DNA of 64,000 nt, from the NCBI GenBank assembly GCA_022402465.1, contig JAKRSH010000024.1, positions 62,001-126,000 on the forward strand, given 5' to 3'. A program made the translations under genes and the position numbers. Within the stretch, counting starts at the first letter, position 1, and each line of letters begins with the position of its first letter. The notes below the pieces were generated by a model, which saw only the letters and a program-made list of their open reading frames with translations, did not search any database and was not told the DNA's origin. The DNA is from Leptospiraceae bacterium (lineage in GTDB: Bacteria; Spirochaetota; Leptospiria; Leptospirales; Leptospiraceae). Shown piece after piece: positions 1-64,000 of this stretch.

Positions 1-566
1 AGGAAGATATTGAAGCTTCCAAGAAGGCAATAGAAACTGTGCTAGATGCCATCAATCAGGAATCGGAAAATCTTTTTCGTGAGACCTTTGAAAGAATTAA
101 AGAAAATTTCCAAGAAACATTCTCTACACTCTTTCGTGGTGGAAGGGCAACTTTGGAATTAACCGAGAAAGAGGACTCTTTGAACTCGGGAATTGAAATT
201 ATGGCAGAACCACCTGGCAAACATGTACAGAACCTAAGACTACTTTCGGGTGGTGAAAAATCACTTACAGCCATAGCCTTGATGTTTGCTATTTACATGG
301 TGAAACCTTCTCCATTTTGTTTCTTAGATGAAATTGATGCTGCCTTAGATGAAGCCAATAAACTAAGGTTTTGTTCTATCTTAGATAAGTTCAAAGACAA
401 GACTCAGTTTATCGTAATTTCTCATGCTCAGTCTACAATTTCTCGTGCAAATGCTATCTTTGGTGTAACGAATGAAGAGTCTGGGATTTCCAAATTGGTA
501 TCCTTGAAATTTGCAGAAGCAAAAAGTTTTGCAGAGAATTCTCACCGTATGGAAGCAGCTGGCTGA
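1..566 (+). CDS. smc: Chromosome partition protein SMC, C-terminal part (cut by window edge)
   Basis: The reading frame is open from base 3, so only the last 188 or so residues of a much longer protein are present. SMC proteins are ATP-driven coiled-coil dimers that condense and segregate the chromosome together with ScpAB. The visible part is the C-terminal ATPase head half. The ABC-type signature [18 protein letters not shown] is followed by the Walker B/D-loop segment [15 protein letters not shown] and the switch-His region FIVISHAQ. The last residues are ordinary for the family's C-terminus. The call is firm at family level. RecN or another SMC-like ATPase is less likely, given the exact [10 protein letters not shown]...LDEIDAALD spacing. 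Confidence 0.93.
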
Positions 567-705
567 TAGGAAAAAACTTTCCAATTTTATCCAACTTAGG
601 GGTAAAAAAAAATCTAAGTTTTTTAAAGTATTGCCTTTTTTTTCTGAATTTTCTACCATGACTAATAGTGTCCTTATGGGCACTAAGATTTAGGAGATTT
701 AGAAA

Positions 706-984
706 ATGAATATCTATGTAGGAAATTTGTCATATGGTATGACAGACAGCGCTCTTGAGGCATTATTTACTCAATTCGGGTCGGTATCAGAAAGCAAGAT
801 TATTATCGATCGTGAGACAGGAAGATCTAAAGGTTTTGGATTCGTTGAAATGTCAAACAACAAAGAAGGGGAAGAAGCAATTCGCCAGTTAAATGGTAAA
901 GAAATCGAAGGCCGTGGTCTTCGAGTGAATGAAGCTAAACCACAAGCAGAGAGACCAAGAAGAAATTCCGGACCTCGTTACTAA
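706..984 (+). CDS. Small RRM-domain RNA-binding protein
   Basis: This 92-residue protein is a single RNA-recognition motif. RNP2 is IYVGNL (residues 3-8) and RNP1 is KGFGFVEM (about residues 45-52), both with the aromatic residues that stack on RNA bases. A short basic tail rich in Arg, Pro and Gly follows (PRRNSGPRY). Such one-domain RRM proteins occur in cyanobacteria, spirochaetes and others and are often cold-inducible. Their RNA targets are generally unknown. A good ribosome-binding site (taggagattt) lies about 6 bases before the ATG. It stands alone after smc, with a small hairpin downstream. Confidence 0.9.
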   Translation: MNIYVGNLSYGMTDSALEALFTQFGSVSESKIIIDRETGRSKGFGFVEMSNNKEGEEAIRQLNGKEIEGRGLRVNEAKPQAERPRRNSGPRY

Positions 985-993
985 TTTTTTTAT

Positions 994-1029
994 AGTCCTC
1001 ACGATTGGCTTTTGTTAGTCTTGGGGACT
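994..1029 (+). terminator. Weak hairpin after the RRM gene
   Basis: agtcctca (994-1001) pairs with tggggact (1022-1029), including one G-U pair. There is no clear T-run after it; the T-run lies before the stem at about 984-991. It could be a processing or Rho-dependent end rather than a classical terminator. Confidence 0.25.
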
Positions 1030-1070
1030 CTTCCCACCTAGTTTAAATTTTTTTAACCCAATAAATACAC

Positions 1071-1084
1071 AACTCTTAAGAGTT
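1071..1084. repeat. 14-bp perfect palindrome
   Basis: aactcttaagagtt is a perfect dyad, lying just before the degraded start of the lipoprotein/hydrolase array. A similar core (ctcttaagag) lies immediately before ilvB at 8588. It may be a protein-binding site or chance. The 985-1147 stretch holds nothing else that I recognise. Confidence 0.3.
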
Positions 1085-1147
1085 CAGTTTAAAATCATTC
1101 ATACATTTAAGACAAGATACGGAATCCTAGCTATCTCATCTATAAGT

Positions 1148-1407
1148 AGTTAATTGAGTGAGCAATTTACCTTTAAATTTCAAGAAAATATTGGCCAAGA
1201 TGTACAACTAACATCATTGATTTGCGTCACTCAAGGTGAATTTAAAGGAAATAGTGATTCTGGATTAATGGGTCAGCTTGAATCATTAACATTCAGTCTA
1301 TCTACTACCAAAAAACAAGCAAGAGATCTAGTTTTTTTACAAAGTTAACATCAAATAAAGGATTTGGGAATATTCAGTTAACCACTATTGCAACGTTTAA
1401 TCCATAG
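1148..1407 (+). pseudogene. Remnant of array lipoprotein (copy 1), N-terminus lost and frameshifted
   Basis: The translated stretch SEQFTFKFQENIGQDVQLTS (from 1157) closely matches the C-terminal half of the lipoprotein at 1651-2163. The homology begins abruptly near 1148, so the signal peptide and the CPPTDQIPILEPG block are gone. Near 1309 this copy has a run of six A where the next copy has eight. That shifts the frame and causes a stop at 1346-1348. The lost frame resumes as LTSNKGFGNIQLTTIATFNP, ending at the tag at 1405-1407, which matches the end of the copy at 3682-4218. Both defects mark it as a dead copy. Confidence 0.8.
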
Positions 1408-1422
1408 AAAAGAGGTCAAATC

Positions 1423-1654
1423 ATGAATCATTCAATAATTACTATCTTTGTCTAATTGTGTTAAATTCTTCCAACTTATCAAAGTAAGAGAAAAACTTAC
1501 ACTAAGTCTAGTTATGATTTGCCTTGCAATCGATTATGGAGATACTGATAATGGAATTCCAATGCCTTTCTTGGTAATGGCAAGAGAAAAAGCTGTTGCT
1601 ATTCGCCAAAAGGTGAATGAAGAACTCATCCGAAGAGGTGTCAATCACTTATGA
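1423..1654 (+). pseudogene. Remnant of array SGNH hydrolase (copy 1)
   Basis: An ATG at 1423, preceded by agaggt, starts MNHSIITIFV, which resembles the start of the intact hydrolase at 4234 (MNKSSITLLI). It stops at once. The GDSL core is missing; only a short degenerate stretch before GGAGATACT recalls the NLAHSGDT block. After that comes the 114-base tail shared with the truncated hydrolases downstream (GIPMPFLVMAREKAVAIRQK and onward), ending in a tga that overlaps the next ATG. It is probably not translated as a useful product. Confidence 0.75.
1541..1654 (+). repeat. Conserved 114-bp hydrolase tail, copy T1
   Basis: The first of three copies of a 114-base segment that runs from gatact to the stop codon overlapping the next lipoprotein start. 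By eye it differs from T3 at about four bases. Beyond the stop, the match to the other copies fades after atgaaaactg. Confidence 0.9.
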
Positions 1655-2163
1655 AAACTGTAAAAATTAAGTATATTATTTTCCTTAAATTGTTTACACT
1701 CTTTATTATTTTTCTTCAATCTAATTGTGAACCACAAGGCGGGAAGTCACTTGAAGAAAAGATAACAGATCCTACTCAGATTGAGTTTCTTATTTTCGCT
1801 CGCTTTTATTTACCTCAACCAGATGCATGTCCCCCTACTGACCAAATTCCAATTTTGGAACCAGGAATCCATAATATCAATCTGGAAGAAGGGCAAAGTT
1901 ATATATTCGATAATAGAGCAAGACTAGATATGGTTGATAATACTGATGCATTGAGTAAACAATTTACCTTTAAGTTTCAAGAAAATCCAGGACAGGATGT
2001 TAAATTAACCTCATTGATTTGTATAACTCAAGGCGAATTTAATGGAAATGGTGATTCTGGATTAGATGGTCAGCTTGAATCATTAACAATTGGACTTTCT
2101 AGTCCAAAAAAAACAAGCAACAGATCTAGTTTTTTTACAAGGTTAACTTCAATTAAAGGATAA
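1651..2163 (+). CDS. Array lipoprotein, copy 2 (early stop)
   Basis: The signal peptide ends in a spirochaetal lipobox, LQSNC (Cys26), so this is a probable outer-surface or periplasmic lipoprotein of 170 residues. The family's conserved block CPPTDQIPILEPGIHNINLE is followed by GQSY.FDNRARLD, a QFTFKFQENPGQDV block and a DSGLDGQLES block. No known fold is recognised; a beta-sandwich is a guess. Its ATG overlaps the preceding tail's stop (ATGA). Relative to its sister genes it ends early: gga taa stands where copy 1 reads gga ttt, and a coherent tail (GNILLTTPIKFNL) continues to 2205. The loss of about 14 residues may or may not matter. Confidence 0.75.
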   Translation: MKTVKIKYIIFLKLFTLFIIFLQSNCEPQGGKSLEEKITDPTQIEFLIFARFYLPQPDACPPTDQIPILEPGIHNINLEEGQSYIFDNRARLDMVDNTDALSKQFTFKFQENPGQDVKLTSLICITQGEFNGNGDSGLDGQLESLTIGLSSPKKTSNRSSFFTRLTSIKG

Positions 2164-2217
2164 GGCAATATTCTATTAACTACACCAATAAAATTTAACC
2201 TATAAGGATATAAAAAA

Positions 2218-2679
2218 ATGAAAGTCAATTTATTTATTGTTTTATTTAGCATATTATTTGCAAATTCTCTTAGAGCTGATAAGAATGTATTTACAACATT
2301 CGGGTCTCCGTCTATTCCAAATGAAAATTTAGACTTCTTTATAGGTGATGATAAAGAAGATGAGAAAAAAAACAACTGCAAAACCCAATTTGATCCAAAC
2401 CATCCGCAATCTTTTGAACCCAACAAGACTTTTCTAACATTTTATGGTGATAGTCTTGGAGATTTAATAAATGAATTTGCTTATGGATACTTTAGTTGGG
2501 ATCAATATTTAACACTTATGTATCCTGCGGTTGAATGGAATGTACAAAATCTTGCACATAGCGGCGATACTAATGAAGGAATTCCAATGCCTTTCTTGGT
2601 AATGGCTAGAGAAAAAGCTGTTGCTATTCGCCAAAAGGTGAATGAAGAACTCATCCGAAGAGGTGTCAATCACTTATGA
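2218..2679 (+). CDS. Truncated SGNH/GDSL hydrolase with foreign tail (copy 2)
   Basis: A 153-residue exported protein with a signal peptide of about 20 residues. The N-terminal part matches the intact hydrolase at 4234-5676 through the block I nucleophile motif FYGDSLGD and the WDQYLTLMYPA and NLAHSGDT blocks. At SGDT it switches to a 36-residue tail (from NEGIPMPF) unrelated to the intact protein. It therefore lacks the GGND block and the terminal DxxH of the SGNH family and should not be an active esterase. Differences from sister copies upstream of the switch are mostly at third codon positions, which suggests past or present selection on the protein. It may be a pseudogene, or a secreted fragment with some other role. 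Confidence 0.65.
   Translation: MKVNLFIVLFSILFANSLRADKNVFTTFGSPSIPNENLDFFIGDDKEDEKKNNCKTQFDPNHPQSFEPNKTFLTFYGDSLGDLINEFAYGYFSWDQYLTLMYPAVEWNVQNLAHSGDTNEGIPMPFLVMAREKAVAIRQKVNEELIRRGVNHL
2566..2679 (+). repeat. Conserved 114-bp hydrolase tail, copy T2
   Basis: By eye only two bases differ from T3. The near-identity continues past the stop for about 70 bases into the signal-peptide region of the following lipoprotein (to about 2747), making a nearly identical block of some 180 bases shared with 3572-3753. Confidence 0.92.
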
Positions 2680-3224
2680 AAACTGAAAATTTATTTATAC
2701 ATTTCATACTATTGATTTTTTTATTAGTGAATTGTAATCCACCGCGGAAGACCTTAGAAGAAAAATTAACGCAAGGTGGCAGTGAGGCCGCTGCATTTTG
2801 GGTATTTATATTTCCTACTTTAGATTTTAACCAATTTTGTCCTCCTACAGATCAAATACCGATTTTAGAGCCTGGCAATCATAGTATTTTTCTAAGTGAG
2901 GGGCAGAGTTATTTCTTTGACAACAGAGCAAGATTAGATGGTTTTACTTCAATTTCTGATGGAGACTCTAAAGAATTCACATTTATTTTCCAAGAAAATC
3001 CAGGTCAAGATGTTACTCTAGAAACGCCACGTTGTGGTCAAAATGAAAATGCAATTTCATCCAGGAACAATTCCGGACTTAAAGGACAACTAGAATCTGT
3101 CAAAATTAGCTTAGCTAATCCATTTCGGTCTGGTAGAAGTCGGAATTTTGTTAGAATAACATCCACTATTGGATCTGGAACTATTCTGCTCACTTCACCA
3201 TCAAAACCAAATCCTAGCAATTAA
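2676..3224 (+). CDS. Array lipoprotein, copy 3
   Basis: A 182-residue lipoprotein with lipobox LLVNC (Cys20). It carries the family blocks CPPTDQIPILEPG, GQSYFFDNRARLD, EFTFIFQENPGQDV and NSGLKGQLES, and the full C-terminal strand region (GSGTILLTSPS). The ATG overlaps the stop of the truncated hydrolase before it, and the next hydrolase starts 14 bases after its stop, so the pairs are probably co-transcribed and translationally coupled. Its first 23 codons are virtually identical to those of the copy at 3682, while the rest is much more diverged. Function unknown; its constant pairing with the SGNH protein suggests a partner or an immunity/chaperone role, but that is inference. Confidence 0.78.
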   Translation: MKTENLFIHFILLIFLLVNCNPPRKTLEEKLTQGGSEAAAFWVFIFPTLDFNQFCPPTDQIPILEPGNHSIFLSEGQSYFFDNRARLDGFTSISDGDSKEFTFIFQENPGQDVTLETPRCGQNENAISSRNNSGLKGQLESVKISLANPFRSGRSRNFVRITSTIGSGTILLTSPSKPNPSN

Positions 3225-3238
3225 ATAAAAGGTAATTT

Positions 3239-3685
3239 ATGAATAAAAAAGTATTTCTATTAATTTTAATAACTGCTCTTAAAACAGGTGAGTTAATCGC
3301 AGACAAGAACTTCTTTACATCACTGCCTGGGACTAAGCCTTATTGGCAAACAAGGGATGGCTTTATTAAAACACCTAACCACTGCAATATAATGTTTGAA
3401 CCTGGACACCCAGAGGCATTCGAACCCAACAAAACTTTTTTAACATTTTACGGAGATAGCTTAGGTGATTTAGTAAACGAGCAGTATTATGGTTATTTCG
3501 GTTGGGATCAATACCTTACACTTATGTATCCTGCGGTTGAATGGAATGTTCAAAACCTTGCCCATAGCGGAGATACTAATGAAGGAATTCCAATACCTTT
3601 CTTGGTAATGGCAAGAGAAAAAGCTGTTGCTATTCGCCAAAAGGTGAATGAAGAACTCATCCGAAGAGGTGTCAATCACTTATGA
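3239..3685 (+). CDS. Truncated SGNH/GDSL hydrolase with foreign tail (copy 3)
   Basis: A 148-residue exported protein built like the copy at 2218. It has a signal peptide, then the block I motif FYGDSLGD, FGWDQYLTLMYPA and NLAHSGDT, then the same shared tail from NEGIPIPF to the stop. The GGND and DxxH blocks of SGNH hydrolases are absent, so catalysis is unlikely. The N-terminal region before FEPNKTF is shorter and more diverged than in the other copies. RBS-like aaaggt precedes the ATG. Confidence 0.65.
   Translation: MNKKVFLLILITALKTGELIADKNFFTSLPGTKPYWQTRDGFIKTPNHCNIMFEPGHPEAFEPNKTFLTFYGDSLGDLVNEQYYGYFGWDQYLTLMYPAVEWNVQNLAHSGDTNEGIPIPFLVMAREKAVAIRQKVNEELIRRGVNHL
3572..3685 (+). repeat. 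Conserved 114-bp hydrolase tail, copy T3
   Basis: The third tail copy, again running from gatact to a stop that overlaps the next lipoprotein ATG. The following pair, at 4234-5676, has no such tail: there the coding sequence continues through SGDTTYGLFNM into a complete hydrolase. Confidence 0.92.
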
Positions 3686-4218
3686 AAACTGAAAATTTAT
3701 TTATACATTTCATACTATTGATTTTTTTATTAGTGAATTGTAATCCACCGCGAAAAACTTGGCAAGAAAAGCTAAGTCAACCAGGCGGTGAATCTGCGCT
3801 TCTGTTTTTAGTAATTCTTCCAAGTCCAGATTTCAATAGATTTTGTCCTCCTACTGAACAAATTCCCGTTTTGGAACCTGGGATTCATAATATCTATCTT
3901 GAAGAAGGTCAGAGCTATCTTTTTGATAATAGAGCAAGGTTAGATATGGCTAATATAACTGATTCTTTAGCAAAAGAATTTTCATTCAGTTACCAGGAAA
4001 ATCTAGGTCAAAATGTCACTTTAAGATCAGAATCTTGTACTCATGAAGGTGGAACTCCAGGTATCGGTGACTCTGGTTTAAGTGGCCAAATTGAAAATAT
4101 AATAATTGGATTAAGAAATCCAATCCAAAAAAATAGATTTAAGTTTTTTGCTAAATTAACATCTAGTTCTGGTTCTGGAAGTGTTCAAATTACCACTCCG
4201 ACGACATTCAACCCATAA
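3682..4218 (+). CDS. Array lipoprotein, copy 4 (partner of the intact hydrolase)
   Basis: A 178-residue lipoprotein, lipobox LLVNC (Cys20), with all family blocks: CPPTEQIPVLEPGIHNIYLE, GQSYLFDNRARLD, EFSFSYQENLGQNV, DSGLSGQIEN and a terminal GSGSVQITTPT strand. It starts by ATGA overlap with the tail of copy 3 and ends 15 bases before the GTG of the full-length hydrolase. This is the best candidate for the functional lipoprotein of the array. No enzymatic motif is visible. Confidence 0.8.
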   Translation: MKTENLFIHFILLIFLLVNCNPPRKTWQEKLSQPGGESALLFLVILPSPDFNRFCPPTEQIPVLEPGIHNIYLEEGQSYLFDNRARLDMANITDSLAKEFSFSYQENLGQNVTLRSESCTHEGGTPGIGDSGLSGQIENIIIGLRNPIQKNRFKFFAKLTSSSGSGSVQITTPTTFNP

Positions 4219-4233
4219 AACAGAGGTAAAACT

Positions 4234-5676
4234 GTGAATAAATCTTCAATAACATTATTAATCTTCTTTATATTCTTGAATAGTCTTTACGCGGATAAAT
4301 ACTTCTTCACTACAATAGGTGATGGATCACATTTTTCTGAAAAGAGAGATAATTTTTATGGAGCTGATCCGAATAAAGAAACTGAAAATAATTGTAAAAC
4401 TCAATTTGATTCAAACCATCCGCAATCCTTCGAACCAAATAAAACTTTTCTAACTTTTTATGGTGATAGTTTAGGGGATTTAATTAATGAGGGAGGTTAT
4501 GGATATTTTGGTTGGGATCAATATTTAACACTTATGTATCCAGCGGTGCAGTGGAATGTTCAAAATCTTGCACATAGCGGGGATACTACCTATGGATTAT
4601 TTAATATGATTAGGAATTGTGCTGCATCTAGTTATAGAAGAATCAATTTCAAAACATCTCCTAATGTAGTATTTGAAATCGGAGGGAATGATTATTGGGG
4701 GCATTCTTTATTGCTAGCATTTATGCCTTGGAAATTTGGAGATGTACAAAATAGAGTTACATATAATACTAGAGCTATAATCTATGCGCTTAGGCATGCT
4801 CGTAGAGATAAGAATGTTTTAGTTTTAGGGAATTTCCCTAATCTTTCTTATAGCCCTACATTGGGACATATTAAAAACTTTTTTGAAGCTTTGAAGACTC
4901 AACCTGATCCAAGTTTTAAAGCTAACATGAATCAACTTCATGATAATCAAAAAAAAGCAATAGAAACAGATGCACAAGTATTATTATCCTTAACTTTTTT
5001 ATCTCCTGTGGAGTGGCTTACTGGACTTTCTCTCTTCTCTCCAGATTTAACTGACCATCATGGGCCTTTAGTTAATTCTATTATTCAAATGAAGCAGTCT
5101 TATAATAATGCTATAAATAAACTAATAGCTGAAACCCACTTTCAAGAACTCAATCAGCTTAAATCACAAATTAAAAATCAGGGTCTATCTCCAACTAAAC
5201 AGGATGATTGGTATTGGACCTGGTTGTATGTTGTAAAAAATAATCCAAGTATGATTTCTAGTATGGGCATGTTCTTGAATCAAGGTCCACTTGAACAAGC
5301 TGTAGAAGAAGTAAATAATGTAATGGGACAAGGAAGAGTTCATTTCTTGCCAATGTACCATTTGTTTATACGAGAAAAAGATTGCACTGATTTTGGTTGG
5401 TGTTTTGCTGCTAAGCCTGAGCTAATCGCCGACCAAATAGGTCATTTGAATTATTTAGGTTACTTACTCTGGTCCAATCACGTGGCTAGGAAGGTGGTGG
5501 AACTAAATTGGCATCGATCCTTAGAAAATGGTCCTCCTAGATTCGATGGGGCAGTATCAAGCGAAACCGATGACACAGAAATTATAGAAATAATTGAAGC
5601 TGTCCCAGTAGAAGTTCACCCTAGCAATATTGATATTCTCCTATTAATTTGTTTGTTCACTGGAAAATGCTGGTAG
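4234..5676 (+). CDS. Full-length secreted SGNH/GDSL-type hydrolase
   Basis: A 480-residue exported protein; the signal peptide cleaves near NSLYA-DK (residue 20). SGNH family blocks are visible: block I FYGDSLGD with nucleophile Ser79, block III GGND (150-153), and block V ADQIGHLN with Asp400 and His404. Family members are esterases or lipases acting on lipids, polysaccharide acyl groups or similar substrates; the substrate here cannot be told. It is longer than typical GDSL enzymes because of an alpha-rich insert (about residues 200-370). It ends in a short hydrophobic stretch (IDILLLICLF). The GTG start has RBS-like agaggt 8 bases upstream. It is the only intact hydrolase of the array. Confidence 0.82.
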   Translation: MNKSSITLLIFFIFLNSLYADKYFFTTIGDGSHFSEKRDNFYGADPNKETENNCKTQFDSNHPQSFEPNKTFLTFYGDSLGDLINEGGYGYFGWDQYLTLMYPAVQWNVQNLAHSGDTTYGLFNMIRNCAASSYRRINFKTSPNVVFEIGGNDYWGHSLLLAFMPWKFGDVQNRVTYNTRAIIYALRHARRDKNVLVLGNFPNLSYSPTLGHIKNFFEALKTQPDPSFKANMNQLHDNQKKAIETDAQVLLSLTFLSPVEWLTGLSLFSPDLTDHHGPLVNSIIQMKQSYNNAINKLIAETHFQELNQLKSQIKNQGLSPTKQDDWYWTWLYVVKNNPSMISSMGMFLNQGPLEQAVEEVNNVMGQGRVHFLPMYHLFIREKDCTDFGWCFAAKPELIADQIGHLNYLGYLLWSNHVARKVVELNWHRSLENGPPRFDGAVSSETDDTEIIEIIEAVPVEVHPSNIDILLLICLFTGKCW

Positions 5677-6398
5677 TAAATATAAAAATATTTAAAATAT
5701 TAAAGACTCATCTATTTTTTATTTTATTGATCCAATTGCATTGCTTGAATCCTAATCAAGGTTCTAGTAATGCAATATTAGGAATACTAAATGATGCATT
5801 GACTCAGGAAATAATTTTAGAAAATAAAATTATGCAGGCATGTCTTGTAAATACAAAAGTTTCATCTTTTAAAGTTGCTACCTGCTTTTTAACCAAACCA
5901 GAAAATTGCAATTTGAAGTATTTTAATAACATCAGAACTACTTCTATACGTCAGAATCGGTTTGATGATCTAACTTTTATCAATATCAATTTTCCGAACT
6001 GTTCAGCTGGAGCTAGTCAGTTATTAACTAAGTATTCTCTAATCCAAGCACCAGCTTCAATGCTCTTCAAAGATGTTTGGAATTTGAATGGCATTAACAA
6101 TGCCACAGACTTTCAATTTACTACTCATGAATCTTGTGAGAATCTTGGATTGTATGCTTCAAAGTATTTAACTGCGAGCTTTGAACGCCAACTGTCTGCA
6201 ATTGAAATTTCTCAACTTGATAATCTTAATTCGGATTTAGCATTGATGTCTTCAACAAGTAATGCTTGTTTAAATGATCTAAATTACAATACAACTCTCT
6301 TAAACCTAACAGGAAAAGTAAAAGCAAATATTATCCTGAGGGGCATATCATGTTCTAACAACACAGCTTCAGGATTTCCTGTTTGTCCTTGGTTATGA
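5667..6398 (+). CDS. Uncharacterised Cys-rich lipoprotein
   Basis: A 243-residue protein with a signal peptide ending in lipobox LIQLHC (Cys26). The ATG at 5667 is preferred over a TTG at 5649; both overlap the end of the hydrolase gene, so translation is probably coupled. The mature part has several Cys (ACLVN, ATCFL, ENCNL, PNCSA, ESCEN, NACLN, ISCSN, PVCPW), suggesting disulfides in the periplasm or on the surface. No family recognised. It sits in the same run as the SGNH hydrolase and is followed by another lipoprotein with an ATGA overlap. Confidence 0.7.
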   Translation: MLVVNIKIFKILKTHLFFILLIQLHCLNPNQGSSNAILGILNDALTQEIILENKIMQACLVNTKVSSFKVATCFLTKPENCNLKYFNNIRTTSIRQNRFDDLTFININFPNCSAGASQLLTKYSLIQAPASMLFKDVWNLNGINNATDFQFTTHESCENLGLYASKYLTASFERQLSAIEISQLDNLNSDLALMSSTSNACLNDLNYNTTLLNLTGKVKANIILRGISCSNNTASGFPVCPWL

Positions 6399-7036
6399 AA
6401 CAATTTCAACTTAATTTCTTTATAACAATGTGCTTACTACTTCAACTTGAATGCTTTAATGGTAATTCATCAGACTCTTTAGGTGATGAATTATTCTATG
6501 CTCTATTTTATTCAACTTCGAATATTAGTTGCTTTGAGCATGAAATATCAGATAGTTGGGAATTCAATGATTTACGAAATGACGAAAGAGCTGGATTTCT
6601 CAATAGACCACAAAATTCAGGTTTCATTGATCTATTAACTGGCACTTATCAAAATACATCTGATAGCTTAAAGTTTACGTTAACACTTAGAGAAATCCCT
6701 GAGACTTTACCTGCAAACGTCTATAAAAATAAAAGTAAACCTGAGTATGCATGGATATTTCATCTCAGAGGAGGCGAGTCACAATTCCAGATTCGTATTA
6801 CTCATTTTTCGAAGGACACTCCTCAATTGATATTGTTTAGTGAGTTAATTCCACTTGTTTGGCAAGATGCAAAATCTATTGGAGGTTGTGGAAGCATTCA
6901 AATATCAAACAATCAATTATCTTGGCTATGCGATAAAACATCATTACCATCTCTAAATGATGCAACTTCATTAAAATCTATCTCTGTAGAATCAATTCAT
7001 AGGAAAAATGAAAATGATACTTATGATTGCTATTAA
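6395..7036 (+). CDS. Uncharacterised lipoprotein
   Basis: 213 residues, starting at the ATG that overlaps the preceding stop. The signal peptide ends in LLLQLEC (Cys20). The mature part is probably beta-rich (YQNTSDSLKFTLTLREIPE, AWIFHLRGGESQFQIRITHF) and has a late pair of Cys in GGCGSIQ and SWLCDK. It is the last gene of the array transcription unit; the 159 bases after it to the convergent TPR gene show no clear terminator. Function not recognised. Confidence 0.7.
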   Translation: MKQFQLNFFITMCLLLQLECFNGNSSDSLGDELFYALFYSTSNISCFEHEISDSWEFNDLRNDERAGFLNRPQNSGFIDLLTGTYQNTSDSLKFTLTLREIPETLPANVYKNKSKPEYAWIFHLRGGESQFQIRITHFSKDTPQLILFSELIPLVWQDAKSIGGCGSIQISNNQLSWLCDKTSLPSLNDATSLKSISVESIHRKNENDTYDCY

Positions 7037-7195
7037 TATTGAGTTCTAAGACTAAAAAGTAAATTTTTTTTTTAATTTCACGAGATCAATTTTAGCGGTA
7101 GTAGCCAACCAGACAATGTAACTCAAATGAGTTAAGTTTGTTCAGATTAAAGATAAAATTTTCAAGACCTGCAAATCGGACAGTTAGAGACCATT

Positions 7196-8335
7196 CTAAG
7201 ATCTAGATTTAAAGTTATCGATTCTATCCGTTATTTCTGAATTGGATGGAAATTTTTTAGCAATTTCTTCTAATAATTGTAAGGATTCACTAGAACGATC
7301 TGTATGAAACCAAAGATCAGCCAGTTCAAGAGAGGGTCTAGGATCCATAGGAAATTTAATCTGTAGATCTTGGTAGATGTCTTCAGCCTTTGCTATATCA
7401 CCGATTAAACGAAGAGAGGCAGCCTTACCCAAAGAAGCATAGTAATCATCTCCTGAGGAAAGTATTTTATTGAAACACTCAAGAGCCTTATCGTATTCTC
7501 CCAGACCACGAAGAGAGTCTGCGTATCTATTGATGATGAGTTTATTATCAGGATCAAAGGCTAAGATGGATTCCCAATGGGTGATTGCTTTTTCAAATTC
7601 TTTCTGACCACGATGGGATTCAGCAAGACCGTATAAGGCAAAGAAATTATTTGGATCAAGGATTCTTGCTTTTTCATAGTAGTGAATTGCTTTCTCAAAA
7701 TCTTTGATCTTTCGATAGCTATTTCCAATCTCTGTTAAAATTTTGATGTTTTTTGGTTGGGTGATTAATAGCTTTTCCCACCATTGGATGGCTTCTTGGT
7801 ATCTTTGGCAGGCAAAATACAGATGTCCCAAACCAACAATAACATACTGGTCGTTAGGATTGATCTGCAAGGCAGACATGTAGAAAATTTCTGATTCTTT
7901 GAAGTTCTTTAATTTGCGGTGAGCATCGGCTACTCTGGAAAGAATGCTTGCATCAGTTACCATTATGTGTCTGTATTCTTCTGCTATCTCTATAACCTTA
8001 TTCAATTGATTCATCTCTCGGTAGCAATTCATAATACCCATGAGAGAGAATTTATTCGATGAATCTTGTTCAAGGCATCTTCTATAGAATGGAATAGCCT
8101 CATCAGGTTTCTTAGTCTTGAAAAACAAATCTCCCATACCAACAAGACCATAGGTATTGGATGGATCCAAAATCAATAAGGCATCAAGTCTCTCTTTTGC
8201 ATCAAGATATCTTCTTTGGTCTAGGTAACGATAAGCATCCTTAGCTAGACTCTTGATCTTTGCAAATTGATCATCTTCATCAGAATTACTTAAGATAGGT
8301 GTATTGGGAGAATTTTCAATTGGCTTAGAATCCAT
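7196..8335 (-). CDS. TPR-repeat protein
   Basis: A 379-residue soluble protein made almost entirely of tetratricopeptide repeats. About nine 34-residue units run from residue 28 to the end, with the typical W/L-G-Y-A-F-P pattern (for example [20 protein letters not shown] and [20 protein letters not shown]). TPR arrays bind partner proteins. No catalytic domain, signal peptide or membrane segment is seen, so a cytoplasmic scaffold is likely. It is transcribed alone, divergent from ilvB across a 270-base gap. Confidence 0.88.
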
Positions 8336-8422
8336 AGTATCTATTAAACTTTTATCTATGTTATATTTTAGGCAATAAATTGTTAAGATAAATCCAATTT
8401 ACTTCTCTAAGCTTTCACCACA

Positions 8423-8482
8423 ATGGATTCTGTAAAGTATTTCATTCTCGTTTTTGATAGAATCCTATTTATGGTTTTATGA
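8423..8482 (+). CDS. Possible ilv leader peptide (19 residues)
   Basis: An ATG-started mini-frame encodes MDSVKYFILVFDRILFMVL. Eight of its 19 residues are Val, Ile or Leu, the amino acids made by the pathway that ilvB-ilvN begin. It lies 123 bases before ilvB. Such a peptide could sense charged branched-chain tRNAs by attenuation. Against it, no good ribosome-binding site precedes it, and AT-rich DNA yields such residues easily. Treat as a candidate. Confidence 0.3.
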   Translation: MDSVKYFILVFDRILFMVL

Positions 8483-8530
8483 TGTGATTTTAAAATGATT
8501 ATAGCAATTTCAAGTCGCAAGTATGGAAAG

Positions 8531-8608
8531 CATGAAAATCTCTTATGGGAATCTCTGTTGACTTTCCTCTCTTGGATACAGAATTGACTCTTAAGAGAGT
8601 TTTTCATG
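8531..8608 (+). promoter_or_regulatory. Candidate ilvB leader RNA with two exclusive structures
   Basis: catgaaaatctctt (8531-8544) is complementary to aagagagtttttcatg (8593-8608) apart from a two-base bulge. Pairing would bury the ilvB ribosome-binding region and start codon. The same downstream arm can instead fold into a compact hairpin, actct-taag-agagt (8587-8600), followed by a T-run to 8604, which resembles a small terminator. The two folds exclude each other, as in an attenuator or translational switch. The pairing is read directly from sequence; the regulatory role is inference. Confidence 0.45.
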
Positions 8609-10309
8609 AACATTGACGGAAAAATCACAGGGGCAAGGCTTTTAGTTGAGCTTTTAGAAGAAAGAGGAGTGGATATTGCCTTTGGCTATCCCGGCGGAGC
8701 CATACTCCCTTTTTATGATGAATTATATCATAGTAAGAAAATACAACATATTCTTGTTCGACATGAACAAGGTGCTATACATATGGCGGAGGGTTATGCT
8801 AGAGCAACAGGTAAGTTAGGTGTCTGCATTGCAACCTCTGGACCAGGTGCTACGAATTTGGTAACTGGACTCGCAGATGCAAAGATGGACTCTATTCCAG
8901 TTCTTGCTATCACTGGCCAAGTATCTACATCGGTAATTGGAACTGATGCCTTCCAAGAAGCTGATATCTATGGAATCACTATTCCTATTACCAAATACAA
9001 TGCTTTAATGAAAAGTGCGGATGATATTGCAAGACATTTTGAAGAAGCAACTAAGATCGCCATGGGTGGAAGACCTGGCCCTGTTTTGATTGATTTTCCA
9101 AAAGATGTTCAACTTCAATTAACGAATATTCGTAAAGCGGATAAATTAAAAATTGCATCCCATCATTATGAAAGACCTAAAGTGATTGGAAATGTAGAAG
9201 AATTTGCTGAGGCATTAAATCGTGCCAAGAAACCATTGTTATATGTAGGTGGCGGAGCGATCAATTCTTTTGCAGCAGCTGAAATCAAGTTACTAGCTGA
9301 AGCAGGAAATATTCCTGTTACAACAACACTTATGGGAATTGGAGCTTTTCCAGGAACTCATGAGCTTTCTGTAGGTATGCTAGGTATGCATGGAACAGCT
9401 TATGCAAATAAGGCGATAGTCGAATGTGATTATCTTTTGAACCTAGGAGCTAGGTTTGATGATAGAGTTGCTAAGGTTGGTGAATTTGCTGAAACTGCAG
9501 TTCGAGCACACATTGATATTGATAAGGCTGAATTTAATAAAAGAATTGATGTTGATTATGTGCTTCATGGAGATTTGAAAGATTGCATTCGCGAGATTCT
9601 TCCTTTTGTAAAGAAGATTGAAAGAAAAGAATGGATAGATCAAATTAAGTCCTTCAAGAAAGAACATCCACTGCAATATGATAATACTGGTGATGCTATC
9701 CGTCCCCAGGAATTCTTAGAAAAGATGTATAAGAAGACCAAGGGAGAAGCTATTGTCTCCACCGATGTAGGCCAGCACCAAATGTGGGCGGCTCAGTATT
9801 ACATTTTTGATGAACCTAACAACTGGTTGACCTCAGGTGGTCTTGGAACTATGGGATATGGACTTCCCGCAGCGATAGGAGCTAAATTTGGAAGACCTGA
9901 CAAAACTGTAATTTGCATATCTGGAGATGGCTCAATTCAAATGAATATCCAAGAGCTTGCTACTATCTCTATGTACAAATTGGGAGTAAAGATTGTAATT
10001 TTCAATAATAACTTCCTGGGAATGGTTAGGCAGTGGCAAGAATTATTCTACGAAGAAAGATTTAGTGAATCTGAGTGGAATTACAATCCGAATTTTGTAA
10101 AAGTTGCAGAGGCTTATGACATCCCTGGTATGAAGATAGAATCCAAGGATCAAATTGATAAGGGTTTAGAATTCTTATTTAAGGATGATAAAGCGGCTTT
10201 AATTGAAGTTATGATACCAGCCGAAGAGAAGGTATTTCCTATGATACCAGCAGGATTATCCCAAAAGGAAATGATTGAATTCAAAGATCATTTGAAGATG
10301 AAGAAATGA
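8606..10309 (+). CDS. ilvB: Acetolactate synthase, large (catalytic) subunit
   Basis: This 567-residue, ThDP-, FAD- and Mg-dependent enzyme condenses two pyruvates, or pyruvate and 2-oxobutyrate. That is the first common step of valine, leucine and isoleucine synthesis. The pyrimidine-binding domain carries the ThDP-activating Glu54 in [16 protein letters not shown]. The middle FAD-binding domain contains GARFDDRV. The C-terminal domain has the ThDP/Mg motif GDGSIQMN (from residue 440) ending in NNN. Length is normal for the family. It overlaps ilvN by four bases (ATGA), so the subunits are made in step. A possible attenuation leader lies upstream. Confidence 0.96.
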
Positions 10310-10788
10310 AGCATACCTTAAGTATATTAGTAAATAATAATCCAGGTGTGATGAGCCATGTATCTGGACTATTCACGCGAAGAAGTTATAATATTGATTC
10401 CATTGCTGTCGGAGTTACCTCTAATGTAGAGATTTCTTCCATGACTATAGTTGTTCGAGGCGATGAGGCAATGCTTGCCCAAGTCAAGAAACAACTCATG
10501 AAGTTACCAGATGTACTTTCAGTAGAAGATCTTGCTTATGAAGATTCTATCAATAGAGAATTGGTTTTAATTTCTGTTTCCTTGAAGGATGCAACAAGAG
10601 TAGAAGTGATTTCTATTTGTGAAGTTTTTAAGGCAAAGATAGTCGAGTTGAATCTTGATTCCATTTTGGTAGAGTTTTCTGGAAATACCCGACAAGTTTC
10701 GAGTTTCATACAGAATATGGAGATCTATGGAATTATAGAAATCGCAAGAACGGGACAAATTGCTTTAAAATATAGAGGCAAGGTCTAA
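10306..10788 (+). CDS. ilvN: Acetolactate synthase, small (regulatory) subunit
   Basis: A 160-residue regulatory subunit that binds the large subunit, raises its activity and confers feedback inhibition by branched-chain amino acids. An ACT domain fills residues 3-75 ([20 protein letters not shown], with the NNPG turn that forms the effector site). The C-terminal half is the ALS_ss_C domain (residues 85-158, ending [17 protein letters not shown]). The length is that of the IlvH/IlvN long form. Its ATG overlaps the ilvB stop. Confidence 0.95.
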
Positions 10789-10890
10789 ATTTTTCCAAAA
10801 TCAAGCTAGAACGGATTTCTAGCTCTGCTTTATTTGCATCGAAAATGAAAAATCCTTGATTTTGGTGTCTTTGCAATCCGTTAATGAAGT

Positions 10891-12084
10891 ATGGGTTTTG
10901 CATTTCGTGAACTAAAGCTTTTTGATCCCAAGGCGAGACTTCTTGTGGATGAAACATTTAAAATTGCTGTCTCAGAGCAGCAGGCGGAAGATCCCTTAGC
11001 GGACCTTCTTGTAGCTAGTGCCAATCCAGAGGAAGCACCTGGCAAAAATTTCCAAGATTTTAGAACCAAGGGTCATATCACTGGAAATTTAATATCCATA
11101 CAAGGACCCAAGGGTGGAAATTATTTTCTATGTGTGAACCATAAGGGCGAAGTAATACTTTTTGAATATGCCCAAGGGAAGATTGCTCCTGCTTGGAATA
11201 TAAGTATACCTGGAGCTTTTTATAGAGCACCTGTTATTGTGAATGGTGTTGCATTTGCAGTCAACAAACAAGGTACAATATCAGCGATTCGTTTGAATTG
11301 GTCAGAAGATGGTAAGCCTGCAGAACCAAGCATCATCTGGCAGAAGCCCTTAAACCAAACTGTTTTTTCAAAGCCATTTGCAACGGATAAGGTTTTATTG
11401 ATAGCTTCTATGAATTCTTTACATGCCTTTGATTGCTACTCAGGAAGTGAAGTCGAGTCAGGTAAGCTTGGACGTAAATTATGGGAACAGAGAATTAGTA
11501 GTACTGTTGGCTCCCCAGAATTAGGCAAAGGATCTGTGTTCATAGGCTCTGAGGATAAATCAATTTATGCATTTAGTTATTCTGCTGATGGACTTTCTAG
11601 TGCTTGGAAGGTCAAAACCGATGGGCCAGTTCGATCAAAACCATATTTAAGCAAAAAAGGAAATTATTTATTGGCTGCATCTATGGATGGAGTCTTGTAT
11701 GCTCTTGAGCCAAATTCAGGTAAGGCACAATGGACTTTTCCTGCTAGAGCTGCTATACATTCGGAAATTATTTCTTTCTTAGATGGCAATGATGAATACT
11801 TTGTATTCGGGAATGATGAAGGAACGATTTTTTGCCTGAATTTTTATGGAAAACTACAGTGGAAGTTTAATACGGATGGAAGAATTCGATGTGAATTCTT
11901 GTTACATAATAATACAATCTTTTTCGGATCAGAAGATAATCATCTCTATGGTTTGAATAAGACCACTGGCAAATTGGTGTTAAAATACAATACCGACGGC
12001 AATATCAATGGAGCGCCTGTTATTTTTGATAATAGATTGTTCATAGGCTCAACTGATAACTTTATACATGGAATTTACATCTAA
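10891..12084 (+). CDS. PQQ-like beta-propeller repeat protein
   Basis: A 397-residue protein with a variable N-terminal part (1-60), then about eight propeller blades of some 40 residues. Each has a strand pattern such as GSEDKSIYAFSYSADG, AASMDGVLYALEPNSGKAQW and GSEDNHLYGLNKTTGKLVLK. These are PQQ/pyrrolo-quinoline-type repeats as in BamB, used mainly for protein contacts; the residues for PQQ-enzyme catalysis are not evident. No signal peptide is seen, so it may be cytoplasmic, unlike BamB. It is the first gene of a tight three-gene run with a membrane protein and a tubulin-like GTPase, which suggests a role as an adaptor in that complex. Confidence 0.85.
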   Translation: MGFAFRELKLFDPKARLLVDETFKIAVSEQQAEDPLADLLVASANPEEAPGKNFQDFRTKGHITGNLISIQGPKGGNYFLCVNHKGEVILFEYAQGKIAPAWNISIPGAFYRAPVIVNGVAFAVNKQGTISAIRLNWSEDGKPAEPSIIWQKPLNQTVFSKPFATDKVLLIASMNSLHAFDCYSGSEVESGKLGRKLWEQRISSTVGSPELGKGSVFIGSEDKSIYAFSYSADGLSSAWKVKTDGPVRSKPYLSKKGNYLLAASMDGVLYALEPNSGKAQWTFPARAAIHSEIISFLDGNDEYFVFGNDEGTIFCLNFYGKLQWKFNTDGRIRCEFLLHNNTIFFGSEDNHLYGLNKTTGKLVLKYNTDGNINGAPVIFDNRLFIGSTDNFIHGIYI

Positions 12085-12095
12085 GGAGAACTACA

Positions 12096-13004
12096 TTGAT
12101 TTGGTTTTTAGCACAATACGATAGCCCTTACTCTCCTGAATACGTTAAGCGTATAGAAGATAAGGCTGATAACTTCGAGACATTATTCTTCTTTTTGATG
12201 TTAGTGTGTATCTTTTTATTTTTGTATATTGTTTATCAATTTATTAGAATTCGCAGGCTTTCCGCAAGTCTTCCAGAGGACAATCGATACAAAACTCCTA
12301 TAGAGCCTAAACCTGAAGGAAAAACAAAAAAGGCAGCCAAGATTCCAGAACCTATAGTAGATAAACCAGCACTTGATACTCAAGCTACACTTTCAGCTAA
12401 GATGCCCAAGCAATCTGATATTCCAGATCCTGGTTTGATTTTTAAATATGTTCTTAAGGCTGACTCTCCTGAAAAAACTATCTCTATAGGTCAGAAAGAA
12501 GGAACGATAAAATTATACTCTACTGAAATTGTAGATCATCACTTAACAATAATGATTCGACAATTGGACAATTCTAGAAATAGAGACATTTACGATTTAC
12601 CAGAAAAGATTGAAGAAGAGTATGTGGTGGATTTTCGGCGAGGTGGTAAGCTTTTGTATCTTCTTCCAGGAGAAAGTAAAATCCAAGAAATGGGTGCGAG
12701 AATGAGGATTTATATTAAATCCAAACCCGATCCTACAGGAGATATTTCTCTAGGGAGTATAGATCCCCAAAGTCCCATACGATTTCGATTAGGCGATAGG
12801 CTTACCCAAGATGGAAAGTTTAGGGGTGGATTTTTTGAATTTCATTTCTTTACAAAAAATATTGATACAGTAACCCAATCTGGAATTCCTGTGGTTGAGA
12901 AACAGTTCTTTCTAAAATTATACAAAATCTACCCTGGTTATGACACAGCAAGCCAGAATGGAGAGGGTCTCTTTCCTATGATAGATCCTTTTGCGAAAAA
13001 ATGA
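12096..13004 (+). CDS. Single-span membrane protein of the tubulin-like operon
   Basis: 302 residues. The TTG start is chosen because aaggag lies 7 bases upstream and the first residues (MIWFLAQYDSPYSPEYVKRI) precede one strong transmembrane helix (about residues 29-50, LFFFLMLVCIFLFLYIVYQF). A Pro/Lys-rich linker (65-110) leads to a predicted cytoplasmic beta-rich domain (110-295). That domain contains a DFRRGGKLLYLLPGE segment and a LGDRLTQDGKFRGGFFEFHF segment, broadly reminiscent of PilZ-type barrels but lacking a clear RxxxR. It starts 11 bases after the propeller gene and overlaps the GTPase gene by four bases. It probably anchors the GTPase to the inner membrane. Confidence 0.75.
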   Translation: MIWFLAQYDSPYSPEYVKRIEDKADNFETLFFFLMLVCIFLFLYIVYQFIRIRRLSASLPEDNRYKTPIEPKPEGKTKKAAKIPEPIVDKPALDTQATLSAKMPKQSDIPDPGLIFKYVLKADSPEKTISIGQKEGTIKLYSTEIVDHHLTIMIRQLDNSRNRDIYDLPEKIEEEYVVDFRRGGKLLYLLPGESKIQEMGARMRIYIKSKPDPTGDISLGSIDPQSPIRFRLGDRLTQDGKFRGGFFEFHFFTKNIDTVTQSGIPVVEKQFFLKLYKIYPGYDTASQNGEGLFPMIDPFAKK

Positions 13005-16000
13005 GCGATATACAAAAAGCCATAAAACGAGTATTAGATGGTGATAAACCGGCCGTACGTAAATCCATAATTATCGGTGTCGGTGGTTCAGGTATGAAGG
13101 GTGTTCTCTCTGTTAAGAAATGGATGGAAAACAATCTACCGAATGAAGCCTTTCGTTATTTACGATTTGTTGGAATTGATACTACTGATATTGAGACGAG
13201 TATAGAAGCTCAGGGTGGAAAATACAGATTCCCATCTAAGCAAATGTTCCAAGAAGAAAGTAGAATGCTCTACCTTTCTTCTCCAACACCACCTGAATTA
13301 TCCATGGATTTTCTCAGAGATAAATATGCAAATGATCCAGCCTATGACTGGCTTCCTAATCCCGATGTCTACGACATCTCAACAAGAGCAGGGCAGGGAG
13401 CCAACCAAACAAGACCCTTAGGACGAATTGCATTTTTTGATAACCAAGAAAAAATTCGAGAAGCATTAATCAAAGAAAGAGATCGTTTGGACGAATTGTC
13501 CAATACTCCTAAGTATTTTCAGCTTTTAGATGTAAAAGAAGAAGATAGAAAAGAAGAGATGATCTCTTTTGAAATTAAACCAGGTATTAATAAATACTAT
13601 TTTCAAGATAAAATTGAGAAAGGAAGAGAATTTATAGCGCTTGAACCTGATGCACAAGCAAGAGCAATTTTGGCACCTCATTCCAAGTCCATGATTCAAA
13701 TTGAATCCTTTCCTCAAGATGAGAAAGGATATCATTTTGCAGTAAATCCTAGTCGATTCGCTGGCAAAACATTTAATTTCAAGGGAGTCCATGTTAAACG
13801 CGATGGGCAGATTTCCATATTTATCACCTGTTCTATCGTAGGCGGAACAGGCAATGGAATGATACTCGATATCGCTGCTATGGCAAAAGATATCTTTAAG
13901 GATCACTGGCCACTTCCTAGAATTTATGGAATCTTAGTTCTACCATCTGCCTTTAAGAAGGTTGTTTATAATCGAAATGCTAGAGCCAATGCTTATGCAG
14001 CCTTGAAAGAATTTGACTATTTCATGAGCGGGAATTCTTTTAAAGCAAAATACCCAAGTGGTAGAGAAGTAGTAGTCAATGATCAAATTTTTGATAATGG
14101 TATGCTGTATTTATTAGATATTGAGAACATGGCTGGCAATACTTTGCAGGGTCGTGATCAGGTGCAAGAACTTACAGGTCAATTTATTTCTACCTTTGTT
14201 GCATCCACTGTGGGTGGTGCCATAGAAGAAAGAATGGTGAATGATTCGACACGCGTATCGGGTTATTTTCCAGAATCTGAAGGTTCTAAGCGTAAGGCAT
14301 GCTTCAATTCATTTGGTATCTCAAGAGTTGTCTATCCCGTAGAACAGATGACTAATATAGGATATAAGATAACAGCGAATAAGCTAATTGAAAATTTTGT
14401 TAAAGAAGTAAGTCCAAGATTGCTCTTGGAAACAATTGGTGATTTAAGTAAGGGTTTAGTTCGTGCACTTAGATTGAATTGTCTTTCTTTGTTTGAGATT
14501 CTTTATCCAGACTACCAAATGGATATGGATGTTGAATTCAAGTCATGGAATCTGAGAATGGAAGCTGCCTTAGCGAAGAATGATCCACGAGGTGTTCTTG
14601 CTATTATGGATTCTGTTTTTCGTGATTATGGTCCAGAAGAATCTGAAAAAATCAAAACAAATTATCTCAGTCGTATCCAACAGAGATCTAGATTGGAAGT
14701 GGAAAAGTTCGCAACCATCTTAACAGAAGAAATCCACAAGTATATGAAAGATCCCAATCGAGGATTTCATTTTGCAGAGTCTATACTTGGACTTCTTTTG
14801 GATAAATTGGATCTTTACCAAAAGAAATACTACCAAGAAAGAGTTGGTTTACAGAGATACTCCCGTGAAGACATGCAAGCTGCCATGGAAGATATTGAGT
14901 CATCTGGGACAGCATTTAGCAAGGATACTGCGAAGAATTTTATCAAGATGCAAGATTTTAACTTCCGACAATTGGTCTTTGAATCCTTGCTTTCTTCCGC
15001 AGAGAATTTTATTCGAGATTTGAAGACATCCGTCTTTAATATTCGCAACAATGAAGTTTTAACTATTAAAGAAAAAGTGTTAGGACTTCAGAAGACTCTA
15101 GAGAAAGAAATCCAAGAAGAAAAATTCGAACTAATAGAGAAGAAAAATCCACTCTTCTTCTATTTAATCAATCCAGATGAGATAGATCAATTCTTGCATA
15201 GATATTTCTATTCTAGATTATCCATAGAAGATATGTCCAATGAGGTCGATTTTATTCATATGGATAGAGAAGATGATGCCATGCAGATTCTTACAACCCA
15301 TTTGATAGCAACGCGAGGACTTTCTATTCTTGATAAGAAGGCAGATGAAATTCAGGACATTTTGAACAGAACCTATCCAGCCTTATTGTCCTTAACTCCT
15401 TTGGAGATTAAGAAAGCACTTGCCGAGGAACTTGAGCAATCCGAAGACAAATTAGAGGTATCAGAATCTACTCAGAATAAAATTGAAATGGAAAGTATTC
15501 GTACTAAACTTTTTCAGCTAATTTATTCGAGAATGAGCGGAGTTAACTTCAATACTATTAGCATCAAATCAGTACTAGAAGAAAAGAAAATCCCACTCAA
15601 GAAACTTTTAGAAAAGTTGGACACATTTTCAAGGCCCTATATTTCCGTAGAAGCATCAGGCTTGGATGCTATGGAATACTACAGAACGGTTTCAAATTTT
15701 CCATTGAATACTTATGAAGATGGAGATGATGATAGCAAAGTTCAAGAGAATGACTTGCCAGGAAGATTGGATCACTATAAGAAACGATCTTCCATAGTTC
15801 CAGCGATCAGCGTAGAGAATTTTGAAGTGCCATCTATCTGCAAGCCTTATGAGATGATATCCATAGGCATTCTTTTAGGTGTGCCCATTTATAAAATTCA
15901 AAACATTGAAGATAGTATGAAGGATTATCATGCATTGATGGAAGAGCGTTCTCATCCCTTGCATTGTTTTAATAATCCTAAACTAGATGCAAAATACTTT

Positions 16001-16825
16001 CCTGATCCTATGCGTGATTTGAATTATCTCAACCCGGCTAGGTTGTGGGATGGTTTACTTCAATTTGGAATTCTAAAGCAAAAAGATTCCGTCTTTGAAT
16101 ACGATGAAAGTCTTGCTATGAACCTGAAAGAAATGGAGGCAAGGGAAGGTTACAAAGACCAGCTTCTTGATTTAGAAAAGAAGATCCTTGCCTCAGGTGG
16201 ATATGAAAATATGTCTGCTAGCTTACTCGCTCAATCCATCCAAGCTTTGGCTATGCTTGCTAAGCTGAAAGATGGTTCTATAGTCTTTCGTCGTGAGATA
16301 TCATTTATAATCGCAGATATTCTTGATGGTGATGGAACCGCCGAACGTGCTAAGGAAAAAAATCTAAGTAAAGACGCCTACATAGAAAAATACTTAAAAC
16401 CTCCTAAATTTCAAACGCCTAATGATTTGGTAAAATTTCTATCTTCTCTAGATGGAAAGGTTCGTTCCTTTCTAATAGCAGATATCAAGAAGACAATTGC
16501 AAATACTAAATCCAACCAACTATCTGGAGCCCCTGTTAGTCTTCCTGCATCCAAAGTACAATCTACGAAACTTCCTAGCTTCAAAGATAAGATGGCATTT
16601 TATGAATATTTCGAGAAAAAGGGATCATTAGAATGGCAACGCTTGATGAAGGAAGAAATGGTTCGCAAAATGTCCACGCATTTGGGATCCTATGATTTCA
16701 GAATGGACTATGACCCAACTCTCTTAGATAGAAAGAAAATTACGGATTATTTAAATGAAATGAGGGACAAATTGCCAGATGTAGTAACTTGGGAAGTCGC
16801 GGTAAATAATAAGATAATTAAATAG
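13001..16825 (+). CDS. Large tubulin/FtsZ-like GTPase
   Basis: A 1274-residue protein whose N-terminal part (about 20-450) matches the tubulin-like (Tubulin_2 type) superfamily. The first glycine loop is GVGGSGMKG (26-34). A T3-like FVGIDTTD follows (57-64). The tubulin signature loop is CSIVGGTGNGM (277-287), equivalent to GGGTGTG/S of FtsZ and tubulin. The remaining 800 residues are mostly helical and contain no recognised domain. Members of these large FtsZ-like families have been proposed to remodel membranes, distinct from cell division by FtsZ; experimental data are scarce. It shares an operon with a beta-propeller protein and a one-span membrane protein, and a hairpin terminator follows the stop. 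Confidence 0.83.
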   Translation: MSDIQKAIKRVLDGDKPAVRKSIIIGVGGSGMKGVLSVKKWMENNLPNEAFRYLRFVGIDTTDIETSIEAQGGKYRFPSKQMFQEESRMLYLSSPTPPELSMDFLRDKYANDPAYDWLPNPDVYDISTRAGQGANQTRPLGRIAFFDNQEKIREALIKERDRLDELSNTPKYFQLLDVKEEDRKEEMISFEIKPGINKYYFQDKIEKGREFIALEPDAQARAILAPHSKSMIQIESFPQDEKGYHFAVNPSRFAGKTFNFKGVHVKRDGQISIFITCSIVGGTGNGMILDIAAMAKDIFKDHWPLPRIYGILVLPSAFKKVVYNRNARANAYAALKEFDYFMSGNSFKAKYPSGREVVVNDQIFDNGMLYLLDIENMAGNTLQGRDQVQELTGQFISTFVASTVGGAIEERMVNDSTRVSGYFPESEGSKRKACFNSFGISRVVYPVEQMTNIGYKITANKLIENFVKEVSPRLLLETIGDLSKGLVRALRLNCLSLFEILYPDYQMDMDVEFKSWNLRMEAALAKNDPRGVLAIMDSVFRDYGPEESEKIKTNYLSRIQQRSRLEVEKFATILTEEIHKYMKDPNRGFHFAESILGLLLDKLDLYQKKYYQERVGLQRYSREDMQAAMEDIESSGTAFSKDTAKNFIKMQDFNFRQLVFESLLSSAENFIRDLKTSVFNIRNNEVLTIKEKVLGLQKTLEKEIQEEKFELIEKKNPLFFYLINPDEIDQFLHRYFYSRLSIEDMSNEVDFIHMDREDDAMQILTTHLIATRGLSILDKKADEIQDILNRTYPALLSLTPLEIKKALAEELEQSEDKLEVSESTQNKIEMESIRTKLFQLIYSRMSGVNFNTISIKSVLEEKKIPLKKLLEKLDTFSRPYISVEASGLDAMEYYRTVSNFPLNTYEDGDDDSKVQENDLPGRLDHYKKRSSIVPAISVENFEVPSICKPYEMISIGILLGVPIYKIQNIEDSMKDYHALMEERSHPLHCFNNPKLDAKYFPDPMRDLNYLNPARLWDGLLQFGILKQKDSVFEYDESLAMNLKEMEAREGYKDQLLDLEKKILASGGYENMSASLLAQSIQALAMLAKLKDGSIVFRREISFIIADILDGDGTAERAKEKNLSKDAYIEKYLKPPKFQTPNDLVKFLSSLDGKVRSFLIADIKKTIANTKSNQLSGAPVSLPASKVQSTKLPSFKDKMAFYEYFEKKGSLEWQRLMKEEMVRKMSTHLGSYDFRMDYDPTLLDRKKITDYLNEMRDKLPDVVTWEVAVNNKIIK

Positions 16826-16860
16826 ATGAATCTTTTCTTGAAATGATTCATCTTTCTTAA
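16824..16860 (+). terminator. Hairpin terminator of the tubulin-like operon
   Basis: agatgaatc (16824-16832) pairs perfectly with gattcatct (16845-16853), followed by a T-rich stretch (ttcttaa). It overlaps the stop codon of the GTPase gene. The T-run is short, so strength is uncertain. Confidence 0.6.
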
Positions 16861-16909
16861 GAGGATTTGATTTAGCTTTTACTCATAGTACATTTTTCAT
16901 TATTATGAT

Positions 16910-17869
16910 TTAAAAATGTTCATATCCAAGATAGTTAGGTTGGTACATTTTGTTCTTAAATAAGAATTCTACCTTGGCTTGTTGATCTGTTGCGCTAAGC
17001 CTTCCAATTTCTGTGATAGCAATACCATTCAAAACTTCTGGAAGCTTTTCTTTCGAGGTAAAGAGCAATTGCAATTCTTCGCCTGAACTAAGTACTTCAT
17101 CTAGACTTAGATACTTTAAGTATTCATCCACGCGAGGAAGCTTATCTAAATGAATCTTCATACAAGCCTTGGATGCCCTAGCTAATTTCCAGGAGTCTTG
17201 GAACAAACCATCGGTTATATCCATAGCCGCGTTGATTTTCATATTTCTAAAAGGCTCATATAACTTTGAATAAACTGATTCAGGGCGAAGGTGGATTCTG
17301 ATAGCCTCTTTGAACAAAGCTGGATTCTTGTCTTCGCCATTTTCTATTTGTTTAGTATTGGAGCTAAGTAAGTCACCTGCTTTCAGTTTCTTGTAACCCA
17401 AGTGGGATAGTCCTACTGAACCAGTCAGGTAAATAAGATCCCCTGTTCTTGCCTTGTTTCGACTCCATACACTGTGGTCAGAAGGCAATTCCCCAAAGAG
17501 TGTTAGTGTCAAGTGGGTAATTTTGCTAGAAAAAGTATCACCACCTACAAGTTCAATTCCATACAGCCCAAGTCGATCTCGGAAGACCTGGGAGAAGGCT
17601 CTGATCCACGAATCTTGTCTAGATTCTTGGGATAAGCCTAGATTGAGTAGGCAAAATTTGGGTCTACCTCCCGAACTGAATATATCAGATACATTGACTT
17701 CAATTAACTTGATTGCAATATCTTCTGGGCTGGACCAATCCAAACGAAAGTGGGTTCCTTCCGCAAGACTGTCCGTAGTGACTAGTTTATTGCTGTCAAA
17801 ATGGTGGCAATCATCCAACATAGGCTCGGATGGATTCGCAAAAAGTTGAATGATCTCTTCTTCTTTCAA
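16910..17869 (-). CDS. thiL: Thiamine-monophosphate kinase
   Basis: A 319-residue enzyme of the PurM/AIR-synthase superfamily that phosphorylates thiamine monophosphate to the active cofactor with ATP. Diagnostic segments are DDCHHFD (19-25), [11 protein letters not shown] (31-41), the metal/phosphate-binding [13 protein letters not shown] (58-70), ELVGGDTF and the late [10 protein letters not shown]. The N-terminus is a little short compared with E. coli (no full GIGDD; it begins close to the first Asp pair), but all core Asp residues are present. It is divergent from rplM across 68 bases and faces the tubulin-like operon. No other thiamine gene is nearby. Confidence 0.92.
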
Positions 17870-17937
17870 TGAAATCCATCTTTCCCCTTGACTCTGGAAT
17901 TAAAACGAAAATCCTGTCCAAAGAAAGGAAAATTAGG

Positions 17938-18387
17938 ATGTCTATCATTTCAAAAGAACATAAAACTCCTTCTTTGAAGAAAGAAGAAGTGCAGAAAAAT
18001 TGGTTTCTCATCGATGCGAAGGGAAAAACACTAGGAAGACTATGCTCAGAAGTAGCAAAACGTCTCAGAGGCAAGCACAAGCCTACATTTACGCCTAACC
18101 AAGACTGTGGTGATGGTATCGTTGTAATCAATGCATCACAAATCAAAGTAACTGGTAATAAAAATACCCAAAAAATCTACTACCACCACTCCAGATACCC
18201 AGGTGGTATGAAGGCAACTCCATTTCACGCTCTTTTGGACAAAAATCCAGAGAAAGTAATTATGGAAGGTGTAAAAGGTATGCTACCTAAAAGCCGTCTT
18301 GGCGATGTTATGCTAACGCATTGCAGAGTTTTTGCGGATGATAAGCATACTCTACAATCTCAAAAACCAGTGAAATTGGAAATATAA
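17938..18387 (+). CDS. rplM: Large ribosomal subunit protein L13
   Basis: 149 residues from the ATG at 17938. This start is chosen over an in-frame ATG 69 bases upstream, because aaagga lies 8 bases before it and the length then fits the family (about 140-150). Family landmarks are [15 protein letters not shown], the [18 protein letters not shown] block, [11 protein letters not shown] and the C-terminal [17 protein letters not shown]. The short N-terminal extension ([18 protein letters not shown]) is slightly long but common. It forms the usual rplM-rpsI pair with the next gene, 13 bases away. Confidence 0.96.
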
Positions 18388-18400
18388 GGATTTATTACAT

Positions 18401-18799
18401 ATGGCAAAAGATAATTCAATTTGGACCGTAGGAAGAAGAAAAACTTCTATCGCAAGAGCCAATTTAAAATCAGGAAGTGGTAAAATCACTGTAAACAAAC
18501 AAGACATCAATACCTACATCACAGCTGGTGCAGGTAAGATAGCAATTGCTCTAAAGCCGCTTGATGTTCTTGAATCTCGCAACAAATTTGATATCGCTAT
18601 CAATGTTTCTGGCGGTGGTATCACTGGACAAGCAGGAGCAATAGCCCATGCTATCAGTCGTGCCCTTTCTAAATTTGATGAGAAGTTGAGACCTACCTTG
18701 AAGAAAGAAGGTTTATTGACCAGAGACAATCGTATGGTTGAGAGAAAGAAATACGGAAAGCACAAAGCGAGACGCGGAACCCAATTCTCGAAACGTTAA
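18401..18799 (+). CDS. rpsI: Small ribosomal subunit protein S9
   Basis: 132 residues with the S9 signatures: [20 protein letters not shown] at the N-terminus, [20 protein letters not shown] in the middle, and the basic tail ending [14 protein letters not shown]. The Lys-Arg end reaches toward the P-site tRNA in other ribosomes; here it is SKR. It follows rplM in the standard order and is closed by a strong terminator. Confidence 0.97.
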
Positions 18800-18821
18800 G
18801 AAATTCTTTTTCCTTTCTATC

Positions 18822-18860
18822 AAAAGCCGTAAAGCCTTGCTCTACGGCTTTTTTTTTATT
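18822..18860 (+). terminator. Strong Rho-independent terminator after rpsI
   Basis: aaaagccgta (18822-18831) pairs with tacggctttt (18843-18852), and the T-run continues to about 18858. This is a textbook intrinsic terminator for the rplM-rpsI unit. Confidence 0.93.
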
Positions 18861-18879
18861 TTTAACTCTAATTTAATTA

Positions 18880-20316
18880 TCAGGGCAGTGGTCCCGTATA
18901 ATCTGTTCCTTGGCTTCTTGGAGCATGGAAGGTAATGTCAGCGGGCAATCTAGGAAGAGTCACCTTACGGGTCGCAACTCTTTCAGCAACGTTAAATTCT
19001 TGTAAGAAAATTTCTCCCGAATTCGTTTGGTACAAAATGAAGGCAGCATCCCAAGTTCCAAATAATTTAGGCGCCGAGCCTCCTGTGAGAATTGCTTCTG
19101 CAGGAAGTATGGATTTAGTTGTGATTGTTTCCAGGTTCTCTGCATTCAATACATGAAGAATTCCTTGGTTGTCTAGGACTAAAATTTCTTTACCTTCTCT
19201 TTCTTCTGAGCTTATATTTCTTCCTATGTAGCTTGGAAGTGATCTTGAAATTATAGTATTATTGCTACCTTGGATTCGAAACAATTGAGTTTCTGAATTT
19301 GATCCAAAATTTCCATAAAACACAGGTCTAGTACTTCGCCCACCAAGTGAATAATTGTTATTTACAAATAAGGATTTAAGCACCGCAAGCTTAGCTCCGG
19401 TGGAAATTCTGGCAAAAGTATAGCTTCCCGCACCTGATGTTGCATTTGTATCAAAGTGTTTAATTAAGAGAACATCTGAGTTACAAGGAAAGGCTAGATA
19501 GTGGTCGTATAAAAAAGTTAGATTAAAGTTAGAAAAATTATTTCCTGCTTGGGCAAATCTATAGGCTGCGGGTATTCCCCAGGATGTGCAAGTTTGATCA
19601 ATTCCTTCCTCTGTCCCAAAACTAGTTCCTGTTCCTCCCGATCGAAAGTTAATTGTATCTGCATTTGTAGAACGGATCAGTTTACCTTCATTGATCCAAA
19701 TCGCAATACCATTGTGGGAAGCAGGCGGAGAACTGGGTGAGTTTATTGTGATTCCTGCATTTTCATCTACCATAGTACTCTCTTCTAAGACTCGGATTTG
19801 CCCATTGGCATAAGTAAATCCTGATTTTCCATTATAAGAGAAAGCTCGGACAGCAGTTGTGCCACCTATGTCCAAACTTACACCTGCATGACTTGGGTCT
19901 ATGATTTGAGGATTGGACTTATCGACATGATAATGGTCCCCATGTGGACTTAAATTGAGTCCTGCGTCTATAAATCTAAATCTAGTTCCATCGGCATAGA
20001 TAGAAAATCTACCTGCTTCAGATGTTACTAAGTTAGATGGATTGGAGGAAGCTAAAGGAGAAAATCCTCTATCCACATTCCAATCGAAAACGACAGGTCC
20101 TTGTGTGGATGAGTATGAATATACCGATCTCCCTCGAAAAGGCCGTGGCTCTTGGATAACTTGGGTTTGGGAAGCGGCTAAGGCAAGACCCAGAAGTAAA
20201 AGATTTGCTGAATTGTCTTCCTTTTCCTTTGTGATAAAAGGAATTTTGCAATTTGAAAAGCTAAAGAAAAGTAAAGCAATGAAGTAAAGAATCGATTTAA
20301 TTGATTTGTGGTTCAA
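18880..20316 (-). CDS. Beta-propeller lipoprotein with HGDHYH metal motif (AztD-like zinc chaperone?)
   Basis: A 478-residue lipoprotein: signal peptide, then lipobox FSNC (Cys23). The mature part looks like repeated beta blades (for example FSYNGKSGFTYANGQIRVLE, AVLKSLFVNNNYSLGGRSTR and EILVLDNQGILHVLNAENLE), and a His cluster HGDHYH occupies residues 125-130. This combination of a periplasmic propeller and a His/Asp cluster recalls AztD-type zinc chaperones, which hand zinc to an ABC-transporter binding protein. I am not certain of homology. It is divergent from a run that includes a metal-binding protein and an ABC transporter, which supports a role in zinc handling. A 7-base inverted repeat lies between the two promoters. 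Confidence 0.6.
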   Translation of the reverse strand: MNHKSIKSILYFIALLFFSFSNCKIPFITKEKEDNSANLLLLGLALAASQTQVIQEPRPFRGRSVYSYSSTQGPVVFDWNVDRGFSPLASSNPSNLVTSEAGRFSIYADGTRFRFIDAGLNLSPHGDHYHVDKSNPQIIDPSHAGVSLDIGGTTAVRAFSYNGKSGFTYANGQIRVLEESTMVDENAGITINSPSSPPASHNGIAIWINEGKLIRSTNADTINFRSGGTGTSFGTEEGIDQTCTSWGIPAAYRFAQAGNNFSNFNLTFLYDHYLAFPCNSDVLLIKHFDTNATSGAGSYTFARISTGAKLAVLKSLFVNNNYSLGGRSTRPVFYGNFGSNSETQLFRIQGSNNTIISRSLPSYIGRNISSEEREGKEILVLDNQGILHVLNAENLETITTKSILPAEAILTGGSAPKLFGTWDAAFILYQTNSGEIFLQEFNVAERVATRKVTLPRLPADITFHAPRSQGTDYTGPLP

Positions 20317-20348
20317 AAGTAGACCTCGCTAATTTGAGAAATCCTTAC

Positions 20349-20381
20349 TTGACAGTAATATTTGCTTTGAGAATCTGTCAA
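20349..20381. promoter_or_regulatory. Inverted repeat in divergent metal-locus promoter
   Basis: ttgacag (20349-20355) and ctgtcaa (20375-20381) form an inverted repeat separated by 19 bases, in the 69-base gap between the propeller lipoprotein and the first rightward lipoprotein. It may be an operator controlling both sides. Alternatively ttgaca is simply the -35 box of one promoter. Confidence 0.4.
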
Positions 20382-20385
20382 TCAA

Positions 20386-21204
20386 ATGATATTCAGTTGT
20401 ATTTGCAATTCAGTTACACCCAAGAAGTCCTTAATTTTGCCTATATTTCTCTTGTTTTTTTCCTGTTCTGAGTATTTAGGAAGAAAGCCAGAGAAATTTG
20501 ACCAAAATGTATTAGATGCTATAACAGCAGGTATAACGGCACAATCAGCTTCTGCTTGCGGTAGATTTAGTGTTGCACCCATACGTGGTGGAGTTGGAAG
20601 CGTAACAGGCAACTCCAATGGAACTCGAACAGGTTTCAACATATTTGGTTGTTCGGATTCGAATGCTCTTTCCTCTTTAGGTTTTCCTAGTATAAACATC
20701 GAATTTACGGGCAATGGGGTGAAAGGATCTGGAGAACTAAGTCGTATAGTGTCTAGCTCCGATTTTTCATCCGTCGGTGGAACTAAGAATCAATCCATAG
20801 AGGTAAGCTTTCAAATTGATAGAGCTAATGGATATTTGGATGTCATTGGAAATGCTGCGGTCTCAGGAACGGATGCTAATGGTCCTAAATTGAGAATAAG
20901 AACTGACACCATCCAAGCAATTAATAGCAATAATGCGATCAGTGGACTTACTGGCTTTCCTCCTTCTAGTCCAGTTGGACAAATCAAAACTTATTGCTTT
21001 GATATTCATGATGAGGGCGGGAATCCTCACCTCATTGGTTGGGACAAAGCTTGTTCGGCTACTACCGACCAAGATAGGCGACCTGGAGGTTATGGTTTTG
21101 AATCTTTTCCTGCTGGAGCAAGCCCAGGCTCGAGAATTGGTTTTGTATTAAATGGTGTTACACTTCGGACTATCATCGCAGGTGAGATGATAGCACCACA
21201 TTAA
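20386..21204 (+). CDS. Metal-locus lipoprotein A (CFDIH/HLIGW motif)
   Basis: 272 residues. The lipobox LLFFSC places the lipidated Cys at residue 27. The mature protein is Gly/Ser-rich and probably beta-structured. Its C-terminal third carries TYCFDIHDEGGNPHLIGWDK followed by AC and a DRRPGGY segment. That motif is shared with the next gene and contains two Cys and two His in fixed positions, a plausible metal site. No known family is recognised. ATG at 20386 is the only good start in this frame, but no clear ribosome-binding site precedes it. Its place between a HGDHYH propeller lipoprotein and a zinc-type transporter suggests metal capture at the outer membrane. Confidence 0.7.
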   Translation: MIFSCICNSVTPKKSLILPIFLLFFSCSEYLGRKPEKFDQNVLDAITAGITAQSASACGRFSVAPIRGGVGSVTGNSNGTRTGFNIFGCSDSNALSSLGFPSINIEFTGNGVKGSGELSRIVSSSDFSSVGGTKNQSIEVSFQIDRANGYLDVIGNAAVSGTDANGPKLRIRTDTIQAINSNNAISGLTGFPPSSPVGQIKTYCFDIHDEGGNPHLIGWDKACSATTDQDRRPGGYGFESFPAGASPGSRIGFVLNGVTLRTIIAGEMIAPH

Positions 21205-21224
21205 AACCTTTAGAAAAATTATAT

Positions 21225-21239
21225 TGCAACATAGTTGCA
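21225..21239. promoter_or_regulatory. Candidate Fur/Zur-family operator
   Basis: tgcaac-ata-gttgca is a perfect 6+3+6 inverted repeat, flanked by AT-rich bases, about 60 bases before the start of lipoprotein B. Operators of Fur-family metal regulators are short AT-rich dyads of this kind. The identity of the regulator is inference. Confidence 0.45.
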
Positions 21240-21300
21240 TTTGAAAGAAATGGTAAATAAGCAATCTAAAAAGGTTGTTAAACTAAATAAGGAATTTGAT

Positions 21301-22026
21301 ATGAATAACAAAAAATGGAAATCAGTTGTAATTTTTGCAACAATTATAGGTCTTACTTTCGCTTGTAAGAAGGAAGATAATGATGATGAAACGAATCTCC
21401 TAGCTTTGGCGATTTTAGCACAAAATACTGGATTTGTTTCTGTGAACTACGGAGATGGTTTCACTGCCTTCCGAACTGCAGATCCAGCAGGTAAGCCTGA
21501 AAGAAAGGAAAACATAGATGGCTTAGAAAGAAAAACTAGCGTAGAAATCACTTTCAACTTTACATCAACCAACGGAGAGATTCGTCTTTTCGGTTCTGTA
21601 GACCAAAACCTACGATTTGATAGCAGCAACAAAAACGCTTATATTTCTATAAAGCCTACAAGCCTTGTAAGTTCTGTTATTGGAACAACCAATCCAACAG
21701 CTGGCCAAGCAGGGGGAGCTAATTTTGTTCCTGGATTGACTTCTACAAGCTATTGCTTTGACATCCACAGAGAAGTTGAGTCTTTAAATGAAGTGAAATA
21801 CCATTTGATAGGCTGGCCCAAAGCCTGTGCTTCTTTGACAACTGCAGATAGACAAAGTACAGGTTATGTATTGAACTTTGAGGCGGATGCATATGAAAAC
21901 GCTTCTAGTAAGCTAGCCAATGCGGCACTCACAGAAATCTTTGCGGGTTATGCATTCAAAGATGCTGCGGTAACATCTATTCGTTTTAACCAACCTTTAG
22001 CCTTAGGTGGATCTATTAAACAGTAA
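21301..22026 (+). CDS. Metal-locus lipoprotein B (CFDIH/HLIGW motif)
   Basis: 241 residues from the ATG at 21301, chosen because aaggaa lies just upstream and the signal peptide then has normal length (lipobox GLTFAC, Cys22). Longer in-frame starts back to 21235 would run through the inverted repeat. The C-terminal part repeats the motif of the preceding gene: SYCFDIHRE, then YHLIGWPKAC, then a DRQSTGY segment. The two are therefore diverged paralogues. The mature N-terminus is acidic (KKEDNDDETN). Function unknown; the context points to zinc or another divalent metal. Confidence 0.72.
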   Translation: MNNKKWKSVVIFATIIGLTFACKKEDNDDETNLLALAILAQNTGFVSVNYGDGFTAFRTADPAGKPERKENIDGLERKTSVEITFNFTSTNGEIRLFGSVDQNLRFDSSNKNAYISIKPTSLVSSVIGTTNPTAGQAGGANFVPGLTSTSYCFDIHREVESLNEVKYHLIGWPKACASLTTADRQSTGYVLNFEADAYENASSKLANAALTEIFAGYAFKDAAVTSIRFNQPLALGGSIKQ

Positions 22027-22033
22027 TGGTTTA

Positions 22034-22084
22034 GATGATCTTCTGCCTTTTTTGATTCTGAATTTAAAGAGGCAAGAGGTCATC
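22034..22084 (+). terminator. Long imperfect hairpin between lipoprotein B and the outer-membrane gene
   Basis: gatgatcttctgccttttt (22034-22052) pairs with aaagaggcaagaggtcatc (22066-22084): a 19-base stem with three G-U pairs and one mismatch. It lacks a downstream T-run, so it could be an attenuating or mRNA-stabilising structure within the operon rather than a terminator. Confidence 0.5.
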
Positions 22085-22097
22085 GTACATTTTGTAC
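22085..22097. promoter_or_regulatory. Small palindrome upstream of the outer-membrane gene
   Basis: gtaca-ttt-tgtac is a perfect dyad about 40 bases before the ATG at 22136. It could be a regulator site for a second promoter after the long hairpin. It differs in sequence from the tgcaac dyad at 21225. Confidence 0.35.
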
Positions 22098-22135
22098 AAT
22101 AAAAGAACCTTACTTTAAAAGCGCTATTTATAATA

Positions 22136-23623
22136 ATGAAAATTTTCTATTTTTTAATCTTGTTTTGTTTTCTCTCATCTAGTATTTTCTCTGAGAATTT
22201 AGAATTTCAAAAAAAATCAGACCCTGTGTTCTCACACACAGATTCTAAGAGAAATAGCAATTCACCTCGCTATAAGAGTATGTATGAAACAAATATTCTA
22301 AAAAATTTGTTTGTATCACCAAACGACAGGTATAGGGAAGAATGGGAACAGTTCAGTCAAATTGATAAATTAGACAATAGCAATTCTTCAGAAAATCCTA
22401 ATCCCAAGACTTCGTCTTCTGCTAAGAATCCACAAAACCAAGAATTCGATTGGGAAAAGCAATTGTTAGATGAAATTGCTGCACAAGAAAAGCAACAATC
22501 GAAATTTGAAAATTCAAGAAATATATCCAGCCCGACTCAGGTGAATCCACTCACAGCAGATCGTTCTGTACAGAACTTAATGATGGATATGAGTGCTTCA
22601 GTTGATATGGTCGGTCAATGGGACAATAACAAGCCACAGACGACTTCCAACTCTTTGGATGTAAGGGAGGCTGAGTTTGGTTTCTTCGGTGCTATTGATC
22701 AATTTGGAAGAGGTACCTTATTAGTTGCTGCTCATAACGAAGGTGGAAGATACTTTTTTGAAATTCATGAGGCTAATATTATATTTCCATTTATTAGCAA
22801 ATATGTAAATCTTAAAGTCGGAAGGTTTTTCTTAGATGTAGGACGCTTGAATCGTATCCACAGGCATGATTGGAATTTTACAATGGCTCCTATTGTTCAC
22901 CAAAGGCTTATGGACAATGAGGCAGTCGAAGATACAGGAGCAGAAGCAAGTATACTATTTCCGTTTTGGAATTTTATGACAACGGAATTGGTTTTGGGAG
23001 TTACAAATGGTCGTTATTGGGGCCACACACATACAGCAGGTGTGAATAAGAATAATCCCATGATGTATGCCCATTTAAAAAATTTCATATACTTAGGAAA
23101 CAATTGGGGAACTCAATTCGGTGCTACAGCTATGCGCTATGAAATTGATCCTGTTACTAAATCTTTTCGAATGCAATATGGTCTCGATTCAGTTCTTAGA
23201 TGGAATCAATCCATGTTAAAAAGCTTCATTCTTATGAGCGAATTATGGTATAGGGAAAATCGATACCCAGATCAAATTGATCCAACCACATTTAGAAATA
23301 ATCCCATACCTATGGAAACTTTCTGGGGATATTATATCATGTTAGACTATCAGTTCCACCAACAGTGGTTGATTGGATATCGTTATGATTTTTTCAATGT
23401 GCCCAATCTTAGAGATAAAGATGGAAAATTTGCTCGAAATGCAGTTGAGGGAAATACAATTCAGCTTACTTACAAACCCTCTGAATTTAGTTTTATCCGA
23501 ACATCAGTCGAGAGGCGTTATACTGCTGATTTTTCTTCGGACCTTGATCCAGAATTTATTGATTATAGATATTATGTACAAGCTACTTTTATTTTAGGAG
23601 CTCACCCTGCTCATAAGTATTAA
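22136..23623 (+). CDS. Outer-membrane beta-barrel protein of the metal locus
   Basis: 495 residues with a cleavable signal peptide (about 1-20). A low-complexity Ser/Asn/Gln-rich periplasmic segment follows (about 25-140), then a region of alternating amphipathic strands to the C-terminus, typical of porin-like barrels. His-bearing stretches stand out: RIHRHDW, APIVHQR and WGHTHTAG, which could guide a metal ion through or onto the pore. No TonB box or plug domain is evident, so it is not a classical TonB-dependent receptor. It precedes a ZnuA-like gene by 26 bases and is probably co-transcribed with it. A metal-uptake porin role is inferred from context. Confidence 0.7.
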   Translation: MKIFYFLILFCFLSSSIFSENLEFQKKSDPVFSHTDSKRNSNSPRYKSMYETNILKNLFVSPNDRYREEWEQFSQIDKLDNSNSSENPNPKTSSSAKNPQNQEFDWEKQLLDEIAAQEKQQSKFENSRNISSPTQVNPLTADRSVQNLMMDMSASVDMVGQWDNNKPQTTSNSLDVREAEFGFFGAIDQFGRGTLLVAAHNEGGRYFFEIHEANIIFPFISKYVNLKVGRFFLDVGRLNRIHRHDWNFTMAPIVHQRLMDNEAVEDTGAEASILFPFWNFMTTELVLGVTNGRYWGHTHTAGVNKNNPMMYAHLKNFIYLGNNWGTQFGATAMRYEIDPVTKSFRMQYGLDSVLRWNQSMLKSFILMSELWYRENRYPDQIDPTTFRNNPIPMETFWGYYIMLDYQFHQQWLIGYRYDFFNVPNLRDKDGKFARNAVEGNTIQLTYKPSEFSFIRTSVERRYTADFSSDLDPEFIDYRYYVQATFILGAHPAHKY

Positions 23624-23649
23624 ACAAAATCAGAGATAAAATAATTACA

Positions 23650-24663
23650 ATGAAAAATACCAATCAAAAAAAATTTCAAATCATATTCCAAAAATGCAAT
23701 ACTGCAATTTGTATTTTATTCAATAATAAGAATGGATTGAGTTTTATTTTGAAGAGTATAATAGTTCTATCAATACATCTAAGTATCTTTTCGACCTTTC
23801 CTATCCATGCCAATGAAAAGCTAAAGATAGTAGTTACTACCACTGATTTGAAGTATCTAGCTGAGCAAATTGGTGGTGAGAAGGTCGAAGTTGAATCTAT
23901 GATTCGTGGGTTTGATGATCCTCATTTTGTAATGACAAGACCAGATTTTTTGTTAAAATTAAATCGAGCCAATGTTTTCTGTATGATTGGATTAGATCTT
24001 GAGATAGGATGGGTTCCCTTACTTTTAGAACAATCCAGAAACTCATTAATACAGAAAGGTCAAAATGGTTATTGTGATGCAAGTATAGGAATAAATATTT
24101 TAGGCAAACCTACAGTCGCTGTGGACAGATCCATGGGAGACCTGCATATTTATGGAAATCCTCACTATTGGTTAGATCCAGTAAATATGATTCAAATGGG
24201 ATTTAATATTCTCAACAATCTAAGTTTGGTGGATCCAGAAAATGAAAGCTACTATAAGTCAAATTTTGTAAAATTTAGATCTCGTATGACCGAATTGCTA
24301 AAATCTGAAATGAGGAAAATGCAGCCATATTTTGGTATAAAGGTTGCAGTTTTTCACCAAGAATTTGTATATCTGGCAGAGCGATTTAAGTTTAATTCTA
24401 ATCTTTCTATTGAGGAAAGACCTGGAATTCCACCTTCTAGCCGTTATTTGGAAAATGTTATTAAGACAATGAATGCCCAAGGAATCAAAATTATCTTAAT
24501 CTCTCCAGTTAATAATCCTAAATATGCAGAGTATGTAGCGAGTAAGGTAAACGGAGCTAAAATATTGGTTATGCCTACATCCGTAGGAGCCTTACCAGAA
24601 GCTAAGACATATGAAGATTGCATACAAATTATGCTTCAAAGAATCCGAGATGCGAGTGAATGA
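23650..24663 (+). CDS. znuA: Metal ABC transporter, periplasmic binding protein (ZnuA/TroA family)
   Basis: 337 residues. The export signal is unusually long if the ATG at 23650 is used (hydrophobic core 33-50, cut near HA-NE); an internal TTG could give a shorter one. Cluster A-I solute-binding proteins bind Zn or Mn with three His and an acidic residue. Candidate ligands are His92 (DDPHFVM), His172 (GNPHYWLDP) and His236 (VFHQEFVYLAERF). The His-rich loop of E. coli ZnuA is absent. It is followed by an ATPase and a permease gene. The metal could be Zn or Mn; the neighbouring His-motif lipoproteins favour Zn. Confidence 0.85.
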   Translation: MKNTNQKKFQIIFQKCNTAICILFNNKNGLSFILKSIIVLSIHLSIFSTFPIHANEKLKIVVTTTDLKYLAEQIGGEKVEVESMIRGFDDPHFVMTRPDFLLKLNRANVFCMIGLDLEIGWVPLLLEQSRNSLIQKGQNGYCDASIGINILGKPTVAVDRSMGDLHIYGNPHYWLDPVNMIQMGFNILNNLSLVDPENESYYKSNFVKFRSRMTELLKSEMRKMQPYFGIKVAVFHQEFVYLAERFKFNSNLSIEERPGIPPSSRYLENVIKTMNAQGIKIILISPVNNPKYAEYVASKVNGAKILVMPTSVGALPEAKTYEDCIQIMLQRIRDASE

Positions 24664-24696
24664 ATTTTTAAATAGTGGAATGATTTAAATTTTAAA

Positions 24697-25335
24697 ATGG
24701 AATCAAAGTATTTTTCACTAGAAGACGTATCTATAGGATACAATACAAAGAAACCTATATTAAAAAATGTTAATCTAACACTCAAATCAGGTCAGATGAT
24801 CGCTGTTATTGGTTCGAATGGATCTGGCAAAACCACTCTAGTTAAAACTATAGTAGGTCTTATCCCACTAATTTCTGGCCTAAAGCAGATTCCTAATACA
24901 ACTAAGATGTCTCTTGTTCCTCAAATTAAAGATCTTAAACTGGGATTTCCACTAACAGTAGAAGCGGCTTTGAATCTTTCTTCTGGATTTAAAATTTTTA
25001 AATCCAATAAAGTAGCTAAAGAGAAATTTGCTAATGAAAATCTTGAAAGAATCGGCATTCATCAATATAAGAATTTACTAATTCGCGAATGCAGTGGAGG
25101 TCAATTGCAAAAATACCTCATTGCACGTTCCCTTATTTCAGGTTCAAATTGTATATTTTTAGATGAGCCCTTAGACGCTTTGGATGAAGATTCTCAGAAG
25201 GGAATTTTTTATTTGCTCAATGATCTCTCTGCGAAAGAGAATTTTAGTTTTTTTGTTATCACCCACCATTTGTCTAAGGACTGGCTCAGTAATTTTTCTA
25301 AGATTTATCAGATCAAGGATTCATCACTGGTATGA
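24697..25335 (+). CDS. znuC: Metal ABC transporter, ATPase
   Basis: A 212-residue ATP-binding subunit. It has Walker A GSNGSGKTT (39-47), the signature CSGGQLQK, Walker B CIFLDEP, the D-loop and the switch His in FVITHH. It powers uptake through the permease encoded by the next gene, which overlaps it by four bases. The family assignment to the zinc/manganese group rests on the neighbours and the compact length. Confidence 0.9.
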   Translation: MESKYFSLEDVSIGYNTKKPILKNVNLTLKSGQMIAVIGSNGSGKTTLVKTIVGLIPLISGLKQIPNTTKMSLVPQIKDLKLGFPLTVEAALNLSSGFKIFKSNKVAKEKFANENLERIGIHQYKNLLIRECSGGQLQKYLIARSLISGSNCIFLDEPLDALDEDSQKGIFYLLNDLSAKENFSFFVITHHLSKDWLSNFSKIYQIKDSSLV

Positions 25336-26159
25336 ATTGGGAAGTGTTCAATAGCTTCGCTTTTTTCTTTCCACAAATTATCTTAGGTGCAATTGTAGGA
25401 GTTTTGCTTTCTATCATTGGCTCTTTCTTAGTACTGAGAAACATGTCATTCCTTGGTCTAACTTTAGCCCAGGTTGTTTCGAGTGGGGTAGCAGTGTCTT
25501 TATTTTTAGGTTTAGAGGGAGAATGGTTTGCTATCTTATTTTCTTTAATCATTATATCTCCCTTAGTATCATCCAAAGAGTTAGCTAATTCGCAAAATGA
25601 TACTTTGCTTGGCGTTCTTTTTGTATTCTTTGCTTCCTTTTCCCAATTCCTTCTATCTATGGGCGGAAATGTAAAGAATCAAATCATGGCTTCTTATTTC
25701 GGTGATATCTTAACCAATCAAATAAATTTATCAAATATGGAACCTATCCTATTAGCCTTGTGTTTTCTCTTCTTCCTATTGTTCTACAAAAAGTTTTTAT
25801 TTTTATCTTATGATAAAGAAGAATTTATAGTTAGAAAAAATTCTTTCTTTTTCTATGAAATGATTTTCTATAGCATCGCAATAGTGCTTGTTAGTATAGC
25901 TATCCATCTCTTAGGATCTTTTTATGCCACTGCTCATTTATTAGTACCATCCTTCGTAGCTTTGAGCTTTGTTCGTAGCATGAGTGGCCTTTTGATTATT
26001 TCTGCCCTTATGAGTCTTTTTGCTACTGTGCTTGGTTTTGGAATATCTTTGATTGGCTTCCCGTATCAGGATGAGATTATCTATTTTCCAAGCTCATCAA
26101 CGATTGTCATCCTGCTTGCTGGTTTAGGAATAGGACTCAAATTGCTTAAAAAACACTAA
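25332..26159 (+). CDS. znuB: Metal ABC transporter, permease (ZnuB/ABC-3 family)
   Basis: A 275-residue inner-membrane protein with eight or nine hydrophobic helices. It shows the family's first-helix features (GAIVGVLLSIIGSFLVLRNMSFLGLTLAQVVSSGVAVSLFLG), a form of the LRxMSxxG..lAH pattern, though here LAQ replaces the usual SHA. The C-terminal helix pair ends SSSTIVILLAGLGIGLK. Overlaps the ATPase gene (ATGA). It completes a ZnuABC-type importer and is the last gene of the metal locus. Confidence 0.88.
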   Translation: MNWEVFNSFAFFFPQIILGAIVGVLLSIIGSFLVLRNMSFLGLTLAQVVSSGVAVSLFLGLEGEWFAILFSLIIISPLVSSKELANSQNDTLLGVLFVFFASFSQFLLSMGGNVKNQIMASYFGDILTNQINLSNMEPILLALCFLFFLLFYKKFLFLSYDKEEFIVRKNSFFFYEMIFYSIAIVLVSIAIHLLGSFYATAHLLVPSFVALSFVRSMSGLLIISALMSLFATVLGFGISLIGFPYQDEIIYFPSSSTIVILLAGLGIGLKLLKKH

Positions 26160-26252
26160 ACTATGGAATTTTTCTGACTTATATTCTGATTTAGACCAAA
26201 CAATTGTGTCTAAAGCATAGCTGGTATACAGTAAAAATTGAAGGAAACCTAA

Positions 26253-26930
26253 ATGATCCTGAACCCTGAATACGACACATTCACCACCCAAGGTGACAAC
26301 CACTCCATGACTTCCATCGAGACCCCACTTCGAGAAGATGCCTTTGTGAAGACGGATGAAGAAAAAATCCAAAACATACAGAAGTATTTTGCACTCATTA
26401 TGGATGAATTGGGATTGGATTTGACTGATGATAGCCTCAGAGGCACTCCTTATAGAGTTGCGAAAATGTATGTCCAAGAAATTTTTTCTGGATTGAATCC
26501 TGCCAATAAACCAGTAATCTCTACTTTTGATAATAAATACCAATATGACAAGATGCTTGTCGAAAGTAACATCTCATTTTCATCATCTTGCGAACACCAC
26601 TTTCTTCCTATTGTTGGTAAGGCACATGTTGCATATATTTCGAATGGTCGTGTCATTGGTCTATCTAAGATCAACCGCATAGTGGATTATTTTGCAAAAC
26701 GACCTCAGGTGCAAGAGCGAATGACTGTTCAGATTATTGAAGAATTAAAAAGCGTTCTAAATACTGAAGACGTAATCGTGGTTGTTGAGGCAGGACACAT
26801 GTGTGTTTCAACACGTGGCATTAATGATAAATCCAGCATGACAACTACAATTGAATATTCTGGAAAATTCATGAGTCCCAGCTTACGAAATGAGTTTTTT
26901 CAATTGATTGCAAAGAAGCCATTAAGTTAA
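26253..26930 (+). CDS. folE: GTP cyclohydrolase I
   Basis: A 225-residue enzyme that turns GTP into dihydroneopterin triphosphate, the first step of folate (and other pterin) synthesis. The zinc ligands are Cys113 and His116 in SSCEHHFLPIVG and Cys184 in GHMCVSTRG. The segments LRGTPYRVAKMY and GLSKINRIVDYFAKRPQVQE are diagnostic of the FolE1 type. The N-terminal extension (1-35) is variable in the family. RBS-like aaggaa precedes the ATG. Because the zinc-dependent FolE1 lies next to a zinc-uptake locus, co-regulation is conceivable but nothing in the sequence shows it. Confidence 0.96.
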   Translation: MILNPEYDTFTTQGDNHSMTSIETPLREDAFVKTDEEKIQNIQKYFALIMDELGLDLTDDSLRGTPYRVAKMYVQEIFSGLNPANKPVISTFDNKYQYDKMLVESNISFSSSCEHHFLPIVGKAHVAYISNGRVIGLSKINRIVDYFAKRPQVQERMTVQIIEELKSVLNTEDVIVVVEAGHMCVSTRGINDKSSMTTTIEYSGKFMSPSLRNEFFQLIAKKPLS

Positions 26931-26937
26931 TAAATTA

Positions 26938-27831
26938 TTGACTCATTCTTGTTCTATTTGTTCCTCTAAGAGTCTTAGACTTTTATTCTCTAAGCCTAGC
27001 AAAGATAATACGATTTACAATATTTTTCAATGTAAAAATTGTAAAATAGTTCAAGTTGTACCACTTCCAAGCCAAGAAATCTTGGATAGGTACTACTCTA
27101 ATGAATATTTTACTTCACGAACAGATCGTGGTTATGAAAATTATTATTCACAAGATACGCGCAATGAAATTTTTCGAGTATGGAATCTTAATTTAAAGGA
27201 TCTAGGTGTAGATTTTGTTGATTATAAAAAAATGAACCCAAGGTCCTTAGATGTAGGCTGTGCGGCTGGTTATTTTGTAGATTATATGAGGTCTCTGGGT
27301 TGGAGAAGTATGGGAATTGAAATTGCTCCTGATCCCATAAAGTTTGCTAGAGAAAAATTACGATTGGATATTGTAGAAGGCAATTTTCTAGAATGGGATA
27401 AGAGTGCTGAAGAAAAATTTAATCTTATCACACTCTGGGCTTCCATAGAACATATGCGCGAACCTATTTCTGTACTGAAAAAGATGCACTCACATCTTAC
27501 CGATGATGGTATTTTGATTCTATCAACTTGTAGGTGGGGATTACTTGCAAAATTTTTAAAACAAAAATGGCGTTTCTTAAATGTTCCAGAACATCTTTTT
27601 TATTTTGGGCTGAAAGAACTTATTCAAATCATGGAAGGACTCGGCTATATTTATCAAAGTTCCATTACTTATGGAAGTGGAATGACTATGAAAAAAAATC
27701 CTAGTTGGGGATTTCTTCTTTTTAAGAAAATTTTTGATAGCTTGGTAAAATTAACAAACCAAGGTGATATGATGGCTATTCGATTCAAGAAAGGAAAATT
27801 GAATGACAAAGAATCAATTCTTAAAATATAA
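26938..27831 (+). CDS. Zinc-ribbon SAM-dependent methyltransferase
   Basis: 297 residues from a TTG start 7 bases after folE; the start is supported by the immediately following CSICSSK. An N-terminal four-Cys zinc ribbon (Cys5, Cys8, Cys32, Cys35) precedes a class I methyltransferase domain with motif I LDVGCAAGYF (104-113), an acidic strand-2 end (MGIEIAPD) and a FNLITLWASIEHMREP segment. Enzymes of this build often methylate sugar nucleotides or polyketide/surface-glycan precursors; the substrate here is unknown. Confidence 0.82.
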   Translation: MTHSCSICSSKSLRLLFSKPSKDNTIYNIFQCKNCKIVQVVPLPSQEILDRYYSNEYFTSRTDRGYENYYSQDTRNEIFRVWNLNLKDLGVDFVDYKKMNPRSLDVGCAAGYFVDYMRSLGWRSMGIEIAPDPIKFAREKLRLDIVEGNFLEWDKSAEEKFNLITLWASIEHMREPISVLKKMHSHLTDDGILILSTCRWGLLAKFLKQKWRFLNVPEHLFYFGLKELIQIMEGLGYIYQSSITYGSGMTMKKNPSWGFLLFKKIFDSLVKLTNQGDMMAIRFKKGKLNDKESILKI

Positions 27832-27897
27832 CCTAGTTAAAGATTAAGCTTGAATGAATTTCTTTGTGGTAGTCTTCTCATTCCTGGAAGCAATATT

Positions 27898-28485
27898 TCA
27901 ATGCATTTCTAAGCTATCTAAAACATCTCTTAAAAGTTCTTCCTCTGATTTCATAGCATCTAAAAATATTGCACTATCAGGTAAGATAGATAAATAATTA
28001 TTTCGGATAGAAGTAAGTTTCTCTAAATTTTCAAAAACGTCTATTTCACTGCGATTGAATTGGATTCTTTTCATTGCTGATTCAGGATTGATGTTGAGAA
28101 AAAATATCTTATAAGGTATGGGAAAATTTTCTTTTAAATTTAAATCTAGTATATCTTGAGGAGAGTTCTGTTCACTTGCTTGGTAGGCTGCAGTTGAATA
28201 ATAGTATCTGTCTAAGAGCACAATTTTACCTTGGTTCAGCGAAGGTTGTATATTTCTTGTAACAGATGCTCTTCGATCAGAAATAAATAATTTCAATTGT
28301 TCCTCAGGATTTAGATGTATCTTACCTTGTAGAAATTCTCTTAGTCTTAAACCTGTTTCATAATTAGTTGGTTCTCGAAATAGTTCTGCTGGAATATTTC
28401 TACTAACAAATAACTGGAATACATTTTTACTTAAAGTTGATTTACCTGAACCGTCAATTCCTTCGAACACTATAAATTTGGACAT
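27898..28485 (-). CDS. tmk: Thymidylate kinase
   Basis: A 195-residue P-loop kinase that phosphorylates dTMP to dTDP. P-loop EGIDGSGKST (8-17), the DR motif in LLDRYYYSTAAYQ, and a lid region with SDRRA (about 70). The usual REPGGT is replaced by REPTNYETG, a variant seen in divergent members. Convergent with the methyltransferase gene and divergent from a small lipoprotein. It is somewhat shorter than E. coli Tmk (213). Confidence 0.9.
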   Translation of the reverse strand: MSKFIVFEGIDGSGKSTLSKNVFQLFVSRNIPAELFREPTNYETGLRLREFLQGKIHLNPEEQLKLFISDRRASVTRNIQPSLNQGKIVLLDRYYYSTAAYQASEQNSPQDILDLNLKENFPIPYKIFFLNINPESAMKRIQFNRSEIDVFENLEKLTSIRNNYLSILPDSAIFLDAMKSEEELLRDVLDSLEMH

Positions 28486-28550
28486 TTTTCCATATTAAAG
28501 ATGGACAAATAGCCTCAAAAGTTTTTTTTTGTAATTAGGAGATATACATT

Positions 28551-28724
28551 ATGAAAAAATATCTATTAGTTACTACTTTGGTTTTTATTTCTCTATTTTA
28601 CGGTTTTTGCTCTTCTAAACCTCCTGTTAAACAAGAGCCTGCACCGGTAGTTGAGGAACCGAAACCAACTAAAGAGCCAGTTTTCAAAGATACTTTCAAA
28701 CCAAGAGAAAGAGATTTTAAATAA
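28551..28724 (+). CDS. 57-residue Pro/Lys-rich mini-lipoprotein
   Basis: A short gene with a strong ribosome-binding site (aggaga, 9 bases before the ATG). The signal peptide ends in FYGFC (Cys20), followed by a mature part of only 37 residues rich in Pro, Lys and Glu (KPPVKQEPAPVVEEPKPTKE). Such small lipoproteins are common in Leptospira-type genomes, and their roles are mostly unknown; a spacer or anchor between envelope layers is possible. A clear terminator follows. Confidence 0.78.
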   Translation: MKKYLLVTTLVFISLFYGFCSSKPPVKQEPAPVVEEPKPTKEPVFKDTFKPRERDFK

Positions 28725-28745
28725 AATCTAAATCTAATTTACCAA

Positions 28746-28790
28746 GCCATCTTATTTTGTTAAATAACTAGATAAGATGGCATTTTTATT
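28746..28790 (+). terminator. Rho-independent terminator
   Basis: gccatcttat (28746-28755) pairs with ataagatggc (28772-28781), followed by atttttattt. It ends the mini-lipoprotein transcript just before the next small lipoprotein gene. Confidence 0.85.
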
Positions 28791-28798
28791 TACAAATA

Positions 28799-28981
28799 AT
28801 GAAAATTAATCAATTAAACAAATTTCCACTTTATTTCATTCTTATATTCTCATTTCTGATTATTCTAATTAACTGTAGTTCTCAAGAAATAAAAGAAGCA
28901 ACTGATGACCCAGAAAAAATAAAGGTTATTGAAAAAGAAAATTTTGAATCAAAAATAAAGAAACAGGAGAATAAAAGATAG
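28799..28981 (+). CDS. 60-residue mini-lipoprotein
   Basis: A signal peptide with a long hydrophobic core ends in lipobox IILINC (about Cys27). The mature 33 residues are highly charged, mostly Lys and Glu. No good ribosome-binding site is seen. It lies just after the terminator at 28746-28790, and the next gene starts 9 bases on. It may be a genuine tiny lipoprotein, or the remnant of a larger one. Confidence 0.5.
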   Translation: MKINQLNKFPLYFILIFSFLIILINCSSQEIKEATDDPEKIKVIEKENFESKIKKQENKR

Positions 28982-28990
28982 ATTCATTCT

Positions 28991-29752
28991 ATGGAATCTA
29001 TAAATTTTCAATATAAGAACACTTATCCATTTCAAAGATTATCTTTAATTATTCCCTGTTTTAATGAATCTAGTCGCTTACCAATTTATTTACAATCTCT
29101 CTCTAAATCGATTCCTGGTATATTTGAAATATTAATAATTGATGACGGTAGCTCTAATGCTGAGTTTGAATTATTAAAAAATAGATTAGCCCCTTTTTTA
29201 AATGATAACATTAAATTGTATCATTATGCGATAAATAAAGGTAAATTTAATGCAATTGAATATGGCATTGAACTTTCCAAATATGAGTATTTGGGAATTG
29301 TCGATGCAGATGGCTCAGTTCCTACATATGAAGTATTTAGTCTCTGGTCTTATTTTAATAGTAATTTGGATACTGAACTTTTAGTGGCTTCAAGAGAAAT
29401 AGATAATAATAAAGTTATCACTTATTTCTCTAAACGAAAAATTGCACATAAAATTTTTATAAAACTTATTAAAATTTTATTTCAAGTCAAAGTCAATGAT
29501 ACTCAATGTGGTTTAAAATTTATAAAAAAATCTTCTCATGATAGATTAAAAAAATTTATGATTAACAAAAGATGGATATGGGATACTGAAATCGTTATCT
29601 TAGCTGAATTATTTGAAATCAATATTAAAGAAATAGGGATAGACTGGAGTGAGATGAAAGGTTCCAAATTTCATTTTTTTAGAGATTCCTTAGAAATATT
29701 ATTCAATATTTACCAATTTAAAAAACATATCAGAACATTTCAATTGTCCTGA
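28991..29752 (+). CDS. GT2 glycosyltransferase (polyprenyl-phosphate sugar synthase-like)
   Basis: A 253-residue GT-A fold enzyme. The nucleotide-sugar site appears as LSLIIPCFNES, then IDDGSS, then the DXD-type VDADGS. The later DTQCGLKFIKK and WIWDTEIVILAE segments are typical of dolichyl-phosphate-sugar synthases such as DPG/DPM1. It would load a sugar onto a polyprenyl phosphate at the inner face of the membrane, as donor for GT-C enzymes such as the neighbours. It has no membrane helices of its own. Its 3' end overlaps the convergent gene by 13 bases. Strongly AT-rich codon use, as throughout this island. Confidence 0.8.
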   Translation: MESINFQYKNTYPFQRLSLIIPCFNESSRLPIYLQSLSKSIPGIFEILIIDDGSSNAEFELLKNRLAPFLNDNIKLYHYAINKGKFNAIEYGIELSKYEYLGIVDADGSVPTYEVFSLWSYFNSNLDTELLVASREIDNNKVITYFSKRKIAHKIFIKLIKILFQVKVNDTQCGLKFIKKSSHDRLKKFMINKRWIWDTEIVILAELFEINIKEIGIDWSEMKGSKFHFFRDSLEILFNIYQFKKHIRTFQLS

Positions 29753-31212
29753 TATTTATAAAAATTTAAACTATTAAACGAATTACGGTCTTTGCAAAGT
29801 TTAAAATCCAATATACATTGACTTGAATATTCAGTACTAATAAATAAAATATTACTTTTATCTATTTTAGAAACTTTTAAGAAATTAGAAATATCTTCTG
29901 GTTTAGAATAATATAAATTTTTTGTATAATTGATTGTTTGTAGATTTTTTGCAAGAACTTGATCAAGAAAAACTATATTTTGTTCTTTTTGTTCACTCAC
30001 CTTATCTGTAAGTGATCTGACAAGTTTATCAGAATCAGAAATAAATTTAATATTTTTGTATAATTGTTTAACTGAGAAAAGTATAAGAACAATAATTAAC
30101 AAATGAAATAATAATAAAAAATTGCGTTTTAGTTTTGTTTTGGTAATATTATATGTATAATAAGAAAAAAGAAAGAAGGATGGATAAATTCCAAATAAAT
30201 ATCTTGGAGATAAGTGATCTCCATGATTTGGAGCAGTAAAAGAGATTAATAATAAAATAAAAATTGTAATTAAAAAGTAGAATTCTTGTTCTTTGCAGAT
30301 TGATTTCTTATTTATTCTACTTAATACTATTTGGAAAGTTCCAATTATTAGAAATAATAATAAATAAGGTGACTGATAGAAAAAGCCTCTTAATCTGCCA
30401 AATAATAAATCAGTGATAATTTCAGATCTTGGAATCATCATTATCTCTGGATTAGTCATTGTTAATAAATATCTAAAGCCTAATGGATGACCGTATATTA
30501 TGAAATTAAAGATAAATAAAGAAATTATGATAGTTAAAAATGCAATTCCAAATTGAATAGCTACATAATAAAATGAGAACTTTTTATATAATAGAGAGAC
30601 AATAATCCATGAAAAAATAGGAAAAATAAATTCTAATCTTAAAAAGAGGGATAATCCTAGCAAGATTGAAGAATAAAAAATCGAAATATCTTTTTTATCT
30701 AAATTAAATTCGAAAAAATACAATCCTGAATATAACATAGCAATTGCGAGTGAATACTCGTGGATCACAAGATTGTATGTAAAAATTGTACTACAAAAGA
30801 GAAGTATAAAAGTGATAATAATTGAATTAATTCTTGACTTAACATGTTGTTGTAGAATTAGGAAAAAGAAATTTAAAGCAATGATAATACCGATTAATTC
30901 AAGTAAGTATATAGAAAGATTTGAATTAAAAATAAATTTTGTCAATCCTGTTATTAAAGGAAAGTAAGGTGAAAAAACTATATAAAAGTATTGCTGATAC
31001 CTTCCTATAAAAGGATCAACAAAAGGAAGAAATACTCCATTAGCATCAAAAATTTCACCAGAATATTTAAATGAGAAAGAAGTGAAATTACCTTGAATGA
31101 GATCCATGATTTGAATCCACATAAAACCTGAATCGCCATATACAATTTCAAAATCAGATTTCGAAATAAAAAATAAGCTACTACATACTAAAATAAAAAT
31201 ATATTTATGCAT
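29740..31212 (-). CDS. GT-C membrane glycosyltransferase-like protein (first of four)
   Basis: 490 residues with about ten or more transmembrane helices and a short soluble C-terminus. The first periplasmic loop has an acidic motif (IVYGDSGF, Asp27), the usual place for the catalytic Asp of GT-C enzymes that use polyprenyl-phosphate sugars. No closer family is recognised. It runs directly after the GT2-GtrA gene (1-base gap), so the two probably form donor-maker and transferase of one step. Confidence 0.65.
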   Translation of the reverse strand: MHKYIFILVCSSLFFISKSDFEIVYGDSGFMWIQIMDLIQGNFTSFSFKYSGEIFDANGVFLPFVDPFIGRYQQYFYIVFSPYFPLITGLTKFIFNSNLSIYLLELIGIIIALNFFFLILQQHVKSRINSIIITFILLFCSTIFTYNLVIHEYSLAIAMLYSGLYFFEFNLDKKDISIFYSSILLGLSLFLRLEFIFPIFSWIIVSLLYKKFSFYYVAIQFGIAFLTIIISLFIFNFIIYGHPLGFRYLLTMTNPEIMMIPRSEIITDLLFGRLRGFFYQSPYLLLFLIIGTFQIVLSRINKKSICKEQEFYFLITIFILLLISFTAPNHGDHLSPRYLFGIYPSFFLFSYYTYNITKTKLKRNFLLLFHLLIIVLILFSVKQLYKNIKFISDSDKLVRSLTDKVSEQKEQNIVFLDQVLAKNLQTINYTKNLYYSKPEDISNFLKVSKIDKSNILFISTEYSSQCILDFKLCKDRNSFNSLNFYKYQDN

Positions 31213-31213
31213 A

Positions 31214-32353
31214 TTACTTCTCAGACCATGTATAAGAATTATTTAATTTATAATTTGTTACAGTCGCTATAAGTATACCAATTAAATTCGCGATATATGT
31301 TGAAAATTCAGAAAAGAATATAGGGAAATATTCTAGGAACACTTGAAGCAGAAAAAACCAGCAGGAGTATTGAATAATAAATCCAATTAAACTAATTGAA
31401 TTAAATTTTAATAGAGCGGTTAATCCATTTTTAAAATCTTTCTTTGATCTATCCTTAAAGGTCCAAAAATTATTTAAGAAAAAATTAGAAATCACACTTA
31501 ATTCGAAACCGAAAGCAACTGCAGTAGAAGGCAAGAGCATGTTTTCTTTGATATTCCTTTGGTGAGTATTGCTAAAGTATTGATTAAAAATAAATTGGCC
31601 AAATAAATTTATGAATACACCTAAGCAGCCAGTGACACCATACTTAATAAAAGTCCAAGATAAAATACGACCCAATCGAAGGTCAATCAAAGCAATAATG
31701 TATTGTTGCATCACAGAACCTGAAAGTTTCGTTTCACCATATTCTCGCCTTCGAAAAGAATAACCCACTTCGGCGATTTTCATCTTTGGATTTATAGCAA
31801 GTAATTCAAGGAGAATCTTATAGCCTCTAGGATTAATTCTGTCCTTTGAATCTTCAAATATATTTCTGCGTAATACAAAGAATCCACTCATTGGATCATT
31901 TGTATTGATTGGAAGTATGAGTTTTGCTAAAATAGTGGCTCCATAACTTAAAATCCGACGATACCAATTCATTTCTCCATAGCTTCCATCAAAAGTACGT
32001 CGAGATCCTATTACTAAATCATTTTCTTTTAAAAGATCAATCATTTTTGGAAGTATTGATTCATCATGCTGCATATCAGCATCCATTACGCCAATAGTAT
32101 TTCCTTTCGAAGAAGCCATACCGGTAACTACAGCACTTGACAGTCCTTTCTCAGTGATGCGACGTATTACGCGTATTCTTGAATTCTTGAGAGAGTATTC
32201 CTGAGCCCACTGCCAAGTGTGATCAGGGGAATCATCATCAACTATGATAATTTCATATAAGGTATTCTTACTATTGAAAAGTACCTCTAATTTAGGGAGG
32301 AATTCTTTTAAGTTTTCTTTTTCATTGTAGGTTGGAAGAATTAATGTGAACAT
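31214..32353 (-). CDS. GT2 polyprenyl-phosphate sugar synthase fused to GtrA-like domain
   Basis: 379 residues. Residues 1-230 form a DPM1-like catalytic domain: LILPTYNEKENL, VDDDSPDHTW, the catalytic DADMQHD, VIGSRR and the SGFFVLRR segment. Residues about 235-375 hold four membrane helices of the GtrA type (IKYGVTGCLGVFINLFGQF through IGILIATVTNYKLN), thought to help flip lipid-linked sugars. The fusion of synthase and flippase is known in other bacteria and archaea. It is the first gene of a two-gene leftward run. Confidence 0.9.
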   Translation of the reverse strand: MFTLILPTYNEKENLKEFLPKLEVLFNSKNTLYEIIIVDDDSPDHTWQWAQEYSLKNSRIRVIRRITEKGLSSAVVTGMASSKGNTIGVMDADMQHDESILPKMIDLLKENDLVIGSRRTFDGSYGEMNWYRRILSYGATILAKLILPINTNDPMSGFFVLRRNIFEDSKDRINPRGYKILLELLAINPKMKIAEVGYSFRRREYGETKLSGSVMQQYIIALIDLRLGRILSWTFIKYGVTGCLGVFINLFGQFIFNQYFSNTHQRNIKENMLLPSTAVAFGFELSVISNFFLNNFWTFKDRSKKDFKNGLTALLKFNSISLIGFIIQYSCWFFLLQVFLEYFPIFFSEFSTYIANLIGILIATVTNYKLNNSYTWSEK

Positions 32354-32480
32354 TTATTATTTTATATGAAAATTAAGATAGATAAGATTTTCAATTAAAA
32401 ATAAGAATAATAAAGGTCTGAATTAGGTTTTTGTTCTCGACATTTAAAAATTATAAATAGATTATTAACTTTTAGTAAGT

Positions 32481-33902
32481 ATGACAAACAAACAAATAAA
32501 TTTCATTGCTTTATTCTTCCTAATCCTTGGTATATTTGTTCGGTTTTATCATTTAGATTTCCAATCTGTTTGGTTTGACGAATTGTTTTATATTCTTGCA
32601 GCTAGCAAATCTTCACTAAAAGAACTATTAGATATTCACTTTGTGGATACGAATCCTCCCTTACTTACTATAATTTATTTCTATTGGATAAAAATTTTCG
32701 GGGATTCTGTTTATTCTTTAAGATTTACCTCAGCCATGGTCGGTTCTATTAATTTAATATTGATATATTATTATGTTTTAAGACCAAAATTTTTTAGAAA
32801 AGAGGTATATTTTTATATATTAATAATCTTTTCAACTTGTCTTGGGGGTGTATACTTCAGTCAAGAATTAAGATCTTATGCTTTAATGATGCTTCTATCA
32901 TTTATATACCTTCACACTTTTTCTGGAATAATCCTGAATATTCTTGAACACAAAGAAGGCTCAAAGAATGATTTTATCATTTTAGCTATTACTTCAATTT
33001 TTATCTCATATTTACATTATTTTGGATTTATATATGCAGGCTTAGGTTTATTTATTATTTTTGTTTTTGCTATCACCCAAAAGAACACAAGAATTGTTTT
33101 GATGAGTATTCTAAGTGGTGTTTTATTTTTACTATTTTTTTCCTTTGAAATATTCAAATTATTATCTCTAAAAGGAGGAAGTATTAATTGGATACCTCAA
33201 CCAAATCTTTTAATATACCTCGAATTTCTTAATTTCATTTTTTATTTTTTAAAAGGTAAATACTTCATATATTTTATAATTCTATTTTTGGTATTATATA
33301 CTTATTCGTTTTTATCTAAAAAAATATTGAAAACCACCAGAACAGAGAGAACACTTATTCTATTTTATCTTCTATTTTCTCTAGTTGTTTTGAGTTTTAC
33401 TTTTTTTGTTTCTCTATACAAGCCAATAGTTACTGCTAGAAATCTTCTGGTATTGATATTTCCAATTTTATTTATTTTTTCTTACCTTATTAATAGAATA
33501 GTCCTACCTAACAAGTATCTTATGAATTTTATAATAATCTTATTTTCCTTATACATGTTTTATCAATACTATTCAGATTATTCCAAGCCTCACAAAACGG
33601 ATTTTAAATCATTAGCTATAGTAAGTGCAGAAAAGGAATATTCTGATTTTATTCTTTATTCATTTGATAAAGTTGATTTCTATAATTTCTATGGACAGAA
33701 ATACAATAAAGAAAAGAAAGTAATAATGCTGCCAGAAATAAGTAAACAAAATTTAACCCTCTTACCTAATAAATTTATTCTCCTAGAAGCAGGCTTGTTG
33801 GGAAAGCTTGCAGATGATCAGATTCATATTTTGAAAGATCAATATAAAATGAAAAATATTTCTTTTTATGGATCAGAAATGAAAATATTTACTCGAGAAT
33901 GA
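32481..33902 (+). CDS. GT39-like membrane glycosyltransferase
   Basis: 473 residues, about ten membrane helices. The N-terminal loop holds SVWFDELFYI (Asp33-Glu34), the acidic pair of protein-mannosyltransferase/ArnT-like GT-C enzymes. A later DTNPPLLTIIYFYWIKIFG segment follows their NPPLY pattern. Such enzymes transfer a sugar from a polyprenyl phosphate to a protein or lipid outside the inner membrane. It has its own orientation, opposite to both neighbours. Confidence 0.78.
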   Translation: MTNKQINFIALFFLILGIFVRFYHLDFQSVWFDELFYILAASKSSLKELLDIHFVDTNPPLLTIIYFYWIKIFGDSVYSLRFTSAMVGSINLILIYYYVLRPKFFRKEVYFYILIIFSTCLGGVYFSQELRSYALMMLLSFIYLHTFSGIILNILEHKEGSKNDFIILAITSIFISYLHYFGFIYAGLGLFIIFVFAITQKNTRIVLMSILSGVLFLLFFSFEIFKLLSLKGGSINWIPQPNLLIYLEFLNFIFYFLKGKYFIYFIILFLVLYTYSFLSKKILKTTRTERTLILFYLLFSLVVLSFTFFVSLYKPIVTARNLLVLIFPILFIFSYLINRIVLPNKYLMNFIIILFSLYMFYQYYSDYSKPHKTDFKSLAIVSAEKEYSDFILYSFDKVDFYNFYGQKYNKEKKVIMLPEISKQNLTLLPNKFILLEAGLLGKLADDQIHILKDQYKMKNISFYGSEMKIFTRE

Positions 33903-33918
33903 AATGAAAATTACAAAC

Positions 33919-35388
33919 TTATAATTTGCTTACCCAAATATATTCACCTTTAGAGAAAAGTTCTTCACAATAGCCAAAAGATTTGCAATAGTAATTAATA
34001 TTATTTTTATGAATGAGAAGATTCTTAAAATTGGTTTTTTCCATGATTACTTTTTGCTCTATAGCTGATCTACTATTCATATCAAAATATTTCAATATAC
34101 CTTTAAAATTTGGTCCTAAATATACATATCCTGCTCCCCATGCAAATGTATCTTGAATAGTAACTAAAGAATTTCCATTTACTCCATTTTGAGTTGCTTG
34201 CAGAAATAATTGAAGGTTATCGTCTAAAAAATTCCATTGTATTTTCTTCTTTAAAACAACTGAATATTGAAAGCAATTCATCATTAAGAATACAATTATA
34301 AAGAGATATCTGATTTTATTATAACGCTCTTCCATTAAATTATAAATATTCCAAATACCTGATGCTATATAGAATAATATAACAGGAAATGTGAAATATA
34401 TAAATCTTAATTCTTTATGTGCTATTAAAGAGTGAATTAAAATAAAGGAAGCTAATCCTAAAATAATGGGATAATGCTTTCGAAAATTATAGTAAATTCC
34501 TGGTATCAGTAAAACTAAAAGAATGTTCAGATACCTATAATAAGATTTAAAGTAAAAGGAAAATGGACTCGTTCCCCAATTGTCACCGACTCCATCTAAA
34601 ATAGTTACTTTGAAATATTTTATTGATGATATAAATGGAATTCCAAAATAGATAAGATCTGAAAGTAAATAAACAATAAATCCTAAGACTAAACCTAATA
34701 TTAAATTTTTAATTGACGCATATAGCTTATTATACCATAGGTAATGAACAAGAAATAAGGCGTAAATAGCAAAAAACAAAGCCATTTGAAAGCGAATACC
34801 GTAAGTAAAACCTATTAAAAAAGAATAGAAAAGTATATTTTGATTTTTATTTTCTATCCTTGATTGGATCATAAAGATAGCTATTATAGTTAAGGATGAT
34901 GAAATACTTTCTGCTAATGTTCTAAAACCAAAATAATAGTTCAATGGAAATAAAATTACAACCATTATGAGAAATAGATATTTTATTGTAGGTTTACTGT
35001 TTTTGTTTACATTATCATGAAATAAGAAATAATAAGATATTGATAGAAGACTTCCTAAGAAGAATAGAGATAGAAAGAATCGAGTCGATATATACAGAAT
35101 CCTAGGATCAAAAGTGAAGATGTAAACTAACCTAAGCCAAAGAGAGAGCAATTGAGGGTAAAGTGTACTTCTAGATTGTTCCCTATACTCCCAGGTAATA
35201 TCACCACGTCCTGTTACTATGTGATAAGCTAGTTCCATAGACTGGAAAATTTCATCAGGCCAGTTAAAACCTTGTGAATAAATTAAGGAAAGAATGATTG
35301 CAGGAAAAGAAAAAAATAAAATTAGGATTATCCAAAAAAATTTAATATTTAAGAAAGAATTTAATTGATTTTTTAGATTTTCTAACAT
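33919..35388 (-). CDS. GT22-like (Alg9/PIG-B type) mannosyltransferase
   Basis: 489 residues with around ten membrane helices. The first loop reads NWPDEIFQSMELAYHIVTG, then RGDITWEYREQSRSTLYP. This closely follows the HPDE-FQ-E...G-TWE-R-S-YP signature of eukaryotic GT22 mannosyltransferases (Alg9, Alg12, GPI-mannosyltransferases), with Asn-Trp in place of His and Asp45-Glu46 as the catalytic pair. Bacterial members use polyprenyl-phosphate mannose to extend lipid-linked glycans. Convergent with the GT39-like gene, 16 bases apart. Confidence 0.82.
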   Translation of the reverse strand: MLENLKNQLNSFLNIKFFWIILILFFSFPAIILSLIYSQGFNWPDEIFQSMELAYHIVTGRGDITWEYREQSRSTLYPQLLSLWLRLVYIFTFDPRILYISTRFFLSLFFLGSLLSISYYFLFHDNVNKNSKPTIKYLFLIMVVILFPLNYYFGFRTLAESISSSLTIIAIFMIQSRIENKNQNILFYSFLIGFTYGIRFQMALFFAIYALFLVHYLWYNKLYASIKNLILGLVLGFIVYLLSDLIYFGIPFISSIKYFKVTILDGVGDNWGTSPFSFYFKSYYRYLNILLVLLIPGIYYNFRKHYPIILGLASFILIHSLIAHKELRFIYFTFPVILFYIASGIWNIYNLMEERYNKIRYLFIIVFLMMNCFQYSVVLKKKIQWNFLDDNLQLFLQATQNGVNGNSLVTIQDTFAWGAGYVYLGPNFKGILKYFDMNSRSAIEQKVIMEKTNFKNLLIHKNNINYYCKSFGYCEELFSKGEYIWVSKL

Positions 35389-35638
35389 TACTTATCAATA
35401 ATTTTCCAAAGAATATAATTTACATTCGTTTTTTGATAAGAAGGAAGAAAAAATCGAAGATGAGGTTAAATTATTATCAAATTACATATTATTAATTATA
35501 TTAGAATCTGTGATTTTTTGAATGACATGATAAAGAAATAAAAATTTACTGAATATCAATCTAAATTGAGAGATTAATTCTGACCTTTTCAAAATCTTAA
35601 TTTAATAAAAATAACCCTTAGTCATAGCAAATTATCTT

Positions 35639-36349
35639 ATGAAAACATTAATTTTTACTGCCACGTACAATGAAATTGGAAATATTCAAAGGTTAATTAC
35701 TGAAATATTTAAGGTTGTCCCAACCTCTGATATTTTAGTTATAGATGATAATTCACCAGATGGTACTGGTCAATTACTAGATTCCTTATCAGATAAACTT
35801 AAAAACTTAAAAGTCATTCATAGATCTGGTAAATTGGGATTAGGCACTGCTCACATTGAAGCAATGAAATATGCTGTGGATAAGAATTATGACCTATTGA
35901 TAACTATGGATGCAGATTTTTCACATGATCCAAAATATCTAAATGAAATGATGAAACTTAGTGAATTAAATGATTTTGTTATAGGTTCTAGATATATAAA
36001 GGGAGGAGGATTGGGTTATGGCTTTATACGAACAGCTATCTCAATTATAGCAAATTTTCTTGCTAGACTTCTTTTATCTATAAAGTTAAAAGAATGTACT
36101 ACTTCATTTAGAGCTTTTAAAAAAGATTTATTGATAAAAATTTTAGAACAAAAAGTTAGTTCAACTGGATATTCTTTTTTCTTTGAAATTGTTTATATTG
36201 TCTCACGATTAACAAATAAATTGACTGAGTTTCCTATCTACTTTGCTGATAGAGTTGATGGAGTTTCTAAGATATCTAAACAAGAAATTATTCGAGGTGT
36301 GATAACTCTTGGTAAACTATTTTTACAAAGAATTAAATTAAAAAGGTAA
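35639..36349 (+). CDS. Polyprenol monophosphomannose synthase (DPM1-like GT2)
   Basis: A 236-residue enzyme close to the DPM1/Ppm1 type. It has FTATYNEIGNI, LVIDDNSPDGTG, the metal-binding MDADFSHDP, VIGSRYIKGGG and the conserved EC.TSFRAFKK segment. It would make a polyprenyl-phosphate hexose (mannose or glucose) for the GT-C enzymes around it. There is no C-terminal membrane domain. A 250-base AT-rich gap separates it from the divergent GT22-like gene, holding ttatcaa/ttgataa arms near 35395 and 35435. Confidence 0.88.
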   Translation: MKTLIFTATYNEIGNIQRLITEIFKVVPTSDILVIDDNSPDGTGQLLDSLSDKLKNLKVIHRSGKLGLGTAHIEAMKYAVDKNYDLLITMDADFSHDPKYLNEMMKLSELNDFVIGSRYIKGGGLGYGFIRTAISIIANFLARLLLSIKLKECTTSFRAFKKDLLIKILEQKVSSTGYSFFFEIVYIVSRLTNKLTEFPIYFADRVDGVSKISKQEIIRGVITLGKLFLQRIKLKR

Positions 36350-36370
36350 ACGATTTTCTTTGTATTCGAA

Positions 36371-37957
36371 CTATTTTTCTGAAAATTTCGCAACTACAAT
36401 TTTCACTCCATTCAAAGCTGTTGAATCTATTATTTGAATGTTTAAATTTTTCGGATCTACATTTGTTTTATAATTATTAATAAGAGATTCAGGAATATCA
36501 GACGATATATACATATTTTCTGGTGGCAAAAGAAATATAAATTTTTGTTTCCTATTATTAATTTTAGTAAGAAAATTGTTTATTTCATTTTCATTTGGTA
36601 TATGAAAATGGGAATTGTTTAAGAATGAGGGTCCAATAAAAATTGAAGTATATAAACTAGTATGTATAATAATATTTTCTTTCTCATTTAGAAGATTTTG
36701 AAGAAGTGAAAATTCTTTTGCACTATTCTTTAAGACTTTCATTCCTTCCTTTGTTGACAAGTGACTCCAATACATAGAAACAAGAATTATTAAAACGATA
36801 ATACCTTGGTATTTTTTATTTAACTTATGATAACTACTAGTGATAAGTATACTGAATCCAAAAAGTAGAAACAAGAATGGCGTCTCTAAGTATCTTAGCC
36901 CAAAATATCCAACACCTCCATAGAAATTTATAGAGAGAGGAATGAGAATGAGTGATGCATAGCCAGAAGTAATAAATATAAATTCTTTCTTTGATAATTT
37001 TCCTTTAATGATTAAGTATATTGATGTAGGCAGTAATAATAATAAAATAGGGTAGAATTTCATTATACCTACCATTATCTCATCACCAAATAGGTATGAT
37101 TTTAATAGTTGTAATTTAAATGAAATGCTAGGAGATACAATGCGATTTTCTAAAAGTGAAGAAATATATCTAAAACCTAATATATGATTCGATACTATGA
37201 AGTTATAAAGGAAGAATATGCTAATAGTAAGTAAAAAACCTATACCAAAGTTAAATGAAAACTGTATACGCTCTTTAATGGTATATTTAGAAAGAAAAAT
37301 TGATAAAGAAATAATAAAAGCAGGTATCAAAATTTCCATTCTAAAAAAAATAGAAATTCCAATTAGAATACCAAAAATAAAATATTGAGAATGACGAATG
37401 CTGTCTTTAGATGATAAATAAAAAATAGAAACTATTGTACATAGATGATATAGTGGATTCTCTGAAAAATCCATAGAGGTTAATATTGGAAAAGAATAGA
37501 AAAATAATAATGATAAGAGAGCATTTATGAAACTATTATTTGAAAAATTAGACAAGCCAAAATAAAAAAGGATAAAAGCGAGAATATAAAATAGTAAGGG
37601 CACATACATTAGTAATTTATAATTTTGGTTCCAATTGAATATTGAAGCTATAGCTGGGAAAAAAGGTGGATACTCAAAGACACATGAATAATTCTTTGAA
37701 TTAATGATAGTCCAGGGGTACCGTATTGGGTAATAAGAATAAGAGGGATCAAGTTCTTTGTTTGGATAAAAGCAATCAACACTTAAATTTTTATTATTAT
37801 AAACTTGAATTGCTTGATAAAACTTAATTTGGCCATCACTCGCAACAAAGATGTGGGTTTTATCAAGATTGTATCTAAAATTAATAATATAACCTGAAAA
37901 TAAAATAAGTATTATTAGAAAGGTTTTATGTTCTAAGATTTTTCTATATTTAATCAT
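36371..37957 (-). CDS. GT-C membrane glycosyltransferase-like protein (fourth)
   Basis: 528 residues, ten or more membrane helices and a soluble C-terminal end of about 110 residues. The first loop has VASDGQIKFYQAIQ (Asp41), similar in position to the catalytic Asp of GT-C enzymes. Its layout resembles the protein at 29740-31212, including the RMEILIPAF/RLEFIFPIF segment, and the two are probably distant paralogues. It is convergent with the DPM1-like gene and follows the ligase-like gene by 30 bases. Confidence 0.65.
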   Translation of the reverse strand: MIKYRKILEHKTFLIILILFSGYIINFRYNLDKTHIFVASDGQIKFYQAIQVYNNKNLSVDCFYPNKELDPSYSYYPIRYPWTIINSKNYSCVFEYPPFFPAIASIFNWNQNYKLLMYVPLLFYILAFILFYFGLSNFSNNSFINALLSLLFFYSFPILTSMDFSENPLYHLCTIVSIFYLSSKDSIRHSQYFIFGILIGISIFFRMEILIPAFIISLSIFLSKYTIKERIQFSFNFGIGFLLTISIFFLYNFIVSNHILGFRYISSLLENRIVSPSISFKLQLLKSYLFGDEIMVGIMKFYPILLLLLPTSIYLIIKGKLSKKEFIFITSGYASLILIPLSINFYGGVGYFGLRYLETPFLFLLFGFSILITSSYHKLNKKYQGIIVLIILVSMYWSHLSTKEGMKVLKNSAKEFSLLQNLLNEKENIIIHTSLYTSIFIGPSFLNNSHFHIPNENEINNFLTKINNRKQKFIFLLPPENMYISSDIPESLINNYKTNVDPKNLNIQIIDSTALNGVKIVVAKFSEK

Positions 37958-37987
37958 GTTTTTATTTGGATAAAATTATTTTATAAA

Positions 37988-39988
37988 CTAGTTATTATTT
38001 TCTTTACTTATTGTAAAAAATGGATCTTGGATTTTGGCTATGGTGTATAAAAATTCTGTTATGTTAGCGAACTGATCTGGTTCTAAGTATTGAATAGCTT
38101 CTGCTAAATAAAATATACAAAGAGGCTCTTCGGGTTTTAAAAGGATACATTTTTTTAAATCAGAGGTTGCTTGGCTAATAAATGAAACATCCCCGTTCGA
38201 TTTAAATTTATGCAAATTATAAAAATATCTCATTTTGTAAAAATTCTTTTCTGGTAAAATTTTAAATATTATATCTGTTTTAGGTTGGGACCATTTAGCC
38301 GTAAAGTTACCTGGTTCTTTCTCAATTAAATACATTAGATTATCTGGCGAATAAATATTTTTTAAATCTTTTTTATGAATTTTCATTAAATTGATCTGAG
38401 TAATTGAAAATAAAATCAAAATGGTTGAAATGAAAATCACCGAAAAATTGATATATTTTAAAAATCCTTCATTCTTATTATCGGTTTTTGGTTTAAGTAA
38501 GGCTATAATTCCAACAACTGGATATAATATTTGGTGTTCAAGTAGGCTTACGTCAGTTAATTCATGAATAAGGATTCCAATTAATGTAGCTGTATATAAA
38601 AGATTATAAAGAGAAATTTCTTTTTTGAATAAAAATTTATATATAGGAAAAGTTAAATAAATTAAAAATGATAAGAGAGCAAAAATTCCTAAAAATCCAA
38701 AAGAACTGAAAGTTTGAATAATTAAATTGTGAGCGATTGGATTTGATCTGAAAGTTTTTAAGTATTCTATTAAATCATAAAAGCTTGCTTGAGAAAGATT
38801 TTTAGGAATAGAGTAAATCATTCGCCATTCAGGTTCCATACCTAATCCAAAATATGGTGAGAACTGTAAAACGGATTTCAAATGAAATTCCCAGATTGAT
38901 AATCTTGCATGAAAAGTATTCAATTCAAATGATTTTTGAATAAAAACAAACAAACTAATTCCTAAAAGGACAATAATCAAAATAAGAATTATTTTATTTT
39001 TGTAAAATAAGTGTATATTTTTTTTGAATGCCAAGACATAAATTATGAAAAAAACTATAATACTTGCAATTATAGAAGTCCTTGAATAAGAAAAATACAA
39101 TAGCATTAATGAAATAGCAAATAATAAGAAGCCTAGAGTGCTCTGAACTCTGTTGCTTTTATTGTATAAGATCAAAGAAGCCGATATAAAAAATCCCAAA
39201 CTACCTAAAGATCCGATTGAACTAACAGGAATTCCTATTATTGTTCCTCTGGGTTGAAGTGTATGATGAACAAATAGTAAATCTCTAATAATGTTAAAAT
39301 TTAAAACTAATCCTTGAACTATAAAGATGGTAACTAACAAATATAAAAACTTTGAAATGCTTATTTCAGGTATATTTCTAATTACCAAAATTATTGGAAT
39401 CAAAGTTATCAATAAGCCATAAGCTCGAAACTCTTGTATTGATGCTGGTTTAGTTGTAAAAACTGTTGCTACTATCAAGAAAAGAAATACAAAAATTTTC
39501 CAATCAGAAATATTTATTTTTGAATCATTATGAACAAAATTCTCTAATCCTAATGAAATCAATAGATAAGGAAATAAATAAATTGCTAAATAATCATTAT
39601 ACATAAAAAAAATTGAATGAATCAAAATCAAATATGTAGCTGGAATTAAATAACTTCTCTTTGAATATTTAAGAAAGAAGAATATATATCCTAATAGTAG
39701 GATATAATGTAAAAATCTTAAAAAGTTTCTATTAATAATATCATTCGTTGGGAAATTAATAATCGCTGAGTATGATAAATAAATTATAATTAAACCGCCC
39801 AATAAAAAGTAAGCGAAGTCAAGTATATTCCTTCTTGATGATTTCTGAAAAAAATAACTTAGGAATATAAAAATTACAACAAAAGATATGAAATTGTTTC
39901 TTGTTGTAACTAAACTTGTATCAAGATAGAGATTAAAGAATAAGAAGAGAGTATAAAGAATTGTAGATAGAATTAAAATGATTTTCAC
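37988..39988 (-). CDS. O-antigen ligase/PglL-like membrane protein
   Basis: 666 residues. Twelve or so membrane helices fill residues 1-520. A large periplasmic loop (about 360-420) carries the O-antigen-ligase-type pattern GLGMEPEWR and NPIAHNLIIQTFSSFGFLG, with an H-N pair at the usual place. A soluble C-terminal domain (about 530-666) with TPR-like helices follows, as seen in some PglL-type oligosaccharyltransferases. The family moves a lipid-linked glycan to lipid A core or to protein. Which of these applies here is unknown; the C-terminal domain and the company of GT-C enzymes make protein O-glycosylation plausible. Confidence 0.75.
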   Translation of the reverse strand: MKIILILSTILYTLFLFFNLYLDTSLVTTRNNFISFVVIFIFLSYFFQKSSRRNILDFAYFLLGGLIIIYLSYSAIINFPTNDIINRNFLRFLHYILLLGYIFFFLKYSKRSYLIPATYLILIHSIFFMYNDYLAIYLFPYLLISLGLENFVHNDSKINISDWKIFVFLFLIVATVFTTKPASIQEFRAYGLLITLIPIILVIRNIPEISISKFLYLLVTIFIVQGLVLNFNIIRDLLFVHHTLQPRGTIIGIPVSSIGSLGSLGFFISASLILYNKSNRVQSTLGFLLFAISLMLLYFSYSRTSIIASIIVFFIIYVLAFKKNIHLFYKNKIILILIIVLLGISLFVFIQKSFELNTFHARLSIWEFHLKSVLQFSPYFGLGMEPEWRMIYSIPKNLSQASFYDLIEYLKTFRSNPIAHNLIIQTFSSFGFLGIFALLSFLIYLTFPIYKFLFKKEISLYNLLYTATLIGILIHELTDVSLLEHQILYPVVGIIALLKPKTDNKNEGFLKYINFSVIFISTILILFSITQINLMKIHKKDLKNIYSPDNLMYLIEKEPGNFTAKWSQPKTDIIFKILPEKNFYKMRYFYNLHKFKSNGDVSFISQATSDLKKCILLKPEEPLCIFYLAEAIQYLEPDQFANITEFLYTIAKIQDPFFTISKENNN

Positions 39989-40297
39989 TAAGAAATTGCC
40001 TTGGAATAAAAGCGCATAGATTGTTGTCTATTGTCCTTATACAAATCAATTCGTCAAATTGTTTTTACTTAGTTCTTATCCTAGCAAACGGATCAGTTGA
40101 GACAAAATCCTATTTAAAATAGGGAATTTTATTCGAAATGATTAAAAAAAAAGCTTTATGTTCAAAATATAAACAAAGTGAATAAGGCTAGATCCTCTAT
40201 AAAACTAAGTTTGTTTATTTTATTAGCTGATTGATTACATAATACCAAGTTTTCATGCTTCTAGCATAGATATTGCACTAAATCCACAGTTACTTTG
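39989..40297. other. 309-base AT-rich gap between the ligase-like and EAL genes
   Basis: This divergent intergenic region should hold the promoters of both flanking genes. One perfect small dyad, cctattt-a-aaatagg, occupies 40109-40123. A run of nine A lies near 40145. No open frame with a start and a ribosome-binding site, no tRNA and no repeat were found. Confidence 0.5.
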
Positions 40298-41569
40298 ATG
40301 CAAATGATGGAAAAACCACAAAATTGGATAGATTGGAGGAATTATATTGAGACAGGCAATTTATTTCCTGCCTTTCAGCCTGTTGTCTCCATAGAATCAG
40401 GTTTGGTGTATGGTTACGAAGTTTTAGGACGAATTGAACACACAAGAAACATTGCTGGAATGGAAAAAAAAGTAGAAAGTAGTCTTGGAAATTTTTTCTT
40501 AACCTATCCAAATAAATCTTATAGTTCAGAAAGTTTTTTGCGCTTAAAGAAAAGTGTTGATGAAGAGATCCGAAGGCTGGCAATCGAAAAATTTGCCAGA
40601 GAGGCTGAGCCCCAAGCTAGTCTCTTTCTTAACATATCCCCATCTAGTATTTTTAGTTACATGGAAATTATCAATAAAGATCTACCTTTAACTATTCAAC
40701 TAACAAGAAAGCATGGAATCAATCCTGAAAGAATAATAGTTGAAATTACAGAAGAAAGGATAGATGGAAATATTGAAGTATTAAAGCCAATAATTGACAT
40801 TTATCGATCAGAAGGTTTTCGTATTGCAGTAGATGATGTAGGTTCAGAATCCTCAAACTTAGATAGAATAGGCTTATTTCATCCTGATATTATTAAAGTA
40901 GATCTGCAAATGATACGGAGGTCCGTATTTTCTAGAAACTTTAAAGAAATATTATTTACCCTATCAAAGTTAGGTGAAAGTTTAGGATCTTCCTTGCTCT
41001 TTGAAGGTATAGAAAAAGAAGATGAGCTTTACAATGCTTTAAATTACGGTTCAAGATTCCTCCAAGGCTATTATTTTTCTGAAGCTAAAAGAGAATTTAT
41101 AGATCCGACTAATTTTAAACAAGACTTGAATCTAAGTCTAGATAAATACTATCGAAAAAAGACAATTGAGATTCAAAAACTAAATGCATGGGAAAGTAAA
41201 ATTCAAAAAAGTCTTTCAACTTTAGATTTAAATTTTATTTCACTAGAGAGTCAAAATTCAATTAAGGACTTTCTTTCAAATGCGAATATATCCTTCTTTA
41301 GATTGTATATTACTGATTCAAAAGGTATTCAGGTTTCACCAAATTATGTAAAGACCGATGATATTGTTAGCGAAATATCAGAATACAAAGGCAAGAATTG
41401 GTCTTGGAGACCGTACTTCTTTGAACACAAATACAAATCATCGCAGAACTATATTGATTGGGTTATTAGTTCAGTTTATCACGATATTTCTGAAAATACT
41501 TTTCTAAAAACATTTTCTAAGAATCTTGATGGAGGATGTATACTGTTTATTGATGTTATTTTTGATTAA
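40298..41569 (+). CDS. EAL-domain c-di-GMP phosphodiesterase with C-terminal sensor domain
   Basis: 423 residues from the ATG at 40298 (a TTG three bases earlier is less likely). The EAL domain covers about 20-275. The catalytic signature reads EVLGR (Glu41), with LNISPSS, VEITEER, VDDVGSESS (Asp179-Asp180), IKVD and LLFEGIE/QGYYFSEA. All metal and substrate residues of active enzymes appear present, although DDFGTG is DDVGSE here. The C-terminal 140 residues resemble the EAL-associated YkuI_C/PAS-like domain (FFRLYITDSKGIQVSPNY), a probable ligand sensor. There is no GGDEF domain. It would degrade c-di-GMP to pGpG. A PilZ-like protein gene is convergent 14 bases away. Confidence 0.85.
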   Translation: MQMMEKPQNWIDWRNYIETGNLFPAFQPVVSIESGLVYGYEVLGRIEHTRNIAGMEKKVESSLGNFFLTYPNKSYSSESFLRLKKSVDEEIRRLAIEKFAREAEPQASLFLNISPSSIFSYMEIINKDLPLTIQLTRKHGINPERIIVEITEERIDGNIEVLKPIIDIYRSEGFRIAVDDVGSESSNLDRIGLFHPDIIKVDLQMIRRSVFSRNFKEILFTLSKLGESLGSSLLFEGIEKEDELYNALNYGSRFLQGYYFSEAKREFIDPTNFKQDLNLSLDKYYRKKTIEIQKLNAWESKIQKSLSTLDLNFISLESQNSIKDFLSNANISFFRLYITDSKGIQVSPNYVKTDDIVSEISEYKGKNWSWRPYFFEHKYKSSQNYIDWVISSVYHDISENTFLKTFSKNLDGGCILFIDVIFD

Positions 41570-41583
41570 AGAAATTAAAAATA

Positions 41584-42732
41584 TCACATATTTTTCTTTA
41601 ATAATTCTATATTTTCAAGAAATCTTTTCTTTTCACCTGGTCTTGATGAATTACCAGCTAGATGCACTCCAAGAATTAAGGATCCATCTAAATCTTTAGT
41701 TACAGAGCGTATAGTTCCATACACAGACATGGGAGACTGCATTTTAAAGAAAATATCAAAATTAAAGCCTGTTAAGCGAGGAAGATTTGAATTCAAATCT
41801 GGATTATTGATTTTAACCTTTAGTCCTCCTGTGGAAATATCTTGAACAGGGAAGCGGTCTGTGATTGTTATTGTATTTGAATTTCGAATACGATCAACCA
41901 TTTCAAAAGTTAAAGTTTTAATTTCCATAGCCTTCATTAAATCAAAATTTTCAGTTTTTGATTGCATATGGATGTATCCAATAGGTATTGCTCTTTCTTC
42001 GAGATCTATGTAAATCACAGGAACGATTAATTCAGAAATTATCTTATGATCTTTGAAATCTCTCATAGCTGCAGGAATATCTGAATCAACATCTTCTGCA
42101 AAATTTATAAAATCTGGAGTAGGGGTAGAGTTATAAGAATGCAAATCTTGAGTATTTTCGATCAATAGAATTTTTTGAGTCTTCTTAACAATTTGAAATT
42201 TTTCAGGATCATCCGATTTAAAAATTGAAATCTTAATAAAATCACAGGTATTTTTTAATTTAATTTCATAATCTGAAAAATTAACTTTCACTGAGGTAGG
42301 GATGATGAACATATTCGCTTCAATGGTCGCCTTAGAAGTTAAGATGTTCGTTATCCAAACATGACCTGGAGGTACGGGTAATCTTGGTGTTTCTCTATCT
42401 TTATTTGCAATACCTATGCGTTCAACAGATAGAATGTATTCATTGTTACCCTTAGCCTGTAATACCTTGCATTCTAATTGTATATATCTTGCTAAAAGCT
42501 TAAAAAAAGTGATTTTTTCATTTACCTGAAGATCACTCAGGGGATCGGCAGAGATTAATATTTTATTCCCATCAGGACTAACTTTTTTAATAACTATTTT
42601 TCCTTTTTCTGGAAAATCCTTAAATTTAAGATCCTGTCCGGCTAGAAATTTAGTAAGCACATGCAACTTTTTTTCCGGTTCGGAGAAAAGATCCATATTG
42701 CGTTTTTGTCTTTCAACTGTGTCTTGTGCCAT
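41584..42732 (-). CDS. PilZ-like domain protein
   Basis: A 382-residue soluble protein. A YcgR-N-like beta domain (about 40-125) ends in an RETPR stretch. The C-terminal part has VQDISTGGLKVKINN, the D-x-S-x-x-G half of the PilZ signature, followed by the LILGVHLAG strand typical of PilZ barrels. The Arg half (RxxxR) expected just before D-x-S is not clean (ITDRFPV), so c-di-GMP binding is uncertain. It faces an EAL phosphodiesterase gene, which supports a link to c-di-GMP signalling. Confidence 0.65.
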   Translation of the reverse strand: MAQDTVERQKRNMDLFSEPEKKLHVLTKFLAGQDLKFKDFPEKGKIVIKKVSPDGNKILISADPLSDLQVNEKITFFKLLARYIQLECKVLQAKGNNEYILSVERIGIANKDRETPRLPVPPGHVWITNILTSKATIEANMFIIPTSVKVNFSDYEIKLKNTCDFIKISIFKSDDPEKFQIVKKTQKILLIENTQDLHSYNSTPTPDFINFAEDVDSDIPAAMRDFKDHKIISELIVPVIYIDLEERAIPIGYIHMQSKTENFDLMKAMEIKTLTFEMVDRIRNSNTITITDRFPVQDISTGGLKVKINNPDLNSNLPRLTGFNFDIFFKMQSPMSVYGTIRSVTKDLDGSLILGVHLAGNSSRPGEKKRFLENIELLKKNM

Positions 42733-42823
42733 TTTCTACTAAGGATATTATCGGCTTAAGAATACTGGAAATTCTCTTGCTTTCTTGTTTTTAATTTAGA
42801 CTGTAGTAGGTATAAGGATAATT

Positions 42824-44353
42824 ATGTCAAATTCTAGCGGAAATAACTTAGAAATCATAGATGGACTCTCCGGAGCAGAGCTTTTTTCTCGCCAAAATGT
42901 TGGATTAACATACAGAGATTTTTTGGTACTTCCTGGATATATAGATTTTAACCCCTCTGATGTTGATCTTGAAACGAAACTGACTCGAAAAATCAGTATC
43001 AAAAGACCACTCATCAGTTCACCCATGGATACGGTCACTGAACACCAAATGGCCATTGCTCAAGCTCTAATGGGTTGCATAGGAATCATTCACTACAATA
43101 ATACTTTGGATGAACAAGTTGCTGAAGTGAAAAAAGTGAAAAGATACGAGAATGGATTTATTACAGAACCAATCGTACTCGGACCCAATCATACCATTTC
43201 TGATTTAGATAGGATCAAGGAAATCCAAGGATTCAGTGGAATTCCGATTACAGAAGACGGAACTCCGAATTCTAAATTAATTGGAATAGTTACAAACAGG
43301 GACGTTGATTTTGAAAAAGATCGAACACTTCCTTTGGGCAAACTTATGACGACTGAACTCATAACAGCGAACGAAGGTATCTCTCTTCTTGAAGCAAATG
43401 ACATTCTCAAGAAAAGTAAAAAAGGAAAATTACCTATCATTAATAAACAGGGACGATTGGTTTCATTGGTCTCTAGAAGTGACATCAAGAAGAACAGAGA
43501 TTACCCTTATGCATCTAAAGATGCAGACAAAAGACTATTAGTTGGTGCTGCTGTATCTACCCTTCCTGAGTCTCGTGAGCGAGTTGCTGAACTTGTAAAG
43601 GTAGGAGTTGATGTAATAATCATAGATTCTGCACAAGGCGACTCTATTTACCAAATTGATATGATCAAATACATCAAGCAGACTCATAAAGATTTGCAAA
43701 TTATTGGTGGAAATATTGTGAACCGAGCCCAAGCAAAAAGTTTAATTGATGCAGGTGTTGATGGTTTAAGAATAGGAATGGGTCCTGGCTCCATTTGTAT
43801 TACTCAGGATACTATGGCAGTGGGTAGGGCCCAAGCCACAGCAGTTTACAACACAGCAGCTTATGCATCTCAATTTGGGATTCCGGTAATTGCAGATGGA
43901 GGAATATCAAGTATAGGTGACATGGCAAATGCCTTGGCTATAGGAGCTTCTACTTGCATGATGGGATTTATGTTTGCAGGAACCAAAGAAGCGCCTGGAG
44001 ATTACTTTTATGAGAATGGTATCCGTTTAAAAAAATACCGTGGTATGGCAAGTATGGAAGCAATGAAGACAGGTGGGGCTAAGAGATATTTTTCAGAGGA
44101 TCAGAAAATCAAAGTGGCTCAAGGTGTTTCTGGTACTGTTGTGGATAAGGGTTCTGTCTTAAATTTTATTCCCTATTTGATTCAAGGTCTTAAACAATCC
44201 TTTCAAGATATGGGAGTGCGTTCTGTTCAAGATTTGCATAGTAAACTCGCAAGCAGTAATCTTAGGTTTGAAAGAAGATCTGAACAAGCCCAAGCCCAAG
44301 GTTCTGTTCATGGATTGTATTCTTATACAGCTCCCACTATGAGGGTAGAGTAA
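42824..44353 (+). CDS. guaB: Inosine-5'-monophosphate dehydrogenase
   Basis: A 509-residue enzyme that oxidises IMP to XMP with NAD, the committed step to GTP. The TIM barrel starts with [15 protein letters not shown]. Two CBS domains are inserted at about 110-230. The catalytic Cys325 lies in [10 protein letters not shown], and the flap carries [12 protein letters not shown]. The late [15 protein letters not shown] segment binds the monovalent cation. RBS aagga precedes the ATG. It is followed after 11 bases by a LolA-like gene. Confidence 0.96.
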
Positions 44354-44364
44354 ATTTACATCTT

Positions 44365-45147
44365 ATGAAGAAAACCATCTTCTACCTATTCTTGAGTTTT
44401 TGCTTCTTAACCTTTTCTCTTGTAGACCAGTTAGAAGCACAGGCCCTTGGTCGTAAAAATGCCCAAGATATTTTAGCAAAATTAGACCAAGAATTGAATT
44501 TAGGCGATGGTTTGATTAAATCTAATTTAGTTTTAATTCGTAGAACAGGTGCTAGTGAAACTTGGAAGGTAAATCTCTTTCGTAATGAAGGAAATTTGCT
44601 ATATCTAATGGAGAGGAAGGGTCGTGGTCTCGAAACAAAGCTCCTTTCCCTTGATGAAGGAGATCGAGTTTTTGTTTATAACTCTCTCTCCACCAAACTC
44701 TTTCGCAAAGCTGAAGAGGAGAAATATGAAATTTTTCAAAATTCAGGATTTTCATTTATAGATCTTTCTGGATACCTCTACCAAGCAAATTATGATCCTA
44801 TTGTGAATGGAGAAACCGAAATCAATGGGGAATCCTTCACAAGAGTGACACTTAAGCCCATCATAACTTATGATTATAAGAAATTAGTTCTTTTGATGTC
44901 AAAGGATGAAAGACCTTTCAGGATTGACTTTCACGACAAAGAAGGCGTTCTTTACAAAAGTTTAAACATTAAATACGCTAAGATTAAATTTAAAACAAGC
45001 AAGAGTGTGGAACAAAAAGAAGTTGCTGCTCGATTAGAAATGCTTGATCTTTCCACAGGCAATATTGGTGTTCTTGAAATACAAGAAGTTGATACAACTG
45101 TGAAGAATGATCCTGCCCTTTTTGAGGTTGAGAATCTTGCCAGATAA
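44365..45147 (+). CDS. Outer-membrane lipoprotein-sorting (LolA-like) protein
   Basis: 260 residues with a signal peptide (cut near EAQA-LG, about 27). The mature part follows the family of outer-membrane lipoprotein-sorting proteins with a LolA/LolB-like half-barrel: an N-terminal helix (AQDILAKLDQEL), then strands such as KWKV/ETWKVNLFRNEGNLLY and RVFVYNSLSTKLFRKAEEE, then DPIVNGETEINGESFTRVTL. It probably carries lipids or lipoproteins across the periplasm, though proteins of this branch also accompany RND-type exporters, which are not seen here. The end overlaps rsmE. Confidence 0.78.
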   Translation: MKKTIFYLFLSFCFLTFSLVDQLEAQALGRKNAQDILAKLDQELNLGDGLIKSNLVLIRRTGASETWKVNLFRNEGNLLYLMERKGRGLETKLLSLDEGDRVFVYNSLSTKLFRKAEEEKYEIFQNSGFSFIDLSGYLYQANYDPIVNGETEINGESFTRVTLKPIITYDYKKLVLLMSKDERPFRIDFHDKEGVLYKSLNIKYAKIKFKTSKSVEQKEVAARLEMLDLSTGNIGVLEIQEVDTTVKNDPALFEVENLAR

Positions 45148-45832
45148 AGAAAATTCTTTTCTGACATTTAGAAAAAACTTCCAATTTCTGAAAAATTCTA
45201 AACTTCTCGAAACTGAAATTGCACATCTCAAAAGTTTAAGAATATTCAATCAAGATAAAATAATAGAGATTCGAGATGGAAATGGACAAAGTGTATTCTA
45301 TAAATCCAATGCGAATAGTAAAGATATCGAACTCATCTCTGGCTCTGAAAAATCTTTGGAAATAGAATCCTCTTTAATACTTTCAGGAGCTATCCCTAAA
45401 GGCAATCGATTGGACTGGCTTTTGCAGAAAGGTACAGAAATCGGAGTAACTGAATTTTGGTTCTGTAATTTTCCTAGATCGACTCGTATGGAGTTTTCTA
45501 TAGATAGAGCGGAGCGAATTATTTTGGAAGCAGCTGTGCAAAGCAAAAGAGTTTCTTTACCTGTTTGTAAATTATATGATAATCCTCTGAGTATGATAAA
45601 GCAAAATCGAGATTTAGAATTTTATTTTTTGGATCCTAAGGCAAAAGAAAGATTGGAACCCATGAAAATGAAAGGAAAGATTCCCATTATAGGACCAGAA
45701 GGTGGATTTGGAGAATTGAAGGAAAATTTCGAAGAAATGGGCCTTGAGCAGTATAAGTTAGGACAGTCCGTACTAAGAATAGAAACTGCTTTTATCTTTT
45801 TAAGCAGTGTTTTATCTCTCTCGAATCAATAA
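45107..45832 (+). CDS. rsmE: 16S rRNA (uracil-1498-N3)-methyltransferase
   Basis: A 241-residue SPOUT-fold enzyme that methylates U1498 of 16S rRNA. An N-terminal PUA-like part (1-75) precedes the knot domain with LLQKGTEIGVTEFWF, ERIILEAAVQSKR and the SAM-binding IGPEGGFGELKE and LRIETAF. The start is uncertain: the ATG at 45107 overlaps the previous gene by 41 bases, while TTG codons at 45122-45140 would give a more usual N-terminus. Translational coupling with the upstream gene is likely either way. Confidence 0.93.
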   Translation: MILPFLRLRILPDKENSFLTFRKNFQFLKNSKLLETEIAHLKSLRIFNQDKIIEIRDGNGQSVFYKSNANSKDIELISGSEKSLEIESSLILSGAIPKGNRLDWLLQKGTEIGVTEFWFCNFPRSTRMEFSIDRAERIILEAAVQSKRVSLPVCKLYDNPLSMIKQNRDLEFYFLDPKAKERLEPMKMKGKIPIIGPEGGFGELKENFEEMGLEQYKLGQSVLRIETAFIFLSSVLSLSNQ

Positions 45833-45857
45833 TTTGTTCCCTAAAAGACCCAAAATT

Positions 45858-46127
45858 TCATTGGGCTTCAATAAGGAGATAGATATTTTGCAAATTACAA
45901 TTATTATTACAGTTTGAGGTACAGTTGCTTACTGCTGTAAAATTCTCTGCTGTAACAACTGGATATTGGCTCGTACAAGTTTGTGCAACACATGCAGATG
46001 AAGTTCCACCTGGACAGAGTAAAGCAAATTGCAGAATTGCATTATTAAGAGTGTTGTCTTTTCTCTCAGAACATGAAGAAAAGAAAAACACAGTTGTCAT
46101 AATTGATAGAATTAAAACCATTCTCAT
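45858..46127 (-). CDS. Cys-rich mini-lipoprotein
   Basis: 89 residues with lipobox FFSSC (Cys19). Six further Cys sit in the mature part (ALLC, SAC, QTC, SNC, SNC, NNC), suggesting three disulfides in an exported knot. No family recognised. It is convergent with rsmE; a small hairpin (cccaa at 45849 with ttggg at 45861) overlaps its stop and, read leftward, is followed by tctttt. It is divergent from the next gene across a 102-base region with a strong inverted repeat. Confidence 0.7.
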   Translation of the reverse strand: MRMVLILSIMTTVFFFSSCSERKDNTLNNAILQFALLCPGGTSSACVAQTCTSQYPVVTAENFTAVSNCTSNCNNNCNLQNIYLLIEAQ

Positions 46128-46154
46128 AAGAACAGAATTGCCCTAGGGATTTCT

Positions 46155-46194
46155 CTGTCAATTCTTAGAACCAAAGAATTTAAGGAATTGACAG
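46155..46194. promoter_or_regulatory. Perfect 10-bp inverted repeat in a divergent promoter region
   Basis: ctgtcaattc (46155-46164) and gaattgacag (46185-46194) are exact reverse complements 20 bases apart, and pairing extends outward by one base and inward after a one-base bulge. Each arm includes a ttgaca read outward, so they may be the -35 boxes of two divergent promoters or an operator. The half-site recalls the ttgacag/ctgtcaa pair at 20349-20381, in the opposite arrangement. Confidence 0.5.
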
Positions 46195-46229
46195 ACCAGA
46201 GTCTAAGGACAAAAATTTAAGAAGACTGC

Positions 46230-47678
46230 ATGAGCGATTCTAGCAAAAAAACAATCGAAAAGAATGCGAATAGCGAATACGTATTCACAGCTTACGGGGA
46301 ATTCCTTTCTTATTTTCATGCCCATCTAGAAGTATTCAAAAGATTTAATAAATCAAAAAGTGTTCCACAAGATAAATCAAGTAAGCAAATACAAAAACTG
46401 AAAGCATTCATGGCAGGAAGTGTCAAGAATCTGGATCAATACTTTCATAAGATTCCGGAATTTGCAGAAATCCTCGAAACAACAAAGGATGAACTTTCCG
46501 CATATCTAAACGAACATTTTCTAAAGATTTTACCAGTAGTCCAAGAAAAATTCAAAACTACGGAAATTGAAAAGCTTCAATCTGGTTCACATAAAATTTA
46601 CGAACGAATCACTGAAGAAATTTTAGAAACTACAGATTACAAGTTTCCAGATGGATTTAAGTTTTCAGAAGTTTCAGGAGTTTTGGTTATAGAAAATACT
46701 CAGACGGGAGAACTCATACAGCCCCAAGGTTTGATGGGTGCACCAAGTGGAGCTCCCGCAAGTACAGGACTTGATCCTGCAGCTGAAAAAAAGCAAGCAC
46801 CTGTTAAAGTATTTATTGATAAGCCAATTCTGGAAGAAATCGTTGAAATTTATGGATCGGTACTCCAGGGAACAGAACTAAAAATTGTCTCGCAGATTGA
46901 GCCAGAAACACTAGCTCCTATCAAAAATCTACCTTCTACAAATTCAGAAGATGTATTGGAAGATATAGATGATATTGATTTTGAAGAACCTGAAGAAGAG
47001 CCAGAAATGGAAACTGAAAGTTATTCCAATTCCTATGAGAACGATTCTGAATCTTCTGATCCAAGAGAACACCCCGAAGGAGTTCTAGATGATCTCCATG
47101 ATTTATTGGGTTTTAATTCAGAAGAAGATCAACCACTTGTATCTGCAAATATTGACTCTTCTTGCAAACGATTTAATATCGAAAATTATTTTACAATACT
47201 TTCCAATGTGAATGCCTTCCAAGCTAGAGCAGATGCTGATGGATATAAATCATGGTTGAACCAAGAATCTGAAATCACCAAACTTGTTGTTAGCTTACGA
47301 ACTCATATAGCCAAAGAAATGAAATCTGATTTTGTTGATTGGGATAGTGTTATTGAGCAACTAAGATCTAAGACGGAATTTAACAAAGCATCCATTGAAC
47401 TTATGAAAGAAAAAGTGACCCATTTCCAGTGGATAAGAGTTGCCCTAGATCGTTGCACTGCTGAGTTTAAGAAAGCAGATGCTGATTTACTAACATTGGT
47501 CAAAAAGGCTTGGCCTCATATCCAAAAGTCATTTATGCTTTCTCCGGATTATGACAGCGTACTTGGTCAATTGAAAAACATTCTTTCAAAGGTAGCCAAT
47601 GAAGCGCATCGCAAAGAATTAGTTAGAATTTTAACACTTACTTTAAATTTCTGTAAAACAAAATACCCACCAGAGTAA
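46230..47678 (+). CDS. Uncharacterised soluble acidic protein
   Basis: 482 residues without a signal peptide or membrane helix. The N-terminal part (1-160) and the C-terminal part (about 310-480) are mainly helical. The middle (about 235-290) is a disordered acidic linker (DVLEDIDDIDFEEPEEEPEM, then a Ser/Asn-rich stretch). No motif of known function is visible. It starts a run of three genes (6-base gap, then overlap) followed by the large alpha-2-macroglobulin gene. Function unknown. Confidence 0.75.
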   Translation: MSDSSKKTIEKNANSEYVFTAYGEFLSYFHAHLEVFKRFNKSKSVPQDKSSKQIQKLKAFMAGSVKNLDQYFHKIPEFAEILETTKDELSAYLNEHFLKILPVVQEKFKTTEIEKLQSGSHKIYERITEEILETTDYKFPDGFKFSEVSGVLVIENTQTGELIQPQGLMGAPSGAPASTGLDPAAEKKQAPVKVFIDKPILEEIVEIYGSVLQGTELKIVSQIEPETLAPIKNLPSTNSEDVLEDIDDIDFEEPEEEPEMETESYSNSYENDSESSDPREHPEGVLDDLHDLLGFNSEEDQPLVSANIDSSCKRFNIENYFTILSNVNAFQARADADGYKSWLNQESEITKLVVSLRTHIAKEMKSDFVDWDSVIEQLRSKTEFNKASIELMKEKVTHFQWIRVALDRCTAEFKKADADLLTLVKKAWPHIQKSFMLSPDYDSVLGQLKNILSKVANEAHRKELVRILTLTLNFCKTKYPPE

Positions 47679-47684
47679 ACCAAG

Positions 47685-48785
47685 ATGTATTCTGTACCAA
47701 GGACCATTAGTATTCTATTATTGGTGAGTTTCCTTCCAATACTTTCACAAGAATCAAATAAATTATTGAGAAGACCTTGGATTCCAACGGCTACGGCAGA
47801 CGAAGAGCAATCCTACAATAAGATTCAATCCAAGATTAAAAATGCAGAAAGTTTTGTTGTAAAGCAAGATCGTTTCGGAAGAAATTATAAATTGAAAGCA
47901 AATGGAAGCATTGAATATATTTTGGACGATTTATATTTTAAAAAATTTCCAGATAAAGATAATACAAGTCTTGCATACCATGAGGCATTATCCCTCAGTA
48001 AGAATGGTTTTTGGTTAGAATCCTTACACCTTCTCGAAGGAATTCTTTTTTGTGAGAGAATTTCCAAAAACAATTCTTCCCATATATCTTCCATAGAAAA
48101 GCTTGCAAGTCAGAAAAAAAATGAAATCTTGAAATCGAATTCGGATCGTTCATTAGATATTTTTGCAATTACTGATCCTTACGGATGTTATGTGGAAAGT
48201 AGCTTGAAAATAGAGTCTTCCCAATATTCTTATACTCTAAATCTTCCATTAGATTGGTCTTGGATTTATTTTAGAGACAAAAATGATTTTTCTGAAAAAA
48301 CAGAAAGTATCTCTTACCAAGTGAATTATCTATTTAAAAAGATCCAAGAGGATCCTCCAATAAATAAGACAGATGAGGAAATATTTTTACAAAAATATGA
48401 ACTTGCAAATAAAAATGAACTATTCCTTAAAGAACCTAGAATCTTGTTTATGATAGGTGTAACCATGGATCAGAAACCTATTTTCAACCAAGACAACTAT
48501 TTTACTTTTTGGGATAACAAACGTGGTTTGACAGATGCAACCAAAAGAAGTCTAAAGTTTCAAAGAAAAAAAAATCCAATTGGATACGAATCAAAGTTCA
48601 TACAAGTAAATTCCATGGGACTTGCTACTGAAATCCAGGTTAAGGAATTCTATTATTGGAAAAGGGGGAAGGGTATTTTTCTTGCCTTATCCTATCCATC
48701 ATCAAATCAAACACAAGCGGATAAAGATTGGGATGCGATTCTACAAAGCTTTGCTGTAAAGGATGCTGATGTTAGGATTTATTGA
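47685..48785 (+). CDS. Uncharacterised exported protein
   Basis: 366 residues with a signal peptide (cut near ILS-QESN, about 21). A central stretch (YTLNLPLDWSWIYFRDKNDF) and the C-terminal KGIFLALSYPSSNQTQADKD with WDAILQSF recall the alpha/beta fold of small PsbP/Mog1-like proteins, but the match is by pattern only. It follows the acidic protein gene by 6 bases and overlaps the next membrane-protein gene by 17, so it belongs to one operon. Function unknown. Confidence 0.7.
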   Translation: MYSVPRTISILLLVSFLPILSQESNKLLRRPWIPTATADEEQSYNKIQSKIKNAESFVVKQDRFGRNYKLKANGSIEYILDDLYFKKFPDKDNTSLAYHEALSLSKNGFWLESLHLLEGILFCERISKNNSSHISSIEKLASQKKNEILKSNSDRSLDIFAITDPYGCYVESSLKIESSQYSYTLNLPLDWSWIYFRDKNDFSEKTESISYQVNYLFKKIQEDPPINKTDEEIFLQKYELANKNELFLKEPRILFMIGVTMDQKPIFNQDNYFTFWDNKRGLTDATKRSLKFQRKKNPIGYESKFIQVNSMGLATEIQVKEFYYWKRGKGIFLALSYPSSNQTQADKDWDAILQSFAVKDADVRIY

Positions 48786-49608
48786 ATCACCTAGAAGACG
48801 AAGAGAAAGGGAAAATCCTCGACCACCTCGTCCTCCTCTTAGCATCTTAGTATTAATGGGATTGCTTTTAATCAATACAGTTACTTTTTCATTTATTCCC
48901 ATGAGCCAATCATTATCTATGAATGTAACTATCCTCTTCTTAGTATTGGTATTTGTTCCCTTATTATTTTTAGGAATTTATCTTGCAACTAAGTTCGGTT
49001 ATGGTATTATTCTTGCTGGTTTCCTCTCACTGCCTGGTGCTGCTGTTTCTGTCTTAGTTCTAGGAGATTTCTTTGGTGTTCTTATGGGTCGAATTATAAT
49101 TGAAGATATTGAAGTTCGAAAATCAATCTATTTCTCTCATGCCAAAATCTTTCAGTTCAAAGATCCTGTTTTATTAGATGATAAAAGCATAGAGATCATT
49201 GATTCCCAATCGGTTTTGCAGAGGCCAGGTGGTAGTTCCCAATTAGCTATTGTTAAATATAAACTAGTTCCTATTCTGGATAAAGATTACTTGCCCAATG
49301 ATAAGATAGGAACCTGGGCGATTTGTAGCCTCATTGGAGTTGCTACAAAATGCAACTGGGATGAAAAGGCAAAAGGTGGCTACCAGGTCGGAGAGCCCTT
49401 AAGAAGTATTCTGCTTTCTAAAGTACAAGCTCACTCTTCTGAACTAGGATTAGAAACATGGCAGAGCCCTATTTTTCTTTTTTGGGTACTGAGTCCCAAA
49501 GATAAGGTGCTTAGGGCTGGTTATTATGGTTTAAGTTTTCTTTTATTTTTGAATTTGTTTTGGGTAGCTTCTGTGCTTATCTACTACAATATCAATCGTA
49601 AATTATGA
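48769..49608 (+). CDS. Uncharacterised inner-membrane protein
   Basis: 279 residues. The ATG at 48769 is preferred over the one at 48763 because aaagga lies 6 bases before it. An Arg/Pro-rich cytoplasmic N-terminus (ESPRRRRERENPRPPRPP) precedes three closely spaced membrane helices (about 25-120). A soluble periplasmic or cytoplasmic domain (about 125-240) and one last helix near the C-terminus (FLLFLNLFWVASVLIYY) follow. It shares an operon with the two genes before it. No family recognised. Confidence 0.7.
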   Translation: MLGFIESPRRRRERENPRPPRPPLSILVLMGLLLINTVTFSFIPMSQSLSMNVTILFLVLVFVPLLFLGIYLATKFGYGIILAGFLSLPGAAVSVLVLGDFFGVLMGRIIIEDIEVRKSIYFSHAKIFQFKDPVLLDDKSIEIIDSQSVLQRPGGSSQLAIVKYKLVPILDKDYLPNDKIGTWAICSLIGVATKCNWDEKAKGGYQVGEPLRSILLSKVQAHSSELGLETWQSPIFLFWVLSPKDKVLRAGYYGLSFLLFLNLFWVASVLIYYNINRKL

Positions 49609-49655
49609 TGATTTTAGTTTATTCATAAATTTTTCTTTCCAATTTTTGAAAGCTC

Positions 49656-52600
49656 TTGAAATTTAAGAGAATTCAACCTTGGGAGCTTACCTTGCGATAC
49701 TCTTTTGTAATATTTTTCCTTTCCTATCTTTTCGCTTTTTCTATTTCTGCTCAATCTAATTATACTATTGAATCTTTTTCTCCATCGGGGTTTATTAAAA
49801 AACCGAATCAAGTTTCAGTTCGGTTTAGCGAACCCATGGTTTTATTCGGTGATCCTAGGGAAGCTAGTCCTGTTTTTGATTCCAATTGTTTAGAATTAGG
49901 GACTTCACGATGGTTGGATGACCGAAATTGGGTGTTTGATTTTAAACAGAATTTAGAAGGAGGTACAGAATGTAATTTTACATTACGTTCCGATGTAGTT
50001 TCTCTTCAAATGAAAACTTATAAAGGGAATCGTAGTTTTAGTTTTTCAACTGGTGGAGTTAACATTCTTCGTAGCCAGCCTTGGAATGGCTCCTTTGTTG
50101 ATGAAGACCAAGCCTATATACTTTTGTTAGATGGAATTGTGAATGAAGATTCCTTACGTAGGGAATTGTATTTTTTATCAAGCACCTTGCCAGGCAAAAC
50201 AGGAATAGAAATTATAAAGGGTTCACTTCGAGATGAAATTCTCAAACAGAATTATTATAATAAGGATGAACTTAATTACATTTATATCATACAACCTAAA
50301 ATGAATTTTGCACCAGAATCTAAGATCAAATTGTTTTGGTCAAAGAATATTGAATCCAAGACTGGAGTAAAAAATAACCAAGACCAAGTTATGGAATTCA
50401 CGGTGCGCTCTCAATTTAAGGTAAGCTTCTATTGTGAGAGAGAAAATGCGGAGAAAAATTGCATTCCCTTCTCAGATATGGAACTTAGATTTTCTTCGGC
50501 TATACCTTCTAAGTTTGTGAAATCAATTTTTCTCAAGGACAAAGATGGGAAAAGCTTAGCTGCCGAATTCATTTCGGACTATGATAAAAATTCAAATACA
50601 ACAAACAGTGTCAAATTTTCAGGACCTTTTCCAGAAAAATCTGAATTTACAATTCATCTTCCTGAATTAAAGGATGAAGCTAATAGAAATTTAGCAAATG
50701 CAAAAAATTTTCCATTAAAAGTAAAAACAGAACGTTATCCACCTTTAGCAAAATTTTCATCTCATTTTGGAATTTTAGAAGCTAAGGCATCTCCAATTTT
50801 ACCTGTGACAATTCGTAACTTAGAAGCCAAGACCACAGGTAAAATAATATCATTTCACAACAAAGACTTCTCTATTGCAAATATCAAGAAATGGCTTAGG
50901 TTAAGCATGAATACGAAAAGAGATCGTTCCATGTTCCAATCTGAGACATCAGGTCTACGAAATCTTGAGCTTCCGAAAACGCAAAACGATGGTTCTATGG
51001 AAGTAGTTGGAATCCCTCTTTTGAAACCAGGATTTTATGCTGTTGAAATAAATAGTAGAATACTTGGAAATTCTCTACTTGCAAAGGATACAAATTTCTA
51101 TGTTCCAACTACAGCTTTGATCACCAACCTAGCTATTCATTTAAAATGGGGAAGAGAATCATCTTTAGTATGGGTAAGTGAACTTTCTAGCGGAAAGCCA
51201 GTGGGTGCAGTTTCTATAGAGATCCAGGATTGCAAGGGAAAAATCTATGTTAGTGGAATCACCAATGAAGAAGGTATTTTAAATATTAGTAATCTCCCTT
51301 CTAAAGATTACATTCCATATTGCTCATACAAATCGTATGATAATGGTTTGTTTGTTATGGCAAAGAAAGACGATGATGCTAGCTTTCTACACTCTTCTTG
51401 GAATAGTGGTATTGAAACTTGGAGGTTCAACCTTCCTTATTCAGCTTTTCCAAATGAAAAAATTGCTCATACCATCTTAGATCGTTCTCTTCTTCGTGCA
51501 GGGGAAACTCTGTCCATGAAACATATTCTTCGTAAACACTCTATGAAAGGTTTTGTATCACCCGATACTAAGACAGCACCTAAGTATCTTGCTATAGTTC
51601 ACGATGGTTCAGAAGATCTAGTAAATATAAATTTAAAATGGAATTATCCAGGTTATTCCTTGAGTGAATGGAAAATTCCTAAGACAGCAAAGCTTGGGTC
51701 TTACACTTTGTATCTTACCTCAGAACCCAATCAAAAATGGGGACAGTTCCTTGGAAATTTTCGAGTTGAAGAGTTTCGCCTCCCCATATTAAAAGCATCC
51801 ATTTCTTCTCCCAAATCTATTTGGGTAAATGAATCTTTTATTCCTGTAACTTTGCAAGCGAGCTACCTTGCCGGTGGTCCTGCATCTAAATTGCCAGTTG
51901 ACTTAAAGTATAGGATAATACCTGCAAGTTTTACTCCTAGGGGCTTCGAAAAGTTTTCATTTGCTGCTACAGCTATAGAACCAGGTAGATTAGAAAATTA
52001 TGATACTCCAGCTAAGATTGATTATACAGAATTAGAATTGGAATTGGATAAAAATGGAATTAAAGATGAAAAGATAGAATGGAAGCAGAAAAATTCCTCT
52101 AGTTTACTTCAGATGGAAATGAGTTTCTTGGATCCAAATGGAGAAATACAATCCATATCTTCTAGAATCAATCTTCTGCCTGCAAATACAATGGTTGGAA
52201 TAGCCTCCGATACTTGGTCTATGAACCAAGCCGATATACAAATTCGGACAGTGGTAGTTGATGGGGATGGTAAGGGTATAGCCTCTACTCAAGTGGAAGT
52301 GGAAGCTTTTAAATATGAAACTTTTTCACATAGAAAGCGCTTAGTGGGTGGATTCTATGCCTATGAAAGTTTCTCAGAAATTAAAAAGATAGGCTCTGTA
52401 TGCAAGGGAAGTACTGATGCTAGGGGATTTTTCCTTTGCAAGTCCAAAGATTTTCCTGAATCGGGTGATTTTGTATTTCAAGCTAAATCTGTGGATTCTT
52501 CGGGCAAAACGTCCTATGCAAATGTGAATCTATGGATAGCTGGCAAATCAGATTGGTGGTATGCTGCCTCCGATCATGATAGAATGGATGTAATCCCAGA

Positions 52601-55220
52601 CAAAGATAATTATAAGATGGGTGAATCAATTAAGTTGCAAGTAAAAGCACCTTTTCGGGATTATACGGCACTCGTGACTATAGAGAGAGAGGGAATACTA
52701 AAGTCCTATCTTCGTACGGTTGACTCAAAGAATCCTTTTATCACTATTCCAGTTGATAGAGAATTCATACCGAACGCCTTTGTTTCAGTTTTGGCAGTGA
52801 GAGGTAGGGTCGATAGTCCTAAAGAGACCGCTATGGTTGATTTAGCTCGACCATCCTTTCGCTTAGGGATAACGGAGATTAAAGTAGGATGGGAGCCACA
52901 CCAATTATCTGTTAAGGTTAGTACCGACAGGCAGGAGTATAAAACTCGAAGCAAGGCTAAAATAAATATCAACGTAACAGATTTCCAAGGAAAGGCTATC
53001 ACTACAGGTGGAGAAGTTGCCCTTGCAGTAGTAGATGAAGCATTATTAGAGTTAGCTGGGAATCCATCTTGGGATTTGCTAGCTGCAATGATGGGAAGAA
53101 GAGGCTATGAGGTAGACACCTATACTGCTAGCATGCAGATAGTTGGGAAACGTCATTTCGGAAGAAAGGCAATTCCTGCAGGAGGTGGAGGGGGCAACCT
53201 TCCTACTCGTGAGCTTTTTGACACCTTGCTAAAGTGGCAGGGCAGAATTCCCCTTGACAAAAATGGACAAGCATCTATTGAAATTCCCCTCAAGGATTCT
53301 TTAACTTCTTACCGAGTCATAGCAGTAGCAAGTGCAGGTCTGGATCTATTCGGTACTGGTTCTGCAAATTTTGCATCCACCCAAGATATTTTATTGTTTA
53401 GCAGTCTACCACCAGTGGTTCGAACAGGGGACCAATTCTTCCAAGAATATACCGTGAAGAATAATACTAAGGAAACCAAAAAATTACAATTTGAATTAGA
53501 AGTTGATGGGACCAAGTTTCCAATGCAAGTAATTTCCTTCCTAGCAGGTGAAACGAAACGTGTTGCCTGGGATGTCTTAGTTGGGAAGAAGATTGATCAA
53601 AGAATCTCTAAATTGAATGTGATGGAAGATGGTAAGCTCATTGATGCAATAAAAACCGTTCAGAAAGTAACAAAATCAATTCCTATTCGCGTCTTACAAG
53701 GAACATTAAGTCAGATTGATAATGAATACAATCTTTTGTTAGCTGCTCCTAAGGATGCTATCCAAGGGGATTCTAGTGTTGAGATTAATCTTAGTTCAAG
53801 TATTATTGGTTCAGCTGATGGGATTAAGAAATATATGAAAGAATATCCTTATTCCTGCATGGAACAAAAAGTTTCCAAGGCAATAGTATCAGAAAATACG
53901 GAAGAAAGAAAAAGTATAAATTCAGAAATTGGAAATTACCTTGATTCCGATGGTTTGGTGAAATTTTTTCCTAGTTCAATCTTTGGGGATGAGATACTAA
54001 CTGCCTACATCCTCTCTATTACAAATGAAGCTGGATGGGTGCTTCCTGCAGAGGCAAGGGATAAAATGATTACCGGTTTAAATCGATTTTTAGATGGAAC
54101 CTTAGTTCGCCAAAGAGGCTATAATTTTGCAGACCAAACCTATAGGAAGCTTCAAGTAATGGAAGCACTGTCAAGGTATTCAGCCTTAAATGAAGATCGT
54201 CTCTCATCCATACTTGTTGATGTAAAAATTTGGCCAACAGCTTCTGTCTTAGATCTGGTCTCCATTCTGAAAAGACTTCCCGCAAATTCTGAAAGAAGCA
54301 AGCAATTAAAGGAAGCGGAAAGCAATCTGAGAGCAAGATTGAATCTACAAGGTAGAGAAATGAATCTCGCATCTACACAGTCCTCCTTATGGTGGATGAT
54401 GGGCTCCGCAGACCAAGATGCTAGTAGATTTATAAGTTATGCCTTAGATACTGTAAGTTATAGTCCTGATCTAGGGAAAATGGCAAGATCCTTTGTTGCA
54501 CGAATGAAGGAGGGAAAATTCTCCAATACTTTAGCCAATAGTTATGCCTACCTTAGTTTAAAAAAATTTGCAAGTACTCAGGAGAAAGAAAAAGTGGATG
54601 GAGTAACCAATACTAAGTTAGTTGAAATGCTAAGAACCACAGAGTGGAAGGATACAGCCAAAGAAGAGCATAACTTAGAATTTAGTCTTGCAAGTAATAA
54701 GGAACAAAATCTCCAAATTAAACACAATGGTTCCGGGAAACCTTGGGCTTCTATACAGGTCTCAGCGGCAGTTCCTTTAGAAAAAGATTGGGATAACGGA
54801 ATCCGAATTCGTAAATCCATCCAAAATATTGAAAAGAAAAATCTTCTTGGGGGGTATTCCGTTGGTGATATTGTCCGAGTAAAAATCCAGTGGGAACTAT
54901 CTGCACCAAGAACTTGGGTTGTGATTGATGATGCCATCCCTGCTGGTTCTACCATTTTAGGTTCTGGACTAGGACGTGATTCCCAAGCAGCAACTCAGGG
55001 TGAGATTCAAACAGACTATTGGCTTAGCTACCAAGAAAGAAGTTTCTCGGGGTTTAAGTCTTATTATGAATATTTACCTGCTGGAAAATACTCTTTGGAA
55101 TATACATTTCGATTGAATACCCAGGGTAAATTTGTACTTCCACCTACAAGAGCTGAGGCAATGTATTCTCCTGATATATTTGGTGAGACACCAAATGCAA
55201 TTTGGTCAGTCTTGCCTTGA
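49656..55220 (+). CDS. Bacterial alpha-2-macroglobulin family protein with thioester
   Basis: An 1854-residue exported protein: a TTG start, a signal peptide (cut near ISA-QS), then a chain of beta-sandwich MG domains. A bait-like region precedes the A2M domain (DLFGTGSANFASTQDILLFS), and a thioester domain contains YSCMEQK, with Cys1401 and Gln1404 forming the internal thioester. The C-terminal receptor-like domain follows. Such proteins trap proteases in the periplasm or at the surface. In many bacteria the gene is paired with penicillin-binding protein 1C; no such gene is here. Instead it lies after three unknown genes and before a membrane phosphoryl-transferase-like enzyme. No lipobox is evident at the signal-peptide end. 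Confidence 0.88.
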   Translation: MKFKRIQPWELTLRYSFVIFFLSYLFAFSISAQSNYTIESFSPSGFIKKPNQVSVRFSEPMVLFGDPREASPVFDSNCLELGTSRWLDDRNWVFDFKQNLEGGTECNFTLRSDVVSLQMKTYKGNRSFSFSTGGVNILRSQPWNGSFVDEDQAYILLLDGIVNEDSLRRELYFLSSTLPGKTGIEIIKGSLRDEILKQNYYNKDELNYIYIIQPKMNFAPESKIKLFWSKNIESKTGVKNNQDQVMEFTVRSQFKVSFYCERENAEKNCIPFSDMELRFSSAIPSKFVKSIFLKDKDGKSLAAEFISDYDKNSNTTNSVKFSGPFPEKSEFTIHLPELKDEANRNLANAKNFPLKVKTERYPPLAKFSSHFGILEAKASPILPVTIRNLEAKTTGKIISFHNKDFSIANIKKWLRLSMNTKRDRSMFQSETSGLRNLELPKTQNDGSMEVVGIPLLKPGFYAVEINSRILGNSLLAKDTNFYVPTTALITNLAIHLKWGRESSLVWVSELSSGKPVGAVSIEIQDCKGKIYVSGITNEEGILNISNLPSKDYIPYCSYKSYDNGLFVMAKKDDDASFLHSSWNSGIETWRFNLPYSAFPNEKIAHTILDRSLLRAGETLSMKHILRKHSMKGFVSPDTKTAPKYLAIVHDGSEDLVNINLKWNYPGYSLSEWKIPKTAKLGSYTLYLTSEPNQKWGQFLGNFRVEEFRLPILKASISSPKSIWVNESFIPVTLQASYLAGGPASKLPVDLKYRIIPASFTPRGFEKFSFAATAIEPGRLENYDTPAKIDYTELELELDKNGIKDEKIEWKQKNSSSLLQMEMSFLDPNGEIQSISSRINLLPANTMVGIASDTWSMNQADIQIRTVVVDGDGKGIASTQVEVEAFKYETFSHRKRLVGGFYAYESFSEIKKIGSVCKGSTDARGFFLCKSKDFPESGDFVFQAKSVDSSGKTSYANVNLWIAGKSDWWYAASDHDRMDVIPDKDNYKMGESIKLQVKAPFRDYTALVTIEREGILKSYLRTVDSKNPFITIPVDREFIPNAFVSVLAVRGRVDSPKETAMVDLARPSFRLGITEIKVGWEPHQLSVKVSTDRQEYKTRSKAKININVTDFQGKAITTGGEVALAVVDEALLELAGNPSWDLLAAMMGRRGYEVDTYTASMQIVGKRHFGRKAIPAGGGGGNLPTRELFDTLLKWQGRIPLDKNGQASIEIPLKDSLTSYRVIAVASAGLDLFGTGSANFASTQDILLFSSLPPVVRTGDQFFQEYTVKNNTKETKKLQFELEVDGTKFPMQVISFLAGETKRVAWDVLVGKKIDQRISKLNVMEDGKLIDAIKTVQKVTKSIPIRVLQGTLSQIDNEYNLLLAAPKDAIQGDSSVEINLSSSIIGSADGIKKYMKEYPYSCMEQKVSKAIVSENTEERKSINSEIGNYLDSDGLVKFFPSSIFGDEILTAYILSITNEAGWVLPAEARDKMITGLNRFLDGTLVRQRGYNFADQTYRKLQVMEALSRYSALNEDRLSSILVDVKIWPTASVLDLVSILKRLPANSERSKQLKEAESNLRARLNLQGREMNLASTQSSLWWMMGSADQDASRFISYALDTVSYSPDLGKMARSFVARMKEGKFSNTLANSYAYLSLKKFASTQEKEKVDGVTNTKLVEMLRTTEWKDTAKEEHNLEFSLASNKEQNLQIKHNGSGKPWASIQVSAAVPLEKDWDNGIRIRKSIQNIEKKNLLGGYSVGDIVRVKIQWELSAPRTWVVIDDAIPAGSTILGSGLGRDSQAATQGEIQTDYWLSYQERSFSGFKSYYEYLPAGKYSLEYTFRLNTQGKFVLPPTRAEAMYSPDIFGETPNAIWSVLP

Positions 55221-55271
55221 TGAAAAACTGCTCCGTTTCATCTTGGTCATAGGAAGAAATTTTGACCAAGT

Positions 55272-57548
55272 ATGAAATATTTAAATCATTGGAAAGTATA
55301 TGGAATTGGAGTGGTAGGACTTAGTTTTGCTTTAACTGAATTTATACTTTCCTTAGCCTTTAACACTTCTTTTCACATTATGGGTGTAGATATAGCAGAG
55401 TTTATATCTAGCATGCTTAGTCAGTTCTTTTTGTTGATTTTAGTATCCTATGGTAAAATATTATTTACTAATTTAGTTTTTTATTTTGTATTAGGGTCTA
55501 TTTTATATTTCATTTCTCTGGATCTTAGTTTGTCTCGTAAAACGCAATGGTTCATTTTATTGGTGATAACGTTTCTTTCTTGGATTCATTCTGTAGCAAT
55601 GTATCCCCAACTGTACGGAGAATTTTTCTATATTCGCTATCCTTCCTTACAATTTATTTTACATTTTATTACCGATTGGATTCCTCCCTTAGTAGTTTCA
55701 TTTTTTCTTTACTCTCTTGTAGCTTTCGTATTAATGCGTTATATTTTTTTATTTCTTACTCAAAGAGAAAAGAATCATTCCTTTATCATCTGTCTAATCA
55801 TACTCTTCGGAATCTTGCATTATTATGGATCATTAGTTGGATTATTTCTTTTGGCTATGCTTCTGCCTTGGCTTCATATTCATTGGAAAAAAATTTCTGA
55901 TTCTAAGATAATTTTAATTTGTTTGGGAATTTTATTTCTAGGCTTTTCACCTTACTTATGGGATAAAACTCAATTTCTTATACATACTCGGTCCTTAGAG
56001 GAAAAAACTTCTAAACCAAATATATTCATTTTATCAGCAGATAGTTTACGCTATGATAAATTAGGTTTTCTTTCTGGTAACAAGGAGATAAGTCCCAATA
56101 TAGACTTTTTTGCCAAGGATAGCATGGTATTTAAAGACCACCATGTTACCATACCGAGAACTTTTCCGAGCTGGGCGGATCTGCTAACCGGAGAATATTC
56201 CATGGCACATGGAATTAGAGATATGTTTCCAGCACCTTCTGAGAAGAAAAATATTGGAAACCAAAGGTTTCCGACCTTATCACAAATACTTCGAAGGCAT
56301 GGCTACTATTCAGCAGTTGTAGGAAGTTTTGCAGCAGATATTTTTCCAAGAGCAAATTGGAGTTTTGATGATGTATACTGTCCTGACTTTAATGCTAAGA
56401 TCTTAACAGTTCAGAGAGGACTAGATTCTCAAATGTTTTTTCTGCCAATACTTACCGGCTCATTTATGTTTGGTGGAAATTATTTATCTGAGGTAGATGG
56501 ACTATCTACCTTGGGTGACGGTAGAAGAGTCATGCCAAAGTGGAAGTCAGCTATACTTCGTAATTCTAAGAATGCCTTGTTCCTTGTAGCATTCTCAAGT
56601 GTGGTTCATTTTCCTTACACTCCTCCTTATCCTTATTATAAAAAATTTACAAAGCATGATTACTATGGAAAGTATAAATATCTTAAATTTGTAGATCCTT
56701 CTTCTGATGAAAAACCAAGTGCAGAAGACATCGAAGAAATTCGAAATATTTTTGACTCTGCAGTTCATGCCTACGATGCAGAATTCGGAGAAATGATTCA
56801 ATTTCTTAAAGAAAATAATCTTTATGAGGACTCAATCATTATCCTAACGGCAGATCACGGAGAAGCCTTATATGAGGATATACATGGTCAGGGACATGGT
56901 GAACATTTACGCGGCGAGAATGTAACCAAGGTACCCTTGCTTATAAAATTTCCTAAAACTTATCAAAATACTTTGAAAGCAAAAAATATTTTGCAAGAAG
57001 ATGCTAGCTCCTATAAATCCTATTCGGGGCTTACTTCCTCGGTTGATTTATTTCCAACAATATTGGATTATCTTTCCATCCCACTTCCAAGCCAAAAGCC
57101 AGGTAAATCTTTACTTGGACTTCTTCAAGCGGATTTAATAGATACAAAACGTACAGCCTATAGCGAAACGGGAATATGGTTCTCGGATAGAGGAAATCAT
57201 TTCTTCCAGCACCAGAGGATTCCCTATCCAAACATACTTCAATTGCATAAAGTAATCCCGGAAGAAGATTATCAGATTATGATAACGGATTACCAATATA
57301 GAGAGACGATAGCTTTTGCCAAACATAGGATGCTCATTAATGAAAGGTATAAATTAATCTATATTCCTACGCGAGAGGGTGTGGTTTATGAACTCTATGA
57401 CCGATTGAATGATCCTGAAAATCAGAACAATCTCTGGCCCTTAGGTAGTGTAGGACCTGCTTTGAGGAAGGAATTACAAGATTTAATTCTAAAAGAAAGT
57501 AAATCTAAGCTCGTTGGAGAATATATTTTACCTACAAGTTTACCTTAA
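55272..57548 (+). CDS. Membrane-anchored alkaline-phosphatase-superfamily enzyme (sulfatase/LtaS-like)
   Basis: 758 residues. Six or so membrane helices occupy 1-230. A periplasmic catalytic domain (about 249-740) starts with NIFILSADSLRYDKLG (metal Asp257). The nucleophile site reads PRTFPSW, with Thr297 where sulfatases have Cys or Ser in C/S-x-P-S-R, and the usual Arg is Trp. Metal ligands continue in ILTADHGEALYED and the GQGHGEHLRGE segment. A Thr nucleophile is typical of phosphotransferases and phosphodiesterases such as LtaS, OpgB or EptA, so phospho-group transfer to an envelope glycan or lipid is likelier than sulfate hydrolysis. It follows the macroglobulin gene by 51 bases. Confidence 0.8.
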   Translation: MKYLNHWKVYGIGVVGLSFALTEFILSLAFNTSFHIMGVDIAEFISSMLSQFFLLILVSYGKILFTNLVFYFVLGSILYFISLDLSLSRKTQWFILLVITFLSWIHSVAMYPQLYGEFFYIRYPSLQFILHFITDWIPPLVVSFFLYSLVAFVLMRYIFLFLTQREKNHSFIICLIILFGILHYYGSLVGLFLLAMLLPWLHIHWKKISDSKIILICLGILFLGFSPYLWDKTQFLIHTRSLEEKTSKPNIFILSADSLRYDKLGFLSGNKEISPNIDFFAKDSMVFKDHHVTIPRTFPSWADLLTGEYSMAHGIRDMFPAPSEKKNIGNQRFPTLSQILRRHGYYSAVVGSFAADIFPRANWSFDDVYCPDFNAKILTVQRGLDSQMFFLPILTGSFMFGGNYLSEVDGLSTLGDGRRVMPKWKSAILRNSKNALFLVAFSSVVHFPYTPPYPYYKKFTKHDYYGKYKYLKFVDPSSDEKPSAEDIEEIRNIFDSAVHAYDAEFGEMIQFLKENNLYEDSIIILTADHGEALYEDIHGQGHGEHLRGENVTKVPLLIKFPKTYQNTLKAKNILQEDASSYKSYSGLTSSVDLFPTILDYLSIPLPSQKPGKSLLGLLQADLIDTKRTAYSETGIWFSDRGNHFFQHQRIPYPNILQLHKVIPEEDYQIMITDYQYRETIAFAKHRMLINERYKLIYIPTREGVVYELYDRLNDPENQNNLWPLGSVGPALRKELQDLILKESKSKLVGEYILPTSLP

Positions 57549-57589
57549 TTCTCTCTTGAGTTTTCTTGGATTTTGAGAATAATGGTTGT

Positions 57590-60500
57590 ATGCCTCAGAG
57601 ATCCGATATCCAATCCGTCCTCATCATAGGTTCAGGTCCTATAGTAATAGGACAAGCCTGCGAATTTGACTATTCTGGAACCCAAGCTACCAAAGCACTG
57701 AAAGAAAAAGGAATAAGAGTTATCCTAGTCAATTCCAATCCTGCAACCATCATGACCGATCCAGAGTTTGCAGATGCTACCTACATTGAACCGCTCACAG
57801 TTCCTGTTCTAGAAAAAATTATAAAAAAAGAAAAACCAGATGCCATTTTACCAACTGTGGGCGGACAGACTGCACTCAATCTTGCACTCGCCTTACATAA
57901 AGAAGGTATATTAGATAAATACAATGTTGAGCTGATTGGTGCTAAAGTTGAGGCAATTCGTAAGGCAGAAGATAGAGAACTTTTCAAAAGAGCAATGGAA
58001 AAGGTAGGAGCAAGAGTCTCCCACTCTGTAATGGTTTCAGACATGGAGTCAGCTAGAAAGGCAAAAGCTGAAATTGGATTTCCCATTATCATACGTCCTG
58101 CATTTACCTTAGGTGGAAGTGGAGGAGGAACTTGCTATGATGATGATGAGTTTGAAGATAAAGCGCAAAAAGGTCTAGATGCTTCACCCATTAGTCAAAT
58201 TCTCGTAGAAGAATCTATGATAGGTTGGAAAGAATACGAACTCGAAGTTATGCGAGATCTTGCCGACAATGTAGTGATTATTTGTTCAATTGAGAATTTA
58301 GATCCTATGGGGGTTCACACTGGAGATTCTATTACCATTGCTCCACAGCAGACTCTCTCCGACAAAGAATACCAACACATGAGAGACCTTTCTGTTAAGA
58401 TTATAAGAGAGATAGGTGTAGAAACAGGTGGATCTAATATTCAATTTGCAGTCAATCCTGAGAATGGTGATGTAATTGTAATTGAAATGAACCCTAGGGT
58501 TTCTCGTTCTTCCGCGCTGGCTTCCAAGGCTACAGGATTTCCTATTGCGAAGATTGCCGCCTTATTGTCTATAGGTTATACCTTGGATGAGGTGAAAAAT
58601 GATATTACTCGTGTAACTCCTGCTAGCTTTGAGCCATCCATTGATTATGTTGTAACTAAGATTCCTAGATTTGCATTTGAAAAATTTCCAGGCACAGATG
58701 ATACCTTAGGTGTTCAAATGAAAGCAGTTGGAGAGGCTATGGCGATTGGTAGAAATTTCCGAGAAAGCTTCCAGAAGGCTATGAGGTCTTTGGAAACAGA
58801 TCGCTTCGGGATGGGCTCTGATGGATATTTTAAAGAACTGATTGAGATTTCCCAAGTTCCTAAGAATGAACTTAAAAGCTACTTAGAAAAGAAAATCAAA
58901 AGACCTACTGCTACGAGAATTTTCTATGTAAAGATAGCCTTGGATAATGGTTTTTCAACAGAAGAAATATTTGATCTCTGTAAGATTGATCCTTGGTTTC
59001 TCCACCAATTTAAGCTTCTCAAAGAATCAGAAGATAGATTCCGAAAAGAAGGTTTGTCTATTGCAAAGAAAATGAAACAGCAGGGCTTTTCGAATCGCCA
59101 ATTGGCATTCCTAAGTATAGAAAAGTCCGTTTATGAGATACTTCATTCAGAGATAAGTTTAGAAAAGAAAAAAGCTCGAATCGAAAGTTCACTTAAAGCA
59201 GAAGAAGCTAAGGTAGAAGATTTTTTAAATAAAAATTCAATTGCACCTGTGTACAAAAGAATTGATACTTGTGCAGGAGAATTTGAAGCATTTACACCTT
59301 ATATGTATTCATCGTACGAAGAAGAAGATGAATCCAATCCATCTTCCAAAGATTCTGTTATCATTCTTGGTGGTGGTCCAAATCGTATAGGTCAAGGTAT
59401 AGAATTTGATTATTGTTGCTGTCATGCATCCTTTGCAATACAAGATTCTGGATTAGAGTCCATTATGGTGAACTCAAATCCTGAGACAGTATCTACAGAT
59501 TACGATACATCGGATAGATTGTATTTTGAACCATTAACTCTAGAAGATGTAATGCATATTTACAAAAAGGAGAAACCTAGAGGCGTAATAGTTCAGTTAG
59601 GTGGTCAAACTCCTTTAAAACTTGCTCGTGATTTAGAAGCAAGGAATGTCCCCATATTAGGAACCAGTCCAGACTCTATAGACCGTGCCGAAGATAGAAA
59701 GAGATTCAATGAAGTTCTTGAAAAGCTAAAACTAAAAGCTCCTGAAAATGGAATGGCTGCTTCTAAACAAGAGGCCATAGACATTGCAAGAAAAATAGGT
59801 TACCCCGTACTAGTTCGCCCTAGCTATGTCTTAGGTGGAAGAGCAATGATGATAGTCAATGAAGAAGCCCAATTGGTTAAGTATATGGAAGAAGCTGAGG
59901 AAGTATCAGAAGATCGTCCTATATTGGTTGATAGCTTTTTAGAAGATGCTACTGAAGTAGATGTAGATGCACTTTGTGATTCTAAGGAAGTATATATAGC
60001 AGGAATTATGGAGCATATTGAAGAAGCGGGGATTCACTCGGGAGACTCAGCATGTTTTCTTCCTCCTCAAAATATTCCAGACTCTATGATAGCCGAAATT
60101 GAAGATGCGACCCGAAAGATTGCTCTTGAACTTAAAGTGATTGGACTATTGAATATTCAATTTGCCTATAAAAAAGACGAACTCTATGTAATTGAAGTAA
60201 ATCCAAGAGCCTCAAGAACCGTACCTTTTGTATCAAAATGTATTGGTAAACCTATTGTGAAATATGCTGTAAGAATTATGTTGGGCGAGACCTTGGAATC
60301 TTTAGGACTCCATGGACGTTCCACCTCTCCAATGATAAATGTCAAGGAGGCAGTACTTCCATTCAATAAATTTCCTGGAGTTGATACAATACTTGGACCT
60401 GAAATGAGATCTACAGGTGAAGTCATGGGAACAGCACCAACAAAAGGGGAAGCCTTTCTTAAGTCTCAGATTATGGCTGGTGAAACACCGCCTGCACAAG

Positions 60501-60901
60501 GAACTGTTTTTGTAAGTATCAATGATAAATCAAAACCAGAGCTCTTAGAAAACATTCGATCATTGAGTAAACTTGGCTTTAATTTAATAGCAACTTCAGG
60601 AACTCATCAATTTCTTTCGGATAATGGAATTATCTCAAGTAAGATCAATAAATTAAATGATGGTTACTTCCCCAACATCATTGACTATATCCAAGAAAAG
60701 AAGATCCATTTGATCATCAATACCCCTCTTTCTAGAACCACTAGGGAAAGCGCATTTACGATTCGACAAGCAGCTATTAAATACAAGGTTCCCTGTTTAA
60801 CAACAGCCAAGGCTGCTCAGAGTTTAGTAGATGGTATGATGGAGATGAGAGATAAAGGATTTAGCATTCATTCCCTTCAAGAAATTCATAAGATGAATTG
60901 A
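57590..60901 (+). CDS. carB: Carbamoyl-phosphate synthase, large subunit
   Basis: A 1103-residue enzyme that makes carbamoyl phosphate for arginine and pyrimidine synthesis with CarA (not in this window). The ATG at 57590 ([20 protein letters not shown]) is preferred over an upstream TTG. Two homologous halves each begin with a [19 protein letters not shown] biotin-carboxylase-like fold and contain an ATP-grasp domain ([31 protein letters not shown]). A small oligomerisation domain links them, and the C-terminal MGS-like allosteric domain (about 965-1100) ends the protein. Length is normal. Its end overlaps the convergent bpt gene by 16 bases. Confidence 0.97.
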
Positions 60902-61665
60902 ATATCTTCCCACTTTTGAGTAAGTGGGTGTAAAATTTCTCCTGGTTGGAAGCTTTTCTTATAATCCATTTTAGGATGACCTGGAATAAATAGTCCGAGT
61001 TGGATATATTTTAATGATTCAATTCGACTAGCCCATTCTATACTTCGAAGTATCATATAGATTCCTAAACCATTCTTCTTATATTCTGGATCGTAAACAT
61101 TGTAAACAGATGAAAGAGTTTCTGTTCCAATATCAATTATCCCAAAACCGATTAGTTTACTGCCATCATGAATCTCTATTTCCAGTGAGTGTTCTGTGTA
61201 TTCATACATCTGAGAGTCTAAGGTCTCAAGTAGGCTAGAGTCTGATTCTTCCTTTTGTTTATTCTCATGGCGAGATCTAATGTATTTTATATAGAGATTT
61301 TGTTTGAAAGTTGTTTGGTTCGGCGATCCAACTGTGAATTGAATATGCGAGTTAAGCTTTAGATTTCTTCTCTGAGAGGAATTCGGTTGGAATGAGTCTA
61401 TTGGTATTCTGTAAGGAATACACATTTTACAACTTTTGCATTCAGTCTTATAGAACAAATCTCCAGAACGTCGATACCCCCGCTCTAGAAAATGTTCCAC
61501 TACAGTTGAATTAAAATTAGCTTCAGCAAAACAATACCTAAGAATAGATTGCCGTTCCGAAAAATACGAGCAATCTATTTCTGTAGAAATCGGTAAAGTC
61601 TGAAATACTAAATCAATTCCATCCAAGCTCAAGTATAATTTTGTTAATTCGTTTTCGATTAACAC
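60886..61665 (-). CDS. bpt: Aspartate/glutamate leucyltransferase
   Basis: 259 residues. It matches bacterial Bpt, which adds leucine from Leu-tRNA to N-terminal Asp or Glu and so marks proteins for the ClpS/ClpAP N-degron route. The N-terminal Cys motif (DCSYF, then [13 protein letters not shown], Cys76/79/82) and the C-terminal [13 protein letters not shown] and [20 protein letters not shown] segments are diagnostic of the ATE fold. The ATG at 61665 lies inside the end of the DUF1499 gene (53-base overlap); a later start is possible, but the Cys motif is unaffected. Convergent with carB. Confidence 0.88.
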
Positions 61666-62074
61666 CTAAATCAGAATGACCTAATCTAGAAGCGGAACGA
61701 TAGTGAAGTTTATTCGATTTTGCATCTATATAAAATTCAACATCATCAACAAATCCCATTATTTTCGAGGTGAATTCGGCATAGATATAATTTTCAGTTT
61801 CTTTTATGATTACCGCATTGCCTTGGTTAGATAGAACTGATTTTAAATCCTTCATAGAATCTGGTAAAGATTTCTTTAAATCAATTGCCATTATAAAATG
61901 CTGCTCATCCTTAGGATCGCAGAACGAGGATACGCAATTAGGAGATGGCGGGCAAGGTTTCAACTCACCATTTTCACGAATCCCTATATCATCTGGTCGT
62001 GTTCCTGAACAATTGAATAAGGAAACTAAAATAAATAAAGAGGAGATAGTAAATACTAAATCTATATTTTTCAT
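61613..62074 (-). CDS. DUF1499-family lipoprotein
   Basis: 153 residues. The lipobox SLFNC puts the lipid on Cys22. The mature part has the family hallmark CPPSPNCVSSFC, followed by the strands IYAEFTSKIMGFVDDVEFYI and a Ser/Arg-rich [18 protein letters not shown] end. DUF1499 proteins are of unknown function. It is probably co-transcribed with bpt, whose start it overlaps. Confidence 0.85.
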   Translation of the reverse strand: MKNIDLVFTISSLFILVSLFNCSGTRPDDIGIRENGELKPCPPSPNCVSSFCDPKDEQHFIMAIDLKKSLPDSMKDLKSVLSNQGNAVIIKETENYIYAEFTSKIMGFVDDVEFYIDAKSNKLHYRSASRLGHSDLGVNRKRINKIILELGWN

Positions 62075-62154
62075 AATGGTTTTAATATTTTAAAAATTTC
62101 TCTATCTGGCAAGCTGTAAAATTGAAAGCTATGATAAAATTGTAAAATTTTACT

Positions 62155-63960
62155 TTATTTCACATCTTGTAACTTTAAGAAGTCAGGTTTATCCATCTTG
62201 CGCGAGATTCTAGATGCTGCATTCATAAGCCCTACATGAGAATATGCTTGTGGAAAATTGCCCCACTGGCTTCCATTCTTGGGGTCTACATCTTCACTAA
62301 AAAGACCTAGGGTGTTGGAATACTTTACCAATTGATCAAATTCCTCTATAGCTTCGGGAATTTTACCAACACAAGCCAACGCCTCCACATACCAAAATGC
62401 ACATACTAAAAATGCTACTTCTGGGATTCCAAAATCATCTGAATGCTTATACCTATAAAAAAGACCTTCTGGAGTTTTAAGTTCCTTTTCCAATTGTTTC
62501 AGATGTGTTTTTGCAATTTCTGAATCTGGTTCTATGTAGCCTAGAGTTATCATCTGCAAGAGACTTGCATCCATATGTTTGGTTCCAATTGCTTGCGTGT
62601 ATGCTTGCAGATCCTTATCAAAGCAAGCTTCAATTTGATTTTTCGCTCTTGTAATCAAATCTTTTGCTTTTTCTTCCATAGCAGTATCTCCTAAGACTTT
62701 AGCGATTTGCAAACCAGCATTAGCACCTGCCCAGTGAAAGAGAAATGTATAACAGTGTTTTTGAGCTAGATTTCTAAACTCCCAAAGACCAGCGTCTGGC
62801 TCATCCATAGTTTCTTCTATCATCTTTAAAATATGGTTGATGAGTTTGGGATTTTGGATTCTAGCCTTGCTATGAAATCTTTGGTCAACATAAAGTGGTA
62901 GTATAGATAGTATCACCTGACCATATACATCGTTCTGAATATGAGTATAAGCTTGGTTGCCTACACGAACAGGTTGATTGCCAAGATAACCTTCTAAATC
63001 GAGGGTTTTTTCTTCTATGGTCTTCTCACCAAGAATTCCATACAGAGGTTGGTATCTTCCTGGTTCCGAAGCTGCTACATTTTCAATGTAATGAGAGTAT
63101 CTCTCCATTTCTTCAAAATGCCCTAGGCTAGTAAATGCATTCAAAGTATAATAGGAATCTCTCATCCAACAGTATCTATAATCCCAATTTCGTGTGGATA
63201 GATGGGATTCAGGTAGACTCATAGTTGCTGCTGCTATGATAGCTCCAGAATCTTGGAATTGATGGATTTTTAAAGCTAGTGCAGAGCGTATAACTTTATC
63301 TTGGCGAAAATTTCCTATTGAACAATGCTTTACCCAATCTCTCCAATACTTTCTTGTACTGTAGTAAAAATTTTCAAGAGTCTGCTCAAGCGGTGCATCA
63401 AAAGCGGAACCTGAGGTAAGAACTAAATATTTTGTTTCTGAAAGAACGAAAGGGATTCCATTGATGATATGATTCAGAGAAACATTGGTTGAAAGTCTAG
63501 TGCTTGGTTCAATTCCACTAAAGTTGATATGGTTGGATCCATTATAAGGATGAGGTGTAATACAGCCATAAGCAGAGACAGGGCGACATGATGCAACAAC
63601 ACGTGGATTTCCACTTAAGACTCGAACCTTTCGAACAAGCATATTTGGATAAAAATGTCTATTGTTCTGTAAGAATCTTGGTGCAAAATCTATCAGTTCA
63701 AAAGATCCATCCTCAGCCTCAAAACTAGTCCTAAGAATGTTTGTATTTTCAATATATTCTTGCTTAGAAGTATAATTCGGATCGGCTGGTCGGATAAAGA
63801 ATTCCCCACCTTTGTTTTTATCTAATAAGCCACCAAATAAAAAACTAGAATCAAATCTGGGCCAACAAAGCCATACTACATTTCCTGTCTTATCTATATG
63901 GGCAATATAGCCGCAGTTTCCAATAATTCCCATATCATATGTGTGTTTATCTGTGTTCAT
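62155..63960 (-). CDS. Glycoside hydrolase family 15 (glucoamylase/trehalase-like)
   Basis: 601 residues without a signal peptide, so probably cytoplasmic. An N-terminal beta-sandwich domain (1-210, starting IGNCGYIAHIDKTGNVVWLC) precedes an (alpha/alpha)6 barrel with RNWDYRYCWMRDSYYTLNAF, the substrate-binding RVGNQAYTHIQNDVYGQVI, the catalytic-acid region DAGLWEFRN and the later GLFSEDVDPK. The family hydrolyses alpha-glucosides such as maltooligosaccharides or trehalose; bacterial cytoplasmic forms of this type are often trehalases or isomaltose hydrolases. No sugar-metabolism partner gene is in view. It would be the first gene leftward from the right edge. Confidence 0.9.
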   Translation of the reverse strand: MNTDKHTYDMGIIGNCGYIAHIDKTGNVVWLCWPRFDSSFLFGGLLDKNKGGEFFIRPADPNYTSKQEYIENTNILRTSFEAEDGSFELIDFAPRFLQNNRHFYPNMLVRKVRVLSGNPRVVASCRPVSAYGCITPHPYNGSNHINFSGIEPSTRLSTNVSLNHIINGIPFVLSETKYLVLTSGSAFDAPLEQTLENFYYSTRKYWRDWVKHCSIGNFRQDKVIRSALALKIHQFQDSGAIIAAATMSLPESHLSTRNWDYRYCWMRDSYYTLNAFTSLGHFEEMERYSHYIENVAASEPGRYQPLYGILGEKTIEEKTLDLEGYLGNQPVRVGNQAYTHIQNDVYGQVILSILPLYVDQRFHSKARIQNPKLINHILKMIEETMDEPDAGLWEFRNLAQKHCYTFLFHWAGANAGLQIAKVLGDTAMEEKAKDLITRAKNQIEACFDKDLQAYTQAIGTKHMDASLLQMITLGYIEPDSEIAKTHLKQLEKELKTPEGLFYRYKHSDDFGIPEVAFLVCAFWYVEALACVGKIPEAIEEFDQLVKYSNTLGLFSEDVDPKNGSQWGNFPQAYSHVGLMNAASRISRKMDKPDFLKLQDVK

Positions 63961-64000
63961 GCTACCTCTTTATCCATATTCATATTTTAATATATTCTAT

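Follow-up and report, generated by a model that had tools for sequence, protein, structure and literature searches.

The operon at positions 10891–16825 of the window (the whole 64,000-nucleotide stretch of Leptospiraceae DNA that was analyzed) was found to encode a large tubulin-like protein of the known FtsZl1/Tubulin_2 family, a one-span membrane anchor and a beta-propeller protein. The balance of the evidence, drawn from sequence, tips slightly towards these products forming an accessory, membrane-tethered and GTP-controlled scaffold at the inner membrane, which would act conditionally. The three open reading frames lie on the same (+) strand in the order propeller, anchor and 1274-aa tubulin-like protein (Table 1), with a gap of 11 bases between the propeller and anchor genes (12085–12095) and an ATGA overlap between the anchor and FtsZl1 genes (13001–13004), just as a preliminary description of this DNA had laid them out. 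The gene upstream of the operon is ilvN, with a terminator-like hairpin in between; it is weak as a terminator candidate, since the number of sites in the terminator scan was not above that of shuffled sequences. The neighbours of the operon in the window are housekeeping genes (ilvBN, a thiL-like gene, rplM and rpsI). Elsewhere in the window, an 1854-aa bacterial alpha-2-macroglobulin (bMG3, MG2, bait region, A2M and bMG10) is encoded at 49656–55220, and two proteins of about 480 aa, neither of them with a Pfam match at E 1e-5, are encoded at 46230–47678 and 18880–20316.

Table 1. Positions in the window of the operon's genes, predicted domains, motifs and flanking hairpin
Feature	Position	Strand	Basis
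Terminator-like hairpin, ilvN/operon interval	10804..10824	+	Consensus scan, 8 pairs
PQQ/BamB-type beta-propeller protein, 397 aa	10891..12084	+	PF13570 E 1.3e-38, PF13360 E 4.2e-23
Candidate N-terminal docking peptide, propeller residues 5–24, FRELKLFDPKARLLVDETFK	10903..10962	+	Conserved in 11 propeller proteins
One-span membrane anchor, 302 aa, TTG start	12096..13004	+	AGGAG at 12084–12088, 7 bases upstream
Transmembrane segment, about residues 31–54 of anchor, then RIRR	12186..12257	+	Sequence; model helix 27–57
Predicted cytoplasmic beta-rich domain of anchor, residues 110–299, undescribed	12423..12992	+	Homology to stand-alone family A5
FtsZl1/Tubulin_2 protein, 1274 aa	13001..16825	+	PF13809 E 1.1e-49
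T1-type loop GVGGSG, residues 26–31	13076..13093	+	Conserved in alignment
Subfamily-specific beta insert, residues about 180–262	13538..13786	+	Absent from vWA-type FtsZl1 proteins and L010; model strands 178–269
T4 signature loop GGTGNG, residues 281–286	13841..13858	+	Alignment; FtsZ profile match over T4-H4-S5-H5
IEERMVNDSTR, residues 408–418, at expected T7 place	14222..14254	+	Conservation in subfamily alignment
Long helical arm, residues 447–900; helices 545–583, 588–615, 641–712	14339..15700	+	AlphaFold2 model m2f302acf0090

The family assignment of the large protein is carried by the Pfam model Tubulin_2 (PF13809), the family described as FtsZl1 by Makarova and Koonin in 2010 (PMC2875224), which matched with 170 bits against a curated cut-off of 27 (E = 1.1e-49). 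PF00091 gave E = 1.2e-5, under that family's cut-off, and there was no match among NCBIfam or PADLOC models. Taken together, the tubulin-type loops and the Tubulin_2 match of the sequence are far above chance, and with GVGGSG and GGTGNGM (residues 281–287) where they had first been read, a GTP-binding domain of the tubulin superfamily is supported. The large protein had also been presented as undescribed, which does not hold for a family published in 2010; an FtsZ-like group bearing the Tubulin_2 domain was equated with the work of Makarova and Koonin by a 2023 study (PMC9871819). Loops T1, T2, T3 and T4 are conserved in the FtsZl1 alignment, as are D373 and N376 at the T6 place. No FtsZ_C domain was matched by Pfam in the protein, and the NxDFAD form of the T7 loop is absent from it. 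T7 was not confidently identifiable; at the expected place stands IEERMVNDSTR, of which nearly every position is conserved in 15 or 16 of the 16 subfamily members, and its conserved E409, E410 and D415 come after the predicted H7, where model confidence is below 50. The host genome's own FtsZ carries NVDFADV, and a canonical ftsQ-ftsA-ftsZ cluster lies elsewhere in the genome (G000:C38), so division is covered by canonical FtsZ and FtsA.

For the predicted structure, an AlphaFold2 model was obtained from 20 sequences over residues 1–1200 (mean pLDDT 69), the last 74 residues lying outside it. Its elements follow one another as S1 (21–27), H1 (28–45), S2 (54–60), S3 (90–93), S4 (271–278), T4, H4 (287–298), S5 (307–314), H5 (325–342), S6 (369–373) and a helix at 385–401, leading into the long helical arm; the strand and helix names are our own assignment, and the modelled order is compatible with a tubulin GTPase domain. 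Residues 447–900 have pLDDT values of mostly 75–90. The extension of about 800 residues, previously taken to be helical and free of known domains, is indeed mostly helical in the model and has no Pfam domain, and the secondary structure of this model shows the layout of the FtsZl1 family, in which an FtsZ-like head is followed by an extended helical or coiled-coil middle and then by a helical C-terminal region. When the profile of the large protein was compared with that of ten FtsZ sequences from spirochaetes, T4-H4-S5-H5 aligned at E = 5.5e-4. Foldseek with the whole model gave no match at E ≤ 0.001; its highest-probability matches include tubulins and TubZ (up to 0.66), and also helical toxins and dynamin-like proteins, so that sequence profiles are the main basis for the tubulin fold. 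The structural check proposed in the preliminary description thus came out in part: sequence, secondary structure and profiles fit a tubulin fold, whereas Foldseek did not return one at that threshold.

Membrane attachment of the complex, as had been proposed, is likely and would be provided by the one-span anchor. Because its single hydrophobic span is followed by RIRR, the C-terminal part is predicted to be cytoplasmic; the anchors of family f2 seemingly have two spans. The predicted cytoplasmic domain matched no Pfam family across 13 members and no PDB sequence, and the model of the anchor (pLDDT 67.6) gave no significant Foldseek match; an FHA or PilZ domain, suggested by motif reading, was rejected on these Pfam and Foldseek results. 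Correspondence of the anchor to the cytoplasmic tail of vWA partners was likewise discarded, the profile comparison giving a probability of 1.2%. On the other hand, the domain proved homologous to a 215-aa stand-alone one-span membrane protein, the family A5 (profile comparison, 98.4%, E = 4.6e-15). Families f1 and f2 comprise 30 genomes, and A5 occurs in 29 of them, including the host genome (G000:C25); the sole genome without it is a 0.9-Mb assembly (G029). Since A5 is near order-wide, this homology makes the tether part of an order-wide membrane protein family. A5-family members with no known domain are encoded at G000:C25:67273–67869 (−), L100:6177–6821, L101:5405–6052 and L098:6141–6698, and in two loci an A5-family gene adjoins a threonine-synthase-like gene. 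One genome (G202) has, beside its FtsZl1-linked anchor, a second, solitary anchor without FtsZl1 (L097:5259–6110, on G202:C431); close by are genes for an OmpA-like lipoprotein and a polysaccharide-deacetylase-like protein.

The beta-propeller identity of the first gene product, also read earlier, was confirmed by PF13570 and PF13360, and the protein shares 31–36% identity with 10 neighbours of other FtsZl1 genes. It has the PQQ-repeat propeller fold of BamB (YfgL); unlike BamB, it scored only 90 bits in the BamB equivalog search against a cut-off of 285, has no signal peptide or lipobox in its sequence, is predicted to be cytoplasmic and is encoded in an operon with FtsZl1. A periplasmic BamB-like propeller with a signal peptide was therefore rejected, since none was found in the sequences and the BamB cut-off was missed. 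At the N-terminus of the propeller a motif with the consensus NPxLKxLKxFDP is conserved. In five loci of family f2 that have no propeller (L016–L020), a small open reading frame of 87–126 aa lies just upstream of the anchor gene and starts with this same motif. An HMM of the motif, built from the 11 propeller proteins and searched in 5983 six-frame segments, retrieved the five small frames at E = 4e-6 to 8e-4, the next best being 0.64, and no second copy was found in the host genome. The small proteins are acidic and of low complexity; they are probably disordered, and the propeller motif kept in them is probably a docking peptide. Since the motif is kept without the propeller, what is conserved in this gene is its N-terminal peptide and not the propeller, and docking would be the natural function to read from it.

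Tubulin_2 was found in 25 of 393 Spirochaetota genomes, 19 of which have the FtsZl1 type of about 1275 aa with the beta insert. The anchor profile at E < 1e-70 retrieved exactly the same 19 of 393 genomes and none of the 374 others, and the anchor and FtsZl1 genes are adjacent in 19 of 19. Fourteen of the 19 loci retain the order propeller-anchor-FtsZl1 (the window, L013, L014, L015, L055–L059 and L061–L065); they span four families and two classes, and together with the co-occurrence of anchor and FtsZl1 this retained order upholds the earlier view of the genes as one tightly linked three-gene module. Most relatives are apparently draft or metagenome-assembled genomes. L058 is apparently the same contig as L022, from a 'Spirochaetes bacterium' assembly, and the FtsZl1 genes of G193 (L057) and G196 (L061) are in pieces in the assembly, by assembly error or decay, the propeller frame of L061 being truncated too. 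In the 19 loci, anchor and propeller are the only conserved partners; vWA, P-loop GTPase, kinase and OmpA-type partners are lacking. All three genes are under purifying selection (dN/dS in close pairs with unsaturated dS: FtsZl1 0.02–0.05, anchor about 0.15, propeller about 0.10).

In the host class, the module, a relative or a remnant is present in 11 of 48 genomes (nine with an intact protein of about 1275 aa, a diverged, contig-cut relative in G044 and a 160-residue remnant full of stops in G039) and absent from 37; the stop-rich remnant points to loss. None of the seven other genomes of the family has the module, so the three-gene order is not conserved across Leptospiraceae, where the preliminary description had proposed to test it. 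These absences weigh against the module being a core cytoskeleton that serves the spirochaete cell body or the periplasmic flagella, a role that a spirochaete host and the modelled tubulin-type head with its very long helical arm could suggest. FlhA was found irrespective of the module, in 45 of the class's 48 genomes and in all 30 of the good ones, and the canonical ftsQ-ftsA-ftsZ cluster is present, so that we regard this role as improbable; the link to periplasmic flagella drawn in the preliminary description was given up, FlhA being near-universal in the class. Patchy presence while flagella are near-universal argues that the module is accessory and not a core shape or flagellar system.

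In the FtsZl1 tree, grouping of the window gene with family f2 was not rejected (AU p = 0.18), and the between-class FtsZl1 distances, short relative to those of FtsZ, hint at some horizontal transfer between classes. These distances and the patchy distribution would also suit a phage-defence or other conflict module, the least probable of the readings considered here: vertical descent was not rejected, the neighbours are housekeeping genes, and a defence system was discarded because PADLOC gave no match and neither 50,697 phage records nor viral contigs contained a relative. One genome (G021) carries both a vWA-type FtsZl1 locus (L070, G021:C8) and an anchor-type locus (L020, G021:C15), indicating that the two kinds are not simple substitutes.

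In the accessory scaffold that we favour, FtsZl1 would be kept at the inner membrane by the cytoplasmic domain of the anchor, and the propeller protein would attach to the complex through its N-terminal peptide. Binding of GTP to the FtsZl1 head would drive reversible assembly into a membrane-bound scaffold, which under particular conditions may organize or bend an inner-membrane patch or an envelope machine. On this view the propeller would serve as an exchangeable cargo or regulatory surface, and the docking peptide would be what is essential in that gene. GTP binding, polymerization and membrane shaping are what we infer for this module; two things would point to membrane shaping, namely the tethering and the published gene-context argument, which was disputed by a reviewer of Makarova and Koonin 2010 (PMC2875224).

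The main rival, possible although we think it doubtful, is a non-polymerizing, GTP-switched scaffold for signalling or transport, in which FtsZl1 would be a membrane-held GTPase hub and the propeller would present clients or sense a ligand. T7 and the second tubulin domain are unrecognizable here, as they were in the original family description (PMC2875224), and transport or signalling was proposed by a reviewer of that paper. The nearest phenotype that we found comes from Synechocystis, in which phototaxis is impaired when sll0445 (Tubulin_2) is disrupted and proteins of pilus assembly and of the photosystems co-fractionate with Sll0445 (PMC9880817); this also agrees with such a hub. However, filaments are formed by every characterized member of the superfamily according to the original authors (PMC2875224), and among the genes that flank the operon there is no conserved kinase, transporter or sensor. 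In addition, PilT was over the cut-off in none of the 48 class genomes, so the pilus link is not directly transferable, and a type IV pilus link of the module was rejected on this ground.

The accessory scaffold can be drawn further, into a tubulin-superfamily machine with a new-domain tether taken from an order-wide membrane protein, peptide-plugged adaptors and filaments without the usual T7 contact, a picture that we consider unlikely in full and offer tentatively; if it is true, the docking peptide outlives the propeller behind it. FtsZl1 is among the most diverged members of the tubulin superfamily, and its function has been open since 2010. The operon gives a compact three-gene version without vWA, GTPase or kinase genes, with a defined tether, a candidate docking peptide and a clean presence/absence among relatives, and because the set is so compact, three proteins would be enough to test GTP binding, polymerization and membrane action of FtsZl1. 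The anchor also gives access to an undescribed family of proteins that nearly every genome of the order encodes.

Compared with canonical FtsZ, which has about 400 aa, an FtsZ_C domain and the NxDFAD T7 loop, the window protein has 1274 aa and lacks both. It resembles the FtsZl1 family (PMC2875224) in its N-terminal FtsZ-like nucleotide site, a T6–T7 region that is hard to recognize, a long helical middle, a helical C-terminal part, a normal FtsZ also in the genome and a membrane partner gene, and it differs from the published family by an 80-residue beta insert before the T4 strand. The vWA-type FtsZl1 loci of Spirochaetota (L066, L067, L069, L070 and L060) share the Tubulin_2 protein and membrane partners with the window operon but have a vWA protein, which the window anchor does not resemble, and in L069 (1777–13518) also an Hsp70 (PF00012, E = 4.5e-100); the L069 locus further encodes an 838-aa protein, unmatched in Pfam, with a GLGKFG loop at its start. 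The Synechocystis cluster Sll0445–0447 (PMC9880817) likewise contains a Tubulin_2 protein and has a mutant phenotype; its partners carry FtsA-like and DivIC-like annotations, neither a propeller nor an anchor of the window type is reported for it, and it is linked to pili, whereas PilT was not found over the cut-off in the window's class. No description of the propeller/anchor/FtsZl1 combination or of the docking peptide was found in the literature covered, most subscription journals lying outside it. In place of the vWA, P-loop GTPase, kinase and OmpA partners of the published FtsZl1 system, the window operon has a one-span anchor together with a propeller or, in related loci, a docking-peptide protein, that is, a new tether and adaptor, and this type of operon is a variant new to us.
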